Part shown: piece by piece, positions 1-64,000 of the stretch
How the letters are laid out: every line of letters begins with the position of its first letter
Position numbering within the stretch: the first letter of the stretch is position 1
From: an uncultured Verrucomicrobia subdivision 3 bacterium
GTDB taxonomy: Bacteria > Verrucomicrobiota > Verrucomicrobiia > Limisphaerales > UBA11358
Direction of reading: 5' to 3'
Assembly (NCBI GenBank): GCA_903850425.1
Contig: CAINLR010000106.1
Coordinates: forward strand, 1-64,000
DNA length: 64,000 nucleotides
The notes under the pieces: model-generated
What the model was told of the DNA's origin: nothing
The model's input: the letters and a program-made list of their open reading frames with translations, nothing else
Databases searched by the model: none
Program-made: the position numbers and the translations under genes

Positions 1-669
1 CGTGCTGCCGGATTTACGAAACGTCCCGGCATTGTTGAACGTTGTGCCGTTGCCGCCGTAAGCGTTGTTCCAAGTCCAATCGCTCTGCGCATCCCACACG
101 CCATTGTTGACGATGAACGTGCCGGGACTGCCGCCCGCCTGGATGGTCCCGGCCGTCCACAACACCGTGCCGTTATTGGTGAACGTCGAGTTCGGCCAGT
201 CATGGTTGTTGCCGGTGGTGATGTTCAACGTGCCGCCGGAAGCCAGTGTCAAAATGCCGCTCCAAGAACCGACCGACCAGCCGATGGTGCCGCTCAATAC
301 CGCGTTGGTGTTGCCGATGAGCGTGCCGCTGTCCACCGTGAAGAAGGCGCTGGGATTCACGGTGAGCGGGCCATTCAATACAAGCGTCTGATTGTTGAGC
401 AAGAGCGTGGTCAACGCGCCGGCATTGGTGCCAAGAATGATCCCGCCCACGGTCGTCGTGGTGCTCAAGGAAACGATGCCGTTGGTCATGACGGCGGTGT
501 CGCCGGCTCCCGGCACGCCATTCGGACTCCAGTTGGCTGCGTTGTTCCAAGCGGCGCTCGCAGTGTTGGTCCAGTTGTAGATGGTGGCGTGGGCCACCAG
601 GCCCGACATGACCAAGCTGCCGATGGCCGCGACGAGGGAAACGGGTTTCATTGAATGGATGGTCTTCAT
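1..669 (-). CDS. Secreted beta-strand-repeat (autotransporter/PEP-CTERM-like) protein, C-terminus cut by window edge
   Basis: The minus-strand frame is open from an ATG at 669 through base 1, so 223 codons are visible and the gene runs off the left edge. The N-terminus is a Sec-type signal (two lysines, then a hydrophobic stretch, with cleavage plausible after AHA near residue 28). What follows is Asn/Thr/Gly-rich with a recurring pattern such as YNWTNTASAAWNNAANW and GGTLNITTGNNHDWPN, as in the autotransporter-associated beta-strand and PEP-CTERM passenger proteins common in Verrucomicrobiota. An AGGAAC stretch about 8 bases before the ATG is a reasonable ribosome site. It is divergent from the LuxR-type regulator at 862, which could control it. 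The substrate or adhesive role cannot be told from the visible part. Confidence 0.7.
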   Translation of the reverse strand, partial: MKTIHSMKPVSLVAAIGSLVMSGLVAHATIYNWTNTASAAWNNAANWSPNGVPGAGDTAVMTNGIVSLSTTTTVGGIILGTNAGALTTLLLNNQTLVLNGPLTVNPSAFFTVDSGTLIGNTNAVLSGTIGWSVGSWSGILTLASGGTLNITTGNNHDWPNSTFTNNGTVLWTAGTIQAGGSPGTFIVNNGVWDAQSDWTWNNAYGGNGTTFNNAGTFRKSGST

Positions 670-793
670 GGTTTTGTTCCTGGTTACGATATGCGAGCCG
701 GCGTTTTCGTTGCTGCTGTCCGCACGGGTTAACTGTCCTTGTCCTAATCTCTGGCGCTTAAGTTTCCATGCTACACATTATTAGGAATATAGC

Positions 794-813
794 AATACGC
801 ATAAGTGCGTATT
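794..813. promoter_or_regulatory. Inverted repeat, possible operator between divergent genes
   Basis: AATACGC (794-800), a 6-base spacer, then GCGTATT (807-813) form a perfect 7-base dyad of 20 bases overall. It lies between the divergent secreted protein and the LuxR-type gene, about 50 bases before the ATG at 862. Its size and position suit a site for a dimeric LuxR-type regulator, possibly autoregulatory, but binding is inferred only. Confidence 0.4.
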
Positions 814-861
814 TTGTTTGCATTGCACAATCGTCACCGGCAAACCTGTGTCGCGATCGGC

Positions 862-1905
862 ATGAGCCTGCTCACCCAAAATGAATACGAATTGTTCCTC
901 GAGTGTATTCGCGGGTTGCATTCATTTCAGGACGTGCCAGCGCTGCGGTCATGGTTGCTGGATACCGCGTTGCCGCAATTAATCCCGTCGGATTGGCTTT
1001 CCTACAACGAAGTGGATCTGGTGCATCCGGCCAACACCCTGGCCATCCTCAAACCTGAATCAAATGAGTTTTTTCCCCGGCTGTTTCAGCGGTTCAGCGA
1101 GGTGGCTTACCAGCACCCGCTGATTTCCCGCCAACTCCAGTCACCGGATTTTTCGGTGCATAAAATTTCCGATTTTCTGACGCAGGAAGCCTATCACCGA
1201 CTGGATTTGTATCGCGATGTCTACCGGCCCATGGGCGTGGAATATCAGATTGCCGCGACCATCAAACTGGAGCCCGACCGCCTCACCGCGTTCGCGCTGT
1301 CGCGCCGCCAGACTGATTACACCGAACGGGATCGGAGCATTTTGGAAATGCTGCGCCCGCATCTGGTGGTGGCCTTCAACAACCTGGCGCTGGCCCAGGA
1401 GCGTCAGACCATCATGGACACCACCGCGCTGGCGCTGAATGAATTTTCCTCCGCCACCCTTATCGTAAATCCGCAAGGCCGCATTCTTTATCACACCGGG
1501 TTGGGCCTGAAGTGGATCGGGGTAACTCAACCGGAAGTTTTGCCGGCGACCATCGCCGACTGGTTGAATGAACCCACCCATGGCAACAGTCACCGCCCCT
1601 TGACGTGGATCACCGAAGCTCGCCCCATTCACATCCGCGCCGTGCCGACGAGCAGCCACGAGCGGCGTTTGCTCGTGCTTACGCAGGAACCCGCGTCGGC
1701 GCCGGTGGCGGCTTTACCCAATCAACCCGGCCTCACCCAGCGTGAAGGGGAGGTGGCCCGCTGGATTGCGACGGGCAAGACCAACGCTGAAATCGCCGCC
1801 ATCCTTGGCATCAGCCCCCGCACCGTCCACAAACACGTCGAACATATTTTCGAAAAACTCGGCGTGGAAACCCGCATCACGCTCGCGCTACGGCTGCGGG
1901 ATTGA
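862..1905 (+). CDS. LuxR-family transcriptional regulator
   Basis: A 347-residue protein ending in a LuxR/GerE helix-turn-helix at about residues 285-345: [20 protein letters not shown], then the recognition-helix segment [18 protein letters not shown]. The first ~270 residues are a variable sensory region with no motif I can name. The frame is open from a GTG at 805, but I prefer the ATG at 862, because the earlier start would put the 794-813 dyad across the start codon and because [12 protein letters not shown] reads like a normal N-terminus. Neither start has a strong Shine-Dalgarno. It is divergent from the secreted beta-strand protein and likely regulates nearby secreted functions; the target is inference. 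Confidence 0.8.
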
Positions 1906-2004
1906 GGCGGGCGGCAGTTTGGATTTCGAGCCGAGCCGGGGTGGTGGGCAAGTCGCGCTGAAACCAATGCCCTCGACTTGCCCGGCACCAATTGCCCGCA
2001 GCGA

Positions 2005-2547
2005 TTATTTCTTCTCTTCCTGATTCCGATTCGGCGCGTTCGTCCCGGCGGCAAAATCTATCGAGACGGAATTGATGCAATAACGCTGGCCGGTCGGGGC
2101 CGGGCCGTCGTCGAAGACGTGGCCCAGATGGCTGCCGCAGTTCGCACACAAGACTTCCGTGCGGTGCATCCCCAGGCTGGAGTCGTCGCGCGCGATGACT
2201 TTTTTCTGCGCGGCAATTTCCGAGAAGCTCGGCCAGCCGCAGCCGGAATCAAACTTGTCGTCCGACTTGAATAACACTTCCCCGCACGCCGCGCAGCGAT
2301 ACACGCCCGGCTCCTTCGTGTTCCAGTATTTGCCGGTGAACGGACGTTCCGTGCCCGCCTCGCGGAGGACGTGATATTGTTCGGGCGTCAGGATTTTGCG
2401 CCATTCGGCTTCGGTGCGTTGGAGGGGGAATTTCATGGTGGAGTTGGTGGAATGGTTCATCACGGCCGGGCGGTTCGTGGAGCCGCCTTCGCAGCCAGTG
2501 CCAAACACGAGCGCGCCCAGCATGAGCAGGATAAAATTTTGTTTCAT
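2005..2547 (-). CDS. msrB: Peptide-methionine (R)-S-oxide reductase, exported/lipoprotein form
   Basis: MsrB reduces methionine-R-sulfoxide in proteins. All family landmarks are present: zinc ligands in RCAACGEVLF and LCANCGSHLGH, the GCGWPSF segment, and the catalytic cysteine in RYCINSVSIDF. The domain fills about residues 50-170. The N-terminus from the ATG at 2547 (MKQNFILLMLGALVFGTGC) is a signal peptide ending in a Cys with an imperfect lipobox, so the enzyme is probably periplasmic and perhaps lipid-anchored. The longer reading frame to 2586 is less likely because it would bury the signal. The ATG overlaps the TGA of the upstream AddB-like gene (ATGA, 2544-2547), implying translational coupling. 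Confidence 0.93.
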   Translation of the reverse strand: MKQNFILLMLGALVFGTGCEGGSTNRPAVMNHSTNSTMKFPLQRTEAEWRKILTPEQYHVLREAGTERPFTGKYWNTKEPGVYRCAACGEVLFKSDDKFDSGCGWPSFSEIAAQKKVIARDDSSLGMHRTEVLCANCGSHLGHVFDDGPAPTGQRYCINSVSIDFAAGTNAPNRNQEEKK

Positions 2548-5500
2548 GTTTGTGCTTCGGTTGCCGCCGGGCGCAACCCGCGCCACGCGTGCGTCCAGTC
2601 ATCCAGGCGGCACGCCGCGCGATAATCGCAATAGTCACACGGCTTTTCCGCGCCCTTACGATATGGGTCAACCGCCGCCGCGCCGGAAAAAATCTTCCCG
2701 CCCAACTGGCGCAACTGGTTTTCGACACCCGCCACCAAGGCCACAAAGTTTTCGGGCGGCAACGCCTCTGCGGAATTGGACGGCAAACCGCCGCCTTTGT
2801 TCAAACGGAAGTTGAACTGGTCGCCTTTGCTCACCTCCGCGCGCCGGTCAAACTTCCGCAACTCGCCCGCATCGAAGCGTCCGTTGTGACGATACGCGAG
2901 TTTCTTTGCCTCGTGGTCGCCCAGAACTTCCGCGCGCGTGCCGCCGCTCTTGAAATCGCCGCGCAGGTTGACGTAGAAGGCTCCGGCGGGAATGATTTTC
3001 TCCGCGCCGAAAAATCCCCGCGGGTCTTTCCATTGGCGCAACGCCCCGAGATACGCGAGCAACTGCAACTGCACGCCGTTTTCCACCAGCAACGCATCCA
3101 GTTTCTTGCCGCCGGATTTGTAATCGGTCACCACGGCGAGGGCCGTGCCGCTGGCCGCATCGCGCCACAAATCCACGCGGTCAATCCGACCTTGCAACGC
3201 GAGCTTGTGGCCACCGCCCAAATCAAATTCCCACGCGGGCGCGCGGTCGTCCGGGCCACCAAAACCGAGTTCCGCCGCCGCCGGATCAAAGTCATATTGC
3301 CCGCGCATCCAGCCGACGATGACCTCCACAAAATCCTGCAACGACGCCCCCAGCGCCTGCGCGGCGAAAACGGTTTCCGCCGAATCGCGAAACAATCCAT
3401 TGCGGAAATGCGCCGTCTGCGCGGCCGCGATCTGGCCAATGCGGACGCGCGCCGCCCGCGGTTCCAAGTCGCGCCAGCGTTGGCCTTCCGCTTGCAACTG
3501 TTCGTGAAAAACCTTCAAGACATCGTGCTGGAAATTGCCGCGTTCGCGCGCATCCAGTTCAAAAACCTTCCGCTCATTCGCGCGCAGGCCGGAGCGGACA
3601 AAAAACTTGAACGGACACTGCGCGAATTCCTCCAACCGGCTGACGGACGAGCGCAAGACCGGGCCGTAGAGCCGCTCCGCCAGCGCCGGCGAAAGGTTTT
3701 CCTTTTCATTTGGCTCGCGCAAAGCGGCGAGTTTTTCCGCCAGCAATTTGAGCGCGGGGAGTGCGAGCAGTTGGTCCAAGCTGAAAGAATCGCCCTCACC
3801 CTGACCCTCTCCCATCCGGTGGGAGAGGGAACAGCCGTTGTCAACTTCCAGCAATTTGGATAGCTGTCCGGCAGAAGAGCGATATGAATTTCCATCGAGA
3901 CGGGGAGCCTTTCCCCCTCTCCCATCGGATGGGAGAGGGCCGGGGTGAGGGCCATTCCATTGGACCAACAGCGGCACCAATTCGCTGGCGTGCTCAGCGT
4001 TGCGCCAGTCCAAGGCCGCCGAACCTTCTTCAACTTCAAGCTGCGGGAACATCCGTTGCAGTTGAGCGATAAAGGGCGATGGGTTCAGCGTTTTCCCCTC
4101 GGCAGTTTGGCGCGCGAACGTCAGCGCCAGTTTTTCATTCGCGCGTGTGCAGGCGATGTAGCCGAGATAACGCTCGCGGGAAACCTGGTCAAACCGGCTG
4201 GTGCCGAGGGCGACATTTTGCCGCTCCAATTCATCGCGGTCGGCGGGCGTCAAGATCACCGGCGCGGCGGGCGCGGCGGGAAACACGGATTCGTTCACGC
4301 CGAGCAGCAGCGCGAATTTCAGGCTGGGGTTGCGCGCCCGGTCAATCGCCCCGACCAGCACTTCGTCCAATGCCGGTGGGATCACGCCGACGGTCAGGCT
4401 GGCCAGGCCGGCTTCGAGGATCGGCAGCCAGTCACGCAGCGGCAGCGGCTCGCGCGGAAACGCCAGCGCGAGATTTTCCAGCCAGGAATTCATCTGCTCC
4501 CAGACGGTCGCATGGATGGCCGATGACCGCTGGCCGTTGGCCGATTCCTCGTCATCGTGGGTCCAGCGTGCCAGTGTCGGCTCGACTTCCAAGTCCCGCC
4601 AAAGTCGCCGCAGGATTTCGGCCAACTGCGCGCCGGTTGGCTTGGAATTCAGCTTTGTCAGTTGGGCGTGGCAACTTTCAAACGGCGGGAAAATGATCGC
4701 GCGCAGGCGTTCGCAGTTTTCCTCCGGCAGCGGCGCGCGCCATTGCTGGCCGCGCCAGCCGAATTCCAGCGCGGCATTTTCCAGCCGGTCAATCTCGGTT
4801 TCGACCACCGGCGAGAAGCCGGCCTTGAGCGCGGCAAACCAATCATCGTTTTGCCAGTCAAACGCGACCGTGCGGAGCGCGTTGCGCGTGAGTTCCGCGA
4901 GCGGGTGATGCGCCACGCTCTCGCGGCGGTCGAGAAAAAAAGGAATGCCATAGCGCCGAAAAGCGCGCGCGAGCGGTTGGTGATACCCGTCTAACTGGCG
5001 GACCAGCACCGCGCAGTCGCGGAAACGGTTGCCACTGCCGGCGCGGACGAATTTCAAAACCGCGCGCGCGGCGAACATGGCCTCGGCTTCGGGATTCGCG
5101 CAGGCGGTCGCGGTGATTTGCGATTGCACATTCGAGCTTTCAAATGCCGACGCGACCGGCAGCGACCAGCCGGCCTCCAGTTCACCCAACACCGAGTCTT
5201 CCGCGAAACGATTTTTGCCCGGCACGCGCCGGAGGATTTCCGTTTTCACTTCGCAGTCCGGCAGATTGGCAATTTGCGTGCGACACTGCTGGAACGTTTT
5301 GCCGATGGCCGACCAGATGGAGAGCCACGAGACGGCGGGGGTGGGTTCGGTTTCCAGGCAGAACGCGAGGGTGGCCTGTTCGCACCGGGGTAGAACGGCG
5401 GCGAGCAAGGCGAGTTCCTGCGGCGTCATCTCGGCAAAACCATCCAGCCAAAGTCCTTCAATTCTTAAATTCGCATTATTGATGCTGCCTTGGCGGTGCA

Positions 5501-6083
5501 GCGCGGCCGTGGCGAAATCGAGCAGGTCGTTCGCGTCCTGCAAGGCGTGTTCGCGCAGCCAGTCGGCGTATTTTTCCGACAGCAACGCCAAGTCATGCAG
5601 TTTGTCGCGGAGTTCGCGGCGCAACGTGGCCGTTGCCGACAGCGCCCGCAGCCGGGCCGGAGTAAACTGATGTTGCTGCAGTTCCGCGAGCAGCGCGCCG
5701 AGTTCGGGCGCGAAGCCGCCGCGGCGGGCGCTGCCGCGAAAGAGCTTCAGTTCATCGGCGTGGCGCAGCAGCAACGCGCGCAGCACCATGAGGCGGCCTT
5801 CGGCGGACAGGAGTTTTGGCGGCGCAAGATGGAGTTGTTCGAAGCTGAATTGCGCCAGCCGGTCGAAGGAAAAAATATTCAGCCGCGTATAGCCGGCGAT
5901 TTCCGCGCCGGCCAGCAACTGGCGTTCAAGCTGGAACGTGGCCTGTTTGGGCGCGAGCAGGATGAGCGGCGGGCCGTCGGGCGCTTGCGCCAGCGCGGTG
6001 CGGATTTCCGCCAGGCAGCGGAAGGTCTTGCCGCTGCCGGCGGGGCCAAGGAGAAAGCGCGCTTGCACGGCGGAAAGTTTCAC
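2544..6083 (-). CDS. AddB-like helicase/exonuclease (PD-(D/E)XK) subunit
   Basis: A protein of about 1180 residues with a Walker A motif near the N-terminus (LLGPAGSGKTFR), a UvrD-like region with VLVRQLDGYHQPLARAFRRY and GVNESVFPAAP, and a C-terminal RecB-type nuclease domain with the VVTDYKSGGKKLD catalytic strand. A cysteine before the nuclease (EEFAQCPFKFFV) and the terminal CDYCDYRAAC match the four-Cys iron-sulfur clamp of AddB. AddB works with AddA in RecBCD-like double-strand break repair, but no addA is adjacent: upstream is a GH95 gene on the other strand. I take the GTG at 6083; a TTG at 6095 lies inside a CGCAAAGG tandem repeat. Residues ~714-768 are encoded by a palindromic repeat insertion (3792-3952) that kept the frame. 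Confidence 0.82.
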   Translation of the reverse strand: MKLSAVQARFLLGPAGSGKTFRCLAEIRTALAQAPDGPPLILLAPKQATFQLERQLLAGAEIAGYTRLNIFSFDRLAQFSFEQLHLAPPKLLSAEGRLMVLRALLLRHADELKLFRGSARRGGFAPELGALLAELQQHQFTPARLRALSATATLRRELRDKLHDLALLSEKYADWLREHALQDANDLLDFATAALHRQGSINNANLRIEGLWLDGFAEMTPQELALLAAVLPRCEQATLAFCLETEPTPAVSWLSIWSAIGKTFQQCRTQIANLPDCEVKTEILRRVPGKNRFAEDSVLGELEAGWSLPVASAFESSNVQSQITATACANPEAEAMFAARAVLKFVRAGSGNRFRDCAVLVRQLDGYHQPLARAFRRYGIPFFLDRRESVAHHPLAELTRNALRTVAFDWQNDDWFAALKAGFSPVVETEIDRLENAALEFGWRGQQWRAPLPEENCERLRAIIFPPFESCHAQLTKLNSKPTGAQLAEILRRLWRDLEVEPTLARWTHDDEESANGQRSSAIHATVWEQMNSWLENLALAFPREPLPLRDWLPILEAGLASLTVGVIPPALDEVLVGAIDRARNPSLKFALLLGVNESVFPAAPAAPVILTPADRDELERQNVALGTSRFDQVSRERYLGYIACTRANEKLALTFARQTAEGKTLNPSPFIAQLQRMFPQLEVEEGSAALDWRNAEHASELVPLLVQWNGPHPGPLPSDGRGGKAPRLDGNSYRSSAGQLSKLLEVDNGCSLSHRMGEGQGEGDSFSLDQLLALPALKLLAEKLAALREPNEKENLSPALAERLYGPVLRSSVSRLEEFAQCPFKFFVRSGLRANERKVFELDARERGNFQHDVLKVFHEQLQAEGQRWRDLEPRAARVRIGQIAAAQTAHFRNGLFRDSAETVFAAQALGASLQDFVEVIVGWMRGQYDFDPAAAELGFGGPDDRAPAWEFDLGGGHKLALQGRIDRVDLWRDAASGTALAVVTDYKSGGKKLDALLVENGVQLQLLAYLGALRQWKDPRGFFGAEKIIPAGAFYVNLRGDFKSGGTRAEVLGDHEAKKLAYRHNGRFDAGELRKFDRRAEVSKGDQFNFRLNKGGGLPSNSAEALPPENFVALVAGVENQLRQLGGKIFSGAAAVDPYRKGAEKPCDYCDYRAACRLDDWTHAWRGLRPAATEAQT
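3792..3952. repeat. Pair of inverted palindromic repeats inserted in frame inside the AddB-like gene
   Basis: A unit at 3792-3830 (CCCTCACCCTGACCCTCTCC, then a CCATCCGGTGGGAGAGG hairpin) returns in opposite orientation at 3911-3952 (CCCTCTCCCATCGGATGGGA, then GAGGGCCGGGGTGAGGGC). Each unit is itself a hairpin and the two face each other across ~80 bases. It reads through as a low-complexity insert (HPGPLPSDGRGG ... LSHRMGEGQGEGD) in the protein. REP-like elements of this wording are common in intergenic DNA of GC-rich bacteria; here one is inside a gene. Confidence 0.75.
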
Positions 6084-6106
6084 GCAAAGGCGCAAAGGCG
6101 CAAAGG
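6081..6106. repeat. CGCAAAGG tandem repeat at the start of the AddB-like gene
   Basis: CGCAAAGG occurs three times in tandem (6083-6106), reading CCTTTGCG in the gene's direction and ending in GTGAAA, which contains the chosen GTG start. It occupies the place of a Shine-Dalgarno. The rest of the gap to 6330 holds no gene or clear signal. Confidence 0.6.
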
Positions 6107-6330
6107 AATTTATTCTGGCGAGGCCAGGGGAACCCCCGGCCGCCCGGTCGCGCAGGTTTTTTCGGATGAAGTTGTTTCACGAACGGGACCGGCGGGAAGC
6201 TGGTTCCACTACGGAACGGCCGCCGATTCCAGGGGGCGACGAGCGCCACCTGGTCTTTCTGGCACCTTTCGGTTTGCAGGTAAATTGAATTTGCGCTTGT
6301 GCCCGGGACCGGGCTGGCGAGAATTTCCCC

Positions 6331-8709
6331 ATGCCAACACTGTTCCGCAATTATTTGGCCGCGCTCGCGGCGATTTTTATTCTGCAAGCCAGCAGCCACG
6401 CGACGAAGGCCGCTTCGCCACTGACACTGTTTTACACCAACGCCGCCGCAAAATGGACCGAGGCGCTGCCCATCGGCAACGGCCGGCTCGGCGCGATGAT
6501 TTTTGGCGGCACGACGCGCGAACATTTGCAACTCAACGAAACCACACTGTGGGCCGGCGGGCCTTACGATCCCAGCAACACCAATGCGCTCGCCGCGCTG
6601 CCCCAGGCGCGCAAGCTGGTGTTTGACGGGAAATATGACGAGGCGTCAAAGTTGATTAGCGACAAAATGATGGCCGTGCCGCTGCGCGAAATGCCTTACC
6701 AAACGCTCGGTGATCTGTGGCTGGATTTTGGAGCAGCTGCGGCACCGGCGGAGAATTACCGGCGCGATTTGGACTTGGACACCGCTGTCGCCAGCGTCAG
6801 CTACACGGCGAACGGTGTTCATTTTAAACGCGAAGTTTTTTCCAGCCCGGTGGATCAAGTCATCGTGGTGCGGCTGACGGCGGACAAACCCGGAAAAATT
6901 TCTTTCACCGTCGGCATGACCACACCGCAGAAAGCCAGCCAAAGCGTGGAAGTCAACACGCGTTCGCCGTTCGCCGGCAAAACCAATGACGCGACGCTGG
7001 TGATGAACGGCGTCAATGGGGATGCGCAACGCATCAAGGGTGCGTTGACATTTCAGGCCCGCGTGCGGGTGCTGTCGGATCAAGGGAATATCCTGCCAGG
7101 GGCGGGCAAAATCACCGTGACCGGCGCGGATTCCGTCACGCTGCTGATTGCCGCCGCAACGAGCTATAAGAATTATCACGATGTCAGCGGCGATCCCGAA
7201 GCCATCGTCAAGAAGCAGATTTCCGGTGCGCGTGAAAAGTGGTTGAACGGCCATTACCGCGATGGTTTGGATACCACGCTCAGAGATCACATTGCCGCGC
7301 ATCAAAGTCTATTTCGTCGCGTGGCTCTGGATCTGGGCGAAACCGATGCCATGAAACTGCCGACGGATGTTCGCATCGCGCACTTCGCCGAAGGCAAGGA
7401 CCCGCAACTGGCCACGCTCTACTTTCAGTTTGCGCGCTACCTCTTGATCAGTTGTTCGCGGCCCGGCGGCCAGCCCGCGACGTTGCAGGGTTTGTGGAAC
7501 GATTCCATGACGCCGCCGTGGGACAGCAAATACACCATCAACATCAACACCGAGATGAATTACTGGCCGGCCGAACCGTGCAATCTTTCGGAATGTGTCG
7601 AACCGCTCACACAAATGGTCCTGGAAATGAGCGAAACCGGTGCGCGCATGGCGAAAGTCAATTATGGTGCCGGCGGCTGGGTGGCCCATCACAACACGGA
7701 TTTGTGGCGCGCGACCGGAGCGGTGGACGGCCCCAATTCCGGTATGTGGCCCACTGGCGGTGCCTGGCTCTGCCAGAATTTGTGGGAACACTTTCTGTTC
7801 ACCGGCGACCAAAAATATCTCAAGCAGATTTATCCGGCCATGAAAGGCGCGGCGCAATTTTTCCTCGATACGCTCGTGGAGGAGCCGACGCACCACTGGC
7901 TCGTCACGTGTCCATCGCTCTCGCCGGAAAACAATAATCCCGCCGCCCAAAGAACCAGCATCTGCGCCGGGCCGACGATGGATCAGCAAATCCTGCGCGA
8001 CCTGTTTTCCAATTGCATCCGCGCCGGGGAAATTCTGGGCGTGGACGAAAAATTCCGCAAGGCAGTCGCCGCCGCGCGGGCGCGGCTCGCGCCCATGCAG
8101 ATCGGCAGCGCCGGCCAGTTGCAGGAGTGGTTGCAGGATATTGATATGCAATCGCACGACCTGCATCACCGCCACGTCTCGCATCTCTACGGACTCTATC
8201 CGAGCGCGCAGATTGATGTGAACACCTCGCCGGAATTCGCCGCCGCCGTGAAGAAATCGCTGGAAATTCGCGGCGATCAGGCCACCGGCTGGGCGACGGC
8301 CTGGCGCATCAATCTGTGGGCGCGGTTGCACGACGGCGACCACGCGTTCAGCATTTTGGAATTTTTGCTGAGTCCCGCGCGCACTTACCCCGACATGTTT
8401 GACGCACATCCGCCCTTCCAGATTGACGGCAATTTCGGCGGCGCGTCTGGCATTGCCGAAATGCTGCTGCAAAGCCAGAACGATGATATTCAACTGCTGC
8501 CCGCGCTGCCAAAAGCCTGGCCGGCGGGCAACGTCAAAGGTCTCCGCGCCCGGGGCGGGTTTGAAGTGGGCATCGCGTGGCAGGATGGAAAATTGATTTC
8601 CGCCACCGTGCGTTCGCTCAACGGAAATCCGATTCGGCTGCGCTACGGAGCGACAACCAAGTTCGTCCAAATCAAAAAAGGCCAGGCGTTTCAGTGGGAC
8701 GGGAATTGA
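6331..8709 (+). CDS. Secreted GH95-family glycosidase (alpha-L-fucosidase-like)
   Basis: A 792-residue protein with a signal peptide (LAALAAIFILQASSHATKA) and the full GH95 architecture: an N-terminal beta domain beginning WTEALPIGNGRLGAMIFGG and NETTLWAGGPYD, then the (alpha/alpha)6 barrel with the ININTEMNYWPAEPCNLSEC active-site motif near residues 401-420, and the conserved HRHVSHLYGLYPSAQI and FQIDGNFGGASGIAEMLLQS. The length is normal for the family. GH95 enzymes remove terminal alpha-L-fucose (some remove L-galactose) by inversion. Export to the periplasm or outside is expected. It opens a deoxysugar island with the FGGY kinase, rhaA and rhaT. Exact specificity cannot be read from sequence alone. 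Confidence 0.92.
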   Translation: MPTLFRNYLAALAAIFILQASSHATKAASPLTLFYTNAAAKWTEALPIGNGRLGAMIFGGTTREHLQLNETTLWAGGPYDPSNTNALAALPQARKLVFDGKYDEASKLISDKMMAVPLREMPYQTLGDLWLDFGAAAAPAENYRRDLDLDTAVASVSYTANGVHFKREVFSSPVDQVIVVRLTADKPGKISFTVGMTTPQKASQSVEVNTRSPFAGKTNDATLVMNGVNGDAQRIKGALTFQARVRVLSDQGNILPGAGKITVTGADSVTLLIAAATSYKNYHDVSGDPEAIVKKQISGAREKWLNGHYRDGLDTTLRDHIAAHQSLFRRVALDLGETDAMKLPTDVRIAHFAEGKDPQLATLYFQFARYLLISCSRPGGQPATLQGLWNDSMTPPWDSKYTININTEMNYWPAEPCNLSECVEPLTQMVLEMSETGARMAKVNYGAGGWVAHHNTDLWRATGAVDGPNSGMWPTGGAWLCQNLWEHFLFTGDQKYLKQIYPAMKGAAQFFLDTLVEEPTHHWLVTCPSLSPENNNPAAQRTSICAGPTMDQQILRDLFSNCIRAGEILGVDEKFRKAVAAARARLAPMQIGSAGQLQEWLQDIDMQSHDLHHRHVSHLYGLYPSAQIDVNTSPEFAAAVKKSLEIRGDQATGWATAWRINLWARLHDGDHAFSILEFLLSPARTYPDMFDAHPPFQIDGNFGGASGIAEMLLQSQNDDIQLLPALPKAWPAGNVKGLRARGGFEVGIAWQDGKLISATVRSLNGNPIRLRYGATTKFVQIKKGQAFQWDGN

Positions 8710-8780
8710 TTATTGCGGTGGAGTATGATCAGGGAAGTGAGCGACTTTCTCTCTCACCATCATCTCGGAGTGGGAGTGTG

Positions 8781-8843
8781 CCCCCTCATCCCGGCCTTCT
8801 CCCCCGTGGGGGGAGAAGGTGGCCGCAGGCCGGATGAGGGGGG
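8781..8843. repeat. Palindromic REP-like element after the GH95 gene
   Basis: CCCCCTCATCCCGGCCTTCT runs into a CCCCC-GTG-GGGGG hairpin top and returns as GGAGAAGG...CCGGATGAGGGG. It lies in the 150-base gap between the convergent GH95 and kinase genes and could fold as a shared terminator without a U-tract. The wording resembles the repeat inserted in the AddB-like gene. Confidence 0.7.
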
Positions 8844-8859
8844 ACGCGTTTCGGCCGTT

Positions 8860-10440
8860 TCAAATCGTATCCATCGCGTCGCGTTCGCACGCGGCGTATT
8901 TCTCCAGCAACTTGTCGTAAATCTTCGCGGCCTTCTTGTCCGGGCGGATTTCGCTATTCGGAACCGGATCCGTAAACCCGGTGACGAGTTTATCCCACTT
9001 AGGATTCTTGCCGGCGGCGGAGAGCCATCCGTGGGCAGCCTGCAGGGCGGATCCGAGCGCGGCGCTCTTGGAAACTTCGATCCGCGAGACCCGGCAGTTC
9101 ATCACGTCGGCGACCACTTGCAGCAGCGCGCGGTTGTTCGCGGCCCCGCCCGTCACGAAAATTCGTTCCGGTGCGACCTGCATCCATTGCGAGTGCAGGC
9201 GCATGGAAAGCAACTGCGCTTCGAAAATCGCGCGGCAATTCGCGGCGGCATTCTTCGCGTCCAGATCGAAACGATGGATGCCAGGCTGGTTGACGCGCGG
9301 GACAATTTCCGCCTCGAACCACGGCACCAGGATGCCGCCGTCGTTGCCGGGCTTGGTTTGCTTGAGCAGTTCGCCGAATTTATTCCAGTCGGCAATGCCA
9401 AACAGTTCGCGGACTTTTTCGCGGGCGAGGGAACCGTTCTTGAAACAGATCAGCGTCATGTAACCACCGGTGGGCGAACCAAAGACGTGCCCTTCGCCGT
9501 TTTCATCGGTCAGGCATTTCTCCATCGAGCCGAAAAACGTGTCGCTGGTGCCAAGGCTGATGGCGACCTGGCCAGCCTTAATGAGGCCGAGGCCGATGAC
9601 GCTCGCGGGATTATCGCCGGTCCAGACGGTGGCGAGCGCTTCGGGATTCATGCCGTATTTCGTGACGAAATACGCGCTGACCGGACCGATGACGCGCCCG
9701 GAAGCGGCGAGCGGCGGCAATTTCTTCTTCAGATTCGGAGCGGTGGCCTTGAGCGCGTCCATGTCCCAAACTTTGCGGCGAATATCCATCAGGTTCATGC
9801 CCGCGCCGTCACCGAAATCGATCGGCGCGATTTTGCCCGCGAGCAGCGAGGCCATGAACGAGCTGACGAGCGCGAGACTGGTCGTCTTAGTGTAATCGTC
9901 TGGTTCCGTCTTGTAAAACTTGCGGATCTGCGGCCCGGTGAAACGTTCGAATGTATCCGAGCCGGTGCGCGAAGCGGTGTATTTGATGCCGCCCAGTTTT
10001 TTGCGGATCTCGGCACATTCGACGGCGGTGGAGGAATCCATCCAGATGGGCGAGGTTTTGCGCGCCAGCACGCCGCGCAGATTTTCAACGAGGGATTTTT
10101 CTGGAGTTAAATTAGTTAGCGCGGCCTCAACGCGTTCATTGAAATAAACCGACCCGTGCTGCTGCCCGCAGCCGCTTATGGCGAGGACTTGGCCGAGCGC
10201 GACGCCGTCCTTCTTCATGGCGGCGAACATCAAATCCAGCGCCTCGGCCCACATCAACGGCGAACTGTGTTTGACCAGCGGATCGCGGTTGGGCAGCACG
10301 CCGTTGTGGGTTTTGTAGTGCGGCAGGGCCGCGTCGAAGTTCAGTGATTTCTCATAAACCACCTTGCGCGAATCGAGGTCAATGACGACGGCGCTCAAGC
10401 TTTGCGTGCTGGAATCGAGTCCGAGAAATAGTTTTGCCAT
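8860..10440 (-). CDS. FGGY-family carbohydrate kinase (xylulokinase-like)
   Basis: A 526-residue sugar kinase of the FGGY family. It begins with the phosphate-binding LFLGLDSSTQSLSAVVIDLD, has ISGCGQQHGSVYF and SPIWMDSST in the N-lobe, the catalytic-aspartate region VWTGDNPASVIGLGL and SLGTSDTFFG in the middle, and FVTGGAANNRALLQVVADV with the ADP-site GSALQAAHGWL in the C-lobe. Sequence style is closest to xylulokinase. Because its neighbours are rhaA, rhaT and a fucosidase-like enzyme, it may phosphorylate L-rhamnulose or L-fuculose instead; that is inference. No aldolase gene follows here. It is divergent from the glycosidase at 10499, with 58 bases between starts that must hold both promoters. 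Confidence 0.85.
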   Translation of the reverse strand: MAKLFLGLDSSTQSLSAVVIDLDSRKVVYEKSLNFDAALPHYKTHNGVLPNRDPLVKHSSPLMWAEALDLMFAAMKKDGVALGQVLAISGCGQQHGSVYFNERVEAALTNLTPEKSLVENLRGVLARKTSPIWMDSSTAVECAEIRKKLGGIKYTASRTGSDTFERFTGPQIRKFYKTEPDDYTKTTSLALVSSFMASLLAGKIAPIDFGDGAGMNLMDIRRKVWDMDALKATAPNLKKKLPPLAASGRVIGPVSAYFVTKYGMNPEALATVWTGDNPASVIGLGLIKAGQVAISLGTSDTFFGSMEKCLTDENGEGHVFGSPTGGYMTLICFKNGSLAREKVRELFGIADWNKFGELLKQTKPGNDGGILVPWFEAEIVPRVNQPGIHRFDLDAKNAAANCRAIFEAQLLSMRLHSQWMQVAPERIFVTGGAANNRALLQVVADVMNCRVSRIEVSKSAALGSALQAAHGWLSAAGKNPKWDKLVTGFTDPVPNSEIRPDKKAAKIYDKLLEKYAACERDAMDTI

Positions 10441-10498
10441 GTGATAAAAAGTTTTTAGTCCGTGACTGATTCGGTAACACTACCAGCATCTCAAGCCC

Positions 10499-12628
10499 AT
10501 GAAAAGCACGTTACTAGGTTGTCTTGCCAGTTTTTTTCTGCTCGGCGTGCCCGCCGGTCACGCCGCGCCGATTGACCGCCACGCGCTGGTGACGCGTCAC
10601 AACGTCGAATTGCGCCAGTTCGACGCCAGCAATCCGCTGTCGGTGGGCAACGGCGAATTCGCTTTCACCGTGGATGCGACCGGCTTGCAGACGTTTCCCG
10701 AAGCATTCGAAAAAACCACGCCGCTCGGCACGCTCGCGGACTGGGGCTGGCACACGTTTCCCAATCCGAACGGCTGGGACGTGGACAAGTTTGAGTTCAA
10801 GAAATTCCCGGACCTGAATGGCCGCCAGGTGCCGTATTGCGATGTGCCGGAGAACAAAAGGACGCCGGAAATCAATTGGCTCCGCGCCAATCCGCACCGG
10901 CTGCATCTCGGCCAGATTGGGTTTGTCCTGAGACACGCGGATGGCACTTTGGCGAAAACAAATGACCTGACCGACATCGTGCAAAGACTGGATTTGTGGA
11001 ACGGCGAAATCAGAAGTCATTTTATTTTTGACGGCGAGCCGGTGGACGTAGCGACGGTTTGCGATCCTAAATTGGATGCGATTGCGGTGCGCGTCGTCTC
11101 GCCCTTGGTGCAGCAGAAGCGACTCGCCATCCAAATTCGCTTCCCCTACGGCACCGGCGACACCACCACGGCGGACTGGAGTAAACCCGCTGCGCATGAA
11201 ACGGTTTTTGAACAAGGCATCGTTACAAGTCGCTTCATTCGCAAGCTGGATAATGATTCCTATGGTGTCCAGGCAAGATGGACGGGAACCGCGACCAAAA
11301 AAGAAACTGCCCGACATAATTTTCTGATCACTCCATTGGGAGATGAAAAAATGTTGGACCTCATTTGCGCCTTCTCGCCGCAACCCTCAAAAAGTGAACT
11401 CCCCGTGTTTGATGACGTCCTGGCGGCGACCCAGAAAAGCTGGAACAAATTTTGGCAGGCTGGCGGCGCGATTGATTTGTCCGGCAGCAAAGACCCGCGT
11501 TGGTTTGAATTGGAACGGCGCACCGTTTTGTCGCAATACCTCACCGCGATTCAGGACGCGGGTAACAATCCGCCGCAGGAAACCGGGCTGACTTACAACA
11601 CCTGGGAAGGCAAGTTCCACCTCGAAATGCACTGGTGGCATGAGGCGCACTTTGCATTGTGGAATCGGCTGCCGCTGTTGGAAAAGTCGCTGGGCTACTA
11701 CCAGAAAATTCTGCCGCGCGCGGAAGCGACGGCAAAAAAACAAGGCTACGCCGGCGCGCGCTGGCCGAAAATGACCAGTCCCAGCGGCGCGGAATCGCCT
11801 TCGCCCGTCGGGCCGTTTCTCGTGTGGCAGCAGCCGCATCCGATTTTCTATGCCGAGCTTTGCTGGCGCGAACATCAGGACGAGGCCACGCTGAAAAAAT
11901 ATCGCGACGTCGTTTTTGCCACGGCGGATTTCATGGCCAGCTACGCGACTTGGGACACCAACACCAGCCGTTACGTTCTCGGCCCGGTGCTGCAATGCGC
12001 GCAGGAAATTTTCCCGAAGGACAAAACATTTAATCCAACCTTTGAGCTAACCTATTGGCGCTGGGCTTTGGAAACCGCGCAGCAATGGCGGGAACGAATG
12101 AAGCTACCGCGCGAAAAAAAATGGGACGACGTTTTAAGCGGACTCGCCAAACCGCCCGTGGTTGAAGGCAAATACGCATTCGCTGAATCCACGCCTGATT
12201 GTTACACCAACCCAAAATGGAACGCCGATCATCCGTCCGTCACCGGCGCGCTGGGAATTTTACCCGGCCCGCAAATTGATATGGCGACGATGCAACACAC
12301 GTTCGATTGGATCATGACCAACTGGAACTGGCCGGACACTTGGGGCTGGGATTATCCGATGCTGGCGATGACGGCGGCGCGGCTCGGCGAACCGGAACGC
12401 GCGGTTGACGCGCTGCTGCTCGACACGCCCAAGAATCATTACGCGCTCAACGGCCACGTCTATCAGCGGCCCGGCCTGACGATTTACCTGCCGGCCAACG
12501 GCGGTTTGCTTTATGCGGTCGCGCTGATGGCCGCAGGCTGGGACGGTGCGCCGAAACACCATGCGCCCGGTTTTCCCGCCAACGGTCAATGGAACGTGCG
12601 CTGGGACAATTTGCGCACTGCACCGTAG
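10499..12628 (+). CDS. Secreted putative six-hairpin glycosidase
   Basis: A 709-residue protein with a signal peptide (LLGCLASFFLLGVPAGHAAP). The opening RHNVELRQFDASNPLSVGNG (about residues 34-53) and GEFAFTVDATGLQTF resemble the N-terminal beta domain of GH65/GH95-like six-hairpin enzymes, and HLEMHWWHEAHFALWNRLPL near residue 380 resembles an (alpha/alpha)6 barrel active-site helix. I cannot place it in a numbered GH family with confidence. It is flanked by the FGGY kinase and rhaA, so a role in releasing a deoxysugar is likely but inferred. A GC-rich hairpin (12633-12649) follows the stop. Confidence 0.68.
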   Translation: MKSTLLGCLASFFLLGVPAGHAAPIDRHALVTRHNVELRQFDASNPLSVGNGEFAFTVDATGLQTFPEAFEKTTPLGTLADWGWHTFPNPNGWDVDKFEFKKFPDLNGRQVPYCDVPENKRTPEINWLRANPHRLHLGQIGFVLRHADGTLAKTNDLTDIVQRLDLWNGEIRSHFIFDGEPVDVATVCDPKLDAIAVRVVSPLVQQKRLAIQIRFPYGTGDTTTADWSKPAAHETVFEQGIVTSRFIRKLDNDSYGVQARWTGTATKKETARHNFLITPLGDEKMLDLICAFSPQPSKSELPVFDDVLAATQKSWNKFWQAGGAIDLSGSKDPRWFELERRTVLSQYLTAIQDAGNNPPQETGLTYNTWEGKFHLEMHWWHEAHFALWNRLPLLEKSLGYYQKILPRAEATAKKQGYAGARWPKMTSPSGAESPSPVGPFLVWQQPHPIFYAELCWREHQDEATLKKYRDVVFATADFMASYATWDTNTSRYVLGPVLQCAQEIFPKDKTFNPTFELTYWRWALETAQQWRERMKLPREKKWDDVLSGLAKPPVVEGKYAFAESTPDCYTNPKWNADHPSVTGALGILPGPQIDMATMQHTFDWIMTNWNWPDTWGWDYPMLAMTAARLGEPERAVDALLLDTPKNHYALNGHVYQRPGLTIYLPANGGLLYAVALMAAGWDGAPKHHAPGFPANGQWNVRWDNLRTAP

Positions 12629-12632
12629 CGGC

Positions 12633-12649
12633 CGGCAGGATGCCTGCCG
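12633..12649. repeat. Short GC-rich hairpin repeat after the glycosidase
   Basis: CGGCAGG-ATG-CCTGCCG is a perfect 7-base stem directly after the stop at 12628. It has no U-tract, so it looks more like a dispersed palindrome than an intrinsic terminator. Confidence 0.5.
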
Positions 12650-12747
12650 CCACGATCGCGTTTGACCATCACCGGAATTGGGGATTGCCGCCCCGCATTT
12701 GCGTGATAGCCTGCGCGCACAAATTCCCGTAATTATTGTTATCCGCC

Positions 12748-14001
12748 ATGAATGTTGAAAAATCCTTTTCTCTGGCCCAGGAACGCTACGCCGGACTCGG
12801 TGTGGATGTTGAGCACGCCCTGAAGATTCTCGCCACGATTCCCATTTCGCTGCACTGCTGGCAGGGCGATGACGTGGGCGGCTTTGAAAACTTCGGCGGC
12901 ACGCTCACCGGCGGCATCATGGCCACGGGCAATTATCCCGGCAAAGCCCGCACGCCGGACGAACTCCGCGCCGACCTCGATCAGACGCTCGCGCTGATTC
13001 CCGGCCAGCATCGCCTGAACCTGCACGCATTTTACGGCGAGTTCGGCGGCAAAAAAGTGGATCGCGACGCGATCGAACCCAAGCATTTTGCCAACTGGAT
13101 TGCGTGGGCCAAGCGCCACGGCCTCGGTCTGGATTTCAATCCGACCTGCTTCTCGCATCCGAAATCGGCCGACGGCTTCACGCTGTCGCACGCGGATCAA
13201 GGCATCCGCAAGTTTTGGATCGAACACTGCATTCGCAGCCGCGAGATCGGCGCGGCGATGGGCAAGGCGCTCGGCAAAACCTGCGTGACGAACGTGTGGA
13301 TTCCCGATGGCATGAAGGACACGCCCGCCGACCGCAACGCGCCGCGCGCGCGGCTCGCGGATTCGCTCGATGCCATTTTTAAGAAGCCGATTTCGCCCAA
13401 GCTGAACCTGGATGCGGTCGAACCGAAGCTGTTCGGCATCGGCAGCGAAAGTTTTGTCGTCGGCTCGCATGAATTTTATCTCGGCTACGCGGTGGCGCGC
13501 AAAAAACTGCTGACGCTGGACGCCGGCCATTATCATCCGACGGAAAGCATCGCGGACAAAATTTCCAGCGTGCTGCAATTCCTGCCGGAGATTCTGCTGC
13601 ACGTCAGCCGCGGCGTGCGCTGGGACAGCGACCATGTGGTGATTCTCAATGATGACTTGCTGGCCATCGCGCGCGAGATCGCCGTGAACGGCTTTGAGAA
13701 GCGCGTCCACATTGGGCTGGATTATTTCGACGCCAGCATCAACCGCGTCGCCGCGTGGACCATCGGCACGCGCAACATGATCCGCGCGCTGCTCATCGCG
13801 CTACTGGAAACGCCGCTCATCCGCACGGCCGAGGCGGCGGGCGATTTCACCACGCGGCTCGCGTTGCAGGAAGAAGCCAAGACACTGCCGTTCGGCGCGG
13901 TCTGGGATTTTTACTGCGAGCAGCAAGGCGTGCCCGTCGGGGAACATTGGCTGACGGCCGTGAACGACTACGAGAAAAGTGTTTTGAGCAAACGGAACTA
14001 A
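12748..14001 (+). CDS. rhaA: L-rhamnose isomerase
   Basis: Converts L-rhamnose to L-rhamnulose in the cytoplasm, the first step of rhamnose catabolism. The protein is 417 residues, the usual family length. Recognisable segments include [19 protein letters not shown] near residue 30, [46 protein letters not shown], and the metal-site region [12 protein letters not shown] with [12 protein letters not shown]. The reading frame also has a TTG at 12736, but the ATG at 12748 gives the standard N-terminus. It is followed 19 bases later by rhaT, so the two are very likely cotranscribed. Confidence 0.95.
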
Positions 14002-14020
14002 ACCAAAAACAAATCGAATA

Positions 14021-15280
14021 ATGCAACCGAATCCTCTCCTTGGCGTCGTCTTCCATTGGCTGGGCGGCCTGGCCTCCGGCAGTTTTTATGTGCCCTACAA
14101 AGGCGTGCGCAAATGGTCGTGGGAAACGTTCTGGCTGGCGGGCGGGCTGTTCAGTTGGCTCATCTGCCCGTGGATTGGCGCGTTTGTGTTGTCGAAAGAT
14201 TTGCTCACCGTGCTGCATGAAACCCCGGCCAAAACTTTTTGGATGACCTATCTGATGGGTGCCCTGTGGGGTTTTGGCGGGTTAACCTTTGGGTTGACGA
14301 TGCGTTACCTCGGCATGTCGTTGGGCATGGCCGTGGCGTTGGGCTACTGCGCGGCATTCGGCACGCTGGTGCCGCCGATCGTCAAAGGCGAATTCGCGGA
14401 CAAACTGCTCAATCATTCCGGCACCAGCGTGGGCGGACCAATTGTATTGCTGGGCGTCGCGGTTTGCTTGGTAGGCATTGCCATCGGCGGGTTCGCCGGC
14501 GTGCGCAAGGAAAAGGAAATGGCCGGCAAAGCTTCCACCATTGCGGAGTTCAATCTTTGGAAGGGCCTCGCCATCGCGACGTTCTCCGGCGTGATGAGCG
14601 CCTGTTTCTCGTTTGGTTTTCAATACGGCGGACCCATTCACGACCTTTCCTTGCAGCACGGAACCGATCCCAAATTCGCCGGACTGCCGGTCGTGGTTAC
14701 GATTCTGCTCGGCGGCTTGACAACCAATTTCCTCTGGTGCGTGCTGTTGAACATCAAGAACGGCACGGGCTATCAATACCTCGCTTCGCATGTCCGCGAG
14801 GAGCACGCCCATCACGGCGGCACCGGCGGCGGCGAACATGGCCCGGCGGCCACGGGGGCGGCGGCCGGCACGCCTGTCGACTTGAAAATCCCCGTGCTTG
14901 GCAACTGGTGTTTCTGCGCGCTGGCGGGCACGTTCTGGTATTTCCAGTTCTTCTTCTACCAGATGGGCGAAAGCCAGATGGGCAACTACAAGTTCTCCAG
15001 TTGGACGCTGCACATGGCCAGCATCATCATCTTCAGCACGCTGTGGGGCATCTTTTTCAAGGAATGGAAAGGCGCCCAGCCGTTCACCAAAAAGCTGGTG
15101 GTGTTCATGCTCGCGCTGCTCGTTGGCTCGACGTGCATCATCGGTTGGGGCAATAAGAAATCCGAGGACGCTGCCGCTACGTTGAAAGGTGCCGCGGCGA
15201 CCACGGTTGAAGCGGTCAAAGACGCCGCCCAATCCGCGACCGAGGCGGCGAAAAATGCCGTGGACGCCATTAAGAAATAA
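14021..15280 (+). CDS. rhaT: L-rhamnose/H+ symporter RhaT with added C-terminal tail
   Basis: An inner-membrane sugar-proton symporter of about ten transmembrane helices. The N-terminal GVVFHWLGGLASGSFYVPYK, FGLTMRYLGMSLGMAVALG and FQYGGPIHDLSLQHGTDPKF are typical RhaT segments. It directly follows rhaA. Two features are unusual. A His-rich cytoplasmic-type loop near residues 258-290 reads HVREEHAHHGGTGGGEHGP. After the last helix comes a ~43-residue Ala/Lys/Glu tail (EDAAATLKGAAATTVEAVKD and onward) that looks like an amphipathic coil and makes the protein 419 residues, against about 344 in E. coli. The tail's role is unknown. Confidence 0.92.
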   Translation: MQPNPLLGVVFHWLGGLASGSFYVPYKGVRKWSWETFWLAGGLFSWLICPWIGAFVLSKDLLTVLHETPAKTFWMTYLMGALWGFGGLTFGLTMRYLGMSLGMAVALGYCAAFGTLVPPIVKGEFADKLLNHSGTSVGGPIVLLGVAVCLVGIAIGGFAGVRKEKEMAGKASTIAEFNLWKGLAIATFSGVMSACFSFGFQYGGPIHDLSLQHGTDPKFAGLPVVVTILLGGLTTNFLWCVLLNIKNGTGYQYLASHVREEHAHHGGTGGGEHGPAATGAAAGTPVDLKIPVLGNWCFCALAGTFWYFQFFFYQMGESQMGNYKFSSWTLHMASIIIFSTLWGIFFKEWKGAQPFTKKLVVFMLALLVGSTCIIGWGNKKSEDAAATLKGAAATTVEAVKDAAQSATEAAKNAVDAIKK

Positions 15281-15298
15281 TTCCCGCTGAAACAAACT

Positions 15299-15336
15299 GC
15301 CGCGCTTCAATTCACCTTGAAGCGCGGCGTTTTTTA
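15299..15336 (+). terminator. Intrinsic terminator of the rhaA-rhaT unit
   Basis: GCCGCGCTTCAA (15299-15310), 6-base loop, TTGAAGCGCGGC (15317-15328): a perfect 12-base stem followed by GTTTTTT. It starts 19 bases after the rhaT stop. Confidence 0.92.
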
Positions 15337-15405
15337 CCTCAACTGGCTTCAAATCTGGAAATCCAGCGCGGCGGGTTCGCGCTCCGACCATTGCCGCCGC
15401 CGCGC

Positions 15406-15750
15406 TCAGGGCTGCATGTTCATGATCAGCCAGCGGAAGTTGTCCCCTTTATCTTCGATGCCGCCGCCGCCCGTCTGGCCGTTCATGGTGCTGTTCCAGA
15501 GATTGACCGGGTCGAACAAGGCTTTGTCACCCTCGGATCGGACATGCATGTCGCCAAACAAGGCGTTCAAGGCCAGCCCGCGTTTGATGCCCGTCCGATG
15601 CGTCACCATGTCCAGCCGATAGATGAGGTCGGTGGTGATGGAATAGCGCGCACCCAGTTCGGTGGATTTGGTGGCAATGGCGGGGGGACTAAAGGCCCCT
15701 TTGGTGGTCACGGTGGAGCGGCTGGCCAGCGTTCGCTGGTTGGATTGGGG
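15406..15750 (-). pseudogene. Detached C-terminal part of the H-X9-DG-type pseudopilin
   Basis: This 114-codon stretch is in the same frame as the pseudopilin at 15751 and is separated from it only by one TGA (15751-15753). It continues the same protein: PQSNQRTLASRSTVTTKGAF, then YRLDMVTHRTGIKRGLALNA, then LFGDMHVRSEGDKALFDPVN, which resembles the C-terminal H-X9-DG region of these pseudopilins. There is no ribosome site of its own; a GTG at 15711 is the first possible start. It is most simply the tail of one gene cut by a nonsense mutation. Confidence 0.7.
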
Positions 15751-16332
15751 TCAATAGGAATATCCTGTGCGCACACGCGTGCTGCCATCATTGATAAAGG
15801 GCCAGACGCCGGTGCTGCTGGTGTATCGTTCATAAGTGCGCTGCACGAGAAAGGCGTCGGTGCCGGCTTTGACGTCCGTGCCGCTCAGACAGTAAAACAG
15901 CCGCGCATTGCTGATGGCCTTGCTTTCGAACAGGTATCCGAGATTCTTGGCACTGGCCGTGGTGGTGTCCGGGGTGTAGGCATTATAGGTAATATCCACC
16001 GAGTCCGAGTCCGTGTCCGTCCACTCCGCCGGCGGAATTTTATCGCGAAAATCCCCGCAGTAGATGGTGATGCCCAACCCGATTTGGCGCAGGTGATTCA
16101 CGCACGTCATCCGCTTGGCGCGCTCTTTGGCGGAGGCCAGCGCGGGCAACAGCATGGCCGCCAGAATGGCAATGATGGCGATGACCACCAGCAGTTCAAT
16201 CAGCGTGAAGCCCGCCGGGGCGGGCCGGCCCACGGCGCGAACAGGCCGGGAATGTCGAGCCGGTTTCGGATTCAAAGCCGTTGCCTGGCTGGCCGAGGCA
16301 AGGCGATGGGAATTGGCGTCAAAGGTGATCAT
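15751..16332 (-). CDS. Type II pseudopilin (prepilin-type N-terminal methylation), truncated by in-frame TGA
   Basis: The class III prepilin signal [20 protein letters not shown] lies about 40 residues from the ATG at 16332, preceded by a long basic leader, and is followed by the helix [20 protein letters not shown] that is diagnostic of Verrucomicrobiota/Planctomycetota pseudopilins. The product stops at 193 residues after GYSY, but the frame continues for 114 more codons of matching family sequence. A full protein of about 308 residues would be normal. The frame extends upstream to 16374; ATG 16332 is chosen because the other start adds only more leader. Such genes are numerous in these genomes; the role is in a type II secretion-like or pilus-like assembly. 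Confidence 0.82.
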
Positions 16333-16431
16333 GCGGGCATCCTGTGCCGGATGCTTTTTGGGGGCAAGCCGCAACCCCCATCTTTTTCTGCAAAAATGTT
16401 AACCCGCAAACCGCCGAACCAAATGCCGGCC

Positions 16432-16881
16432 TCAGGCCGCCACGCCGCCGGCAATGTATTGCTCCAACTGCTCGATCTCGGCGTTCTGCGTCGAGATGAT
16501 CCAGTTCACGAGGTCGCCGATGGACACGAGGCCGACGACTTTTTCGCCCGCCAGCACGGGCAGATGGCGCACGCGCTTGTCGGTCATCAACCGCATGCAT
16601 TCCTCGACGGTGTCGTCCAGCGCGACCGTCAGGATGTGCGCCGTGAGGATTTCGCGCACGCGGGTTTCCTTCGAGGTCTTGCCCTGCAACGCCACTTTGC
16701 GCGTGTAATCGCGCTCGGTGAAGATGCCGTGCAACTGCCCGCCAGTCATGACCAGCAGCGCGCCGATGTTCTTTTCCGCCATCAGTTGGATGGCCTCGAA
16801 CACCGTCGCTTCCGGCACAATGGTCCAGAGCGCGGCCGCTTTTGCGTGAAGGAGCGAACTGATCGGGTGGTTTGTTTTCAT
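16432..16881 (-). CDS. CBS-pair domain protein
   Basis: A 149-residue cytosolic protein made almost wholly of two CBS domains: LWTIVPEATVFEAIQLMAEK with GALLVMTGGQLHGIFTERDY, then TVALDDTVEECMRLMTDKRV with HLPVLAGEKVVGLVSIGDLV. Such stand-alone pairs bind adenine nucleotides and act as energy sensors or inhibitors of partner enzymes. The start is the ATG at 16881 (MKTNHPISSLL); the frame runs back to 16959 but the extra residues are not family-like. No partner gene is evident nearby. Confidence 0.88.
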   Translation of the reverse strand: MKTNHPISSLLHAKAAALWTIVPEATVFEAIQLMAEKNIGALLVMTGGQLHGIFTERDYTRKVALQGKTSKETRVREILTAHILTVALDDTVEECMRLMTDKRVRHLPVLAGEKVVGLVSIGDLVNWIISTQNAEIEQLEQYIAGGVAA

Positions 16882-17066
16882 AGGCGTTGTCCGTTTATCC
16901 GCCCGTTCCCGCCACAATTCAAGATAATAATTCAACCGATTAAATTTATTCCCGGCCACCCGCGGAAATTTTGCCGGACAATTTGCTCTGCCTGCGCGGT
17001 GGCTTGTGCTCTAATAGGGACTTGGAACGCCGATCTCCTGGTCGGCCCGATCCAAAACCAGCACTG

Positions 17067-17084
17067 GCCGAACCGGAGTTCGGC
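17067..17084. repeat. Palindromic element in the gap before the methyltransferase
   Basis: GCCGAAC-CGGA-GTTCGGC is a perfect 7-base stem. About 20 bases upstream a second, imperfect hairpin GCCGAT-CTCCTG-GTCGGC precedes it. Both lie in the 231-base gap 16882-17112, which otherwise shows no gene. They look like a dispersed repeat rather than a terminator. Confidence 0.5.
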
Positions 17085-17112
17085 GTGCCCAACGCCAACT
17101 GTTTACAAAATT

Positions 17113-18315
17113 ATGGAACCACTCGTAACTATCCTGCTGAAACCGGGCGAGGGCGATCGCATCGTCGCCGGCCACCCGTGGATTTACCACGGCGAAATCC
17201 TCCGCGTCACCGCCCCCGTCACCGACGGCGCGCTCGTGCAGGTTAAAGACCATCGCCAGCGTTTGCTCGGCGTGGGCTTCTTCAATTCCCGCTCCAAAAT
17301 CAATGTCCGCCTGCTCGCGCCGGAACGCGTCGAGGTGGACGAAACGTTTTTCGAGGAGCGCATCCGCGCCGCGTTGGCGGTCCGCAAAAAACATCTGCCG
17401 GACGCCACGTCCTTCCGCGTCGTCAACGCCGAGAGCGATTTTCTGAGCGGGCTCATCGTGGACAAATACGAGGACGTGCTTGTCCTCCAGATTTCCGCGC
17501 TCGGCATGGATCAGCGCAAGACGATGATTGTCGCCGCGCTGCAGAGGATTTTTTCGCCGCGCGTCATCATGGAACGCAGCGATGTTTCCTCCCGCAAATT
17601 CGAGGGCTTGCAGGAATCCAACGGCGTGATCTTCGGTGAGTTGAACGGTCCCGTTTCCGTGAATCTGAACGGACTGAAGTTTGAAACGGATTTGGTCGGC
17701 GGCCACAAGACCGGCATGTATCTGGATCAGCAGGCGAATTATCAAGCCGTGTCACAGTTCGCGAAAGGCGGCCAGGTGCTCGACTGCTTCAGCTTCCTCG
17801 GCGGCTTCGGCTTGCACGCCGCCCGCGCGGGCGCGGCGCACGTCCATCTGCTGGATCAAAGTGCCGATGCGATTGAAGCCTCCAAGCGCAACGCCGCCGC
17901 CAACGGGCTTGCGGACAAATGTTCGTTCGACACGATCAATGTGTTCGACTGGCTCAAAGCGAATACCGCCGTGAGTCCGCACGAACGCGTCATCCCGCGC
18001 TTCGACTGCATCATCCTCGATCCGCCATCGTTCACGCGCAACCGCGCGTCGGTGCCGGATGCGTTGCGCGGCTACAAGGAGATTCATCTGCGCGCGTTGA
18101 AATTATTAAAACCCGGCGGCACGCTGGCGAGTTTCTGCTGTTCGCATCATGTGGACGCCGGGTTGTTTCTCGACTCGCTGCTGTCGGCGGCGTATGACAC
18201 GCGCCACATCTTGCGCCGCGTGGCCACCTACGCGCAAAGCCCAGATCACCCGATCATCCCGATGATCCCGGAGACGGAATACTTGAAGGGATTTGCGTTT
18301 GAGAAGGTGCGGTGA
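17113..18315 (+). CDS. Class I SAM-dependent rRNA (cytosine-5) methyltransferase, RlmI-like
   Basis: A 400-residue protein with an N-terminal PUA-like domain (LLKPGEGDRIVAGHPWIYHG), a linker with RVVNAESDFLSGLIVDKYED, and a Rossmann methyltransferase domain: VLDCFSFLGGFGLHAARAGA as SAM motif I at about residue 222, VHLLDQSADAIEASKRNAAA, and the catalytic region CIILDPPSFTRNR. A conserved Cys (SFCCSHHV) completes the RlmI signature. It methylates 23S rRNA cytosine in the E. coli relative; the exact position here is inferred. The frame is open far upstream, but the ATG at 17113 gives the family N-terminus. The stop overlaps a GTG of the next frame. Confidence 0.88.
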   Translation: MEPLVTILLKPGEGDRIVAGHPWIYHGEILRVTAPVTDGALVQVKDHRQRLLGVGFFNSRSKINVRLLAPERVEVDETFFEERIRAALAVRKKHLPDATSFRVVNAESDFLSGLIVDKYEDVLVLQISALGMDQRKTMIVAALQRIFSPRVIMERSDVSSRKFEGLQESNGVIFGELNGPVSVNLNGLKFETDLVGGHKTGMYLDQQANYQAVSQFAKGGQVLDCFSFLGGFGLHAARAGAAHVHLLDQSADAIEASKRNAAANGLADKCSFDTINVFDWLKANTAVSPHERVIPRFDCIILDPPSFTRNRASVPDALRGYKEIHLRALKLLKPGGTLASFCCSHHVDAGLFLDSLLSAAYDTRHILRRVATYAQSPDHPIIPMIPETEYLKGFAFEKVR

Positions 18316-18326
18316 ATTTTCAGCCC

Positions 18327-19169
18327 ATGAAAACGGCCGGTTTCAAATGCTCACGAATAATCGTCGCCTTGTTTGTGGCGGCGCAACTGCACATTTCCGC
18401 CGCCGAATCGCCGTGGGCGCGCATCGTGGTGATCGGCGCGAGCGCCTCGGCGGGCTTCACTTTGTCCGAGCCGTTCGGCGGAACCAACACGGCCAAGTGC
18501 AAGCTGAATCCGTATCTGGACGCCGCCATCATCACGCCGCACGCGCCGGTGAAAAATCTGGCCACGGCGCTGATGTTCCTGAATCCCGAGTCGTTTGGCC
18601 CGATGCAGATCGAGGCCGCCACCAATGCCCGCCCCACGCTGGTCATCGGCCTGGATTTTCTGTTCTGGTTTTGTTACGGCGACGGGCGCACCGACGCCGA
18701 CCGCGCCCAGCGTTTTGAAACCGGCTTGAAACTTTTGGAACGCATCCCGGGCCCGCTTGTGATCGGCGACATCCCCGACGCTTCCGCTGCCACGAACACC
18801 GGCATCATCAGCGCCAGTCAGGTGCCGAGCGACGCCGCGCGCCGGGCCGCCAACCAACGGATGCAAAAGTGGGCGGCGGCGCATCCGCAAGTCGCCGTCG
18901 TGCCCCTCGCGGATTTCATGCGCGCCACGATGGCCAACCAGGCCCTGGCGCTGCACCGCGAGACGCTGCCCGCCGGCCAGACCCGCGCGCTGCTCCAGGC
19001 CGACCAGTTGCATCCGAATCCGCGCGGTGCCGTGACGCTGACGCTGGGGATTCTCGAGGCGTTAAGTTCCAAGCACCCGGAATTTTCCACCAACGAAATC
19101 TGCTGGGATCGGGAAAAAGTTTTTCGCGAGGGCTTGAAGTCGGTCGCAGCGGCGGTGCCAAAACCCTAA
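18327..19169 (+). CDS. Secreted SGNH/GDSL-like hydrolase
   Basis: About 280 residues with a signal peptide (IIVALFVAAQLHISAAES). Block I reads VVIGASASAGF, so the usual GDS is GAS with the nucleophilic Ser kept, and block V reads DQLHPNPRG with the Asp-x-x-His pair. These are the defining ends of the SGNH esterase/lipase fold. A GTG at 18312 overlaps the methyltransferase TGA; the ATG at 18327 places the signal peptide normally. The substrate is unknown. Loss of the first block's Asp is seen in divergent members and need not kill activity. Confidence 0.68.
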   Translation: MKTAGFKCSRIIVALFVAAQLHISAAESPWARIVVIGASASAGFTLSEPFGGTNTAKCKLNPYLDAAIITPHAPVKNLATALMFLNPESFGPMQIEAATNARPTLVIGLDFLFWFCYGDGRTDADRAQRFETGLKLLERIPGPLVIGDIPDASAATNTGIISASQVPSDAARRAANQRMQKWAAAHPQVAVVPLADFMRATMANQALALHRETLPAGQTRALLQADQLHPNPRGAVTLTLGILEALSSKHPEFSTNEICWDREKVFREGLKSVAAAVPKP

Positions 19170-19344
19170 GCCGGAACGAGGCAGTTGCGAGCGGGAGCGC
19201 CAGCCGCCGAAAGCCGCACGCGGGCCGCGAGCGCTCCGCAATTTCTATCGCAATGTGGCCGGAAAAGTGAGTGGCTTCCGCGCCTACCCGAAATAGTTTT
19301 GAAATGGCATTGCCACGCCCCGGTTAGTTGCTCAAATTTGCGGG

Positions 19345-22254
19345 ATGAAATCTCTCCGCTTGCTCGCCGTCGGGTGGCTCACGCTGGCCGCCGTTGCCTT
19401 CAATCTCACCGCCGCCGATTCGCCGCGCGAACATCTCTCGCTCGACGCGAACTGGAAATTTCATCTTGGCGACGACTGGCCGGGCGCGCTGCATCTCGAC
19501 AAGGCCGGCGCCAGCGGCGGTCCGGCGGCGGAGAAATTCAACGACCAGTCCTGGCGCACGCTCGATCTGCCGCACGACTGGGCGATTGAACTGCCGTTCG
19601 ATCAGAACGCCGACACCAGCCACGGTTTCAAGCCGGTCGGGCCGGGCTACGGCAAGAACAACGTTGGCTGGTATCGCCGCACGTTTGAACTGCCCAAGGA
19701 AGATGCCGCCAAGCGCATCTGGCTGCAGTTCGACGGCGTGTTCCGCGACGCGACGGTCTGGGTCAACGGCTGGCTGGTGAAGCGGCACGAGGGCGGCTAC
19801 TACAGCTTCCGCGAGGACATCACGGACATCGCCCATTTCGGCGGCAAGAACACCGTGACCGTGAAGGTGGACGCGAGCAAGTTCGAGGGCTGGTTCTACG
19901 AAGGCGCGGGCATCTACCGCCACGTCTGGCTGGACAAGACCGCGCCGGTGGCCATTGCGCCGGATGGGATTTTTGTTTCAACAACATTTTCTAGCAACGT
20001 GCCGAACGGAAGAGCATTTCTCAATGTCGCTGTTACATTGCTCAATACTCTAACGAATCGCGCGACTGGAATCGTAAGTTGCATGATTTATCCGCCGGCC
20101 GGTATCGAAAACAACGAACATGCTTTTGAAACACCGTTTGAAATCGCAGAAGAAACGAAAACCGACGTTCACCTATTGAGTTTTATCGAGACACCTGTTC
20201 TCTGGACTCCGGAAAATCCAAAACTCTACAGGCTCGTTACTCATGTCAGAGTGGGAGATGAGTGGGTTGAATATGCGGAAACCACCTTCGGCATCCGCAC
20301 CTTCGCCTTCGACAAGGACAAAGGTTTTCTCCTGAACGGTAAACCCTACGTCCTCAAAGGCACCTGCAACCATCAGGACATGGCGGGCGTCGGCGCGGCG
20401 TTGCCGGATGCGCTCCAGTATTTCCGCGTGGCCAAGCTGAAGGAATTCGGCTGCAACAGCTATCGCACCTCGCACAATCCGCCCACGCCGGAACTGCTCG
20501 AAGCCTGCGACCGCCTCGGCATGATCGTCATGGACGAGAGCCGCCTGCTCGGCAGCGACGAGGAAAATCTGCGCAAGTGGGAAAGCCAGATTCGCCGCGA
20601 CCGCAACCACGCCAGCGTCGGCATCTGGAGCGTGGCGAATGAGGAATTTTCCGTGCAGGCCACGCCGCAGGGCGGCAACGTCGCGCGCACGATGCAAGCT
20701 CTCGTGAAGCAGCTCGACCCGACGCGCCCGGTGACTTACGCCGCGCCGGAAGGCGATTCCTTCGCCGGCATCAACGGCGTCATCGAGGTGCGCGGCTGGA
20801 ATTATCACGTCGGCAAAAGTGCCAATTCTTATGGCAAGGACATGGACAGCTACCGCGCCAAGCATCCCGACCAGCCGCAAGTCGGCACCGAACAAGGCAG
20901 CACCGTCAGCACGCGCGGCATCTACGAGAACGACAAAGCGCGCGGCTACGTGAGCGCCTACGACGTGAATGCGCCGAGCTGGGCCAACACCGCCGAGGAC
21001 TGGTGGAGTGTTTTCGCCGAGCGCCCGTGGCTGAGCGGCGGCTTCGTGTGGACCGGCTTTGATTATCGCGGCGAGCCGACGCCGTATGCGTGGCCGTGCG
21101 TCAATTCGCATTTCGGCATCCTCGACGTGTGCGGCTTTTGGAAGGACATCGCCTGGTATTATCAATCGTGGTGGACGACAAACACGGTGCTGCATTTGCT
21201 GCCGCATTGGAACTGGGCGGGCAAGGAAGGCCAGGAAATTCGCGTGGACGCGTTCAGCAACTGCAAATCGGTGGAACTGTTCCTGAACGGCGCGTCGCTC
21301 GGCAAACAGGACATGAAGCCGAATTCGCATCTGACCTGGCCGGTCAAATACGCGCCGGGAACCTTGAGCGCGAAAGGTTTTGACGCCGCCGGCAAAGTCA
21401 TTGCCGAAACGAAAGTCGAAACCACCGGCGAGGCGACGGCCGTGCAACTCACGCCCAATCGTGCGACGATCAACGCCGACGGCGAGGACGTGAGCGTCAT
21501 CACCGTTTCGGTGGCCGACGCGCAGGGTCGCATCGTGCCGGTGGCGCAGAATAAAATCAATTTCAGCATCGCAGGCGCGGGCAAAATTCTCGGCGTCGGC
21601 AACGGCGATGCCAGCAGCCACGAGCCGGACACATTCGTCGCGCAGGCCCCGGTGAAATCCATCGCCGTCGGCGACTGGCGCTGGAAGCTCGGCCCCGTGC
21701 CGTCGAAAGGCACGCTCATTCCCGAATACGGACCGGACTTTGATGACTCATCCTGGAATGTCATCAAGCCCAAGACCGACGGCGACACCGGCGACCAGGT
21801 TTTGCGCGAAGGCCAGACGGCGGTTTTCCGCGCGCACGTCAAAGTTACCGAAGCTGATCTCGCCAACATCGGCGTGCAGGTGCGCTTCGGCGGCATTGAT
21901 GATCACGGCTGGGTATTCGTGAACAACCAGCGCGTGGGCGAATCCACCGACTGGTCCGCGCAGCCGGCCTTTGACATCAAGCGGGCGCTGCATCCGGGCG
22001 ACAACATCATCGCCGTGGGCGTGGCCAACGGAGCCGGCGGCGGCGGACTGAACTCTGACGTGAATGTGGAACTTGTCGGCAAAGCGAGCGTCAATTTGTG
22101 GTCGCGCAGCGTCTTCAACGGCCTCGCGCAAATCCTGGTGCAATCCTCGAAAGAAGCGGGCGAAATCAAGCTCACCGCGAGCGCGGATGGCTTGAAACCG
22201 GTGACCACGACGATCACCACGCAGGCCGGTCCCGCGCGTCCGAGCGTGCCGTAA
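19345..22254 (+). CDS. Secreted GH2 beta-galactosidase-like enzyme
   Basis: A 969-residue protein with a signal peptide (LAVGWLTLAAVAFNLTAADS). Domain order: sugar-binding jelly roll (LDLPHDWAIELPFDQ, VGWYRRTFELP, WVNGWLVKRHEGGYYSF), Ig-like domain (~205-310), TIM barrel with acid/base Glu in IWSVANEEF near residue 431 and nucleophile Glu in VGTEQGSTVS near 512, then DUF4982-like and further beta domains. GH2 enzymes of this form are retaining beta-galactosidases or beta-glucuronidases. Codons for about residues 205-315 are visibly AT-richer than the rest. The next gene is a phosphohexomutase. Confidence 0.9.
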   Translation: MKSLRLLAVGWLTLAAVAFNLTAADSPREHLSLDANWKFHLGDDWPGALHLDKAGASGGPAAEKFNDQSWRTLDLPHDWAIELPFDQNADTSHGFKPVGPGYGKNNVGWYRRTFELPKEDAAKRIWLQFDGVFRDATVWVNGWLVKRHEGGYYSFREDITDIAHFGGKNTVTVKVDASKFEGWFYEGAGIYRHVWLDKTAPVAIAPDGIFVSTTFSSNVPNGRAFLNVAVTLLNTLTNRATGIVSCMIYPPAGIENNEHAFETPFEIAEETKTDVHLLSFIETPVLWTPENPKLYRLVTHVRVGDEWVEYAETTFGIRTFAFDKDKGFLLNGKPYVLKGTCNHQDMAGVGAALPDALQYFRVAKLKEFGCNSYRTSHNPPTPELLEACDRLGMIVMDESRLLGSDEENLRKWESQIRRDRNHASVGIWSVANEEFSVQATPQGGNVARTMQALVKQLDPTRPVTYAAPEGDSFAGINGVIEVRGWNYHVGKSANSYGKDMDSYRAKHPDQPQVGTEQGSTVSTRGIYENDKARGYVSAYDVNAPSWANTAEDWWSVFAERPWLSGGFVWTGFDYRGEPTPYAWPCVNSHFGILDVCGFWKDIAWYYQSWWTTNTVLHLLPHWNWAGKEGQEIRVDAFSNCKSVELFLNGASLGKQDMKPNSHLTWPVKYAPGTLSAKGFDAAGKVIAETKVETTGEATAVQLTPNRATINADGEDVSVITVSVADAQGRIVPVAQNKINFSIAGAGKILGVGNGDASSHEPDTFVAQAPVKSIAVGDWRWKLGPVPSKGTLIPEYGPDFDDSSWNVIKPKTDGDTGDQVLREGQTAVFRAHVKVTEADLANIGVQVRFGGIDDHGWVFVNNQRVGESTDWSAQPAFDIKRALHPGDNIIAVGVANGAGGGGLNSDVNVELVGKASVNLWSRSVFNGLAQILVQSSKEAGEIKLTASADGLKPVTTTITTQAGPARPSVP

Positions 22255-22262
22255 CTCTGGCA

Positions 22263-22287
22263 GGGGTGGTCGCGCTGCGACCACCCC
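22263..22287. repeat. GC-rich perfect hairpin after the GH2 gene
   Basis: GGGGTGGTCGC-GCT-GCGACCACCCC is an 11-base perfect stem, 8 bases after the GH2 stop. A second, looser pair AGTGGGAC (22309-22316) / GTCCCACT follows ~30 bases later. No U-tract is present; it may attenuate transcription or be a dispersed palindrome. The gap 22255-22416 holds nothing else. Confidence 0.6.
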
Positions 22288-22416
22288 GTCGCCGAGCGCA
22301 GCGATGAATAGTGGGACGTTGTCATGAACTGGACCGGCTCGAAGCCTGTCCCACTACCGCGCCAGCGAAGCTGAAAATCATTCCATCGCTTCGGCGGATG
22401 CGCTAACTTTTCGCGC

Positions 22417-23898
22417 GTGAAAATTTCCATCCAAGAACTCATGGCGCGCAGCGGCGTGGCCTTTGGCACCAGCGGCGCACGCGGGCTGGCCACCGCCATG
22501 ACCGATTCCGTTTGTTACGCCTACGCCAAAGGTTTTCTCCAATACCTTGAAGCCATTGGTGAAATCAAGCGCGCGGGCGAGGCGGTGGCGGTGGGCGGCG
22601 ATTTTCGGCCCAGCACCAGCCGCGTGATGGCGGCAGTCTGCCGCGCGGCGGACGACCTGGGCTATCGCGCCATCAACTGCGGAAAAATTCCGTCGCCCGC
22701 CGTCGCGCTGTTTGGATTTGAGCGGAAGATTCCCTCGATCATGGTCACGGGCAGTCACATTCCCGATGACCGCAACGGCATCAAGTTTAACAAGTGCGCC
22801 GGCGAAGTTTTGAAGAGCGACGAGCAGGGCATGAGCAGTCAAATCGTTGAACTGGACGATGCGATGTTTGATGCAGCGGGAAATTTTGCGCGCGCAAAAA
22901 CACCGCCTGACGTTTCGCCCGAGGCCGGGGAAAATTACGCCATGCGCTACCTGAATTTTTTCGCGCCGGACGCGTTGCGCGGTGTGCGCGTGGGTGTTTA
23001 CCAGCATTCCGCCGTCGGCCGGGATGTGCTGGTGAAAATTCTTTCCCACCTCGGCGCGGAAGTGACGCCGCTCGGGCGTTCGGAAAAATTCATGCCGGTG
23101 GACACCGAGGCCATCCGGCCCGAGGACGTGCAACTTGCCCATGACTGGGCGGCGACGGGAAAATTTGACGCCCTCGTTTCCGCTGACGGCGACAGCGATC
23201 GTCCGCTGGTGAGCGATGAACGCGGCAACTGGCTGCGCGGCGACATCGCCGGAATTTTGTGCGCGCAATATCTGGCCGCGGATTTCATCAGCACGCCGGT
23301 GAGTTGCAACACCGCCGTGGAAAAATGCGGCTGGTTTCCGGAGATTCGCCGCACGCGCATCGGTTCGCCATTCGTCGTGGCTTCGATGACAGAAGCCACG
23401 GCCAGCGGCGCGAAACGCGTGGTCGGCTACGAAGCCAATGGCGGATTTTTACTCAACTCGGACATTGAAGCTGACGGCAAAAAACTCCGCATGTTGCCGA
23501 CGCGTGACGCCGTGATCGTCATGCTCGGCATTTTGCTGCTGGCAAAAGCACAGGGCAAAACGGTTTCCGCACTGGCGGCGAGTCTGCCCGCACGATTTAC
23601 GGCGAGCGACCGGCTGAAAAATTTTGCCACGGAGAAAAGTGCGGCGATCATTGCGCAGTTCAACGGCGGTGCGGAAGTTGCCGATAAAACGGCGGCTGAA
23701 AAAATGTTCGGTGAAATCTGCGGCCCGGTGGCTGGTTTGAACCGCACCGACGGATTGCGCATCACATTCGCCAACGAAGAAATCATCCACCTGCGCCCGT
23801 CCGGCAACGCGCCGGAGTTCCGTTGCTACGCCGAGGCGGCGACGGATGCGCGCGCGCGGGAAATCGCCGCGCGTGCGCTCGCCAAAATTTGCGCCTGA
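22417..23898 (+). CDS. Phosphoglucomutase/phosphomannomutase family protein
   Basis: A 493-residue alpha-D-phosphohexomutase. The phosphoserine loop is TGSHIPDDRNGIKFN with Ser near residue 111, the Mg-binding loop is SADGDSDRPLVSDERG near 255-262, the sugar loop GYEANGGFLLNSDIEADG follows, and the C-terminal phosphate-binding loop is RPSGNAPEFRCYAEAA. The start is a GTG at 22417. It interconverts hexose 1- and 6-phosphates; whether glucose or mannose is preferred cannot be judged. Placement after the GH2 enzyme fits metabolism of released sugar, though these enzymes are general. Confidence 0.92.
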   Translation: MKISIQELMARSGVAFGTSGARGLATAMTDSVCYAYAKGFLQYLEAIGEIKRAGEAVAVGGDFRPSTSRVMAAVCRAADDLGYRAINCGKIPSPAVALFGFERKIPSIMVTGSHIPDDRNGIKFNKCAGEVLKSDEQGMSSQIVELDDAMFDAAGNFARAKTPPDVSPEAGENYAMRYLNFFAPDALRGVRVGVYQHSAVGRDVLVKILSHLGAEVTPLGRSEKFMPVDTEAIRPEDVQLAHDWAATGKFDALVSADGDSDRPLVSDERGNWLRGDIAGILCAQYLAADFISTPVSCNTAVEKCGWFPEIRRTRIGSPFVVASMTEATASGAKRVVGYEANGGFLLNSDIEADGKKLRMLPTRDAVIVMLGILLLAKAQGKTVSALAASLPARFTASDRLKNFATEKSAAIIAQFNGGAEVADKTAAEKMFGEICGPVAGLNRTDGLRITFANEEIIHLRPSGNAPEFRCYAEAATDARAREIAARALAKICA

Positions 23899-23901
23899 TT
23901 T

Positions 23902-24264
23902 TCAGCGCCAGCCGCCGCCCACCCACACGCGGTGATGCCCGTGCATATCCCAATGCGGACCGATCCACACCGCGCCACGATGCGGCCGCCCCATCCAGTG
24001 ACCGCTCGTCCAGACCCACTGGCCGCGCCATTCCCAGCAGCCGGGCGCCCAGACCCACAACTCCGGCGGGCCGGGGGCCACCGCGATGACTTCGGCTTGC
24101 GGCGGTGGCGGAGCCGGGGCTTCCGCCACGACGGCCGGTCCGGCGGGCGGTGCGGGAGCATAAACCGGGCGGTCGCGATAGACCACCTGTCGTTCCACAC
24201 AGCCCGCAAAAAGTGGCAGGCTGGCGACAATCAAAACCGTTTTTGCCAAAGTCGTAATTTTCAT
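23902..24264 (-). CDS. YXWGXW-type lipoprotein
   Basis: About 120 residues. The N-terminus MKITTLAKTVLIVASLPLFA ends in the lipobox LFAGC, so the mature protein is lipid-anchored. A Pro/Ala linker follows, then Trp-rich repeats WVWAPGCWEWRGQWVWTSGH and HRGAVWIGPHWDMHGHH, the pattern of YXWGXW/BcpO-type lipoproteins in Gram-negative envelopes. The ATG at 24264 is preferred over an upstream TTG at 24270. Function is not known. It lies convergent with the phosphohexomutase, 3 bases from its stop, and downstream of the efflux operon in the opposite half of the same strand. Confidence 0.72.
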   Translation of the reverse strand: MKITTLAKTVLIVASLPLFAGCVERQVVYRDRPVYAPAPPAGPAVVAEAPAPPPPQAEVIAVAPGPPELWVWAPGCWEWRGQWVWTSGHWMGRPHRGAVWIGPHWDMHGHHRVWVGGGWR

Positions 24265-24318
24265 AAACAAAATGCTAGACGGGGTGGCGACGAAAATGTT
24301 TCACAAACTTTGCCGCAA

Positions 24319-25890
24319 TCAGTGGGCGGCGGCGGGCTTCTTGGTGTAGATCACGCGCTTGAACAGAAACACCAGCGGGATGCCCCCCAGCGCCATCAGG
24401 CCGAACAGATAGAAATTATCCACGAACGCCAGTAGATGGGCCTGTTGGTCGAGCAGTGAATACAGGGCGTTGTAAGCTTGGCGCGTGGCGGTCACCGGAT
24501 CGGTATGTTGGCCGAGCATTTGTTTGGCACCGGCGAGTCGTTGCACAAAAGCGGGATTGTCGGGAGCCAGATGTCCGACCATCAGCGCCTGATGCACCTG
24601 CGCGCCGCGCGCGAGCATGGTGGTGACGAAGGCGATGCCGATGCTGCCGCCGAGATTGCGCATGAGGTTGTAAAGCCCGCTGGCGTTGCCGATCTGCTGC
24701 TGACCGAGTTGGCTCATCGTCGCGGTCGTGAGCGGCACAAAAATAAAACTGATCGCGATGCCGTTGACGACGCTGGGCCAGATGACGCTGGCCGGGTTCA
24801 CTTGCAGATTGATGTTGCTTAGCATGAACGAGGACACCGCCAGCAACGTGAAGCCGAAAATCAGCATCCACCGCAGCCGCACTTTGCCGACGATGCGCCC
24901 GACCAGAAACGTCGTGGCAAATGCGGCAATGCCGCGCGGGCTCATGGCGTAGCCGGCTTGCAAGGCCGGATAGCCCATCATGGTCTGGAGAAAGAGCGGC
25001 AGTTGCGCGGTGGTGCCGTAGAGAATTGCGGCGAGCGACGTCATCAAAATCAAGCCGACGGTGAAGTTCCGGTTTTTGAAAACGCGCAAGTCCACCAGCG
25101 GATGTTCCACGGAAAATTCCCAGGCGACAAAGCCGAGAAACGCCGCCGTGGAAATGGCCGTGAACCAGCAGATCCAGTCGGCGCTGAACCAGTCGGCTTC
25201 CTGGCCTTTGTCGAGGACGACTTGCAACGTCGCGAGCCACACGGCCAGCAGCCCGAACCCGACGAAATCAATATCCGCTTTCAAGTTGCGTTTGATATAC
25301 GGCGGATCTTCCACGACCCATTCCGCCATGAGCACCGCCGCGATGCCGACCGGCAGGTTGATGTAGAATATCCAGCGCCAGGAATAATTGTCGGTGATCC
25401 AGCCGCCGAGCGTTGGCCCTAATATCGGCGCGACCACCACGCCCATGGCGAACAGCGCCATCGCCGCGCCGCGTTTGGCCGGGGGGAAACTCTCCAGCAT
25501 GATCGCCTGCGCGATTGGCACCATCGCGCCGCCGCCCACGCCCTGCAAAATGCGCGCGAAGATCAGCGTCGGCAGACTCCACGCCAGCCCGCACAGCGCC
25601 GACGCAATCGTGAACATGACGATGCACGAGATCAAAAGGCGTTTGCGGCCGAAAAAATTGGCCAGCCAGCCGGTCATGGGCAGGATGATCGCGTTGGAGA
25701 CGAGATAACTGGTGAGGACCCATGTCGCTTCTTCAGGCGTCGCCGACAAGCTGCCCGCGATGTGCGGCAGTGCGATGTTGGCGATGGAGGTGTCGAGCAC
25801 TTCCATGAAGGTGGCCATCATCACGCCCGCTGCGATCAGCCACGGACTGTGGCGCGGATGCCACACTTGCTGGATGGTGGCGTCGGACAT
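24319..25890 (-). CDS. DHA2-family MFS multidrug efflux pump, EmrB-like
   Basis: A 523-residue inner-membrane transporter of 14 predicted helices. The family motif in helix 1 is TFMEVLDTSIANIALPHIAG, motif A follows helix 2 as GWLANFFGRKRLL, and the antiporter motif C region reads GVVVAPILGPTLGGWITDNY. It is the last gene of the five-gene efflux operon and starts 5 bases after the EmrA-like gene. With that adaptor it would form a proton-driven pump across the inner membrane and periplasm; an outer-membrane channel must come from elsewhere. Substrates are unknown. Confidence 0.92.
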   Translation of the reverse strand: MSDATIQQVWHPRHSPWLIAAGVMMATFMEVLDTSIANIALPHIAGSLSATPEEATWVLTSYLVSNAIILPMTGWLANFFGRKRLLISCIVMFTIASALCGLAWSLPTLIFARILQGVGGGAMVPIAQAIMLESFPPAKRGAAMALFAMGVVVAPILGPTLGGWITDNYSWRWIFYINLPVGIAAVLMAEWVVEDPPYIKRNLKADIDFVGFGLLAVWLATLQVVLDKGQEADWFSADWICWFTAISTAAFLGFVAWEFSVEHPLVDLRVFKNRNFTVGLILMTSLAAILYGTTAQLPLFLQTMMGYPALQAGYAMSPRGIAAFATTFLVGRIVGKVRLRWMLIFGFTLLAVSSFMLSNINLQVNPASVIWPSVVNGIAISFIFVPLTTATMSQLGQQQIGNASGLYNLMRNLGGSIGIAFVTTMLARGAQVHQALMVGHLAPDNPAFVQRLAGAKQMLGQHTDPVTATRQAYNALYSLLDQQAHLLAFVDNFYLFGLMALGGIPLVFLFKRVIYTKKPAAAH

Positions 25891-25895
25891 GGAAG

Positions 25896-27128
25896 TTAGT
25901 TGGCGCTGCTCTGCCGGCTCAAAACGAAGCGAAACAAAACGGCGGCGGCCACGGCCAGAATGATGGCGACCAGCGCGATGGCAAAGTCCGGCACGCTGAA
26001 GGAACTGACGCGGACCCGCGCCATCACGGACAGTCCGGGACCGATCGTATGGTCGGCGGGCAGCAATTCGTCGAAGATGATTTTCACCGGCACGCGCTGG
26101 ACGACTTTGACGAAATTCCCGGACGCATTCTCCGGCGGCAGCAGACTGAATTGCGCGCCGCTGCCCGCCTGCACGCTGTCCACATGCGCGCGAAATGTTT
26201 TTCCGCCGAGCGCATCAATCTCCACGCGCACCGGCTGGTTGGTTTGCATTTTTTCCAACTGCGATTCCTTGAAGTTGGCCACGACCCAAACCTCCGATGG
26301 AACGAGGGACATCAACTGCTGTCCGGTTTGAATGTAGTCGCCGGCCTCGACGCCCTTGCGCGTGACGCGGCCATCGGCGGGCGCGGAAATCTTGGTGTAG
26401 GACAAATTCAACTTCGCCACGGCCACGTTGGTTTGCGCTTCCTGCCATTGGGCGAGCGCCATGCCGGCCTGCTCGCGGGCGGCCACCACGGTCTGCTCGG
26501 CCTCGGCCACTTTGGACGTCTCCTCGGCGGCATTCGCGAGGGCGGATTTCAGCGCGGCCTGCGCCTTGGTGTTCGCCGCCAGTGCGGCCTCGAACTCCTG
26601 TTGGGACATGGTTTTTTCCTGCCGCAAATCCTGCGCGCGGTCAAAGTCCGACTGCGCCCATTTGGCGGTGGCCTCGGCGGCAGCGGTGTCGGCCTGCGCC
26701 TTGCGCGCGGCGGCTTTGGCGGTGTCCACCTTGACGCCCACCAGCTCGTAGGCGGCGACCATCGTGCGATAATTGGAGTTCTGGGAATCCGCCGCCGACA
26801 GCTTTTGCGCCATGGTCATCGCGTAATCCGCCGGGTCAATCTCCACCAGCAAATCGTTCGAGTGAACCAGTTGGTTGTCGGCCACGTGGACGGCGGCCAC
26901 CTGCCCCGAGATTCTCGGCGCAATCGAAACGATGCGGCTGGCGATGAAGGCGTCGTCGGTGGACTCGTGCGTCAGCGCGATGAGCGTGTAGTCCAGCGCG
27001 AAAAACAGCAGCCCCGCGAGCACGAGCGCCGCCGGCCAGACGAATAGCGGCGAACTCCAATCAAACGGTTTTTTCAGGTCGCTGATCGTGGTGGGCGGCG
27101 GGCTGGCACTGGCTGGATTCTCATTCAT
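25896..27128 (-). CDS. HlyD/EmrA-family membrane-fusion adaptor
   Basis: About 410 residues with one N-terminal membrane anchor (VWPAALVLAGLLFFALDYTL), the biotinyl-lipoyl half-motifs ISGQVAAVHVADNQLVHSND and ISAPADGRVTRKGVEAGDYI, and a long coiled coil (~95-215) between them, the standard layout of EmrA. The ATG at 27128 (MNENPASASPP) lies inside the end of the RND gene, overlapping it by 8 bases, which argues for coupled translation. The upstream frame to 27164 is not family-like. The EmrB-like gene follows at once. Confidence 0.9.
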   Translation of the reverse strand: MNENPASASPPPTTISDLKKPFDWSSPLFVWPAALVLAGLLFFALDYTLIALTHESTDDAFIASRIVSIAPRISGQVAAVHVADNQLVHSNDLLVEIDPADYAMTMAQKLSAADSQNSNYRTMVAAYELVGVKVDTAKAAARKAQADTAAAEATAKWAQSDFDRAQDLRQEKTMSQQEFEAALAANTKAQAALKSALANAAEETSKVAEAEQTVVAAREQAGMALAQWQEAQTNVAVAKLNLSYTKISAPADGRVTRKGVEAGDYIQTGQQLMSLVPSEVWVVANFKESQLEKMQTNQPVRVEIDALGGKTFRAHVDSVQAGSGAQFSLLPPENASGNFVKVVQRVPVKIIFDELLPADHTIGPGLSVMARVRVSSFSVPDFAIALVAIILAVAAAVLFRFVLSRQSSAN

Positions 27129-30100
27129 TGGACAAATCGTCGCCCGCATGTGACGGGGCTTCACCCGTGTGCTGCTTGGCGATCAAAACGTAGATCGCCG
27201 GAATCACCAGCAGCGTGAACAGCGTGCCGATGGCCATGCCGGAAACGATCACCAGGCCGATGGAATTTCTGGCGGCGGCACCAGCGCCGGTGACCATCGT
27301 CAGCGGAAAGTGGCCGGCGACCGTCGCCACGCTGGTCATCAAGACCGGGCGCAGCCGCAGCAGCGAGGCTTCGCGAATGGCGGCGACTTTTGTGCGGCCC
27401 TGGCGCTGAAGTTCGTTGGCAAACTGCACGATGAGAATGCCGTTCTTTGTCACCAACCCGACGAGCGTGACCAGGCCGACCTGCGAATAAATGTTCAGCG
27501 TGGTCGTCCAGCCATTCGTCCAGAACGGGATGTTCGGGTTCGGCATTTTCAGGAAGCAGAAGATGAGCGCGCCGAACATCGCCAGCGGCACGGACCCCAA
27601 AATGATGATCCACGGGTCGCGGAAGCTGTTGAACTGCGCGGCCAGCACGAGAAAGATCAAGGTGATGGCCAGCAGCATCGCCGGCAGAAACTTGTTGCCT
27701 TCCGTCCGCAACTGCCGTGATTCGCCGGTGTAATCCAGCCGATAACCCGCCGGCAGGATTTTCGCGCTCTCAGTTTCAAGAAATTTCAGGGCGGTGTCGA
27801 GCGGGGCGATGGCGACGCCACTCAACTTCACGGAGTTCAATTGCTGAAAACGGTTCAGCGAGCGCGGCGTGGTGTGGGTTTCAAAATGCGCGAGGGCGTT
27901 CACCGGCACGAGCTGGCCTTTCGGGCCTTTGATATAGGTGCTCTCGAGTTGGTCGGCGTTCAAACGCGCGCCGCGCCGGAGCTGCGGAATGACCTTGTAG
28001 CTGCGGCCCGCGAGATTGAAGCGGTTCACATAATTGCCGCCGACGAGGGCGGCGAGGTCGGAGCCGACGGTCTGCAAATCGAGGCCGAGCACGGCGACTT
28101 TTTCGCGGTCAATCACGAGTTCCACTTCGGGCTGGTCAATTTTCGTGTCAATGATCGGCGGGAAGGCGAACAGGCCGCTGGTCGCGGCTTTCTGCTGCAA
28201 AATCTGTGCGAACTGCAATATCTGATCCGGCTCGACGGTGGCGGACAGAATAAATTCCACCGGGAACTGGCCGCCGCCGGGCAGTGCCGGCGGCATGATC
28301 ATGTGCAACTGAATGCCCGGGACGCGATTCACCATCGCCTGCACCTCCGGCTGAATCTGGAACACGGTGCGTTTCCGCTCGCCCCACGGCTGCAGCACCA
28401 TGCCGCTGAAACCGGCGCCGGGAAAAGTGAGTTGAAACGTGTGCGCCGTCTCCGGAACTTGCTGAAACAATTTGCCCACGGCTTCCGTGTAGAACGTGGT
28501 CTGCTCAATCGTGGCATTCGCCGGTCCTTCGACGATGCCAAACACCACGCCCTGATCTTCCGTGGGCGCCAGTTCTTTTCCTTTCCAGGCCATCATGAAC
28601 ATTGGAATCGTCAGTAAACATAATCCCAGCCAGACGACATAAACCGTGGCGCGCGCCGCCAGCGTGGCATCCACAATGCGGCCGTAGATTTTTTTCAGCT
28701 TGTCAAAATCACGGTTGATGCGACCCGCCAGTCCGTGTTCTTCGCGATCATGATCCAGCAGCCGCGACGACATGACCGGCGACAAGGTGAGCGCGACGAA
28801 CCCGGAGATGAACACCGCGCCCGCCAGCGTCAGCGCAAATTCGCGGAAGAGCGAGCCGGTGAGACCGCCTTGAAACGCGATGGGCGTATAGACCGCCGCG
28901 AGCGTGATGGTCATGGCGATGACCGGTCCGATGAGTTCGCGCGCGCCCAGCAGCGCGGCATTGATGGGCGTCTTGCCTTCGCGCACATGCCGCTCGACGT
29001 TTTCGACCATCACGATCGCGTCATCCACGACGAGACCGACCGACAGCACCACCGCCAGCAGCGTCAGCAAATTCAGCGAGAAGCCGAAGGTTTGCATGAG
29101 AAAAACGCCGCCCAGGAGCGACAACGGAATCGCCACCAGCGGAATCAACACCGAGCGCAGCGAACCGAGGAACAGGAAAATCACGATGGAAACAATCAAC
29201 AGCGTTTCCGACAGCGTCTTCAAAACTTCGTGGATCGCATCCTCGATATATTTGGTCGCGTCGTAAGCCATGTGCCCGGTGAGGCCGGCCGGCAGTTCGT
29301 TTTGGATCGCGGCCATTTCTTTGCGGACGCGTTGGATCACTTCCAGCGAATTGGCGTTGGGCAGCACCCAGATGCCCATGAACACGGCGCGTTCGCCGCT
29401 GAAGCGCACCTCGCTGTCGTAATCTTCCGCGCCGAGCGTCACGTCGGCCACGTCGCGCAGCCGGACGAGCTGGTCGCCGTTCTGCCGCACCACGAGCTCT
29501 TTGAATTCATCCACGGAACGCAAATCGGTGTTCGCCGTCAGATTCACCTGCACCAGCGAACCCTGCGTGTGGCCGACCGCCGCGAGAAAATTATTGGCCG
29601 CAAGCACCTGCCGGATCTGATTCGGATTGATGCCGAACGCCGCCAGCCGGTCGGGCTTCAGCCAGATGCGCATGGCGAATGTGCGGCCGCCCAGCAGGTC
29701 CGCGCGCTGCACGCCTTCGAGCGCGGCGAAGCGCGGCTGCACAATGCGCGTCAGATAATCGGTGATCTGATTCGCCTGCAACAGGTCCGAGGAAAAACTC
29801 AGGTAGGCGGCGGCGAATTGCGAGTCGGCGGTCTCAATGTTGATTGCCGGCACCTCGGCTTCCGGCGGCAGATCGTTGCGCACCTGGTTGATCTTGGAAT
29901 TGATTTCCGACAGCGCCTTTTTGCCGTCGTAATTTAATTTCAACCGCGCCGTGATGGTGGACAGGCTGAGTTTGCTGGCCGATTCGAGGTATTCAATCCC
30001 GTCCGCCGCCGCGATGGCGCGTTCGAGCGGCTGGGTGACGAAGCCGCGCACCAGTTCCGCGCTCGCGCCGATGTAAGCCGTCGTGACGGTGATGGTGGCG

Positions 30101-30228
30101 TTCTCGTTGCGCGGATACTGGCGCACCGTGAGCGAACGGACGGCGTGCAACCCGGCGATCAAAATGATCAGGTTCACGACCAGCGCCAGCACCGGCCGGC
30201 GAATGAAAAGGTCGGTAAAGGATTTCAT
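27121..30228 (-). CDS. RND (HAE1-type) efflux pump, AcrB/MexB-like
   Basis: A 1035-residue inner-membrane pump. It begins FTDLFIRRPVLALVVNLIIL, has the proton-relay aspartates in TM4 (SVGLVVDDAIVMVENVERH), and shows the normal duplicated layout of porter domains between TM1-2 and TM7-8. Length is normal for HAE1 transporters. Its adaptor is encoded 6 bases upstream. The next gene starts within its last codons. It would work as a trimer with the adaptor and a TolC-like channel; none is encoded here. Confidence 0.95.
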   Translation of the reverse strand: MKSFTDLFIRRPVLALVVNLIILIAGLHAVRSLTVRQYPRNENATITVTTAYIGASAELVRGFVTQPLERAIAAADGIEYLESASKLSLSTITARLKLNYDGKKALSEINSKINQVRNDLPPEAEVPAINIETADSQFAAAYLSFSSDLLQANQITDYLTRIVQPRFAALEGVQRADLLGGRTFAMRIWLKPDRLAAFGINPNQIRQVLAANNFLAAVGHTQGSLVQVNLTANTDLRSVDEFKELVVRQNGDQLVRLRDVADVTLGAEDYDSEVRFSGERAVFMGIWVLPNANSLEVIQRVRKEMAAIQNELPAGLTGHMAYDATKYIEDAIHEVLKTLSETLLIVSIVIFLFLGSLRSVLIPLVAIPLSLLGGVFLMQTFGFSLNLLTLLAVVLSVGLVVDDAIVMVENVERHVREGKTPINAALLGARELIGPVIAMTITLAAVYTPIAFQGGLTGSLFREFALTLAGAVFISGFVALTLSPVMSSRLLDHDREEHGLAGRINRDFDKLKKIYGRIVDATLAARATVYVVWLGLCLLTIPMFMMAWKGKELAPTEDQGVVFGIVEGPANATIEQTTFYTEAVGKLFQQVPETAHTFQLTFPGAGFSGMVLQPWGERKRTVFQIQPEVQAMVNRVPGIQLHMIMPPALPGGGQFPVEFILSATVEPDQILQFAQILQQKAATSGLFAFPPIIDTKIDQPEVELVIDREKVAVLGLDLQTVGSDLAALVGGNYVNRFNLAGRSYKVIPQLRRGARLNADQLESTYIKGPKGQLVPVNALAHFETHTTPRSLNRFQQLNSVKLSGVAIAPLDTALKFLETESAKILPAGYRLDYTGESRQLRTEGNKFLPAMLLAITLIFLVLAAQFNSFRDPWIIILGSVPLAMFGALIFCFLKMPNPNIPFWTNGWTTTLNIYSQVGLVTLVGLVTKNGILIVQFANELQRQGRTKVAAIREASLLRLRPVLMTSVATVAGHFPLTMVTGAGAAARNSIGLVIVSGMAIGTLFTLLVIPAIYVLIAKQHTGEAPSHAGDDLSNE

Positions 30229-30234
30229 CCCGGT

Positions 30235-31353
30235 TTAATTGTTCGGCGGCGTGGGGTTTTCCGAGGCCTTGGGCGCGAGACCGTTGTTTTCCAAAATGCT
30301 CAGGCCGCTGCGGAGTTTGAAAACGCCTTCGGTCGCCACCTTGTCACCCGCCTGCAAGCCGCTCTCCACGCTCACAAAATCACCGTGACTGCGGCCCGTG
30401 CGGATGAATCTTTGCTGCACCACCAGATTGGTTGAACCGCTGTTGGTCGCCGGCGTGATGATGAAAATCGAATCACTGTAAGGTGCCCGCAACAGCGCGG
30501 TGGACGGAACCACGAGCGCCGGCTTCTCATCCGGCAACAATACTTCCACCCGCACAAACATCCCGCCGCGCAGCCGCTCGTCGGCATTTTCAAACTTGGC
30601 GCGGACGCGGACGCTGCGGGAAACCGCATCCAGGTCGGGATTGATCGCGGCGATTTCACCCTCGAATGTGTGGCCGGCATAAGCGTCGGTGGTCGCGTGG
30701 ACTTTAAGCCCGGTCGCCAGGCGCGACAATTCCTGCTGCGGCAAAGAAAAATCCACGAACATCGGCGACGGCGACTGCAACGACACAATGCCTTTGCCCG
30801 CCTCAAGCTGTTCACCCAGATTCACCAGCCGGATGCCCAGCCGCCCGGTGAACGGCGCGCGGATGGTTTTCTTCTCAATCGTCGCGCGAATGGTGTCGGC
30901 GTTGGCGTTGGCCTGCTTCAGCGCCGCCTCGGCCTGGTCCAGTTCAGATTGCGAGACCGTTTTGTCCGCCGACAATTTGCGCAGCCGTTCGGCGCTAATT
31001 TCGGCCCAGTCCACCTGCGCCTCCGCCGCGTGGAGTTGGGCCGCCTCGGAGGTCGTGCTCAGGCGCACGAGCAAATCGCCCTGCCGCACGTTGGCCCCGG
31101 ATTCAAAGGCGATTTCGCTCACCACGCCGGAAATTTCCGGCGAAACGATGACGCCCTGCGCCGCGCTGACCGAGCCGACGGACGGCAGCGTCTCCGGCCA
31201 TTTTTCCTCGCGGGCGATGGCGGACGCGATGGTTTCCACCGTTTGCGGCATGGGCATGGCCAGCATGGTTTTGATCTGCATGGTTTTCACCGCGGCGAGT
31301 CCGCCGCCCACGACCAATACAATGACGATGCCGATGAATAATTTCCGTATCAT
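30235..31353 (-). CDS. RND periplasmic adaptor (AcrA/MexE-like membrane-fusion protein)
   Basis: About 372 residues: N-terminal anchor/signal (KLFIGIVIVLVVGGGLAAVK), lipoyl half SPEISGVVSEIAFESGANVR, alpha hairpin (~105-165), second lipoyl half IRAPFTGRLGIRLVNLGEQL, beta barrel, and the membrane-proximal domain. The ATG at 31353 overlaps the TetR stop as ATGA (31350-31353), so it is preferred over the frame's extension to 31455. It is the partner of the RND pump that follows 6 bases later. Confidence 0.93.
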   Translation of the reverse strand: MIRKLFIGIVIVLVVGGGLAAVKTMQIKTMLAMPMPQTVETIASAIAREEKWPETLPSVGSVSAAQGVIVSPEISGVVSEIAFESGANVRQGDLLVRLSTTSEAAQLHAAEAQVDWAEISAERLRKLSADKTVSQSELDQAEAALKQANANADTIRATIEKKTIRAPFTGRLGIRLVNLGEQLEAGKGIVSLQSPSPMFVDFSLPQQELSRLATGLKVHATTDAYAGHTFEGEIAAINPDLDAVSRSVRVRAKFENADERLRGGMFVRVEVLLPDEKPALVVPSTALLRAPYSDSIFIITPATNSGSTNLVVQQRFIRTGRSHGDFVSVESGLQAGDKVATEGVFKLRSGLSILENNGLAPKASENPTPPNN

Positions 31354-31985
31354 TTTTTCCTCTTGGTTTGCTGCTTCACTTGCTCCGCCTTGGGGCCGGC
31401 CCCGGCCAAAAACAGTTCCACAATTCGTTTCGCTGTCAACTGGTCCGGCTGGCACTCGTCGCAGACGAGATGGCCGACCAGATAGAAGTTAACCAAGCCA
31501 TAGAAACCGAAGGCGATTTCCTGGCTCTCAAATTGCGGGTCCAACTCGCCGGTGTTCTGCGCCGTCTTGATGAGCGAGTGGACGAACTCGAAATTGCGCT
31601 CGCACTTCTCCGCGCAGGCCGCATCCTCCGGCACCTCGCCTGGTGCCGCAAACATTGTGGCGAAGGAAATCCGCATCAGTTCGCGGTTTTCTCGGAAGTA
31701 GGCAAACAGCGCGGTGAGCGCAGCCTCCAGTTGGGCGCGGATGCCGCTGTTGTTTTCCGCCGCCGCGCGCAGCATCCGGAAACGCTCGTCGTGCGCCTCA
31801 TGCACCAGCGCCTGAAACAGTCCGGCCTTGTCCTTGAAATGATAATACAGCGCCGGCTTGGAGAGCTTGGCGTCATCCACGATGTGCTGCACCGACGTGG
31901 CCGCATAGCCGCTATTGGCGAAATGCTTGAGCGCCGCGCGCAGCAATTGCTGCCTCGTGTCGGAATGATTCGCGGGCTTGGCCAT
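31350..31985 (-). CDS. TetR/AcrR-family repressor of the efflux operon
   Basis: A 211-residue regulator with the N-terminal TetR DNA-binding domain (TRQQLLRAALKHFANSGYAA, TSVQHIVDDAKLSKPALYYH, FKDKAGLFQALV) and a ligand-binding C-terminal domain with a Cys-rich patch (DAACAEKCE; VCDECQPD). It is the first gene of the efflux operon and overlaps the adaptor gene by 4 bases. A 20-base operator sits 5 bases upstream of its start on the -10 box, so it almost certainly represses itself and the four pump genes. Confidence 0.93.
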   Translation of the reverse strand: MAKPANHSDTRQQLLRAALKHFANSGYAATSVQHIVDDAKLSKPALYYHFKDKAGLFQALVHEAHDERFRMLRAAAENNSGIRAQLEAALTALFAYFRENRELMRISFATMFAAPGEVPEDAACAEKCERNFEFVHSLIKTAQNTGELDPQFESQEIAFGFYGLVNFYLVGHLVCDECQPDQLTAKRIVELFLAGAGPKAEQVKQQTKRKK

Positions 31986-31990
31986 AAAAA

Positions 31991-32010
31991 CTTACCGAAC
32001 GGTAGGTAAG
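31991..32010. promoter_or_regulatory. TetR-type operator
   Basis: CTTACCGAACGGTAGGTAAG contains an outer dyad CTTACC/GGTAAG and an inner dyad TACC/GGTA, the usual size and form of TetR-family sites. It covers the -10 hexamer of the promoter below and ends 5 bases before the tetR start. Confidence 0.85.
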
Positions 32011-32027
32011 AAAGGATCGGTTGTCAA
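31999..32027 (-). promoter_or_regulatory. Sigma70-type promoter of the efflux operon
   Basis: On the minus strand TTGACA (32022-32027) is followed by 17 bases and TACCGT (31999-32004). The -35 is consensus and the spacing ideal. The operator overlaps the -10, which explains repression. Confidence 0.78.
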
Positions 32028-32090
32028 ATGATTTTCTGCGAACGGCTGCCCGGACGGGCGCAGCGCACTTTCTGGCAACCTGTCATTCGC

Positions 32091-32224
32091 ACCGGGCTTC
32101 CGCCCGGTGGGCGCAGGCGGTCCGGCCCCAAGCCGTTTCAACGGCTTCGTCGTTACGGCTGTGGGACACGGTTGAAACCGTTACCGTTTTCTCGGACCAC
32201 GACTCACCCGGCTGAAGCCGGGTG
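32091..32224. repeat. Cluster of palindromic repeats between the efflux and liv operons
   Basis: The 390-base gap 31986-32375 has no gene. Beyond the promoter and operator it holds ACCGGGC-TTCC-GCCCGGT (32091-32108), GCCGTT-TC-AACGGC near 32132, GGTTGAAACC near 32170, and CACCCGGC-TGAA-GCCGGGTG (32205-32224). The first and last share the CCGGGC stem wording. These look like REP-type elements. Confidence 0.7.
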
Positions 32225-32375
32225 CTAAAGAGAAAAATGGCTTGGCAAGAAAGTGACACGCGCCCGCCGACCATCACCGGCCGGAATCAAGATTGAAAGT
32301 CGGCGGCGGATTTTCTAGCCTGCATCAGCGCGTAGGACGGCGCGCACCAATCACAACGAAAACCTTGAAACGATT

Positions 32376-33530
32376 ATGACTATCTGGCGCGGACAATTTT
32401 TGGCGGCAGCGGCGGTTTCACTCTTGCTCACCGGCTGCGACAAGCCGGCGGGCGGTCCCAGGGCGGGCGGCGACACCATCAAGGTCGGCGAATTCGCGTC
32501 GTTGACCGGCAGCGAGGCGTCCTTCGGCCAGTCCTCACATCAGGGCACGCTGCTGGCCGTGGAGGAACTCAACGCCGCCGGCGGACTGCTGGGCAAAAAA
32601 ATTCAATTGCTCACCGAAGACAACCAGTCGCAGGCCGGCCAATCCGCGACGGTCGTGCGGAAATTGATTTCCAGCGACGGCGTGGTGGCGATGCTCGGCG
32701 AAGTGGCGTCCTCCCGCTCGCTCGAAGCGGGACCCATCTGCCAGCAAAACAAAATCCCGATGATCTCGCCGTCCTCCACGAATCCAAAGGTGACGCAAGT
32801 CGGCGACTATATTTTCCGCGTCTGTTTTCTCGATTCCTTTCAAGGCGGGAAAGTGCTGGCCGGGTTCGCCAATCACACGCTCAAGGCCAAGTCGGTGGCG
32901 GTTTTGAAGGATGTCAAAAGCGATTACAGCGTGGGACTGGCAAAGTTTTTTACCGATGGCTTCACGGCCAGCGGAGGGAAAATCGCGGTGGAGCAAAATT
33001 ACAGCGGCGGCGACAAGGATTTTAACGCGCAGCTCACGTCCATCAAAGCCGCCAACCCCGACGCCATTTTTGTGCCCGGTTATTACACCGAAGTGGGGTT
33101 GATTGCGTTGCAAGCCAAGCAACTCGGCATCGCCGCACCGCTGTTTGGCGGCGACGGCTGGGAATCGGACGTGCTGAGTTCCATCGGCGGTGCCGCGCTG
33201 GAAGGCGATTATTTTTCGACCCACTTTTCTCCCGACGACGTTTCGCCGGCCGCTCAGGCGTTCGTTAAGCACTTCAAGGAAAAATACCATGCCGCTCCCG
33301 ATTCGATGGCCGCGCTGGGCTACGACTCCGCGCTGATTCTGGCGGACGCGATGAAGCGCGCCGGCACGACCGACGGAGCCAAAGTCCGCGACGCCATTGC
33401 GGCCACCAAAGATTTCCACGGGGTCAGCGGCATCATCACCATTGATGCCAATCGCGATGCCTCAAAATCAGCGGTCGTCGTGACCATTAAGAACGGCGCG
33501 TTCAAATACGTCGAGACCATCGCGCCGTGA
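32376..33530 (+). CDS. livK: Branched-chain amino acid ABC transporter substrate-binding lipoprotein
   Basis: A 384-residue periplasmic binding protein of the Leu/Ile/Val family. The N-terminus has a lipoprotein signal (AAAAVSLLLTGC). The type I binding fold shows IKVGEFASLTGSEASFGQSS, LAVEELNAAGGLLGKKIQLL, EVASSRSLEAGP and KIPMISPSSTNPKVTQVGDY, all typical. It is first in the liv operon and its TGA overlaps the livH GTG. True substrates could be amides or other amino acids rather than leucine. Confidence 0.92.
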   Translation: MTIWRGQFLAAAAVSLLLTGCDKPAGGPRAGGDTIKVGEFASLTGSEASFGQSSHQGTLLAVEELNAAGGLLGKKIQLLTEDNQSQAGQSATVVRKLISSDGVVAMLGEVASSRSLEAGPICQQNKIPMISPSSTNPKVTQVGDYIFRVCFLDSFQGGKVLAGFANHTLKAKSVAVLKDVKSDYSVGLAKFFTDGFTASGGKIAVEQNYSGGDKDFNAQLTSIKAANPDAIFVPGYYTEVGLIALQAKQLGIAAPLFGGDGWESDVLSSIGGAALEGDYFSTHFSPDDVSPAAQAFVKHFKEKYHAAPDSMAALGYDSALILADAMKRAGTTDGAKVRDAIAATKDFHGVSGIITIDANRDASKSAVVVTIKNGAFKYVETIAP

Positions 33531-34432
33531 CCGAGTTTCTGCAGCAAATCATCAATGGTCTGGCGTTCGGCTCCATCCTCGCGCTGATCGCCATCGGCTA
33601 CACGATGGTCTATGGCATCCTGCGGTTCATCAATTTTGCCCACGGCGACATCTTCATGCTCGGCGCGTTCGCCGGATTTTATCTTGCGCCGAAAATCGCT
33701 TCCGTTCTGCCGCTGCCTTCGATCGCCGGCGCGCTCGTGGTCATGGTGGTTTCCATGGCGGTGTGCGCCGCCCTCGGCGTTTTGATCGAACGGCTCGCGT
33801 ATCGTCCGTTGCGCAAGCGTCCCAAACTCACCGTGCTCATCACGGCCATCGGCGTCTCGCTTTTTCTCGAATACGCCGGTCAGTTCTTCTTTGGTGCCGC
33901 ACCCAAAAAATTTCCTGAAATCCTCCCCAGCTTCTCCGTCACGCACATCGGCAGCCTGAGTTTCAACAGCAACCAGATCGTCGTGATCGCCGTCACCTTG
34001 ATTCTGTTGTTCGCGCTACGGTTGATCGTGTTGAAAACCAAAATCGGCACCGCCATGCGCGCCGTGTCCTTCAATCCCGAGGCCGCCGCGCTCATGGGCG
34101 TGAACACCGATGTGGTCATCAGCTTCACTTTCGCGCTTGGCTCCGCGCTCGCGGCGGCCGCCGGGATTTTATGGTCCATCAATTATCCCTCCATTGATCC
34201 GCTCATGGGCATTTTGCCTGGACTCAAGGCGTTCGTCGCGGCGGTGCTCGGCGGCATCGGCAACCTGCCCGGCGCGGCGCTTGGTGGCGTCATCATCGGC
34301 GTCACCGAAACGCTTGTGTCCGGCTACATTTCCTCGACCTACCGCGACGCCATTGCGTTCGCGGTGTTGATATTGATCCTGCTGGTAAAACCATCGGGCC
34401 TGCTCGGCAAGAAGGAAATCGAGAAGGTATGA
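33527..34432 (+). CDS. livH: Branched-chain amino acid ABC transporter permease LivH
   Basis: A 301-residue permease with about eight membrane helices. LQQIINGLAFGSILALIAIG at the N-terminus and RFINFAHGDIFMLGAFAGFY are hallmarks, and GLKAFVAAVLGGIGNLPGAA near residue 230 is the coupling-loop region. The GTG at 33527 overlaps the livK stop by 4 bases and its own stop overlaps livM, so translation is chained. Confidence 0.93.
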   Translation: MTEFLQQIINGLAFGSILALIAIGYTMVYGILRFINFAHGDIFMLGAFAGFYLAPKIASVLPLPSIAGALVVMVVSMAVCAALGVLIERLAYRPLRKRPKLTVLITAIGVSLFLEYAGQFFFGAAPKKFPEILPSFSVTHIGSLSFNSNQIVVIAVTLILLFALRLIVLKTKIGTAMRAVSFNPEAAALMGVNTDVVISFTFALGSALAAAAGILWSINYPSIDPLMGILPGLKAFVAAVLGGIGNLPGAALGGVIIGVTETLVSGYISSTYRDAIAFAVLILILLVKPSGLLGKKEIEKV

Positions 34433-35403
34433 ATTTCCGCCACGCCAAAACTTTTTTGCTCGGTGCGATTGCGCTGGGATTTTTGGCGTCGCTCGCGGCG
34501 AATCAAATAAATCCCTACTGGCTCTTCATTTTTTACGACATCGGCATTGGCATTGTCATGGCCGTCAGTCTAAATCTCATCAACGGTTACACCGGCCAAT
34601 TCTCCTTGGGTCACGCGGGTTTCATGGCGGTCGGTGCCTACACTTCGGCGGTCATCACCAATCAATTTGGCGAACTCAATTTCTTTGTGGCGAACGGAAT
34701 TTTTGCCGTCTCGCTCTATGCGGGCGGACTCGCGGCGGCGCTCGCCGGATTACTGGTCGGCATTCCCACACTGCGGCTGCGCGGCGATTACCTGGCCATC
34801 GTCACGCTGGGCTTCGGCGAAATCATCCGGGTCATTCTGCAAAACATGGAGAAGGTGGGCGGCGCGCGCGGCTTGAGCGTCAACCACGGCTACACGAATC
34901 TGTTTTGGACCTTCGGCCTCGCGGCGGTGACGGTTTACGTCGTCGCGTCGCTCGTCAATTCCACTTACGGCCGCGGCTTCATCGCTGTTCATGACGACGA
35001 AGTGGCGGCCGAAGCGATGGGCATCAACACCACGAAATACAAAGTCACCGCGTTTGTCGTTGGCTCGTTCTTCGCCGGCATCGCCGGTGGCCTTTACGCG
35101 CATTCAAAACAATTTCTCACGCCCGGCGGCTTCGGTTTCATGCAATCCATCACCTTCGTGGTGATGGTGATCCTTGGCGGCATGGGCAACAGCGTCGGCG
35201 TCATCTTGGCGGCGATTTTGCTGACGCTGCTGCCGGAAGGTTTGCGGATGCTGTCCGGCATCGAACACCTGCCCGGCTTCAGCGCCGAACGCCCGCTCGG
35301 CTGGATTGGCGACACGCGGATGATCATCTATTCGCTGCTGCTCATCGCGCTGATGCTCACAAGACCGCAAGGCCTCTTTTCCTTCCGAAGGAAAAGAAAT
35401 TAA
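34429..35403 (+). CDS. livM: Branched-chain amino acid ABC transporter permease LivM
   Basis: A 324-residue permease. ISLNLINGYTGQFSLGHAGF-type sequence near residue 45, LRLRGDYLAIVTLGFGEIIR, and the ATP-ase contact motif GRGFIAVHDDEVAAEAMGIN are present. The ATG overlaps the livH stop (ATGA). The stop TAA is the first copy of an AT-rich repeat, after which a foreign-looking four-helix-bundle gene separates livM from livG. Confidence 0.93.
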   Translation: MNFRHAKTFLLGAIALGFLASLAANQINPYWLFIFYDIGIGIVMAVSLNLINGYTGQFSLGHAGFMAVGAYTSAVITNQFGELNFFVANGIFAVSLYAGGLAAALAGLLVGIPTLRLRGDYLAIVTLGFGEIIRVILQNMEKVGGARGLSVNHGYTNLFWTFGLAAVTVYVVASLVNSTYGRGFIAVHDDEVAAEAMGINTTKYKVTAFVVGSFFAGIAGGLYAHSKQFLTPGGFGFMQSITFVVMVILGGMGNSVGVILAAILLTLLPEGLRMLSGIEHLPGFSAERPLGWIGDTRMIIYSLLLIALMLTRPQGLFSFRRKRN

Positions 35404-35849
35404 AAATGAAAAATTAAAAATGAAAAAAGCGGATTCTCAGCCGGAAAATTACATTGGCAAGCCACGCGACATTGTTGAACGCTCTTTTGAATTTGCCGTC
35501 CGCATCATCCAGCTTTGCGGAAAAATGGATGAACGTCCGGGCGTTGGCCGGGTGATGATGAGCCAGATTCTTCGCGCCGGAACGAGTGTTCCGGCAAATG
35601 TCGAAGAAGCGCAAGCCGCGCAAAGCAAGGCTGATTTTGTCAGCAAAATGTCCATCGCCCTGAAAGAAGCGCGCGAAACGCATCTACGCTTACGCCTGCT
35701 GGCGACTGCCAAACTTTTTCCTGATAAACAACTGCAACCGCTGATTGATGAAGCCGATGAAATTCGCCGCGTGATTGGCGCAATCATTGTTTCCAGCAAG
35801 CGTGGCGGAGAATCCTGATTTTTTAATTTTACATTTTTAATTTTTAATT
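35399..35849. repeat. AT-rich inverted-repeat cassette carrying the four-helix-bundle gene
   Basis: The left end at about 35399-35427 is rich in TTAAAAATGAAAAA. The right end at 35818-35849 reads TAATTTTACATTTTTAATTT then TTAATTC and is close to its reverse complement. Together they bracket the 35420-35818 gene inside the liv operon. The 27-base right end recurs exactly at the end of a nearly empty version at 36611-36707. Confidence 0.72.
35420..35818 (+). CDS. Four-helix-bundle protein (S23/IVP family)
   Basis: A 132-residue helical protein. IVERSFEFAVRIIQLCGKM, MSQILRAGTSVPANVEEAQA, SKADFVSKMSIALKEARETH and LRLLATAKLFPD match the four-helix-bundle family first known from 23S rRNA intervening sequences and related to Avd of diversity-generating retroelements. 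It lies between livM and livG with AT-rich inverted repeats on both sides, so it is an insertion rather than part of the transporter. No catalytic motif is visible; relatives form pentamers that bind nucleic acid. It has no obvious Shine-Dalgarno and is in the operon's direction. Confidence 0.88.
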   Translation: MKKADSQPENYIGKPRDIVERSFEFAVRIIQLCGKMDERPGVGRVMMSQILRAGTSVPANVEEAQAAQSKADFVSKMSIALKEARETHLRLRLLATAKLFPDKQLQPLIDEADEIRRVIGAIIVSSKRGGES

Positions 35850-35850
35850 C

Positions 35851-36612
35851 ATGCCTTCCCTGCTCCAACTCGACCAAACCACCATCCGCTTCGGCGGACT
35901 TACGGCGGTGTCGGAACTGGATTTGCAGATCGGCCGCAACGAACTGGTTGGACTCATCGGCCCAAACGGCGCGGGCAAAACCACTGCGTTTAATCTTATC
36001 ACTGGCGTCTATCAACCGACCAGTGGCGAGGTTGCTTTTGATGGCAAATCCATCGTGGGCAGCAAACCGTATCACATCACTGCGCGCGGCATTGCGCGGA
36101 CGTTTCAGAACATCCGGCTGTTTCCGTCGCTCACGGTTTTCGATAATGTCCGCGCGGTGTTTCATCTGCATCTGCGCGGCGACGTGCGCCACGCGCTGTG
36201 GCGCGGCAAGGGTTATCACGCCGAAGAAAAATCCATTGCCGACCGCGTCATGGAGTTGCTGGAAATTTTTCAGCTCGGCAAATTCCGCGACGAAGCGGCG
36301 AAGAGCTTGAGCTACGGCGACCAGCGGCGCCTGGAAATCGTGCGTGCGCTGGCGGCGAAACCAAAATTGCTTTTGCTCGACGAACCCGCCGCCGGCATGA
36401 ACGCCACCGAGAAGGTCGAGCTCACGCGGCTCATCCAGTTCATCAAGGACAAATTTCAGATTTCCATCCTGCTGGTCGAGCATGATATGAAAGTGGTGAT
36501 GGGCATCTGCGAACGCATTGTGGTTTTGGATTACGGCATTAAAATCGCCGAAGGCAAACCGGAAGAAGTGCGCGCGAACCCGAAAGTCATTGCGGCGTAT
36601 CTGGGGGAATGA
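35851..36612 (+). CDS. livG: Branched-chain amino acid ABC transporter ATP-binding protein LivG
   Basis: A 253-residue ATPase: Walker A GLIGPNGAGKTTAFNLITG near residue 36, Q-loop ARTFQNIRLFPSLTVFDN, signature LSYGDQRRLEIVRAL, Walker B LLLLDEPAAGMN and switch His in LLVEHDMKVVMGICERIVVL. The LivG-specific C-terminal EGKPEEVRANPKVIAAYLGE is intact. Only the inserted cassette separates it from livM. The signature is slightly altered (SYGDQ for SGGEQ), which is usual in LivG. Confidence 0.94.
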   Translation: MPSLLQLDQTTIRFGGLTAVSELDLQIGRNELVGLIGPNGAGKTTAFNLITGVYQPTSGEVAFDGKSIVGSKPYHITARGIARTFQNIRLFPSLTVFDNVRAVFHLHLRGDVRHALWRGKGYHAEEKSIADRVMELLEIFQLGKFRDEAAKSLSYGDQRRLEIVRALAAKPKLLLLDEPAAGMNATEKVELTRLIQFIKDKFQISILLVEHDMKVVMGICERIVVLDYGIKIAEGKPEEVRANPKVIAAYLGE

Positions 36613-36707
36613 TTAAAAATACAAAATTACAAATGAAAAAACAACGGATCACGGCCCATGCGAACGGCCGTCGGCATTTTTAATTTTACATTTTTAATTT
36701 TTAATTG
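36611..36707. repeat. Nearly empty AT-rich inverted-repeat element between livG and livF
   Basis: Left end ATTAAAAATACAAAATTACA (from 36612) and right end TAATTTTACATTTTTAATTT (~36681-36700) bracket only about 32 bases (AACGGATCACGGCCCATGCG onward). The right end matches the S23 cassette's right end for 27 bases. It starts at the livG stop and ends 6 bases before livF. Confidence 0.7.
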
Positions 36708-36712
36708 AACCG

Positions 36713-37420
36713 ATGCTGGAAATAAAGAATCTGACGGTCAGCTACGGCGCGATTTCCGCGCTGCACGGCATCACTTTGTCGGTGCAGTCCGGCAGCATCG
36801 TCACGCTGATCGGCAGCAATGGCGCGGGTAAAACCACGACCTTGAAAACGGTTTCTGGCCTGCTCAAGCCGAAGTCCGGCGAGATAAATTACGAGGGCAA
36901 GAACATCGCCGGCTTGCCGCCGCATGAAATCGTGGCGCGCGGCTTATCGCATGTTCCCGAAGGCCGGATGATTTTTGCGAACCTGACCGTGCTGGAAAAT
37001 TTGCAGATGGGAGCCTATCTGGTGCGCGACAACAAGATCGTCCGGCGGGAACTGGAATTTGTCTTCGCCACGTTTCCGCGTTTGAAAGAACGCGAGCAGC
37101 AAATCGCCGGAACCTTGAGCGGCGGCGAACAACAGATGCTGGCGATTGGCCGCGCACTGATGAGCCAGCCGAAATTCCTGATGTTGGACGAACCCTCGCT
37201 CGGCCTCGCGCCACTGCTGGTCAAATCGATTTTTGAAAAGATCGTGGAGATCAACCGCGAGCGCGGCTTGACGATTCTGCTGGTGGAACAAAACGCCAAC
37301 CGCGCGCTGGAAATTTCCAGTTTCGGCTTTGTTTTGGAGACGGGCAAAATCACTTTGCAGGGCGACTCGGTGGCGCTGCGTCAAAACCCGCAGGTGAAGA
37401 GTGCTTATCTCGGAGGATGA
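36713..37420 (+). CDS. livF: Branched-chain amino acid ABC transporter ATP-binding protein LivF
   Basis: A 235-residue ATPase: Walker A TLIGSNGAGKTTTLKTVSG, signature TLSGGEQQMLAIGRALMS, Walker B LMLDEPSLGLAPLLV, and LLVEQNANRALEISSFGFVL. Fifth transport gene of the operon. The ATG has no Shine-Dalgarno because the preceding bases belong to the AT-rich repeat. Its last codons contain the GGAGG used by the next gene. Confidence 0.94.
   Translation: MLEIKNLTVSYGAISALHGITLSVQSGSIVTLIGSNGAGKTTTLKTVSGLLKPKSGEINYEGKNIAGLPPHEIVARGLSHVPEGRMIFANLTVLENLQMGAYLVRDNKIVRRELEFVFATFPRLKEREQQIAGTLSGGEQQMLAIGRALMSQPKFLMLDEPSLGLAPLLVKSIFEKIVEINRERGLTILLVEQNANRALEISSFGFVLETGKITLQGDSVALRQNPQVKSAYLGG
37412..37416 (+). 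promoter_or_regulatory. Strong Shine-Dalgarno for the threonine aldolase
   Basis: GGAGG lies 7 bases before the ATG at 37424 and inside the final livF codons (GGA GGA TGA), so the aldolase is probably translated from the liv transcript. Confidence 0.75.
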
Positions 37421-37423
37421 TTT

Positions 37424-38467
37424 ATGAACAAAAGAACCCGACATTTTGCGAGCGACAACTACTCCGGCATCTGCCCGGAAGCCTGGGCCGCGATGGCCGA
37501 GGCGAACGCCGGCCACGAGGTCAGTTACGGCGACGACATTTGGACGCAGCGCGCTTCTGATTTGATCCGCGACATTTTCGAGACGGATTGCGAAGTTTTT
37601 TTTGTCTTCAACGGCACGTCGGCCAATTCGCTTTCGCTGGCGTCGCTGTGCCAGTCGTATCACAGCGTGCTGTGTCACGAACTGGCGCACATCGAAACCG
37701 CCGAGTGCGGTGCGCCGGAATTCTTCGCGAACGGCAGCAAGATTCTGCTGCTGCAAGGCGCGAACGGGAAAATTGATCCGGCGGAAATCGAACGGGCGGT
37801 CCACAAGCGCACGGACATTCACTATCCGAAACCGCGCGCGGTGAGCCTGACGCAGGCGACGGAAACCGGCACGTTATATTCCCCACCGGAACTGCAAGCA
37901 ATTACGCAGACCGCCAAAAAACTGGGGCTGCGCGTGCAGATGGACGGCGCGCGCTTCGCCAACGCGGTGGCGTCGCTCAACGTCGCGCCCGCCGACATCA
38001 CCTGGCGCGCGGGCGTGGATGTGCTGTGTTTTGGCGGCACCAAGAACGGCATTGCGATCGGCGAGGCCGTGGTGTTTTTCGACCACGATCTGGCGCGCGA
38101 TTTTGATTACCGTTGCAAACAAGGCGGCCAGCTCGCGTCGAAGATGCGGTTTCTCTCCGCGCCGTGGTTGGGCATGTTGAAAGACGGCGCGTGGCTGCGT
38201 CACGCCAAGCACGCGAACGATATGGCAAAACGGCTGGAGGCCGGTTTGAAAAATATTCCCGGCGTGAAAATCTCCTATCCGGTTCAGTCGAACGGCGTGT
38301 TCGCCAAAATTCCGAAGCCAGCCGAAGGAAAATTGCGCGAGCGCGGCTGGCATTTTTATACCGGCGTCATCACTGGCGAAGAATCGCGGCTCATGTGCAG
38401 TTGGGATACGACGACCGAGGACGTGGATGGATTTATCGCGGACTTGCGAGAAATCAGCGGTCAATAA
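37424..38467 (+). CDS. ltaE: Low-specificity threonine aldolase (beta-eliminating lyase family)
   Basis: A 347-residue PLP enzyme that cleaves threonine or allo-threonine to glycine and acetaldehyde. FASDNYSGICPEAWAAMAEA at the start, YGDDIWTQRASDLIRDIF, GTSANSLSLASLC, VCHELAHIETAECGAPEF-type sequence, LQMDGARFANAVASL-type Asp-x-x-Arg, and the PLP lysine in LCFGGTKNGIAIGEAVVFF near residue 207. It sits 3 bases after livF with a good ribosome site, linking amino acid uptake to its use. Some family members act on phenylserine or other beta-hydroxy amino acids. Confidence 0.9.
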   Translation: MNKRTRHFASDNYSGICPEAWAAMAEANAGHEVSYGDDIWTQRASDLIRDIFETDCEVFFVFNGTSANSLSLASLCQSYHSVLCHELAHIETAECGAPEFFANGSKILLLQGANGKIDPAEIERAVHKRTDIHYPKPRAVSLTQATETGTLYSPPELQAITQTAKKLGLRVQMDGARFANAVASLNVAPADITWRAGVDVLCFGGTKNGIAIGEAVVFFDHDLARDFDYRCKQGGQLASKMRFLSAPWLGMLKDGAWLRHAKHANDMAKRLEAGLKNIPGVKISYPVQSNGVFAKIPKPAEGKLRERGWHFYTGVITGEESRLMCSWDTTTEDVDGFIADLREISGQ

Positions 38468-38470
38468 ACC

Positions 38471-40456
38471 TCAAGCCGCTGGCGCTTTGGGCAGCAGCTG
38501 CGTGATCACAACGAGCAATCCAACCACGACGACGGCGAGAATTCCCCAGAAAATAAAACCGCCGCTGCCGGGCGTCTGGCTCTCGGCCCACGACGTTTTT
38601 TTTAACTGCTGTTCGTCGGCGAGCTTGGCGGTCGCCTTGTCCGCCGCGAGCAACTCGCCCGCGACGAGACTCAAATCATAACTCGGCGAAGCGACGCGCG
38701 GATTGCCGTAGTAAAGAAACAGCGCGTCGTCCGCCTTCGCCTTGAATAACACGCGCGTCGCCGGATAAAGCACGGCAAACTTATCCAGCTCAATCGGCGG
38801 GTTGTCGCCGTTTTGGGTTTCGAGAAATAACGTGTCGCTCTGGGCCGTGCCGTCCAGCGGGAACACAAAGTCATTCGCCTTGTGGTCCGGAGTGCGGGTC
38901 CAGGTAACGGTCCCGAGGGCGCGGCGAAATTTCTCGCCACGCTCATCGGCGACTTCCTCGTAAAGCGACATTTCACGATGGAACAAGGGCGTTTTGGTTA
39001 CGCATGTCAAACGCGTCAGCGGCAGACCGGCGCGCGGCAGTTTGATCATCCAGCGGCTCAACTTGGGCTGCTTCGCGTCGTTCGTCAGCGTGACCGTCGG
39101 TGTGAGCGCGCGGTTGATGGAGGTGCGCTGGACAAGGTAAGGCACTTGATTGCTGCCGCGCAGCACGCGCAGGTCGGCCAAACCCGAGTTGGCGCGCGCC
39201 AGCACATCAAGGTCGAGTTCGATTTGTTGCGCGCCGCCGCGGGTGAGTTGCACCACCTTGCGAAATTTCCAATTTGAAACATCCAGCGCCGCGCCCGCCA
39301 GCTCAACTCCGGCCAGTGCTTCGGGGGCGCGATAATTCGGATTGTCTGCCGGCGTTGAAATGATGAACGGCGTTACCGCTGCCGTTTTCAAATTGGCACC
39401 GAGCGCGGCGAGGTCGTAGCGCGCGGCGGCGCAAAATTTGTTGCCGGTCAGCAGATGAAAGGTGCCCACCGAGCGCGCCAGGAACACCAGATAAACCGGA
39501 CGCCGCTCCACGCGCACGGCAGAGATGGGCAGCGGCGGACTGTCGGCATTTTGGATGAGCAGCACCAACTCGCGCGAGCGGACTTGCGCGTCCAGCGGCA
39601 CGGAGAGATCCGCCGATGCTGACTGGCCGGCCACGGCGACGCGATAAATCACACCTTGGCCGACGACTTGTTCGCGAATGCCGTTCTCCAAAATCTGCGG
39701 CACGGCCAGCGTGACGGTGCGCGTGAACAGCGGTTCATCCGTTTCAATTTTGACTGCTGCCACATCGAGGTTAGCCGCGCCCAGATTCAGCGTGAGCCGC
39801 GACTCGCCGGGATTTTCGTCACGCTCGGCGATGACGGCGGTTTGAGTTTCATTGGGCGTCGCCACGGCCGCAGCGGCGTGAAGCCGCGCACCCGTGAAGG
39901 GAACCGCCTGCGAGCGCTGGTCGTCCACGGTCAATCGCAGCGAATGCCACGCGCCGGCGGGAAACGAAATATGCAACTGGCTCGCGCCATAAGCCTGTCG
40001 GAAAATCGGCTGCCCTTGCGTGATCGGCTGCCAGCTTTTGCCGTCCTCCGAGCCATCCACCCGCACGGCTTTGATGAAATTATCCGCCGGAGATTCCAAT
40101 GTGACACCGTCGAGCGGCTGCGTGAGGCCGGTTTGCAGCGTGATGATCGTGGTGCGATTGTTGAGCGATACTTGAAATGACTTGGCCGCCTGGACGGCTT
40201 TGCCAGCAGGCACGGGGCGCTCGATTAAGAACGGCAGCTCGTTTCCGGAGTCATCGTAAAGCCGCAAATCCTCGAGCGCAGGCCGCGCCGCATCGCGTGT
40301 CTCGGGCGGCAGGCTCAATTTGATGAGGCCGGGCGAGGCGATTTCGAAATGCTGCTCCTTTTGCCAATCACCGGGCAACGCAGCTTTGGTCGTCAGGGCA
40401 AGGAGCAGCGCGAGTCCACCGGTGTATTTCTTCACCAGGTTAATGTTAGTTTTCAT
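38471..40456 (-). CDS. DUF3999 family envelope protein
   Basis: A 661-residue exported protein with a signal peptide (GGLALLLALTTKAALPGDW), a long beta-rich periplasmic part (FEIASPGLIKLSLPPETRDA, DLRLYDDSGNELPFLIERPV), and a C-terminal membrane helix (GFIFWGILAVVVVGLLVVIT). This is the DUF3999 layout. Such genes usually follow a DUF2339 gene, as here, where its start lies 11 bases inside the DUF2339 end. Function of the pair is unknown. It is convergent with the threonine aldolase. Confidence 0.87.
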   Translation of the reverse strand: MKTNINLVKKYTGGLALLLALTTKAALPGDWQKEQHFEIASPGLIKLSLPPETRDAARPALEDLRLYDDSGNELPFLIERPVPAGKAVQAAKSFQVSLNNRTTIITLQTGLTQPLDGVTLESPADNFIKAVRVDGSEDGKSWQPITQGQPIFRQAYGASQLHISFPAGAWHSLRLTVDDQRSQAVPFTGARLHAAAAVATPNETQTAVIAERDENPGESRLTLNLGAANLDVAAVKIETDEPLFTRTVTLAVPQILENGIREQVVGQGVIYRVAVAGQSASADLSVPLDAQVRSRELVLLIQNADSPPLPISAVRVERRPVYLVFLARSVGTFHLLTGNKFCAAARYDLAALGANLKTAAVTPFIISTPADNPNYRAPEALAGVELAGAALDVSNWKFRKVVQLTRGGAQQIELDLDVLARANSGLADLRVLRGSNQVPYLVQRTSINRALTPTVTLTNDAKQPKLSRWMIKLPRAGLPLTRLTCVTKTPLFHREMSLYEEVADERGEKFRRALGTVTWTRTPDHKANDFVFPLDGTAQSDTLFLETQNGDNPPIELDKFAVLYPATRVLFKAKADDALFLYYGNPRVASPSYDLSLVAGELLAADKATAKLADEQQLKKTSWAESQTPGSGGFIFWGILAVVVVGLLVVITQLLPKAPAA

Positions 40457-43400
40457 CTTTGGCCTCCGTTTCCTTGGTGGGTGCGGAAAAGAATTTTTGA
40501 TACGCGAGCGAGGCGATCATAGCAATGACCGCCACGCCGCCCACCGCGCCGATGCGATACAGTTGATTGAGATGCGCCAAGTCATGGATAAAGAGTTTCA
40601 ACAGCGTCACGATCAACAGGCCCAGCGCGGCATAACGCGCGGCGGGAATTTTTTTCAGGATGCCCCAAACCAACAGCACGAGCGCAAACAGTCCCCACGC
40701 GATGGAATAGCTCATGTCGCGCGCGAAGTTGCCGCTGAATTGAAACGTCAGCGTCGAGCCGGGCTCGCTGAAATAGTCGGCGATCTCGATGTTCAGCAGC
40801 AGGAAGGCGAGCACCGTGCCGAGCGATGCCAGCACGGCCTGACAATTGGATTTCAAAACGAGGTGCCGCGGCGGTGTGAGCAATTTTGCACCGATGAATA
40901 ATGCAATGGTCGCAATGCCGTAGGTGTAGAGATACCAATTGAAAACCGGCGTGGCGCTGCGGGCATGGTATTCGAGCACGGCGGGATTGAATGCGAGCCG
41001 CACGAACGCGGCGACGAGCAGGCCGACGCCGGTGAGGCGCAAGCCGGGATGCGGGACGCGGTGGAACAACCAGAGCAAGGCCGCGCCTTCGAGCGCCCAG
41101 CCGATGGTGATCCACTGGCGATCAAACTGAATCGGGAAAATCAGCGTGATGAAAAACAGCGCCACGCCGCCGAACCAAGCGAGTTGCGTCATGCGGGACT
41201 TGGTTTCGGCGGGAATTTGTTTCAAGACGATCACCAAGCTGGCCAGCGCGGGTAATGCGAAGGCGGCGGGCAGCAGGCCCATGGTGGAATTCGGCCAGGC
41301 GATGTTCACGAGCCGGAAGATGAGGAGGAATTGCGCCGGCCCGACGAGCGCGGCGGCGGCCCAAGGCAAAGTCTTGTCCGCAAACTTTCGCAGGAACAGG
41401 AACGGGAACAGCGCGAATGCGGCGAAGAAAATCAGATACCACATCAGCGGCGTGGTCGGCGGGATGAGCGGATTCGTGGGGTCGAGCCGGTGGAAATGCC
41501 AGGCGCACTCCAGTGCGAAGGTGCTCACGAGTCCGACGAGCGGCATCCACTCGAACGAAAAGATTTTGGTGAGGCCCAGCAGCAGCACGACGAGCAGCAG
41601 CGCAAGGCCGAACACCGGCGTGGGATTGGCCAACGGAAGTCGCAGCGTGGCCATGATGAGCAGCAGGAACGGCAGCACGACCGAACTGGCGGGCAGCAGC
41701 GCGGCCAGAGTTTCGGGCGTATTGAAGTCGCCTTCGATTTTCAGTCCATTCTTGAAAACGTCCGGTTTGAATTTCCGCGCGAGCCAGGTGCTGGCCGCGA
41801 CAAAGAAAACGGCGAAGGCACCGAGCAGGAAAAACGAAGTTGGCAGTCCGGTGAGGTCGGCAGGAATTTTGAAGATGAGCGCGCCGGTGGCGGCGAGCGT
41901 AAGCAGCAGCACCGCGAGCACGGGCAGCAGCGTCGCGGTCATCACCGCGAGCACGATGGCGAGCAAATCCACGAGCAGCACGAACGGCCAGACGACGAAG
42001 GAGAGCTCCGTGAGTTTGAAGATCGGCACGAGCACCAGCAGCAGTGCGATCGGCGGGAAGAAGTGGTTCAATTGCGCCGAGACGCCGGCGGCCACGCCAC
42101 GACGGTGTTGCAGCAGCGCCGGCAACGCGGAATGGAACACGGCGAAGACGAAGTAAAACGCGAGCGCGGCGTTGAGCAGTTCGTTGGTCAAATGCTCCGA
42201 GGTCCAAAGTGCGAGCAGGCCGAACACGGCGAGCCCGGCGATGGGCTGGGCGATCGAGACTTTTTCGTCGAGCCACGCGAGCGCGGCGACAGCAAGATCA
42301 ATCAGGAAAACAAAGCCGAAGAGCAGCACCGGACGTTGCGCGAGCGGTGCGAAGTCGAAGAAGAAAACGGTGAACGCCAGCGCCACGCCGGCCAGGGCCA
42401 GGTTGCTGCCGGAGAGCCACGGATTCGTCTGGGTGCGGCATTTGGCGAACCAGTTTGCGCCCAACCACAGAGCGTTGAAACTGAGCAAAACGGCGAGGGC
42501 GATGAGGATTTTGTTGCCTTCAAAATATTGCTCACTGGTGAAAAACTTTTCCGCCCAGCCCATCTGCATGAACGCCGTGCCCGCCGCCGCGAGCGCGGTG
42601 AGGAAGTGCCAGCGGCGATTCAAGGCGACGACGATCAACCCCGCGTCGAGGATGGCGATGTAGCCGAAGAGGCCGAGCGGATTATCTTGGCCGGTGGAGA
42701 GCAGCACCGGCGTCATGAAACCGCCGAGCATTCCCAGGATGGCAATCACCAAGGCGTCGAGCCGGACGGCTAGGAAAAATGCGGTGGTGGTGATGAGGGC
42801 CATCAACAGGAAGGTCGGGATCGGTCCAAAAAACTCGAAATGATACAGCGCGCGGCAGGAAAAGGTGACGGCGTAGAGCGCCAGCACGCCCGACGCACAG
42901 AGGGTTTGCCCGCCGACGATGTATTGTTTGCGCCGATGCAACACCACGCCGCCTACCAGCAGGCCGAGGCCGGCCAGGAAGCCAAGCGCCATGCGGATTT
43001 CCGGCCGGATGAGATTGTGCTGGAAGGAATATTGAATGGCGAAGGCGATGAACAGAAAGAGCGCCAGACCACTGACCCACGCCAGACCTTTGACGCCGAG
43101 GAATTGTTCCCAATTAATATTCGGCAGGGCCGGCTTTGGAGACAGCAACGGACGCGATGGTGCCAGGGGCGGCATGAATTCCGGGATCGGCGGACGCGGT
43201 GGGGCGGCGATGGGCGGCGGTGGCGGAATCGGTGCAGCGGAAAACGGAATAGAAATTTTGGGTTCTGAAAGCGGTGCCGGAGAAATTGTGGCCAGGAGAA
43301 TTTCCGCCGGCGGTGCGGTTGGCGCGGACGGCGCGGTTTTGGGTTCTGGCCCAGCGGCGGCCGGTCTTTGATTGTTGAGCCGGATAACCTGGATTTGCAG

Positions 43401-43526
43401 GTCGTCCACGCGGCGCGCGAGGTCTTCAATTCGGTTGCCGGCGTTGACCGTCCGCACGATCAGCCAGATGGCCAGAGCCAGTGGCAGCGCGATGACCAGG
43501 AGAATAATTAAAATCCAGGGTTCCAT
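40446..43526 (-). CDS. DUF2339 polytopic membrane protein
   Basis: A 1026-residue membrane protein: an N-terminal helix (ILIILLVIALPLALAIWLIV), a short coiled coil (IEDLARRVDDLQIQVIRL), a Pro/Ala-rich linker (~60-135), then about 25 or more hydrophobic helices beginning after WEQFLGVKGLAWVSGLALFL. This is the DUF2339 plan. The gene overlaps DUF3999 by 11 bases. Its role is unknown; size and context suggest an envelope transport or stress function, but nothing visible proves this. The 197-base gap up to 43723 shows no gene. Confidence 0.9.
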   Translation of the reverse strand: MEPWILIILLVIALPLALAIWLIVRTVNAGNRIEDLARRVDDLQIQVIRLNNQRPAAAGPEPKTAPSAPTAPPAEILLATISPAPLSEPKISIPFSAAPIPPPPPIAAPPRPPIPEFMPPLAPSRPLLSPKPALPNINWEQFLGVKGLAWVSGLALFLFIAFAIQYSFQHNLIRPEIRMALGFLAGLGLLVGGVVLHRRKQYIVGGQTLCASGVLALYAVTFSCRALYHFEFFGPIPTFLLMALITTTAFFLAVRLDALVIAILGMLGGFMTPVLLSTGQDNPLGLFGYIAILDAGLIVVALNRRWHFLTALAAAGTAFMQMGWAEKFFTSEQYFEGNKILIALAVLLSFNALWLGANWFAKCRTQTNPWLSGSNLALAGVALAFTVFFFDFAPLAQRPVLLFGFVFLIDLAVAALAWLDEKVSIAQPIAGLAVFGLLALWTSEHLTNELLNAALAFYFVFAVFHSALPALLQHRRGVAAGVSAQLNHFFPPIALLLVLVPIFKLTELSFVVWPFVLLVDLLAIVLAVMTATLLPVLAVLLLTLAATGALIFKIPADLTGLPTSFFLLGAFAVFFVAASTWLARKFKPDVFKNGLKIEGDFNTPETLAALLPASSVVLPFLLLIMATLRLPLANPTPVFGLALLLVVLLLGLTKIFSFEWMPLVGLVSTFALECAWHFHRLDPTNPLIPPTTPLMWYLIFFAAFALFPFLFLRKFADKTLPWAAAALVGPAQFLLIFRLVNIAWPNSTMGLLPAAFALPALASLVIVLKQIPAETKSRMTQLAWFGGVALFFITLIFPIQFDRQWITIGWALEGAALLWLFHRVPHPGLRLTGVGLLVAAFVRLAFNPAVLEYHARSATPVFNWYLYTYGIATIALFIGAKLLTPPRHLVLKSNCQAVLASLGTVLAFLLLNIEIADYFSEPGSTLTFQFSGNFARDMSYSIAWGLFALVLLVWGILKKIPAARYAALGLLIVTLLKLFIHDLAHLNQLYRIGAVGGVAVIAMIASLAYQKFFSAPTKETEAKDEN

Positions 43527-43723
43527 ATAGAGTTCCTTTCGTTGGGCATGGCGGGTCGAACTGCGAGCATTGGAAATCCAATCCGCTTACAAAGCAAGCG
43601 GGAATCCGGCTGGCCACTGGCTCTGATGTTCACGCGGCTAGCGTAACGCCAAGCGGCCGGCGGACATCAATTGAAAAATCTGCCGGTGGAATCAATCCAA
43701 ACGATGCTCTTCCCCGAATGGAC

Positions 43724-44212
43724 TCACGCCGTTGCTGGCTTGCTGCCAAACAAACTCTTGAACCAGGCCCAAGCGGCGCGAATGCCCACGTCGCGGGTGC
43801 CTTCGAAATGGTAAATCTTCGCGATGTCTTCTTCGTGGCCAAGATAGCGGGGCGGTAGCAGGATGATGGTTTTGGCGTCACCGCCTTCGATCCGCAAAAT
43901 TTCGGAATAGAAAAGCCCGCGCCCGGCTTCGTATTGGCCGGCAGGCAAAATCAGCGTGCGGCGCGCCAGCACGAGCCACGGACGATAGGTCAAAACCAGT
44001 TCGCCCTTTTCATTGCGCGTCAGTTTGCCGTAAGTGCGGGCCGGGACTTTGGTGGTCTTGCGGGCGAGGAAAAGATTGTTCCCCTGCGCATCCGGTTTGA
44101 AACGGAATTTGCGGCCGGTGCAAAAGTCCCAGACGAACACGAGGCCAAAGTGGGAGAGCCGGAACGACCAACCGGCGATGAGATAGGAAATGAGCAGGAT
44201 GATGAGCGCCAC
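43724..44212 (-). CDS. C-terminal part of a frameshifted membrane protein
   Basis: A 162-codon frame starting with a GTG at 44212 (VALIILLISYLIAGWSFRLS). It carries a membrane helix and a soluble end (FVWDFCTGRKFRFKPDAQGN, RKTTKVPARTYGKLTRNEKG, LPAGQYEAGRGLFYSEILRI). It has no ribosome site and begins exactly where the protein at 44922 loses its membrane-like character, so it is best read as the second half of that gene after a one-base slip. I do not recognise the family. Confidence 0.55.
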   Translation of the reverse strand: MALIILLISYLIAGWSFRLSHFGLVFVWDFCTGRKFRFKPDAQGNNLFLARKTTKVPARTYGKLTRNEKGELVLTYRPWLVLARRTLILPAGQYEAGRGLFYSEILRIEGGDAKTIILLPPRYLGHEEDIAKIYHFEGTRDVGIRAAWAWFKSLFGSKPATA

Positions 44213-44922
44213 GCCGCGCCGACCCAGGGGTTCATCCAGGCGCTGCCCACGACGGTGGCGAGAACCGCGGTGCGAAACGTCTTGAGCGCGGCATCCACCG
44301 TGGAGAACGGGCTGATCAAGATCAGGATGTTGATGGCGTTGGAGGCCAGAAAAACGATGAAGAACGCCGCCATGGCAATCGGCGTCATGAGGACATCGTA
44401 GAAAACGGTGTGCAGATCAATGGTCGCCAGCCCGAGCGAACTCAAGGACGCACTGGGCTGCCCGCCGGTGGAGTTGGCCTCGTGAATGAGGTTGACCATG
44501 ATCGGCACAAACGCGCCCGTGGCCACGAGGCCGGAAATTTTATGTTCGATGGTTTCGGCGACATCCAGCGGTTTCTTCATGACGGTGGGCAAGGCCACCA
44601 CGCCGCCCGCATCCTTCAAGGCACACGCAACGACCAGCAGCAGCGCCGGCACCCAGAACAACGGGTTCGCGAACCACGGCAGCCGGGCTCGTTGTTCGTC
44701 GGTGGTGGCTTTAAAATATTGGTAGGCCCCCACGGCACTCACGCCCAGCAGCGGCGAGATGGCCACGCCCGTCACCACCGAAAGCGTCTGCGCAATTTGC
44801 ACGCCGGGCGGCGGCGTGGTTTTGCCCACCGGCTGGGAAGTCAGCGCCGCACCGGCCGTCGGTGGCGTAAACAATCCCAGCGCGAGGGTCAGGACCAAGA
44901 GTGTGAATGCCAGCTTTTTCAT
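44020..44922 (-). CDS. N-terminal part of a frameshifted exported membrane protein
   Basis: From the ATG at 44922: signal peptide (LAFTLLVLTLALGLFTPPTA), then several membrane helices (LFWVPALLLVVACALKDAGG; MTPIAMAAFFIVFLASNAIN). Up to about MNPWVGAA (near 44222) it is normal. Beyond that the frame becomes Ser/Arg/Pro-rich (RSSSCSFPISSPVGRSGSPT), the look of an out-of-frame read. The true continuation is the -1 frame at 43724-44212, giving about 399 residues in all. Either a real mutation or an assembly error in a GC-rich run. Family not recognised. Confidence 0.6.
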   Translation of the reverse strand: MKKLAFTLLVLTLALGLFTPPTAGAALTSQPVGKTTPPPGVQIAQTLSVVTGVAISPLLGVSAVGAYQYFKATTDEQRARLPWFANPLFWVPALLLVVACALKDAGGVVALPTVMKKPLDVAETIEHKISGLVATGAFVPIMVNLIHEANSTGGQPSASLSSLGLATIDLHTVFYDVLMTPIAMAAFFIVFLASNAINILILISPFSTVDAALKTFRTAVLATVVGSAWMNPWVGAAWRSSSCSFPISSPVGRSGSPTLASCSSGTFAPAANSVSNRMRRGTIFSSPARPPKSRPALTAN

Positions 44923-44999
44923 GCCTGAATATCTCCGGCTTTTTGGCCGGGTGTAAAGCGGATTCCGTTTCAGCCATGCCAAAAATCCGAAATACCCTG

Positions 45000-45027
45000 T
45001 TGACTTCGTCCGCGCGTTTGATAGTTT
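45000..45027 (+). promoter_or_regulatory. Possible promoter of rplM-rpsI
   Basis: TTGACT (45000-45005), 16 bases, TAGTTT (45022-45027), 27 bases before the rplM ATG. The -35 is good, the -10 is weak. Confidence 0.4.
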
Positions 45028-45054
45028 CAGCGTCCATTTTGTTTGGATAAAGAA

Positions 45055-45489
45055 ATGAAAACGCATTTGCCGAAAGTAAATTTAGATCAGCGCAAGTGGC
45101 ATATTATTGATGCCAATGGCGCGGTGTTGGGCCGACTGGCCGTTCAAGTTGCCGACGTTCTGCGCGGCAAGAACAAGCCCGTCTATACGGCGCACCTCGA
45201 CGCCGGCGACTTTGTGGTCGTCATCAACGCCGAGAAAGTGCGCCTGACCGGCAAGAAAGAAACCGCCAAGGAGTTCATGAGCTATTCCGGCTGGAAAGGC
45301 GGCGAAAAATACACCACCGTCGCCCAAGTGCGCGCCAGCCAGCCCGAACGACTGATCGAACATGCCGTGAAAGGCATGATTCCCAAGAACCGCCTCGGGG
45401 CTCAGTTGCTCACCAAATTGAAAGTGTTCAAAGGCGACAAACATCCGCACGCGGCCCAAATGCCGGCGGTGCTTGTGCCGGTTAAATAA
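45055..45489 (+). CDS. rplM: 50S ribosomal protein L13
   Basis: A 144-residue protein matching L13 throughout: [50 protein letters not shown], and [20 protein letters not shown]. The ATG at 45055 gives the standard N-terminus; a TTG at 45043 is not needed. It is followed 8 bases later by rpsI, the conserved bacterial pair. Confidence 0.97.
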
Positions 45490-45497
45490 TTTTTTGT

Positions 45498-45899
45498 ATG
45501 GCCACCACCACCACCATCGAATTTCTCGGCACCGGACGTCGCAAAACCGCGATCGCCCGGGTTCGTCTCGCGACCGGCACCGGTAAAATCACCGTCAATG
45601 GCCGCGCGTTTGACAACTATTTCCCGCTGGACACCCTGCGCGCAACCGTGTCGCAGCCGTTGACCCTCACCGGCACGGCGGACAAGCTGGACGTGCGCGT
45701 GAACGTCATCGGCGGCGGCCCGAACGGCCAGGCCGGGGCGACGCGCCACGGCATTTCCCGCGCGCTTTTGAAGTTCGACGCGAACCTCCGCCCCGCGCTG
45801 AAGAAAGAAGGCTTTCTCACCCGCGATCCGCGCGAACGCGAACGCAAGAAATACGGCCAACCGGGTGCGCGCAAACGCTTCCAGTTCAGCAAGCGTTAA
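45498..45899 (+). CDS. rpsI: 30S ribosomal protein S9
   Basis: A 133-residue S9 with [56 protein letters not shown] and the basic C-terminal tail [19 protein letters not shown] that reaches the decoding site. Cotranscribed with rplM and closed by an intrinsic terminator 17 bases later. Confidence 0.98.
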
Positions 45900-45916
45900 G
45901 CCGCTGCAAACTTTCA

Positions 45917-45947
45917 AAACCCCGCTGGCAGTCCGGCGGGGTTTTTT
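45917..45947 (+). terminator. Intrinsic terminator of rplM-rpsI
   Basis: AAACCCCGCTGG (45917-45928), loop CAGT, CCGGCGGGGTTT (45933-45944), a 12-base stem with one G-T pair, running into TTTTTT. Confidence 0.93.
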
Positions 45948-45956
45948 ATTTTGCAC

Positions 45957-46015
45957 AACCAAGCAACCAAGGCCGGAAAAAACTTTGTTCCTTCGTTCCT
46001 TTGTAGTTCAATTTT
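45957..46015. repeat. 59-base leader repeat, copy before argC
   Basis: Begins AACCAAGCAACCAAGGCCGG and ends GTAGTTCAATTTT, 13 bases before the argC ATG. It matches 47962-48020 at 53 of 59 positions. Its two halves are roughly complementary (CCAAGCAACCAAG against CTTTGTTCCTTCGTT), so it can fold. Confidence 0.8.
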
Positions 46016-46028
46016 CATCCGAAATTAA

Positions 46029-47090
46029 ATGAAATCGAAAAATGTCGCCATCGTTGGTGCGTCCGGTTACTCCGGCGAAGTGTTGGTCCAGTTGCTTTTG
46101 AACCATCCACACGCGGAACTGGTCGCGGTCACCTCGCGCCAAAATGCCGGGCAGCCGCTCGCGCAGGTTTTTCCAAAATTTGCCAGCCATCCCAAATCCA
46201 AGACCCTCCGCTTCACCGATCCAAACGTGGATGTTTTGTCCAAACAAACGGACGTGGTTTTTCTCGCGCTACCACACGGCGTCGCCGCCGAATTTGCCGT
46301 GCCGTTGCTGGCCGCCGGCTGCGTGGTCATTGACCTAAGCGCGGACTTCCGGCTCAAGAGCGCGGAGGTTTACAAAGAATTTTATGCCCACGACCATCCC
46401 GCGCCGGAGTTGTTGAAAAAATCCGTCTATGGCCTGCCGGAATTTTATCGGGAAGAAATCAAGAAATCTTTGCTCATCGCCTCGCCCGGTTGCTACCCGA
46501 CCAGCATTTTGCTGCCGACGCTGCCGCTGCTCAAGGCTGGCCTCATCAAGCCCGCCGGCATCATTGCCGATTCCATGAGCGGCGTCAGCGGGGCGGGCCG
46601 CAAAGCGGAGCTGGATTATTTGTTTGTGGAGTGCAACGAAAGCGTCCGCCCCTACGGCGTGCCGAAGCACCGGCACTTGTCCGAGATCGAGGAACAGCTT
46701 TCGTTCGCAGCGGGAACGCCGGTGACGATTCAGTTCACGCCGCATTTGATTCCGGTGAATCGCGGCATCCTCACGACGCTGTATCTTGCACCGAGCGAAC
46801 ATTTCAGCGCCGCAGCCGGTGCCGCCAAACTCGCGGAGAAAATTTCTGCGTGCTACCAGGCCGCTTATGCCAACGAGCCGTTCGTCCGCTTGCTCGAAGG
46901 CAAGGCGCTGCCTGACACAAAAAATGTCGTGGGCACGAACGTCTGCGAAATCGCGTGGCGGCTCGATCCGCGCACTGGCCGGCTCATCGTCATGAGCGCT
47001 GAAGATAATCTCGTCAAGGGCGCGAGCGGCCAGGCGGTGCAAAGCATGAACATTTTGTGCGGCTGGCCGGAAACATCTGGTTTGGTTTGA
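46029..47090 (+). CDS. argC: N-acetyl-gamma-glutamyl-phosphate reductase
   Basis: Third step of arginine synthesis (NADPH reduction of N-acetylglutamyl phosphate). 353 residues with the nucleotide loop VAIVGASGYSGEVLVQLLL, VVFLALPHGVAAEF, the catalytic Cys in IASPGCYPTSILLPTLPLL, and SGVSGAGRKAELDYLFVECN. The domain plan is that of the long ArgC type. argJ lies one gene downstream and argB is not in the window. A 59-base repeat shared with argJ lies just upstream. Confidence 0.96.
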   Translation: MKSKNVAIVGASGYSGEVLVQLLLNHPHAELVAVTSRQNAGQPLAQVFPKFASHPKSKTLRFTDPNVDVLSKQTDVVFLALPHGVAAEFAVPLLAAGCVVIDLSADFRLKSAEVYKEFYAHDHPAPELLKKSVYGLPEFYREEIKKSLLIASPGCYPTSILLPTLPLLKAGLIKPAGIIADSMSGVSGAGRKAELDYLFVECNESVRPYGVPKHRHLSEIEEQLSFAAGTPVTIQFTPHLIPVNRGILTTLYLAPSEHFSAAAGAAKLAEKISACYQAAYANEPFVRLLEGKALPDTKNVVGTNVCEIAWRLDPRTGRLIVMSAEDNLVKGASGQAVQSMNILCGWPETSGLV

Positions 47091-47099
47091 ATTTGATTC

Positions 47100-47159
47100 G
47101 TAGGAGACGACGTGAGGAGTCTCTAACTTAAAAATGAGTCTCGTTACCTCGTCTCCTAC
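47100..47159. repeat. Palindromic element covering the methyltransferase start codon
   Basis: Arms 47100-47123 (GTAGGAGACGACGTGAGGAG and four more) and 47136-47159 pair over 24 bases with about 4 mismatches. The 12-base loop contains the AT of the ATG at 47134, so the start sits at the hairpin's edge and the first nine residues (MSLVTSSPT) are encoded by the repeat. Confidence 0.8.
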
Positions 47160-47952
47160 AAAAGCCATAAAGTGGAATGCGGCTGACTACGCCGCGAATT
47201 CAACCGTGCAGCAAACCTGGGCGCGCGAACTCATTGCCAAACTCAAACTTCGCGGCCATGAACATATTCTGGATGTCGGCTGTGGCGACGGCAAAGTGAC
47301 GGCGGAACTTGCCCGCGCGTTGCCAAAGGGTTCAGTCACTGGCGTGGACGCGTCGTCGCCGATGATCGAGTTCGCGCAAAAACAATTCCCGCCAGCGAAG
47401 TTTCCGAATCTGCAATTTCACGTCCTGGATGCGCGAAAGCTCAAATCCGCGCGCCGGTTTGATTTTATCTTTTCCAACGCGGCCCTGCATTGGGTGGATG
47501 ATCACCAGGCCATTCTCAACGGCGCGGCGGCCGTGTTGAAACCAGGCGGTCGGCTGGTGGTTTCCTGCGGTGGCAAAGGCAATGCCCACGATGTTTTTCT
47601 TGCGTTGCGACCGGAGATGCGGTTGAAACACTGGCGCGAGTTTTTCCGCAAAATGCCGATGCCGTATTTTTTTTACGCGCCCGGTGATTACGAAAAATGG
47701 CTGCCGAAGTTTGGCTTCCAGATCAACCGACTGGAGCTGGCGCCGAAGGCTGCCACTTATGACGGGGCGGCAGGTTTCGCCACGTGGCTGCGCACAACGT
47801 GGATTCCCTACATCCAACGCGTGCCGGAAAATTTGCGCGAGGAATTTATTGCGGCGGTCACGCAGCGTTACGTCGTCAAACATCCGCCGGACAAATCCGG
47901 CCAGGTTCATGTCCGCATGGTGCGGCTGGAAATTGATGCGGTGAAGATTTAA
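47134..47952 (+). CDS. Class I SAM-dependent methyltransferase
   Basis: A 272-residue methyltransferase of type 11. HILDVGCGDGKVTAELARAL is SAM motif I near residue 45, VTGVDASSPMIEFAQKQF follows, FDFIFSNAALHWVDDHQAIL is the motif IV region, and LKPGGRLVVSCGGKGN motif VI. It resembles trans-aconitate 2-methyltransferase and related small-molecule enzymes; the substrate is not readable. It is inserted between argC and argJ. The first residues derive from a palindromic repeat and there is no Shine-Dalgarno, so expression may be low or the start recent. Confidence 0.83.
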   Translation: MSLVTSSPTKAIKWNAADYAANSTVQQTWARELIAKLKLRGHEHILDVGCGDGKVTAELARALPKGSVTGVDASSPMIEFAQKQFPPAKFPNLQFHVLDARKLKSARRFDFIFSNAALHWVDDHQAILNGAAAVLKPGGRLVVSCGGKGNAHDVFLALRPEMRLKHWREFFRKMPMPYFFYAPGDYEKWLPKFGFQINRLELAPKAATYDGAAGFATWLRTTWIPYIQRVPENLREEFIAAVTQRYVVKHPPDKSGQVHVRMVRLEIDAVKI

Positions 47953-47961
47953 TAACCAAGA

Positions 47962-48020
47962 AACCAAGCAACGAAGATCGGAAAAAACTTTGTTCCTTGG
48001 TTTCTTTGTTGTTCAATTTT
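47962..48020. repeat. 59-base leader repeat, copy before argJ
   Basis: Second copy of the repeat at 45957-46015 (6 mismatches), ending GTTGTTCAATTTT 5 bases before the argJ ATG at 48026. It also has a rough internal complementarity (ACCAAGAAACCAAGCAACGA with the GTTCCTTGGTTTCTTTGTTG half). Confidence 0.8.
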
Positions 48021-48025
48021 TGAAA

Positions 48026-49360
48026 ATGAAAATGCAGTTCAAAGAAATCACTGGTTCCATCGTCGCGCCCCAAGGCTTTCTCGCCAGCGGCGTTTTTTGC
48101 GACATCAAAAAACTCGGCACGGGCAAAGGTTCCAACAAGGGTCCGAAGCGCGATCTCGCGCTCATCGTCTCCGAGACGCCGGCGACCGTTGCGGGCATGT
48201 TCACGACCAACCAAGTCTGCGCCGCGCCGGTGAAAGTGTGCGTCGAGCGGATGAAAAAGCGCCTGGCCCAAGTCGTGGTCGTTAATTCCGGCAATGCCAA
48301 CGCCTGCACCGGCCAACAGGGCATGGCCGATGCGCGGGAAATGGTTTCGTTCACCGAACGCACCTTGGCATTGTCGGCGGGGCGCGCGTTGGTTGGTTCA
48401 ACCGGACGCATTGGCGTGACGATGCCGATGGACAATATCCGCGCCGGCATTCTCGCAGCGGCGATGGAATTGGGCGGCACGCCAACGCACGCCGACCAGG
48501 CGGCCGAGGCGATCATGACGAGCGATTCGCGTTCGAAGCAGATCGCGATTGCATTCAAGCTCGGCGGCCAGACGGTGCGTATCGGCGGCATCTGCAAAGG
48601 CGCGGGGATGATCCAGCCCGGCATGAGTGCGACCGGCGCACGTCCCGCCGCGCTGCCGCAGGGTGGATTGCACGCGACGATGCTGTGCTTCATCACGACC
48701 GATGCGGCGATTGACGCAGCGGTGTTGCAAGCCGCGCTGAACGAAGCTGTCGCACACAGCTTCAATCGCATCACCGTGGACGGCGACATGAGCACGAACG
48801 ACACGGTGCTCGTGCTGGCGAACGGACTCGCTGGCAATGAAAAATTAAAAAATAAAAATTCAAAACTAAAAACTTTTCAAGCCGCCTTGAATCACGTCTG
48901 CCTTGAACTCGCCAAGAAAATTGTGCGCGATGGCGAAGGCGTTCACCGGGTCGTAACCGTGCGGGTGACTGGTGCGAGGACGATTCAGGATGCCGATGCC
49001 GCCGCGCGCGCGGTGGCGAACAGCGCGCTGGTGAAAACGAGCTGGCACGGCGGCGACCCGAACTGGGGCCGCATTATTGACGCCCTTGGCTACTCGCCCG
49101 CAACCGTGATGGAGGAGAAAATTGACATCGGCTACGCCGCGAATGGTTCGAAGAAAATTCTCTGGAGCCTCAAGCGTGGTCAACCGACGAAGGCGACGTT
49201 CAAGGAATTGTGCGCCGCCGTCGCGCCGAAAGAATTTGAACTGCACATCAACCTGAATCTCGGCCAGGCGGACGCCGTGATGTATGCCGCTGATTTGACC
49301 GAAGCCTACGTGGACTACAACAAAGGCGACGTGACCGACCCGACCACACTTGGCGGTTGA
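48026..49360 (+). CDS. argJ: Bifunctional glutamate N-acetyltransferase / ornithine acetyltransferase
   Basis: Transfers acetyl from N-acetylornithine to glutamate. About 444 residues. The self-cleavage region HATMLCFITTDAAID near residue 214 keeps the nucleophilic Thr of ATML. Other landmarks are VVNSGNANACTGQQGMADAR, STGRIGVTMPMDNI, ICKGAGMIQPGMSATG and VKTSWHGGDPNWGRIIDALG. Starts at 48026 or 48032; the frame to 47990 runs through a repeat. An AT-rich stretch (48838-48868) encodes KLKNKNSKLK just before the helix FQAALNHVCLELAKKI, resembling the AT-rich repeat of the liv operon taken into the gene. Confidence 0.95.
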   Translation: MKMQFKEITGSIVAPQGFLASGVFCDIKKLGTGKGSNKGPKRDLALIVSETPATVAGMFTTNQVCAAPVKVCVERMKKRLAQVVVVNSGNANACTGQQGMADAREMVSFTERTLALSAGRALVGSTGRIGVTMPMDNIRAGILAAAMELGGTPTHADQAAEAIMTSDSRSKQIAIAFKLGGQTVRIGGICKGAGMIQPGMSATGARPAALPQGGLHATMLCFITTDAAIDAAVLQAALNEAVAHSFNRITVDGDMSTNDTVLVLANGLAGNEKLKNKNSKLKTFQAALNHVCLELAKKIVRDGEGVHRVVTVRVTGARTIQDADAAARAVANSALVKTSWHGGDPNWGRIIDALGYSPATVMEEKIDIGYAANGSKKILWSLKRGQPTKATFKELCAAVAPKEFELHINLNLGQADAVMYAADLTEAYVDYNKGDVTDPTTLGG

Positions 49361-49391
49361 CATTTTTCGTTCGTGATTCAAATGCGTCACG

Positions 49392-49619
49392 CTGAAGACA
49401 GCAACCGTCCGCGAATTGCGCAACGCCTTTGCCCGGCTTCCCAAGTGGCTGGACAAGGGCAAGACCATTGAAATCATCAAACGCGGCAAGCATGTGGCCG
49501 ACCTCGTGCCCAAGGCCGGCGGCAAGCGCAAGGGCCGGCTCGGCTGCACGCCCAGTCCGTATCCCATTCCGGCGGACATTGACGACCCGGTGGAGGTCCA
49601 ATGGGAGGCGATGCTGTGA
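49392..49619 (+). pseudogene. Phd/YefM-type antitoxin, start codon apparently lost
   Basis: The frame from 49392 reads KTATVRELRNAFARLPKWLD then KGKTIEIIKRGKHVADLVPK, the N-terminal DNA-binding fold of Phd-type antitoxins, with a C-terminal toxin-binding tail (CTPSPYPIPADIDDPVEVQW). The codon at the expected start is CTG; the nearest usable start is a TTG at 49416, which would remove the first strand and part of helix 1. An ATG at 49382 is out of frame. Its TGA overlaps the GTG of a PIN-toxin remnant. About 75 codons. Confidence 0.7.
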
Positions 49620-49669
49620 GGTATCTGCTCGATAGCAGCGAGGCCGACTTCGTTCATCAGTTTCCATGA
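49616..49669 (+). pseudogene. PIN-domain toxin remnant
   Basis: GTG at 49616 overlaps the antitoxin stop as GTGA, the normal coupling for such pairs. It encodes RYLLDSSEA, the usual first strand of a PIN RNase with its catalytic Asp, but the next residues (DFVHQFP) do not match and a TGA ends it at codon 18. The toxin body has been deleted. Confidence 0.6.
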
Positions 49670-49737
49670 AGCCCGTCGTCACCAGAATGTAACATCCTTG
49701 CCACCAGACTGTCGCCCGCCAGTGGTTTAGTCTGGGT

Positions 49738-49992
49738 GTGCAAACCTGCCGACATTTTCGCAACCAGTTGCCGCGCGAGCTGGCCGACGAACTCCGCGAC
49801 GCCGACCCGGCACCTTGCACCGTGTGTGATGCCATGCCCCACCGCAAACGGCTGCTGGCCGGTTCGGGCCCAAACCGCACTCAGCGCTTGGCCGTGGTGT
49901 CCACCGCTCCGGCGGTCGCGGAGCCGCACTGGTTGAACGGCCTGCTCACCTTTCTGCGCCGGCAGCGGATATCGCCTCTCCGGGAAGGGTGA
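49738..49992 (+). CDS. Small hypothetical protein, doubtful
   Basis: The region 49670-50023 has one weak candidate, an 84-residue frame from a GTG (MQTCRHFRNQLPRELADELR, then a CTVCDAMPH pair of cysteines). It has no ribosome site, no recognised domain and an open frame on the other strand. It may be no gene. Nothing else is visible in this stretch. Confidence 0.25.
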   Translation: MQTCRHFRNQLPRELADELRDADPAPCTVCDAMPHRKRLLAGSGPNRTQRLAVVSTAPAVAEPHWLNGLLTFLRRQRISPLREG

Positions 49993-50023
49993 CAAATACC
50001 CAGGGCGGCGCTAGACTCGCGGC

Positions 50024-51037
50024 ATGAAGCACCTTTTGTTGGCGCGCCTCAGCGTGCGGCTGGGCGTGGTGACCATCGGCATGTTATTGGCGGTGGGCCG
50101 GGCGCACGCGGCCGATTCAACAGAAGCCACGCAACGTTCCGGCAATCCCATTTTCCCCGGTTGGTATGCCGACCCGGAGGCGAAGGTCTTTGGCAAAGCG
50201 TTCTGGATTTATCCCACCACCTCCGCGCGTTATGAGGAGCAGACTTTTCTGGATGCCTTTTCCTCACCGGACCTCGTGCATTGGATCAAGCATAGCCGCG
50301 TGCTCGACACCAACGCGGTGACTTGGGCGCACCGCGCCATGTGGGCACCGGCGGTCGCGGAAAAAGACGGCCGCTATTTTCTGTTCTTCGGTGCGAACGA
50401 CATCCAGAACGACCAGCAACTCGGCGGCATCGGCGTGGCCGTGGCGGATAAACCGGAAGGCCCGTTCCAGGACTATCTCGGCCAACCCTTGGTTGACCGT
50501 TTCCACAACGGCGCGCAGCCGATTGATCAGTTTGTTTTTCACGACACCGACGGCCAATACTACCTGATTTACGGCGGCTGGCGGCACTGCAACATCTGCC
50601 GGCTGAAGAATGATTTTCGCGGCTTCGCGCCGTTTGCGGACGGCACAACGTTTAAGGAAATCACGCCGGCAGGTTATGTCGAAGGCTCGGTGATGTTCCG
50701 GCGCGGGGCGAAATATTATTTCATGTGGTCGGAAGGCGGCTGGACCGGGCCGAATTATTCAGTGGCTTACGCGATGGCCGACGCGCCGACCGGCCCGTTC
50801 CAGCGCATCGGGAAAATCTTGCAGCAGGATCCGAAAGTCGCCACCGGGGCCGGTCATCATTCGGTGATTCAACTACCGGGCCAGGATGTTTACTACATTG
50901 TCTATCATCGCCGGCCGCTCGGCGACACCGACGGCAACCACCGCGTGACGTGCATTGACCGCATGGAATTTGACGAACAAGGCTTCATCAAACCGGTGAA
51001 GATTACTTTTGAAGGTGTGGCTCCGGTTTCACTTTGA
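50024..51037 (+). CDS. Secreted GH43-like glycosidase
   Basis: A 337-residue protein with a signal peptide (LGVVTIGMLLAVGRAHAADS) and a five-bladed propeller. The three GH43 carboxylates are in place: Asp in PGWYADPEAKVFG near residue 49, Asp in QPIDQFVFHDTDG near 167, Glu in GYVEGSVMFRRGAKYYFMWS near 220. GH43 enzymes act on arabinans and xylans; the exact bond is unknown here. It precedes the toxin-like protein but shares no clear operon signal with it. Confidence 0.9.
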   Translation: MKHLLLARLSVRLGVVTIGMLLAVGRAHAADSTEATQRSGNPIFPGWYADPEAKVFGKAFWIYPTTSARYEEQTFLDAFSSPDLVHWIKHSRVLDTNAVTWAHRAMWAPAVAEKDGRYFLFFGANDIQNDQQLGGIGVAVADKPEGPFQDYLGQPLVDRFHNGAQPIDQFVFHDTDGQYYLIYGGWRHCNICRLKNDFRGFAPFADGTTFKEITPAGYVEGSVMFRRGAKYYFMWSEGGWTGPNYSVAYAMADAPTGPFQRIGKILQQDPKVATGAGHHSVIQLPGQDVYYIVYHRRPLGDTDGNHRVTCIDRMEFDEQGFIKPVKITFEGVAPVSL

Positions 51038-51098
51038 GCGGTGGCGCGTTGCCCTTTGAACTCGCGTTCGCGGCCACTTTCATTTCCAATCATGGCTT

Positions 51099-51806
51099 AT
51101 GCGCCGGATTATTTTCAGTTTGCTTTTTGCCGTGGGCCTGTCGTCGGCCTTTGGCGTTGAACTGGTCGGCACGCCTGCGATTGCAGCCACGGCCACGAAT
51201 GCCGTGGTGCATTGGGTCACGGATGTGGCCGCCGGCACGCGGGTGCAAATGTCACCGGCGGCAACAATTCTGGCGGATAAAACTCCCCGCCCGCAGCACA
51301 CCGCCACCCTCACCGGGCTGCAGCCGGGCGTGACCTACACGATTGTGCTCGGCACCGCGCGCGTGCCGCTGGCGACGAATCAATTCACCACCGCCGGAAC
51401 CACCACGGCCAGCCCGCCGGTGAACGCCAGGCAAGCGTCCACGACCAAAGCAAACTCGCCGCCAAAAAAACCGGTCGCAGCGAAACCCGCGCCGCCACCG
51501 ACGCGGAAAATCTGGGCCAACCTGCCGGCGCTGCCGGATCATTTCGCGCGGCACGGCGGCGATTTCCACGCGCAGGACGAGGATGATTATGCGCGGCAGT
51601 CCTGGGAATTTCTCCAACGCGCCAAGGCCGACGGCCTGCCGGCCAAGGTGGATGAGGAAGCGGTCTTGCGTGTGTTTGATCCGAAAAGCGGCACCTTCGC
51701 TGCCTATAACCGCGACGGCACGACAAAGACATTTTTCAAACCGGGCGGACACGATTATTTTGACCGGCAACCGGGCCGCGCGGTGAATCTCAAAACGTGG
51801 AAGTGA
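51099..51806 (+). CDS. Secreted protein with Fn3-like domain and C-terminal RNase-toxin-like domain
   Basis: A 235-residue protein: Sec signal (1-19, IIFSLLFAVGLSSAFG), an Fn3-like domain (~21-98; ATATNAVVHWVTDVAAGTRV, LTGLQPGVTYTIVLGTA), a Pro/Ala/Lys linker (~100-137), then a compact C-terminal domain (~140-225). That domain carries LPDHFARHGGDFHAQDEDDY, RVFDPKSGTFAAYNRDGT and TKTFFKPGGHDYF. The pattern HFxxHGxxF...Y...DPxxGxF...G...TxFxP is that of a toxin domain at the ends of polymorphic and CDI-type toxins, thought to be BECR-fold RNases; His148, His152, Arg191 and Thr211 are candidate active residues. One base separates it from a CPCC-type gene that may encode its immunity. A housekeeping role is possible. 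Confidence 0.6.
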   Translation: MRRIIFSLLFAVGLSSAFGVELVGTPAIAATATNAVVHWVTDVAAGTRVQMSPAATILADKTPRPQHTATLTGLQPGVTYTIVLGTARVPLATNQFTTAGTTTASPPVNARQASTTKANSPPKKPVAAKPAPPPTRKIWANLPALPDHFARHGGDFHAQDEDDYARQSWEFLQRAKADGLPAKVDEEAVLRVFDPKSGTFAAYNRDGTTKTFFKPGGHDYFDRQPGRAVNLKTWK

Positions 51807-51807
51807 T

Positions 51808-52101
51808 ATGAAGCACCTTTGCCCCGTCTGCTATTATCCCCAGCTCACCGAACCGCCGCGCAGCCCCAACGGGGGCGGTTCCTATGAGATTTGTCCCAGC
51901 TGCGGTTTCCAGTTTGGGGTGAGCGATGACGCCGGCGGCTTCACTTACGCCCGGTGGCGCATGGCTTGGAAAAAGGGCGGCGCAAAGTGGTCGAGCCGGC
52001 AACCACCGCCAGCCCATTGGAATGGTAACAACCAGCTTGGAAGAACACCGGACAAAAAAGGCGGCACCGCACCGGCATCAGCAGGTGAAACCGCAAGCTA
52101 A
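51808..52101 (+). CDS. CPCC-type cysteine-rich protein, possible immunity partner
   Basis: A 97-residue cytosolic protein. MKHLCPVCYYPQLTEPPRSP and YEICPSCGFQFGVSDD hold two CxxC pairs (Cys5, 8, 29, 32), a likely zinc site, followed by FTYARWRMAWKKGGAKW. This is the Cys_rich_CPCC plan; relatives often sit next to toxin genes. It starts 1 base after the toxin-like gene's stop, so the two are surely cotranscribed. The last ~30 residues are low-complexity. The gap 52102-52210 shows no gene. Confidence 0.68.
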   Translation: MKHLCPVCYYPQLTEPPRSPNGGGSYEICPSCGFQFGVSDDAGGFTYARWRMAWKKGGAKWSSRQPPPAHWNGNNQLGRTPDKKGGTAPASAGETAS

Positions 52102-52210
52102 ACGGCCCGCCGTGCCAAGGGGAATGACCCTGATCATTGCTTCCGTGGAGTGGACCAGGTTGGGGCATGCGGGCTGCGCGAATTTATTTTCCCGCAGCAC
52201 GTTTCAAGAT

Positions 52211-52711
52211 TCATAAGTCATACAATCCGCTGTCGTGCGTGTAATCGCCACCGCCCGTGCCGCCTTCCTTGTCGCCCATGAAATCGCCGAGCACGTCGCC
52301 CATGTCGGCCTCGATCTTCTCCGGGTCTTCGCCGGCTTCGAGGCGCTTGATGGCCACGTCAAATTCCTTCGGCATGGAGCCGGCCGGCATGATGTCCTTC
52401 ATCTTCCGCATCATGTGCGCCATGTGCTTGGGATTGTTCTCATCCAGATGCTCCATGTCGCGTTCCATCTCGGCCATCGCGCGCGCCATGCGCGGGTCGT
52501 CCAAATCCGGCATGGGCGGTTCGCCGCCGGCGGATTCGTCTTTGGCCGGATTCTCTTTCAAACCCTTGGTCATGGCGAAGCGGCTGACCTGCTTGGCGAG
52601 TTTTTTCTGGCCGCACTGGGGGCAGGCCGGCGCGTGGCCAGGATTCACGCGCTTGGCGAGGAAGCTGAAAATCTTCCGACATTTGGGACAGGCAAATTCG
52701 TAAATCGGCAT
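52211..52711 (-). CDS. FmdB-family zinc-ribbon protein with acidic Met-rich tail
   Basis: 166 residues. The N-terminal zinc ribbon MPIYEFACPKCRKIFSFLAK with CPQCGQKKLAK is the FmdB regulatory-protein fold. After about residue 65 comes an acidic helical part (PRMARAMAEMERDMEHLDEN, HMAHMMRKMKDIMPAGSMPK) ending DFMGDKEGGTGGGDYTHDSG. The role of these small proteins is unknown. It follows guaA on the same strand by 45 bases, with a short TTTACGATTTACGATTTACA triplet repeat between. Confidence 0.8.
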   Translation of the reverse strand: MPIYEFACPKCRKIFSFLAKRVNPGHAPACPQCGQKKLAKQVSRFAMTKGLKENPAKDESAGGEPPMPDLDDPRMARAMAEMERDMEHLDENNPKHMAHMMRKMKDIMPAGSMPKEFDVAIKRLEAGEDPEKIEADMGDVLGDFMGDKEGGTGGGDYTHDSGLYDL

Positions 52712-52756
52712 AACGGGATTTACGATTTACGATTTACATTGGTCGCGCCAGTAAAA

Positions 52757-54298
52757 TCACTCCCACTCAATCGTCCCCGGCGGCTTGCTGGTGATGTCGA
52801 GGACGCAGCGGTTCACGCCTTTCACCTCGTTGATGATGCGGCTCGCCAGTTTCTCCAACAGGTCGTAGGGTAGCTTCACCCAGTCGGCGGTCATGCCATC
52901 CTGCGATTCCACGGCGCGGATGGCGATGGTGTAGTCGTAGGTTCGCTCGTCGCCCATCACGCCAACGCTGCGCACGGGCAGCAACACGGCGAAGCTCTGC
53001 CAGATCTTGTAATAAAGTCCGCTGGCCTTCATCTCCTCCACCACGATGGCGTCGGCGTTGCGCAAAATGTCGCAGCGCGAGGGCGTGACTTCGCCGAGGA
53101 TGCGCACGGCAAGGCCGGGTCCGGGGAACGGCTGGCGCCAGACGATTTCTTTCGGCAATCCGAGTTCGACGCCGAGCTGACGGACTTCGTCTTTGAACAG
53201 ACATTTCAGCGGTTCGACCAATTGAAACTTCATGTTCTTGGGCAAGCCGCCGACATTGTGATGGCTCTTGATGAGCGCGGCCGGATTGCCGCCGATCGGC
53301 ACGGATTCGATGACGTCGGGATACAGCGTGCCTTGCGCGAGGAACTTCGCCTTGCCGGCGCGCTTGGTCGCGGCTTGAAACACTTCGATGAAGGTCTTGC
53401 CAATGATCTTGCGCTTGCGTTCGGGATCAGTGACGCCCTTCAATCGGTCGAGAAACAGCTTGCTGGAATTTTCATATTGCAGCTTCAGTTTGAAATTGCG
53501 GCCAAAAACTTCCTGCACCACTTCGGCCTCCTTGGCGCGCAGCAGGCCGTTGTTGACGAAGATGCAGGTGAGCTGATTGCCGATGGCCTTGTGCAGCAGT
53601 GCCGCCGCGACGCTGGAATCCACGCCGCCGCTCAGGCCGAGAATGACTTCGTCTTTGCCGACCTGCGCGCGAATTTCTTCCACGGCCTGATCAACGTAGT
53701 TCCGCATCGTCCAGCTTTTACCGCAGCCACAGACCTGGTGAACGAAGTTGAAAATGATTTCCTTGCCGCGCGGCGTGTGGACGACTTCGGGATGGAATTG
53801 CAGGCCGAAAAATTTCCGGGCGCGGTCTTCGATGGCGGCGAATTCGGAATTTTCCGTCACGGCAACGGACTTGAAGCCGTCGGGCAACTTCGTGAGCTTG
53901 TCGCCGTGCGAATTCCAGACCTGCAATGATTTCGGCAGCTTGGCGAAGAGCGCGCACGAAGCGTCCTTCACCGTGAGGGTGCCTTTGCCGTATTCGCGCT
54001 TGAGGCCTTTCTCGACCTTGCCGCTGTTGAATTGCGCGAGCAGTTGCACGCCGAAGCAGATGCCGAGAATTGGCACACCCAGGTTGAAGATGGCTTTATC
54101 CGGCAGCGGCGCATCCTGGGCATAAACGCTGGACGGGCCACCGGACAGGATGATGCCGCTGGGTTTGAGCGCAGCGATTTCCACGGCGGGCGTGTCGTAG
54201 CGAAGAATAGTAGAATAGACGCTGCCCTCGCGGACGCGCCGGGCGATGACCTGCGTGTATTGCGAGCCGAAATCGAGGATGACGATGGTTTCGATCAT
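52757..54298 (-). CDS. guaA: GMP synthase (glutamine-hydrolysing)
   Basis: 513 residues, normal length. N-terminal class I amidotransferase: [19 protein letters not shown], nucleophile Cys in [13 protein letters not shown], His and Glu in [12 protein letters not shown]. The ATP-pyrophosphatase P-loop is [20 protein letters not shown], and the C-terminal dimerisation end is [13 protein letters not shown]. It aminates XMP to GMP. The amidotransferase site has CFG for the more usual CYG, a common variant. Confidence 0.97.
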
Positions 54299-54429
54299 GA
54301 AATAAGTAAAAAATTCGCCAAGATTTTCAGCGCGGGCCGGAAGTTTTGCGAGCGAAAAATGTTTTTATCCGGGCGGGACTTGGGTGCAGCCCAACCGCAG
54401 AAACCATGACCAACGAAGCCGCGCGGGCG

Positions 54430-54987
54430 TCAGCGCGTCACCTGGTCATCGAGGGTCCACATCTGCCGGTCTTCACCGCCGGAGCGGATTTCCATTTCCT
54501 TGCCGGAAAGCTGATGGAAGAAAAACGGCGTGCCGTAGCCATCCACCAACTCGCCACCGGCATTCACGCGCAAACCGGATTCCGCCGTGATAAAGATGAT
54601 TTGCCTGGGATTCCTCCCCATCAGCGCGGCAGTGATCTCTGGATTCGTGCCGACGGGATTTTCGCCAAAGGCCGAGTTGTAATTGTGGATGACCACGCGC
54701 GCATTGTCCAAAACGGTCAGCGGCGGCAGCACGGGAATGGCATTGGTCGCCGGCCCCGGATCGGGCGACGCGGCGCGCGCGGCGAGTGCAACCGGAGCCT
54801 TGCCGGCGTCGGCCGCTACCGCCGGCGTGGCCGGAACGCTCTGGCCTTGGTCGGACGGCGTTGAACCGGGTGACAATTTACTTTCCCCGACGGGCAGCCG
54901 TTTGGCTGAATCAAGCCGCAGCGTGAAATAACCCAGAAGTCCGAGGACCAAGACCAAGACCGTCGCCTCAAGCATTCGCTTTTTCAT
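54430..54987 (-). CDS. Membrane-anchored protein with GspG-like C-terminal region
   Basis: 185 residues: an N-terminal anchor (MLEATVLVLVLGLLGYFTLR), a Pro/Ala/Ser linker, and a C-terminal part reading VDGYGTPFFFHQLSGKEMEI then RSGGEDRQMWTLDD, which resembles the end of type II major pseudopilins (a Trp/Gly-Thr-Pro strand and a calcium-binding DD loop). The prepilin signal itself is missing. It ends the DUF1800-DUF1501 unit, 1 base from DUF1501, so it may act in that system. Function unknown. Confidence 0.6.
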   Translation of the reverse strand: MKKRMLEATVLVLVLGLLGYFTLRLDSAKRLPVGESKLSPGSTPSDQGQSVPATPAVAADAGKAPVALAARAASPDPGPATNAIPVLPPLTVLDNARVVIHNYNSAFGENPVGTNPEITAALMGRNPRQIIFITAESGLRVNAGGELVDGYGTPFFFHQLSGKEMEIRSGGEDRQMWTLDDQVTR

Positions 54988-54988
54988 G

Positions 54989-56488
54989 TCAAACAGTTTT
55001 CATGAAGCCGAGATTGGGCGTGGTAAAGCGGCCGAGATTCGGAAAGACCGTGGCGAGATTGCTGTTATCCACGCCGAACCAAGTGGCGATGGTGGCGAAG
55101 TATTGATCAATCGCCGTCGTCGGAATCCAGCGGCCGGTGCTGGTGTCGTCCGGGCCGTTGATGGCGAGCGTCGGAAATTTCCCGTAAGTTTTTCCGCCGA
55201 CCACCGAGCCGCCATTGGCCGCGCCCGCGCCGCCAACGATGAGATGGTGGCTGCCCCAGCCGTGATCGCTGCCCACGCCGTTACTCGGGAACGTGCGGCC
55301 AAAATCGCTCGCGGTGAACGACGTGACATTGTTTTGCAGGCCGAGCTGTTCCATCGCGCGCTGGAAGGTGAGCAGCGACTGGCTCAATTCCGCGAACAGA
55401 TTCGCGTGCGCGCCGAGGATGACATTGTTCGGCGTGTTCGTGGTGTAATTAGTCTGGCCGCTGTGCAGATCGTAGCCACCGACCTGGCAGAAAAAAATCT
55501 GGCGCTTCATGCCGAAGCCGTTGGTCGGACTGCCGGCAGCGCGGTTGCCGGCCTCGATCAGGCGCGCAATCATTTTCAACTGTTGGCTCAAGCTGGAGGT
55601 AAATGTGCTGCCGCCGTTGGGCGTGGTGATGGTCGTGGAAAATCCGTTCGTCCAGAAATTTGCCGGCGCGCTGTTGGTGATGGCGTTGTTGAGCAGCGCG
55701 CCGGTGTTGATGCTGTGCGCGGCGACATCCGAGTAGGCTTTGGCCTGCATGTTCGGATACGGCAGGCCGAGAATGTTGGTCAATGCGGCGAGCCGCGCGC
55801 CCGTGACGCCGGCCAGCGAAATCGCGCCGCTGGTGGACACGTTGTATTGCGAAACCAGGTTGCCGATCTCGAACGTGTTCGCGCCCGCCAGCGAAACGGA
55901 CAGCGAGATGGACGCGCCGGGATTGACGGAATTGAGCAGATCGGCGCAGCGTCCGCCCCAGCCGGTGAGCGGGGGCTGGTCCGGAATGGAGGTCTGCCAT
56001 TGCGTAACCTGGTCGGCATGGGAAAACAACTGCGGCGGCTTCAGCCCGCCGCTGCGATACTGCGCCTGCGTGATCGGCTGGACGAGCGTGCCCGTGTTCA
56101 TCAGCAGTGCCAGCTTGCCTTCGCTAAACAGCGTCTTGAGTTCAGGACAGGCCGGATGCAGGCCGAATGTATGGCCAGCCGGATCCGTGTAGCCATCGAG
56201 CGTTTGCAGCGAACCGAGCGGCAGCGCCAGCACGGGCTGCCGGAGCGCGGCGTAATTGCCATACTCCAACGGAACGGTCGGCACGATCAGGTTGTTCGAG
56301 TCGTTGCCCCCGGCGAGGAAGATGCACACGAGCGCCTTGTAGTCGGTGATGTTGGACTGCGCGACGGCGGCGTTCATGAACCGCAGGTCGCGGATGGCCG
56401 AGGTCATCGCGGCGGTGCCCACGGCGGCGCAGGCGGCACGGCGCAGAAAATCCCGGCGCGTGATGACGGAGATATTTTTCTCGTTCAT
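54989..56488 (-). CDS. DUF1501 family protein, Tat-exported
   Basis: 499 residues. A twin-arginine signal ITRRDFLRRAACAAVGTAAM begins at residue 9, so the protein is exported folded. The DUF1501 body has YKALVCIFLAGGNDSNNLIV, FGLHPACPELKTLFSEGKLA, and the metal-site-like TASDFGRTFPSNGVGSDHGW then GSHHLIVGGA. It belongs to the alkaline-phosphatase-like superfamily. It follows the DUF1800 gene by 3 bases, the standard Verrucomicrobiota/Planctomycetota pair. The exact substrate is unknown. Confidence 0.92.
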   Translation of the reverse strand: MNEKNISVITRRDFLRRAACAAVGTAAMTSAIRDLRFMNAAVAQSNITDYKALVCIFLAGGNDSNNLIVPTVPLEYGNYAALRQPVLALPLGSLQTLDGYTDPAGHTFGLHPACPELKTLFSEGKLALLMNTGTLVQPITQAQYRSGGLKPPQLFSHADQVTQWQTSIPDQPPLTGWGGRCADLLNSVNPGASISLSVSLAGANTFEIGNLVSQYNVSTSGAISLAGVTGARLAALTNILGLPYPNMQAKAYSDVAAHSINTGALLNNAITNSAPANFWTNGFSTTITTPNGGSTFTSSLSQQLKMIARLIEAGNRAAGSPTNGFGMKRQIFFCQVGGYDLHSGQTNYTTNTPNNVILGAHANLFAELSQSLLTFQRAMEQLGLQNNVTSFTASDFGRTFPSNGVGSDHGWGSHHLIVGGAGAANGGSVVGGKTYGKFPTLAINGPDDTSTGRWIPTTAIDQYFATIATWFGVDNSNLATVFPNLGRFTTPNLGFMKTV

Positions 56489-56491
56489 AAA

Positions 56492-59400
56492 TTATTTTTG
56501 GATCGTGAAGTCCGGCGAGTTGACTATTAAGTGGGCGACCGCGCGGACGCGATCCCGCATTTGCGTGGCGGTCGGCGGCGCGCTGTAAGGAAAGTTCGTC
56601 ACGTTGGTGACGTATTTGTAAATGTTCGTCTGGGCGGCGGCGGACAACTGGCCGGCCAGCAGCAGCGAATTCAGATTTCCGATCAGGGCCGGAACGCCGG
56701 CCGCAGCCGTGTAATTCGTCGTCATCCACGGGCCCAGGTCCAGAACGATGTCACCATCCCCGCCGGTGAAACTGGAAAGCCCGTTGGTGTTGGCCGTGTT
56801 ATTCAGGACGCCGCCCCCCAGAAAATTCATCTGCAGCGCCACGCTGGTGTCCGAGGTCAGTTGAAATTCCGGCGTGGTCAGACCCGCCGCCGCCAGCGCG
56901 CCGGGGAAGGCGAAGTTCGGGAAGAAGAAATTGAACACCGTGTTCGCGCTCAACGGTGATTGCGCCAGATTGTAGGTGCTCCCGGAGTCGGTGTAACCGA
57001 GGTTCCAAGTGCTGAATTGCAGGCTGACAGCGCCGCTGCGGTTCAACGGCGGCATCGTGAGCGGGTAGATATACAGGCCGCTCTGTGTCTGGCTGGTCGA
57101 GTTGGTCACACCGATTACAAAATGGGACGCGTCGGGAATGCCGAGCACCTGATATTGGGCGGCCTTGGGTGTGGCGGTCGTGAAGTTGACAAAGATAAAC
57201 TGGTTGGACACGAGTCCATGTGCCCCGGGGCAGGTGAACGTGACGTTCGTTCCGCTCTGCACAAAACCACTGGCGGTGATGCGCGAAATCAGGCAGTTGC
57301 CGGACATGGCGAGGTCAATCGGACTGGCCACGATGAACGTGCTGGCCGTGGAATTCGTGACGCGGTAAATGCCATTGGGGGCCCCGCCAGACGTGAAGGT
57401 GAGATAAGCCGAGTTGCCCACCGACAGGCCGTGTCCGCTGAGATTGACCGTGACCGCGCTGTTGGTCTGCACGTAGGTGCCCGCCACCATGTTCGGGGCC
57501 GAGAACGTGAAGGTGTTCGTGCCCGTGCTGGTGACGGTGTAAGCCTGGGCATTCGGCGTGGGATTGCCCGAAGTGTCCGTGAACCTCAGCGCGACAATGT
57601 CGCCGCTGTTCATGCGATGCGCGTTGGTCGTCGTGACCGTGATGGTCTGCGTGCCGCTCTCGCTGTAGGTGCCCACATTGTTCGGCGGCGCGGGGAACGC
57701 CCGCGCCATCGCCGTGACACGCAGGAGCGGTTCCCGTTGCTTGCCGTAAGTCGGCGCGGCCAGCAGATTGGTGCTGCGCGCTTCGTAATCGAGCAGGATG
57801 GCCTTGATGACAGCCTGCAAGTCGCCGCGCACGCCAAAACCGTCATCGTTGAAAGCCTGCGTGACGCGGTAGAGATAATCGCGGCTCGGATTCGCGGTGA
57901 CGAGCCGCTGGATCAACTGGCGGCAGATGAACGGCCCGACGTTCTGGTTGTTACAAATGTTGTCGAGCGCCAGTTCAAAATCCTGCGAACAATAATCATC
58001 GTAGTTTGTCAGTGTGGAGTTGGCGGCATTGCCTAGTGCGGGTGGCAGCGTGACGTTGTTCAACAGCAGTTTGGCATTCAGATCGTGGTGCGTCGGCACC
58101 AGCACCATCGGGTTCGTGTAATTCGCGCTCGGGCTGAAGTTGGCAGGCAGCCGGCCATTGCCTTGATTTGCCTGATTATAATTCCAGCCGGTGAACGTGG
58201 CCGCAAAACCGTTGATGACGTTTTGATTGTAGGTCGGCACCAAGTTTCCCGCCGAGTTCAGAATCAGCGTCCCGTCCGGCCACAGCCGGTTCAGGCCGAT
58301 GGAAAAGAGCTGGTTAATTTCGCGGGCGTAGTTTTCGTTGGCGTGCGTGCCGGTGACGAAGTTGCCTTTGTCGTTCGCCTGCATGTTGAGATACAACCCC
58401 ATTGACGGCGTGAGCGAGACGGCTTTGAGCAGCGCGCGGAAGTTGCCGAAGGAATTATCGAGCAGCGTGTCGTAGTAGGCAGCCAGCGCGTCGGAACGAT
58501 CCTGCAACGTGCCGCTTTCGGAGACGACCAGGATTTCACTCAGCGCAAAGGCCACGCGCTGGCGCAACTGATCCGGCGCGGTCACCGCGTTCTGCCACCA
58601 GGTCGCGAACCAGTCGCTGCTCGGATAAACATTCGACGGGTCAGGATTTTTGTTAGCGACCACCGTGGGCAGATGATGGGTCGCGGGAAGCAAAAACTGA
58701 TTATTGATCCAGTTGACGTAGCCCTGCGATTGCACGGCCGCGATGTCGCTGGCACTGGGACCGTAAGACGCTTGGATGAGAAAACGGCTGGCGGCATTGG
58801 CGTCCGCCGAATCTTCCGTCCAGGCGGGCGGTGTGGGTGGCGCGTTGAAAATCTGCGAGCCGGTCGCGGGGGTGAAGTGGCCGCCAATTTCACCGGCGGG
58901 ATATCCCGGCGTCTGGGCGAGGATGGAACACTTGTTCTCGTTGATGATTTCGATGATGTCGTTGGTCGAGAGCGAGCCGGTGGGCGTGATTTTCCAAATG
59001 TAACTGCCGTCGGGCTGCGGGTGCGCGGCGGCGATGTCAAACAGCAGCGTCGTCGGGTTGTTCAAATACGGATCAGAGTAAATATGGTCAATGTGCGCCA
59101 CCGCGAGATTGTTGAGGCTGTAATTCAAGATGGCCTGCGAACCGTTGGCGCTCACTCGCAAGGTCGCCGAGCCGACGGCGCTGCTGTTGACGCCCGGCAA
59201 TGCCAGCATGTTCGCCGTGTAGAGCGTGCCGGAAATGGTCGCCAGCAGCGGCGGATAATACCGCGAGAGCAGATAGCTTGGCGTGACGCCGGCGGCGGTG
59301 TTGTTGGTGCCTGTCGGGTCTTGCAGCCAGCCAACGGACCAATTGTCATTGGTGCCGGTGCCGGCTTTGTGCAGCACTTCGACGTAATATTTCTGCCCGG

Positions 59401-61465
59401 CGACGAGTGCGAGCCAGCCGGATTTTTGCGGCGCCTGCAAATTCCATTGCCGCGACGACGTGCCATTGAGCGCCGGCGCCGTGGGATTATTGGTCGGCGT
59501 GACCCACGCCCGCAGCACTTGGTTCACCGGTTCGCTGTCGTCGGAAATCCAAAGCTGCGCCGAATCGCTGCCGGCGATCCAGAAATAATAATTGCCCGTG
59601 ACCGGCGCGGTGAAGAAGCCGCGGGCCCGCTCGCCGTAATTGTCGCCAAAGTCCGTGGTGCCTTCGAGCGCGCCGAACGAGTTCGTCAAATCCGCCGGCC
59701 GGCTCAGCGGAATGTCCGAAATGTTGATGCCGGGCGCGTTCGTCCAGATTTCGCGCACGACGGAATTGCTGTTGTTGAAAATCAGAATGTCCAGGACCGA
59801 CGCGCCCACGCCGACGGCATTGCTCGCCGTCAGCGGCACGGGATAATCACCCGCCAGCGTCGGCGTGCCGGCGATGACGCCATTGGTGGGGTTGAAGGCC
59901 AGACCGGGCGGCAGGTTGGTAGCCGAATAGCGCAGCGGCGTGTTCGCAGCGGTCACCGCGAAGCTGAACGGCTGGCCCACGAAACCGTAGGCGTTCAAGG
60001 CGCTGGTGATCGCGGCCGGCGCATTCGACGGGCTATTGCTGGCCAAACTGTTCGTGGGATACAGCCGGCTGTTCGGGATGATCTGCTTCGACTGGTCGGC
60101 CGAATACCAATACAGGTGCGCCTGCGCCGAGCCGCCGTTCTGCAGATATTCCAGCCGGAGATTGTAGCGGGTGCCGGCCTGCAGCGCGATCGCGTTGGTC
60201 CAGTCGGTCACCGTCTGCCCCACCCATTTATCAACGAGCAACTGGTCGTTGACCCACAATTTCGCGCCGTCGTCGCTGCGCACATCGAAAAAATAAGTTT
60301 CCGAATACTGCGGCTGAATCTGTCCGGTCCAGCGCACGGAATAAACACCGTTGCTCAGGTTGGGCCCGGCATTCGTGCCGCCCCAGATGAAATCAATTGT
60401 CGGGTCAACGCGCGTCAGAAACAGATTGGTGACGTTAAAATTCGTCGTGCTGGCGTAGGTCAAACTGGCATTGGTGAAATATTGTCCAAGCAAACCAGAA
60501 CCGCTCACCGTCGCCGACGGATAAATGACCACGCTCGCGTTGCTCTGGCTGCCGACGCTGTAATTCGCGCCCGGCAACACTTTCAACTGCGCGATGACGG
60601 GCGCGGCCAGATTGGTGTTGGCCAGCGGCACCACGTTGATGGTTTTGGTGCTGGTGCCAATGGGAAAACTCACCAGCGTGGACAGCGGCACATAATCCTG
60701 GCTCGGAGCGGCAAAACCGGGGCCGGGGCCGCCCAGCGCCAAGTTGACCGTGACCAGGTTCAACGGGAATCCGCCGCGCGTGACCGTGAAGGTGCCGAAG
60801 TCGGTGGGCGACTGGCCGGGATCTGGCTGCATCGTGGTGAGGTCGGTGGCGGCGATCGTAATCACATTTTGCGCCGACAACTTACTCACGACGTATTGGT
60901 AATCGGTCATCACATTGCCCAAGCCGTCAAACGTGAGATTGCTCACGGCGTTGCTGGGATCGAGGCCGAGCTTGTATTCCTCCCAGTCGTTGACGCCATC
61001 ACCGTCGGTGTCCACATCGGAAATCGCCACGCGATAGAACTTCATGGTCGCACTGGCCGGCGACGGAAACGTGCAGTTGGTCCCGGCCCGCACCACCACG
61101 CTGGTTTCGGTCAGCCAGTTCGTGCTGCCGAGATCGGTGACGCTTTGCAACTGATACAATTTTCCCAGTTGCGCCGGCAGGGCGATGCTGCTGTTGGTGC
61201 CAGCCACGGTAAACACGGAAATTTTGGGAACGGAGTTGGAATCAAACGGATTGGTGCCCGCGAGCGCCTCGGCCAGATTCGCCACGCCATCGCCATCGGT
61301 ATCGGCGGTCGGGCTGAGACTCGTGGCCGAGTAAACCCATTCCCAGATGTCGCTCATGCCGTTGCCGCCCAGATCCACCATCTGGGCGGGCGCGGCGTTG
61401 ATGCCCAACCCCAAAAACATGGCGATAATAATGCGCGAAAACGTGGCGGAAGCTTTTTGGTTCAT
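56492..61465 (-). CDS. Large secreted DUF1800 protein with Calx-beta, PA14, Ig and CHRD domains
   Basis: 1657 residues. Signal peptide (IIIAMFLGLGINAAPAQM), EF-like calcium loops (DTDGDGVANLAEAL, DVDTDGDGVNDWEEY), a Calx-beta domain (~205-320), PA14 (~325-465; GLLGQYFTNASLTY, FFDVRSDDGAKLWVNDQLLV), a He_PIG Ig domain (~480-560; TNLPPGLAFNPTNGVIAGTP), a second PA14-like unit (~570-740), a CHRD-like region (~745-870; ATISGTLYTANMLALPG) and the DUF1800 domain (~885-1650; ASRFLIQASYGPSASDIAAV). About three related Thr/Asn-rich repeats (~1275-1485) interrupt DUF1800. It pairs with DUF1501 downstream. Confidence 0.93.
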   Translation of the reverse strand: MNQKASATFSRIIIAMFLGLGINAAPAQMVDLGGNGMSDIWEWVYSATSLSPTADTDGDGVANLAEALAGTNPFDSNSVPKISVFTVAGTNSSIALPAQLGKLYQLQSVTDLGSTNWLTETSVVVRAGTNCTFPSPASATMKFYRVAISDVDTDGDGVNDWEEYKLGLDPSNAVSNLTFDGLGNVMTDYQYVVSKLSAQNVITIAATDLTTMQPDPGQSPTDFGTFTVTRGGFPLNLVTVNLALGGPGPGFAAPSQDYVPLSTLVSFPIGTSTKTINVVPLANTNLAAPVIAQLKVLPGANYSVGSQSNASVVIYPSATVSGSGLLGQYFTNASLTYASTTNFNVTNLFLTRVDPTIDFIWGGTNAGPNLSNGVYSVRWTGQIQPQYSETYFFDVRSDDGAKLWVNDQLLVDKWVGQTVTDWTNAIALQAGTRYNLRLEYLQNGGSAQAHLYWYSADQSKQIIPNSRLYPTNSLASNSPSNAPAAITSALNAYGFVGQPFSFAVTAANTPLRYSATNLPPGLAFNPTNGVIAGTPTLAGDYPVPLTASNAVGVGASVLDILIFNNSNSVVREIWTNAPGINISDIPLSRPADLTNSFGALEGTTDFGDNYGERARGFFTAPVTGNYYFWIAGSDSAQLWISDDSEPVNQVLRAWVTPTNNPTAPALNGTSSRQWNLQAPQKSGWLALVAGQKYYVEVLHKAGTGTNDNWSVGWLQDPTGTNNTAAGVTPSYLLSRYYPPLLATISGTLYTANMLALPGVNSSAVGSATLRVSANGSQAILNYSLNNLAVAHIDHIYSDPYLNNPTTLLFDIAAAHPQPDGSYIWKITPTGSLSTNDIIEIINENKCSILAQTPGYPAGEIGGHFTPATGSQIFNAPPTPPAWTEDSADANAASRFLIQASYGPSASDIAAVQSQGYVNWINNQFLLPATHHLPTVVANKNPDPSNVYPSSDWFATWWQNAVTAPDQLRQRVAFALSEILVVSESGTLQDRSDALAAYYDTLLDNSFGNFRALLKAVSLTPSMGLYLNMQANDKGNFVTGTHANENYAREINQLFSIGLNRLWPDGTLILNSAGNLVPTYNQNVINGFAATFTGWNYNQANQGNGRLPANFSPSANYTNPMVLVPTHHDLNAKLLLNNVTLPPALGNAANSTLTNYDDYCSQDFELALDNICNNQNVGPFICRQLIQRLVTANPSRDYLYRVTQAFNDDGFGVRGDLQAVIKAILLDYEARSTNLLAAPTYGKQREPLLRVTAMARAFPAPPNNVGTYSESGTQTITVTTTNAHRMNSGDIVALRFTDTSGNPTPNAQAYTVTSTGTNTFTFSAPNMVAGTYVQTNSAVTVNLSGHGLSVGNSAYLTFTSGGAPNGIYRVTNSTASTFIVASPIDLAMSGNCLISRITASGFVQSGTNVTFTCPGAHGLVSNQFIFVNFTTATPKAAQYQVLGIPDASHFVIGVTNSTSQTQSGLYIYPLTMPPLNRSGAVSLQFSTWNLGYTDSGSTYNLAQSPLSANTVFNFFFPNFAFPGALAAAGLTTPEFQLTSDTSVALQMNFLGGGVLNNTANTNGLSSFTGGDGDIVLDLGPWMTTNYTAAAGVPALIGNLNSLLLAGQLSAAAQTNIYKYVTNVTNFPYSAPPTATQMRDRVRAVAHLIVNSPDFTIQK

Positions 61466-61701
61466 GGTGCGACAGGGCGGATTTTCAGGAACGGCTTACC
61501 CTGCATTTGCATCGGCCTAATGTCAAGTGACAGAAAGCGGTTTTTGTGCCACCCAAACTTCGTCAGCCCAGCGGCTGGTATTGCAACCCCGCCGCGGCTT
61601 CCGGTCCTAACTAAAAATCTGCACGAAACCTGCGCGTGAACAGCGGTTTTGTTGGATGGAAGTTTCTTTGACGGCTGAGGCTTGGAACTTGGAATTTTAT
61701 T

Positions 61702-63099
61702 TCACCATCTCTCGGCTTCCGCCTGTCCCGTTTTCACCGGCCGTTTGCTCCAATAATTGGCCAGCACTGATCCGCTGATATTCATCCACGGAATGAAAAT
61801 CGCCGCCGCCAACCCGACCGTGCCGAGTTTGCCCATCGCGCTGGCCAGTCCGGACGCCATGCCGCCGTTTTGCAGACCCACCTCGAACGCGATGCTGCGC
61901 GCGGAATTTTTGTCCAGCCCCGCCGCCCGGCTCAAAAAATAGCCAAAGAAATAGCCCGCCGTGTTATGCAGTATCGAGGCAACGAACAGCAGCGCGCCGA
62001 CCTTGAGCAGATTGTCGCGCCCCGACGCGGTGGTCATCGCCGTGACGTAGAGGATTCCCACGATGGCCATCGTCGGCATGAACTTGTCCAACCACGGCTG
62101 CCTTGTTGCCAGCGCGTGATACACCGTGCCGATGACAAACGCGCTCGATAGAAATCCGACCAGCGCAATCGCCGTCAGCGCGCCGTCAGTAAAATGCGCC
62201 GGCATGAATTTCCAGCCGCCGAACACCAAGAACAGCAGCCACGCGGAGGTAACCGCAGCAATGGCGTAAATAATTTTCTGTCCGAGCGGCAAAGTCGGGC
62301 CGGCGTCTCGCCTGTCCAGCGAACGCGACAGCTTGAGCGGTTCAGTCTCGTCGGCTTCGCCCAGCCGGGCAGGCAAAACGCCGGCCCGACTTTCTGTTTG
62401 TTTCAAATAATCATGAATCAGCGCCGCACCGATCGGCACCAGGACGATCTTGATGATCTCCACCATCAACTTGAAGAAGCTCACCTCGACCATCGTGCCA
62501 GCGAGCAATTTCATCCACAGCGGCGTCATCAGCGGCGCGATCATCGTCGTCACGGCCGTGACCGTGACCGAAAGCGCGAGATTGGATTTGGCCATGTAGG
62601 CCATGACGTTGGAGGCGAGTCCGCTCGAACAGGAACCGATGAGGATGACGCCGGCGGCGATCTCGGGTGGGAAGCCGAATATTTTTGTCAGTGCCAAGCC
62701 GACCAGCGGCATCACCGAAAAATGGCAGAGGATGCCCACGAACACACCGCGCGGCGCTTTGGCCACGCCCGCAAAATCGCGCAGGCTCATCTGCGTGCCC
62801 ATGCCAAACATCACCATCTGGATGGCGATGAGCATCACCCATTTGTTCCGCATGTCGAAATCGCCGACGTGCAGAAACTGCGCCGGATAAAGCATCGCCG
62901 CCGTCACCACCGCGATGATCCACGCGGTGAACTGGTAGCCGCGAAACCGTTTGGAGAAACGCAGGCTGATGGCCAAGCTGACCGTGCCAAGGACCGCGGC
63001 CGGCGGCCAGATGGCAGGATGGTTCAGCAGCCATGCCGGAGTCATTATTGCCAGCATCAGCAGGATCATACCCAACTCAAATTTTGCCAGCGGATACAT
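61702..63099 (-). CDS. Bile acid:sodium symporter family transporter
   Basis: About 465 residues with roughly ten helices. FGMGTQMSLRDFAGVAKAPR and PLVGLALTKIFGFPPEIAAG, then LIGSCSSGLASNVMAYMAKS, are the BASS/SBF signatures, and VGLQNGGMASGLASAMGKLG matches the second crossover. The ATG at 63099 (MYPLAKFELG) is chosen; upstream in-frame starts at 63177 and 63225 add no family sequence. A cytoplasmic loop of ~40 residues (ESRAGVLPARLGEADETEPL, SLDRRDAGPTLPL) is encoded by an inverted repeat. The substrate may be an organic anion or pantoate rather than bile acid. The gap 61466-61701 shows no gene. Confidence 0.88.
   Translation of the reverse strand: MYPLAKFELGMILLMLAIMTPAWLLNHPAIWPPAAVLGTVSLAISLRFSKRFRGYQFTAWIIAVVTAAMLYPAQFLHVGDFDMRNKWVMLIAIQMVMFGMGTQMSLRDFAGVAKAPRGVFVGILCHFSVMPLVGLALTKIFGFPPEIAAGVILIGSCSSGLASNVMAYMAKSNLALSVTVTAVTTMIAPLMTPLWMKLLAGTMVEVSFFKLMVEIIKIVLVPIGAALIHDYLKQTESRAGVLPARLGEADETEPLKLSRSLDRRDAGPTLPLGQKIIYAIAAVTSAWLLFLVFGGWKFMPAHFTDGALTAIALVGFLSSAFVIGTVYHALATRQPWLDKFMPTMAIVGILYVTAMTTASGRDNLLKVGALLFVASILHNTAGYFFGYFLSRAAGLDKNSARSIAFEVGLQNGGMASGLASAMGKLGTVGLAAAIFIPWMNISGSVLANYWSKRPVKTGQAEAERW
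62290..62397. repeat. Inverted repeat absorbed in frame into the symporter gene
   Basis: AAAGTCGGGCCGGCGTCTCG (from about 62290) and the reverse complement of its variant (GCAAAACGCCGGCCCGACTT, ~62374-62393) face each other across ~65 bases. The segment encodes the odd loop of the transporter and keeps its frame. Confidence 0.75.
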
Positions 63100-63290
63100 T
63101 GGATTCAGTTCAAAGCCACCGAGTGTGCCTCTCAGCCGGGGCTTTTTCGGGCCAGATACTGATATGGCTGCCCGCATGAAGCAATCGGAAGTTGGCAGGG
63201 ACTCATAGCACCGCTGCGACCGCACCTACCCCGGAGCACGGCTGGGGCGCAGACCTGCCGCGCTCCGCCCCGGGCTTTCTCAGCGGTTAT

Positions 63291-63326
63291 TTCTTCGTGT
63301 CCTTCGTTTCCATTCGTGGTTCAATC
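63291..63326. repeat. Pyrimidine-rich leader repeat before the Hsp70 gene
   Basis: TTCTTCGTGTCCTTCGTTTC then CATTCGTGGTTCAATC has a 9-10-base period and ends 10 bases before the ATG. The end CCTTCGTT..C..TTCGTGGTTCAAT closely matches the leader ends before argC and argJ. The gap 63100-63336 holds no gene. Confidence 0.65.
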
Positions 63327-63336
63327 TGCGCCGCAC

Positions 63337-64000
63337 ATGAGCAAAATTGTCGGCATTGATCTCGGCACCACAAATTCCCTCGTGGCCACGGTGGATTCAG
63401 GCATCCCGCTCGTCATCGCGGATGCGAACGGCCAGCGCCTCACGCCGTCCGTCGTGCATTTTGCGGCGGCTAACACCCAAGCGGTGGTGGGGCATGAGGC
63501 GAATCGCATCCGGCTTTTGAAACCGGCCGAAACCGTTTATTCCGTGAAGCGTTTCATGGGCCGGCGCGGCGCGGATATTTCGCAGGAGGAAATGCTCGTG
63601 ACCTATCCCGTCACCGCCGACAACGCGGGCGCGGTCACCATTCCCATTCACGGCCGCAACTATTCGCCCGAAGAAATCTCCGCCGAGGTTTTGAAAAAAC
63701 TGAAACGCGACGCGGAAATTTATTTTGGCGAGGCCGTCACGCGCGCCGTCATCACCGTGCCCGCCTATTTCAACGATGCCCAGCGCAACGCCACCAAGCG
63801 CGCGGGCGAACTCGCCGGCTTCACCGTCGAACGCATCGTCAACGAACCCACGGCCGCCGCGCTCGCCTACGGTTTGGACAAGCTCAAGGAGATGGCGAAA
63901 ATTGCGGTTTACGACCTGGGCGGCGGCACGTTTGATCTTTCCATTTTGGAACTGAACGCCGGCGTTTTCCAGGTGCTATCCACCAACGGCAACACGCGGC
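63337..64000 (+). CDS. Hsp70-family chaperone (DnaK-like), cut by window edge
   Basis: 221 codons of an Hsp70 ATPase domain, running off the right edge. [20 protein letters not shown] is phosphate loop 1, [20 protein letters not shown] follows, [20 protein letters not shown] is the hinge region, and [16 protein letters not shown] is phosphate loop 2. The shortened loop and [10 protein letters not shown] wording could fit DnaK or HscA; without the C-terminus this cannot be settled. The start has no Shine-Dalgarno but lies behind a shared leader repeat. Confidence 0.9.

Follow-up and report, generated by a model that had tools for sequence, protein, structure and literature searches.

The S23/IVP four-helix-bundle gene that interrupts the liv operon described here is, we hold with moderate confidence, a copy of a widespread mobile element, whose homopentameric protein would recognise the element's own heptamer word, whose further members would include ORF-less hairpins, and whose insertion would be aided by host enzymes. 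The layout of this cassette, which lies in a 64,000-nucleotide stretch of DNA (hereafter the window), suggests a type of mobile DNA element that is widespread and has gone largely unrecognised.

Table 1. Features of the two inserts in the liv operon and of the genes around them (window coordinates).
Feature	Position	Strand	Remarks
livM-type permease, upstream neighbour	34429-35403	+	PF02653, branched-chain permease domain
Left arm	35397-35427	+	31 nt; inverted copy of the right arm
S23/IVP four-helix-bundle gene	35420-35818	+	132 aa; PF05635, TIGR02436
Right arm	35820-35849	+	Inverted copy of the left arm
livG-type ABC ATPase, between both elements	35851-36612	+	PF00005, PF12399; BCA-type
ORF-less hairpin, livG-livF	36612-36706	.	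AATTAAA word class, same as the IVP element
livF-type ABC ATPase, downstream of the hairpin	36713-37420	+	PF00005

The product of the inserted gene matched PF05635 with 75.4 bits (cut-off 33.8) and TIGR02436 with 91.5 bits (cut-off 24). A preliminary description of this DNA had proposed that a four-helix-bundle gene splits livM from livG and is flanked by AT-rich inverted repeats, which was confirmed by the coordinates, the domain matches and the inverted arms. The left arm reads AAA-TTAA-AAA-TGAA-AAA-TTAA-AAA-TGAA-AAA, i.e. five triplets separated by four tetramers; it takes in both the stop codon of livM (35401-35403) and, at 35420, the start codon of the IVP gene. The right arm is 1 base away from the IVP stop codon and 1 base away from the livG start codon. 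The IVP ORF is thus enclosed by terminal inverted repeats, as in a 23S rRNA intervening sequence (IVS), a MITE or an insertion sequence, at a site between livM and livG and not within an rRNA gene. The right end had also been said to recur exactly between livG and livF, and so it does, for 30 bases (at 35820 and 36677) rather than the 27 given. The arms of this second insert (36612-36634 and 36676-36706) are 41 nt apart, where about 32 bases had been stated, and reading the loop by eye revealed no IVP remnant. The livG-livF hairpin looks like an ORF-less form of the same kind of element as the cassette, in line with the earlier view of a loaded and an unloaded form of one element. The end recurs in the genome as a whole: allowing up to 3 mismatches, a 28-nt end was found at 15 sites in 6.9 Mb, against 3 for a reversed control pattern, and many ORF-less hairpins occur elsewhere in this genome. 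Two features went beyond the preliminary description, namely that the arms are tandem arrays of 7-nt units, and that other IVP genes have arms made of other words.

Arms of this kind were analysed in a set of 121 PF05635 loci, of which 118 have flanking sequence on either side (L062 and L103 being one locus). Identity at a lag of 7 nt (score of at least 10) was found in 52.6% of 152 IVP flanks and in 1.9% of 1300 control windows, and the other lags from 4 to 13 were near the control level. Among the 118 loci, a heptamer array was present on the left in 71, on the right in 59, on both sides in 41 and on either side in 89, compared to 29 of 1051 single control windows. Using ungapped scoring, left-right inverted complementarity of at least 12 was observed at 88 of the 118 loci and in 21 of 600 cross-locus pairs. 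The commonest arm length among 298 arrays is 30-32 nt, and the triplet phases are better conserved than the tetramer phases, giving a 31-nt layout in which five triplets are nearly constant and the four tetramers between them vary. The offset of the array from the IVP stop codon has a median of +2 nt (67 arrays). The inverted heptamer layout was present in most of the relatives of this gene that were examined, across many bacterial phyla; most of the cyanobacterial IVP genes examined have heptamer arms of the degenerate-word type, and inverted periodic arms were also seen at 7 of 8 additional plasmid genes of the XCC0516 type, one of them inside 23S rRNA. No arms were seen at L017, L305 and L323, and 11 Clostridial copies showed a left hairpin, and the flanking sequence retrieved for them, in some cases short, contained no right arm to match it. 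The ends differ in sequence from one element to another, period and layout being conserved. The expectation that every four-helix-bundle gene would have the ends seen in the window therefore failed for the sequence, each having its own words, and largely held for the pattern (a 7-nt period over about 31 nt). A coupling of the two arm lengths was rejected (Spearman -0.19 over 52 elements, of which 20 had as many heptamers in one arm as in the other). In one close Nostoc set, both arms are shorter by one heptamer.

Where close protein relatives occur at non-syntenic sites, even in different phyla, the word goes with them. At an amino acid identity of at least 60%, the word was common (distance of at most 1) to 56% of 110 non-syntenic pairs, and below 30% identity to 2% of 2568 such pairs. 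The word changes fast, given how little of it is shared at 50-60% protein identity (9% of 237 non-syntenic and 0 of 10 syntenic pairs). Arrays without an ORF matched the words of resident IVP genes in 28 of 34 cases in the window's genome; this match failed in four relatives (1 of 20 arrays), the IVP words of which are only partly known. Moreover, of 44 genomes that lack a close AAAGCGG-type IVP, 9 nevertheless contain 12-51 matches to the pattern. In relatives with IVP, 51 arrays were counted in 711 kb, and in relatives without it, 3 in 325 kb. In 1.10 Mb of sampled sequence, 32 of 68 arrays were solitary, and 4 had their nearest partner at 150-2500 nt with none closer: both arms of the IVP element in the window, an array in L219 that spans a second IVP, and an array in L218 lying about 200 nt from a third IVP, its pair being about 190 nt apart. 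No cargo other than IVP could be established between distant inverted arms in this sample.

In relatives, either liv junction may be loaded, contain only a hairpin or have neither, with one case in which both junctions were loaded. Junctions were surveyed at the 21 livG loci of 40 genomes, including that of the window. Of 18 loci at which livM and livG could both be located, 2 had an IVP gene between them, and livG-livF contained one at 2 of 20 loci; named genomes carry it at either or both junctions. Since liv junctions without IVP exist in relatives, the gene is not ancestral there, which settles the junction comparison that the preliminary description had put forward: the four-helix gene is not an original part of the liv operon of all relatives. 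The window protein is 71-87% identical to those of five liv-operon IVP genes of relatives, with dN/dS values of 0.09-0.15, and dN/dS was 0.04-0.17 in 13 of 15 liv IVP pairs, those for which it is defined; the IVP protein is under purifying selection. At the metK-ahcY junction, 7 of 30 loci contained IVP. IVP genes were also found between cas/cmr genes at three loci (L296, L297 and L318), some copies being antisense to their operon (cas2/cas1). Because heptamer or octamer arms bracket all three, and because two relatives have cas2 directly next to cas1, with no IVP in between, these genes are more likely insertions. Natural empty sites exist at liv, at cas2-cas1 and in a Nostoc methyltransferase gene, the last with the element replacing 332 nt of the gene and not as a clean insertion. 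No target-site duplications were seen by eye at the liv, metK-ahcY and Nostoc junctions, for which the relatives are too distant. A mobile, repeat-associated life of the gene, considered plausible before, is now strongly indicated by the heptamer arms, the inverted flanks, the joint travel of word and protein, and the Nostoc site.

In the mechanism that we propose, the S23/IVP gene would be encoded between two inverted arms, each a degenerate-heptamer array of about 31 nt, and the livG-livF hairpin and the many genomic hairpins would be ORF-less members or derivatives. In crystal structures, members of the PF05635 family are pentamers, with five chains per entry, and a pentamer structure was reportedly the subject, going by its title, of work by Lin et al. 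in 2006. The homopentamer would recognise its own heptamer word, in the simplest case with one triplet per subunit, and together with host enzymes it would bring about the copying or insertion of the arm-bracketed segment; we know of no catalytic site in an IVP protein. Tolerated targets would be stop/start junctions in operons, intergenic DNA, rRNA loops and sometimes the body of a gene. Since an IVP copy with heptamer arms was found within 23S rRNA, the classical intervening sequence of rRNA is apparently one form that the element takes. ORF-less hairpins may be mobilised in trans, and the process presumably takes place at the level of DNA and not RNA. No transposition event was seen in the sequences compared.

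Several other explanations have to be weighed. The protein could be an auto-regulatory RNA-binding pentamer without mobility, wrapping (triplet-N4)x5 in the 5' UTR of its own mRNA as well as in other transcripts, with arms that are regulatory and were spread by ordinary recombination; TRAP wraps NAG triplets. The five triplets per arm would match a pentamer, the start codon of the window's IVP gene falls within the left arm, and ORF-less sites are present elsewhere in the genome, yet an inverted second arm right beside the stop codon, sites inside a methyltransferase gene and 23S rRNA, and the arrival of word and protein together at unrelated loci are left unexplained, and we consider this reading rather unlikely. 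That the liv operon originally included IVP as an accessory subunit is hardly credible: the similarity and purifying selection of the liv-operon proteins would suit such a role, but it is refuted by the liv junctions that lack the gene, with few junctions occupied and the gene found at either or both of them.

Another explanation is an RNA element like the rRNA IVS, in which the arms are kept for pairing in the transcript, from which RNase III then removes the ORF. In Coxiella, RNase III excises the IVS, whose terminal stem measures 28 bp, and tandem GACAGAT heptamers lie upstream of S23p (PMC4990558, excerpt). In an Azospirillum relative (L320), an IVP copy with heptamer arms is located inside 23S rRNA. 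However, sense-strand arm mismatches in 94 elements comprised 113 G.U and 122 A.C, so there is no wobble excess; selection for an RNA hairpin was therefore not supported, and the absent G.U excess speaks against a selected RNA stem. Together with the antisense copies, this makes an RNA element improbable. Neutral slippage, by which intergenic heptamer repeats arise anywhere and IVP genes land in them by chance, would agree with the many solitary arrays and with the observation, cited in PMC4679880 (excerpt), that in many bacteria rich in repeats the long simple repeats are most often heptamers. It is very unlikely in view of an arm length that peaks at 31 nt rather than varying freely, of arms that are mutually inverted around one gene, of words that track close protein relatives across phyla, and of the few arrays in IVP-free relatives. 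We retain the mobile DNA element as the preferred explanation.

The combination of ORF-less hairpins and gene-bearing copies recalls MITE and REPIN-RAYT systems, in which short ORF-less hairpins are dispersed beside fewer copies with a protein gene; in contrast to these, the ends of IVP elements are conserved in period and layout and not in sequence, and the protein is a pentameric four-helix bundle and not a known transposase. Cyanobacteria contain short tandemly repeated repetitive (STRR) heptamers, which resemble IVP arms in being tandem degenerate 7-nt units. The heptamers of the trnL intron P6b region (TDNGATT/NNTGAGT) are degenerate, with fixed and variable positions, and build a stem-loop, but differ from IVP arms in having no link to an IVP gene stated in the excerpt of PMC4476775. 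GGGAATC repeats of Xanthomonas and GGGGA(T/C)T repeats of Nostoc form mostly intergenic arrays, with 70 and 75 convergent pairs in two Xanthomonas genomes, and were studied as G-quadruplexes that are generally not beside mobile elements (PMC4692102, excerpt); a possible tie to IVP is that the crystallised IVP XCC0516 comes from X. campestris. The 23S rRNA IVS shares with the window element the protein family and an ORF within terminal inverted repeats, whereas the window copy lies between protein genes and shows no sign of RNA-stem selection, and the excerpt of PMC4990558 does not present the Coxiella heptamers as a family-wide feature. Avd of diversity-generating retroelements is homologous to PF05635 (PMC10053308, excerpt); unlike there, a domain scan of the seven neighbouring proteins in the window (binding-protein, permease, ABC ATPase, lyase and DUF3999 families) gave no reverse transcriptase domain. 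IVP genes in cas loci have been listed as an associated function (PMC3936711, excerpt), but those found here are arm-bracketed and likelier insertions. Among open-licence PubMed Central papers we found no link of PF05635 in general to heptamer ends.

Tentatively, from sequence comparison, S23/IVP proteins may be pentameric readers of a (triplet-N4)x5 code, with one triplet per subunit and an own word per paralogue, that mobilise DNA between two inverted copies, ORF-less hairpins included; rRNA IVS, cyanobacterial STRR, Xanthomonas GGGAATC pairs and cas-locus IVPs could then form one family with ends kept in period and length and not in sequence. PF05635 proteins are common in these genomes and their structures have been solved, without an agreed function. 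The rRNA intervening sequences, and the heptamer repeats of cyanobacteria, Xanthomonas and Beggiatoaceae, have long been puzzling, each on its own. The finding that IVP genes mostly lie between inverted heptamer arrays that accompany the protein and have a five-triplet layout turns these puzzles into one testable hypothesis and names the heptamer arm as a candidate ligand for the IVP pentamer. It is also a warning that an IVP gene in an operon, be it a cas operon or another, may have been inserted there and may not be a functional member.

The window lies on contig CAINLR010000106.1 of a 6.9-Mb draft genome, and the closest named relatives of its IVP gene, which encodes an S23 four-helix-bundle protein (PF05635/TIGR02436), are in MAGs of Verrucomicrobia subdivision 3/Limisphaerales. 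The gene is flanked by arms, arrays of a 7-nt unit hereafter called the word; the livM stop codon and the start codon of the IVP gene both fall within the left arm. The preliminary description had reported that the right end recurs exactly for 27 bases between livG and livF, in a nearly empty relative with about 32 bases between its ends. The recurrence was confirmed, but covers 30 bases, and the relative is indeed an ORF-less hairpin (arms without an IVP gene), with a wider gap than described.

Heptamer features of the window
Feature	Position	Size or spacing	Details
Window IVP gene	35420-35818	132 aa	PF05635/TIGR02436 match; one branched-chain transporter gene on either side
Left arm	35397-35427		AAA-TTAA-AAA-TGAA-AAA-TTAA-AAA-TGAA-AAA
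Right arm	35820-35849		Starts one base past the IVP stop codon
ORF-less livG-livF hairpin	36612-36634 (arm); 36677-36706 (right-arm copy)	41 nt between arms	
AT-rich heptamer array	48836-48874		AATGAAAAATTAAAAAATAAAAATTC...; the sole partner within 1.2 kb is weak
Short GATTTAC x3 array	52717-52737		Inverted partner 9 nt leftward; word class shared with the livG-livF hairpin of relative G004

Eight other PF05635 genes occur in this genome, and by eye most have a different 7-nt word on their flanks; at L015 the repeat period was mixed, and around L017 no 7-nt word was seen. In 78 PF05635 loci (9 from this genome, 29 from relatives and 40 from named genomes), a lag-7 identity run scored at least 10 in 52.6% of 152 IVP flanks versus 1.9% of 1300 control windows taken at those loci, and lags 4-6 and 8-13 gave 0-2% in the IVP flanks. 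The set was enlarged to 121 loci with 40 more from relatives, a subset of the matches listed, and three liv loci (one locus, L062 = L103, is counted twice). Among the 118 loci with both flanks present, lag-7 arrays occurred on the left of 71, the right of 59, both sides of 41 and at least one side of 89, with 29 of 1051 single control windows positive. The two flanks of one gene were mutually inverted (score at least 12) at 88 of the 118 loci versus 21 of 600 cross-locus pairs. Where arrays scored at least 8 on both sides (56 loci), same-gene arms matched (at least 10) in inverted orientation in 49 and directly in 9; inverted matches were found in 238 of 3080 cross-locus arm pairs. At L318, L319, L015 and L047 the array period is 8, not 7.

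The same junction can be loaded with an IVP gene, carry a hairpin or be clean. Forty genomes including our own were surveyed, and livG was found in 21. An IVP gene separates livM and livG in 2 of the 18 loci with both genes found (our genome and G005); the other 16 junctions span 9-67 nt, partly coding beyond the BLAST match, one has a one-sided TTTTTCC array, and that of G016 (gaaatTAAAAGTTCatg) comes close to how the window site would read without its insert. Between livG and livF, 3 of 20 junctions hold an AATTAAA hairpin (our genome, G005 and G010), one a TTTACGA hairpin (G004), two an IVP gene (G024, whose arms are AAAAGGC, and G021, whose arms resemble AATTAAA), two a longer spacer of another kind and 12 only 3-25 nt. 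In named genomes, livM-livG is loaded in L062 (the G005 locus) and L063, livG-livF in L065 and both junctions in L064. By eye, the L063 livG-livF spacer (~4190-4283) contains an apparent 8-nt repeat (CAACAAAG) in inverted copies; this spacer lies where relatives have AATTAAA or TTTACGA hairpins, and livG-livF is possibly an insertion hot spot. The liv junctions without an IVP gene exclude that the protein is an ancestral liv subunit, and with it the possibility, raised in the preliminary description, that the gene is ancestral in the liv operon of all relatives. Pairwise dN/dS among the liv IVP genes, 0.04-0.17 in 13 of 15 comparisons and undefined in the other two, shows purifying selection.

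At metK-ahcY, where spacer lengths vary with the start of the ahcY match, 7 of the 30 loci read (of 47 matches) carry an IVP gene, and the words drift between species in every arm. Two Nostoc plasmids have cas2 and cas1 adjacent; in Nostoc TCL26-01 and Anabaena cylindrica an antisense IVP gene with heptamers separates them. A CAATTCG-armed element of 456-470 nt replaces 332 nt within a cytosine methyltransferase gene of three Nostoc plasmids, one of which (p057_G) has both arms one heptamer shorter than the other two; the gene is intact in three relatives (L311, L312 and L313), with one CAATTCG at the left junction. Plasmid defence-type operons with an IVP gene between their genes include L318 (cas10/IVP/cmr3), L300 (drmD/IVP/MmeI) and L302 (helicase/IVP/N6-methylase).

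Arms were seen by eye in 11 of 12 plasmid or phage records read (of 25), a fecal phage record being the one without, and arms were inverted and periodic in 7 of 8 records read (of 23) for relatives of the crystallised X. campestris protein XCC0516, the period being 7 in five of them and 8 in two. One such XCC0516-type element lies inside the 23S rRNA of Azospirillum lipoferum AZO_p2 (RF02541, 1176 bits), which joins the classical rRNA intervening sequence (IVS) to the heptamer-armed family. For 60 named and plasmid loci, flanks were inverted (at least 12) in 40 and a lag-7 or lag-8 array was present on a side in 50; of the 17 table rows into which they fall, 15 contain at least one locus of each kind, and the Cloacimonadota and phage rows, with one locus each, showed neither. 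The portions available of earlier papers describe variable numbers of GACAGAT heptamers before S23p in the Coxiella IVS (Warrier et al. 2016, PMC4990558), trnL P6b heptamers in which some positions are fixed and others vary, one class having repeatedly been replaced by another (PMC4476775), Xanthomonas GGGAATC inverted pairs generally not with mobile elements (PMC4692102), a TAACTGA heptamer (PMC4679880) and 18 IVP genes in cas loci, regarded as an associated function (PMC3936711). A tie of PF05635 in general to heptamer ends was not found in these portions, nor in those of PMC10053308 and PMC11270868.

Word and protein travel together. For the 93 loci where a word was identified, pairs in non-syntenic places agreed in word, allowing one change, in 56% of 110 cases at 60% or more amino acid identity, 9% of 237 at 50-60% identity and 2% of 2568 with less than 30%, counts inflated by related sequences, as one Clostridial group supplies many close pairs. 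The word AAAAGTG recurs at unrelated sites in Prevotellaceae, Deltaproteobacteria and Saprospiraceae, GAATGCG in one Planctomycetota and one unassigned bacterium, and GATGCTG, GGTCAGA and ATTTGAA each in different genomes at unrelated sites. Most of the Clostridial proteins are 91-99% identical to one another, and their genes mostly lie at different sites. Eleven of their genes (L074, L077, L079, L081, L083, L084, L086, L087, L089, L090 and L091) have one common block, which starts in heptamer-rich sequence ~120-340 nt upstream and runs to the gene end (-13 to +29 nt); its right boundary is sharp, near the stop codon, and the differing sequence 3' of it often has a new ORF within 30 nt, possibly exchangeable downstream cargo.

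ORF-less arrays are frequent in our genome: in 464 kb, 36 lag-7 arrays scored at least 11, with 0-16 at other lags and 21 at the lag-14 harmonic, and many are hairpins with short loops. With relatives included (1.10 Mb), 68 arrays scored at least 10, of which 32 were hairpins, 32 solitary and four had a distant partner only: the two window IVP arms, one of a pair spanning the L219 IVP gene and one ~200 nt from that of L218. Sampled from the first five contigs per relative and chosen stretches of our genome, runs of N excluded, density was 3 arrays in 325 kb for four of five relatives with no IVP among the matches listed, versus 51 in 711 kb for five IVP-bearing genomes. The array word was that of a resident IVP in 28 of 34 cases in our genome (random sets 36%, 0 of 500 as high) and in 1 of 20 in four relatives, whose IVP words are known in part only. 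Five genomes have a close AAAGCGG-type IVP; AAAGCGG pattern hits were commoner in these than in 44 others (Mann-Whitney P 0.0016; 0.007 with own arms removed), though 12-51 hits also occurred in nine of the 44.

Over 298 distinct arrays, a set enriched for IVP loci, array length peaked at 30, 31 and 32 nt (32, 37 and 28 arrays), and minor peaks lay near 24-27 nt and at 37 nt; no comparable peak was found for lag-6, -8 or -9 arrays. Those of exactly 31 nt, 37 in number, consist of five triplets that hardly vary and four variable tetramers, with interior lag-7 identity of 0.91-0.97 at triplet phases and 0.77-0.85 at the others; their end positions are biased by array cutting, and 7 of the 37 have one common AAAGCGG word. 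The PDB relatives 2rld and 2gsc have five chains apiece, and the title of Lin et al. (2006) is cited alongside them for a pentamer. Five triplets and five subunits suggest, rather than show, that each subunit binds one triplet.

On rival readings, the arms might serve an RNA-binding autoregulator or an RNA intervening sequence, or reflect neutral slippage. Sense-strand arm mismatches in 94 elements comprised 113 G.U, 122 A.C and 290 transversions; the near equality of G.U and A.C gives no sign that these arms are kept as a coding-strand RNA stem, which speaks against the RNA intervening sequence and favours a role of the arms at the DNA level. In such a DNA-level mechanism, a pentamer would bind arms of its own word and draw both element ends together, host functions would copy or insert the arm-bracketed segment, and ORF-less hairpins would be mobilised in trans.
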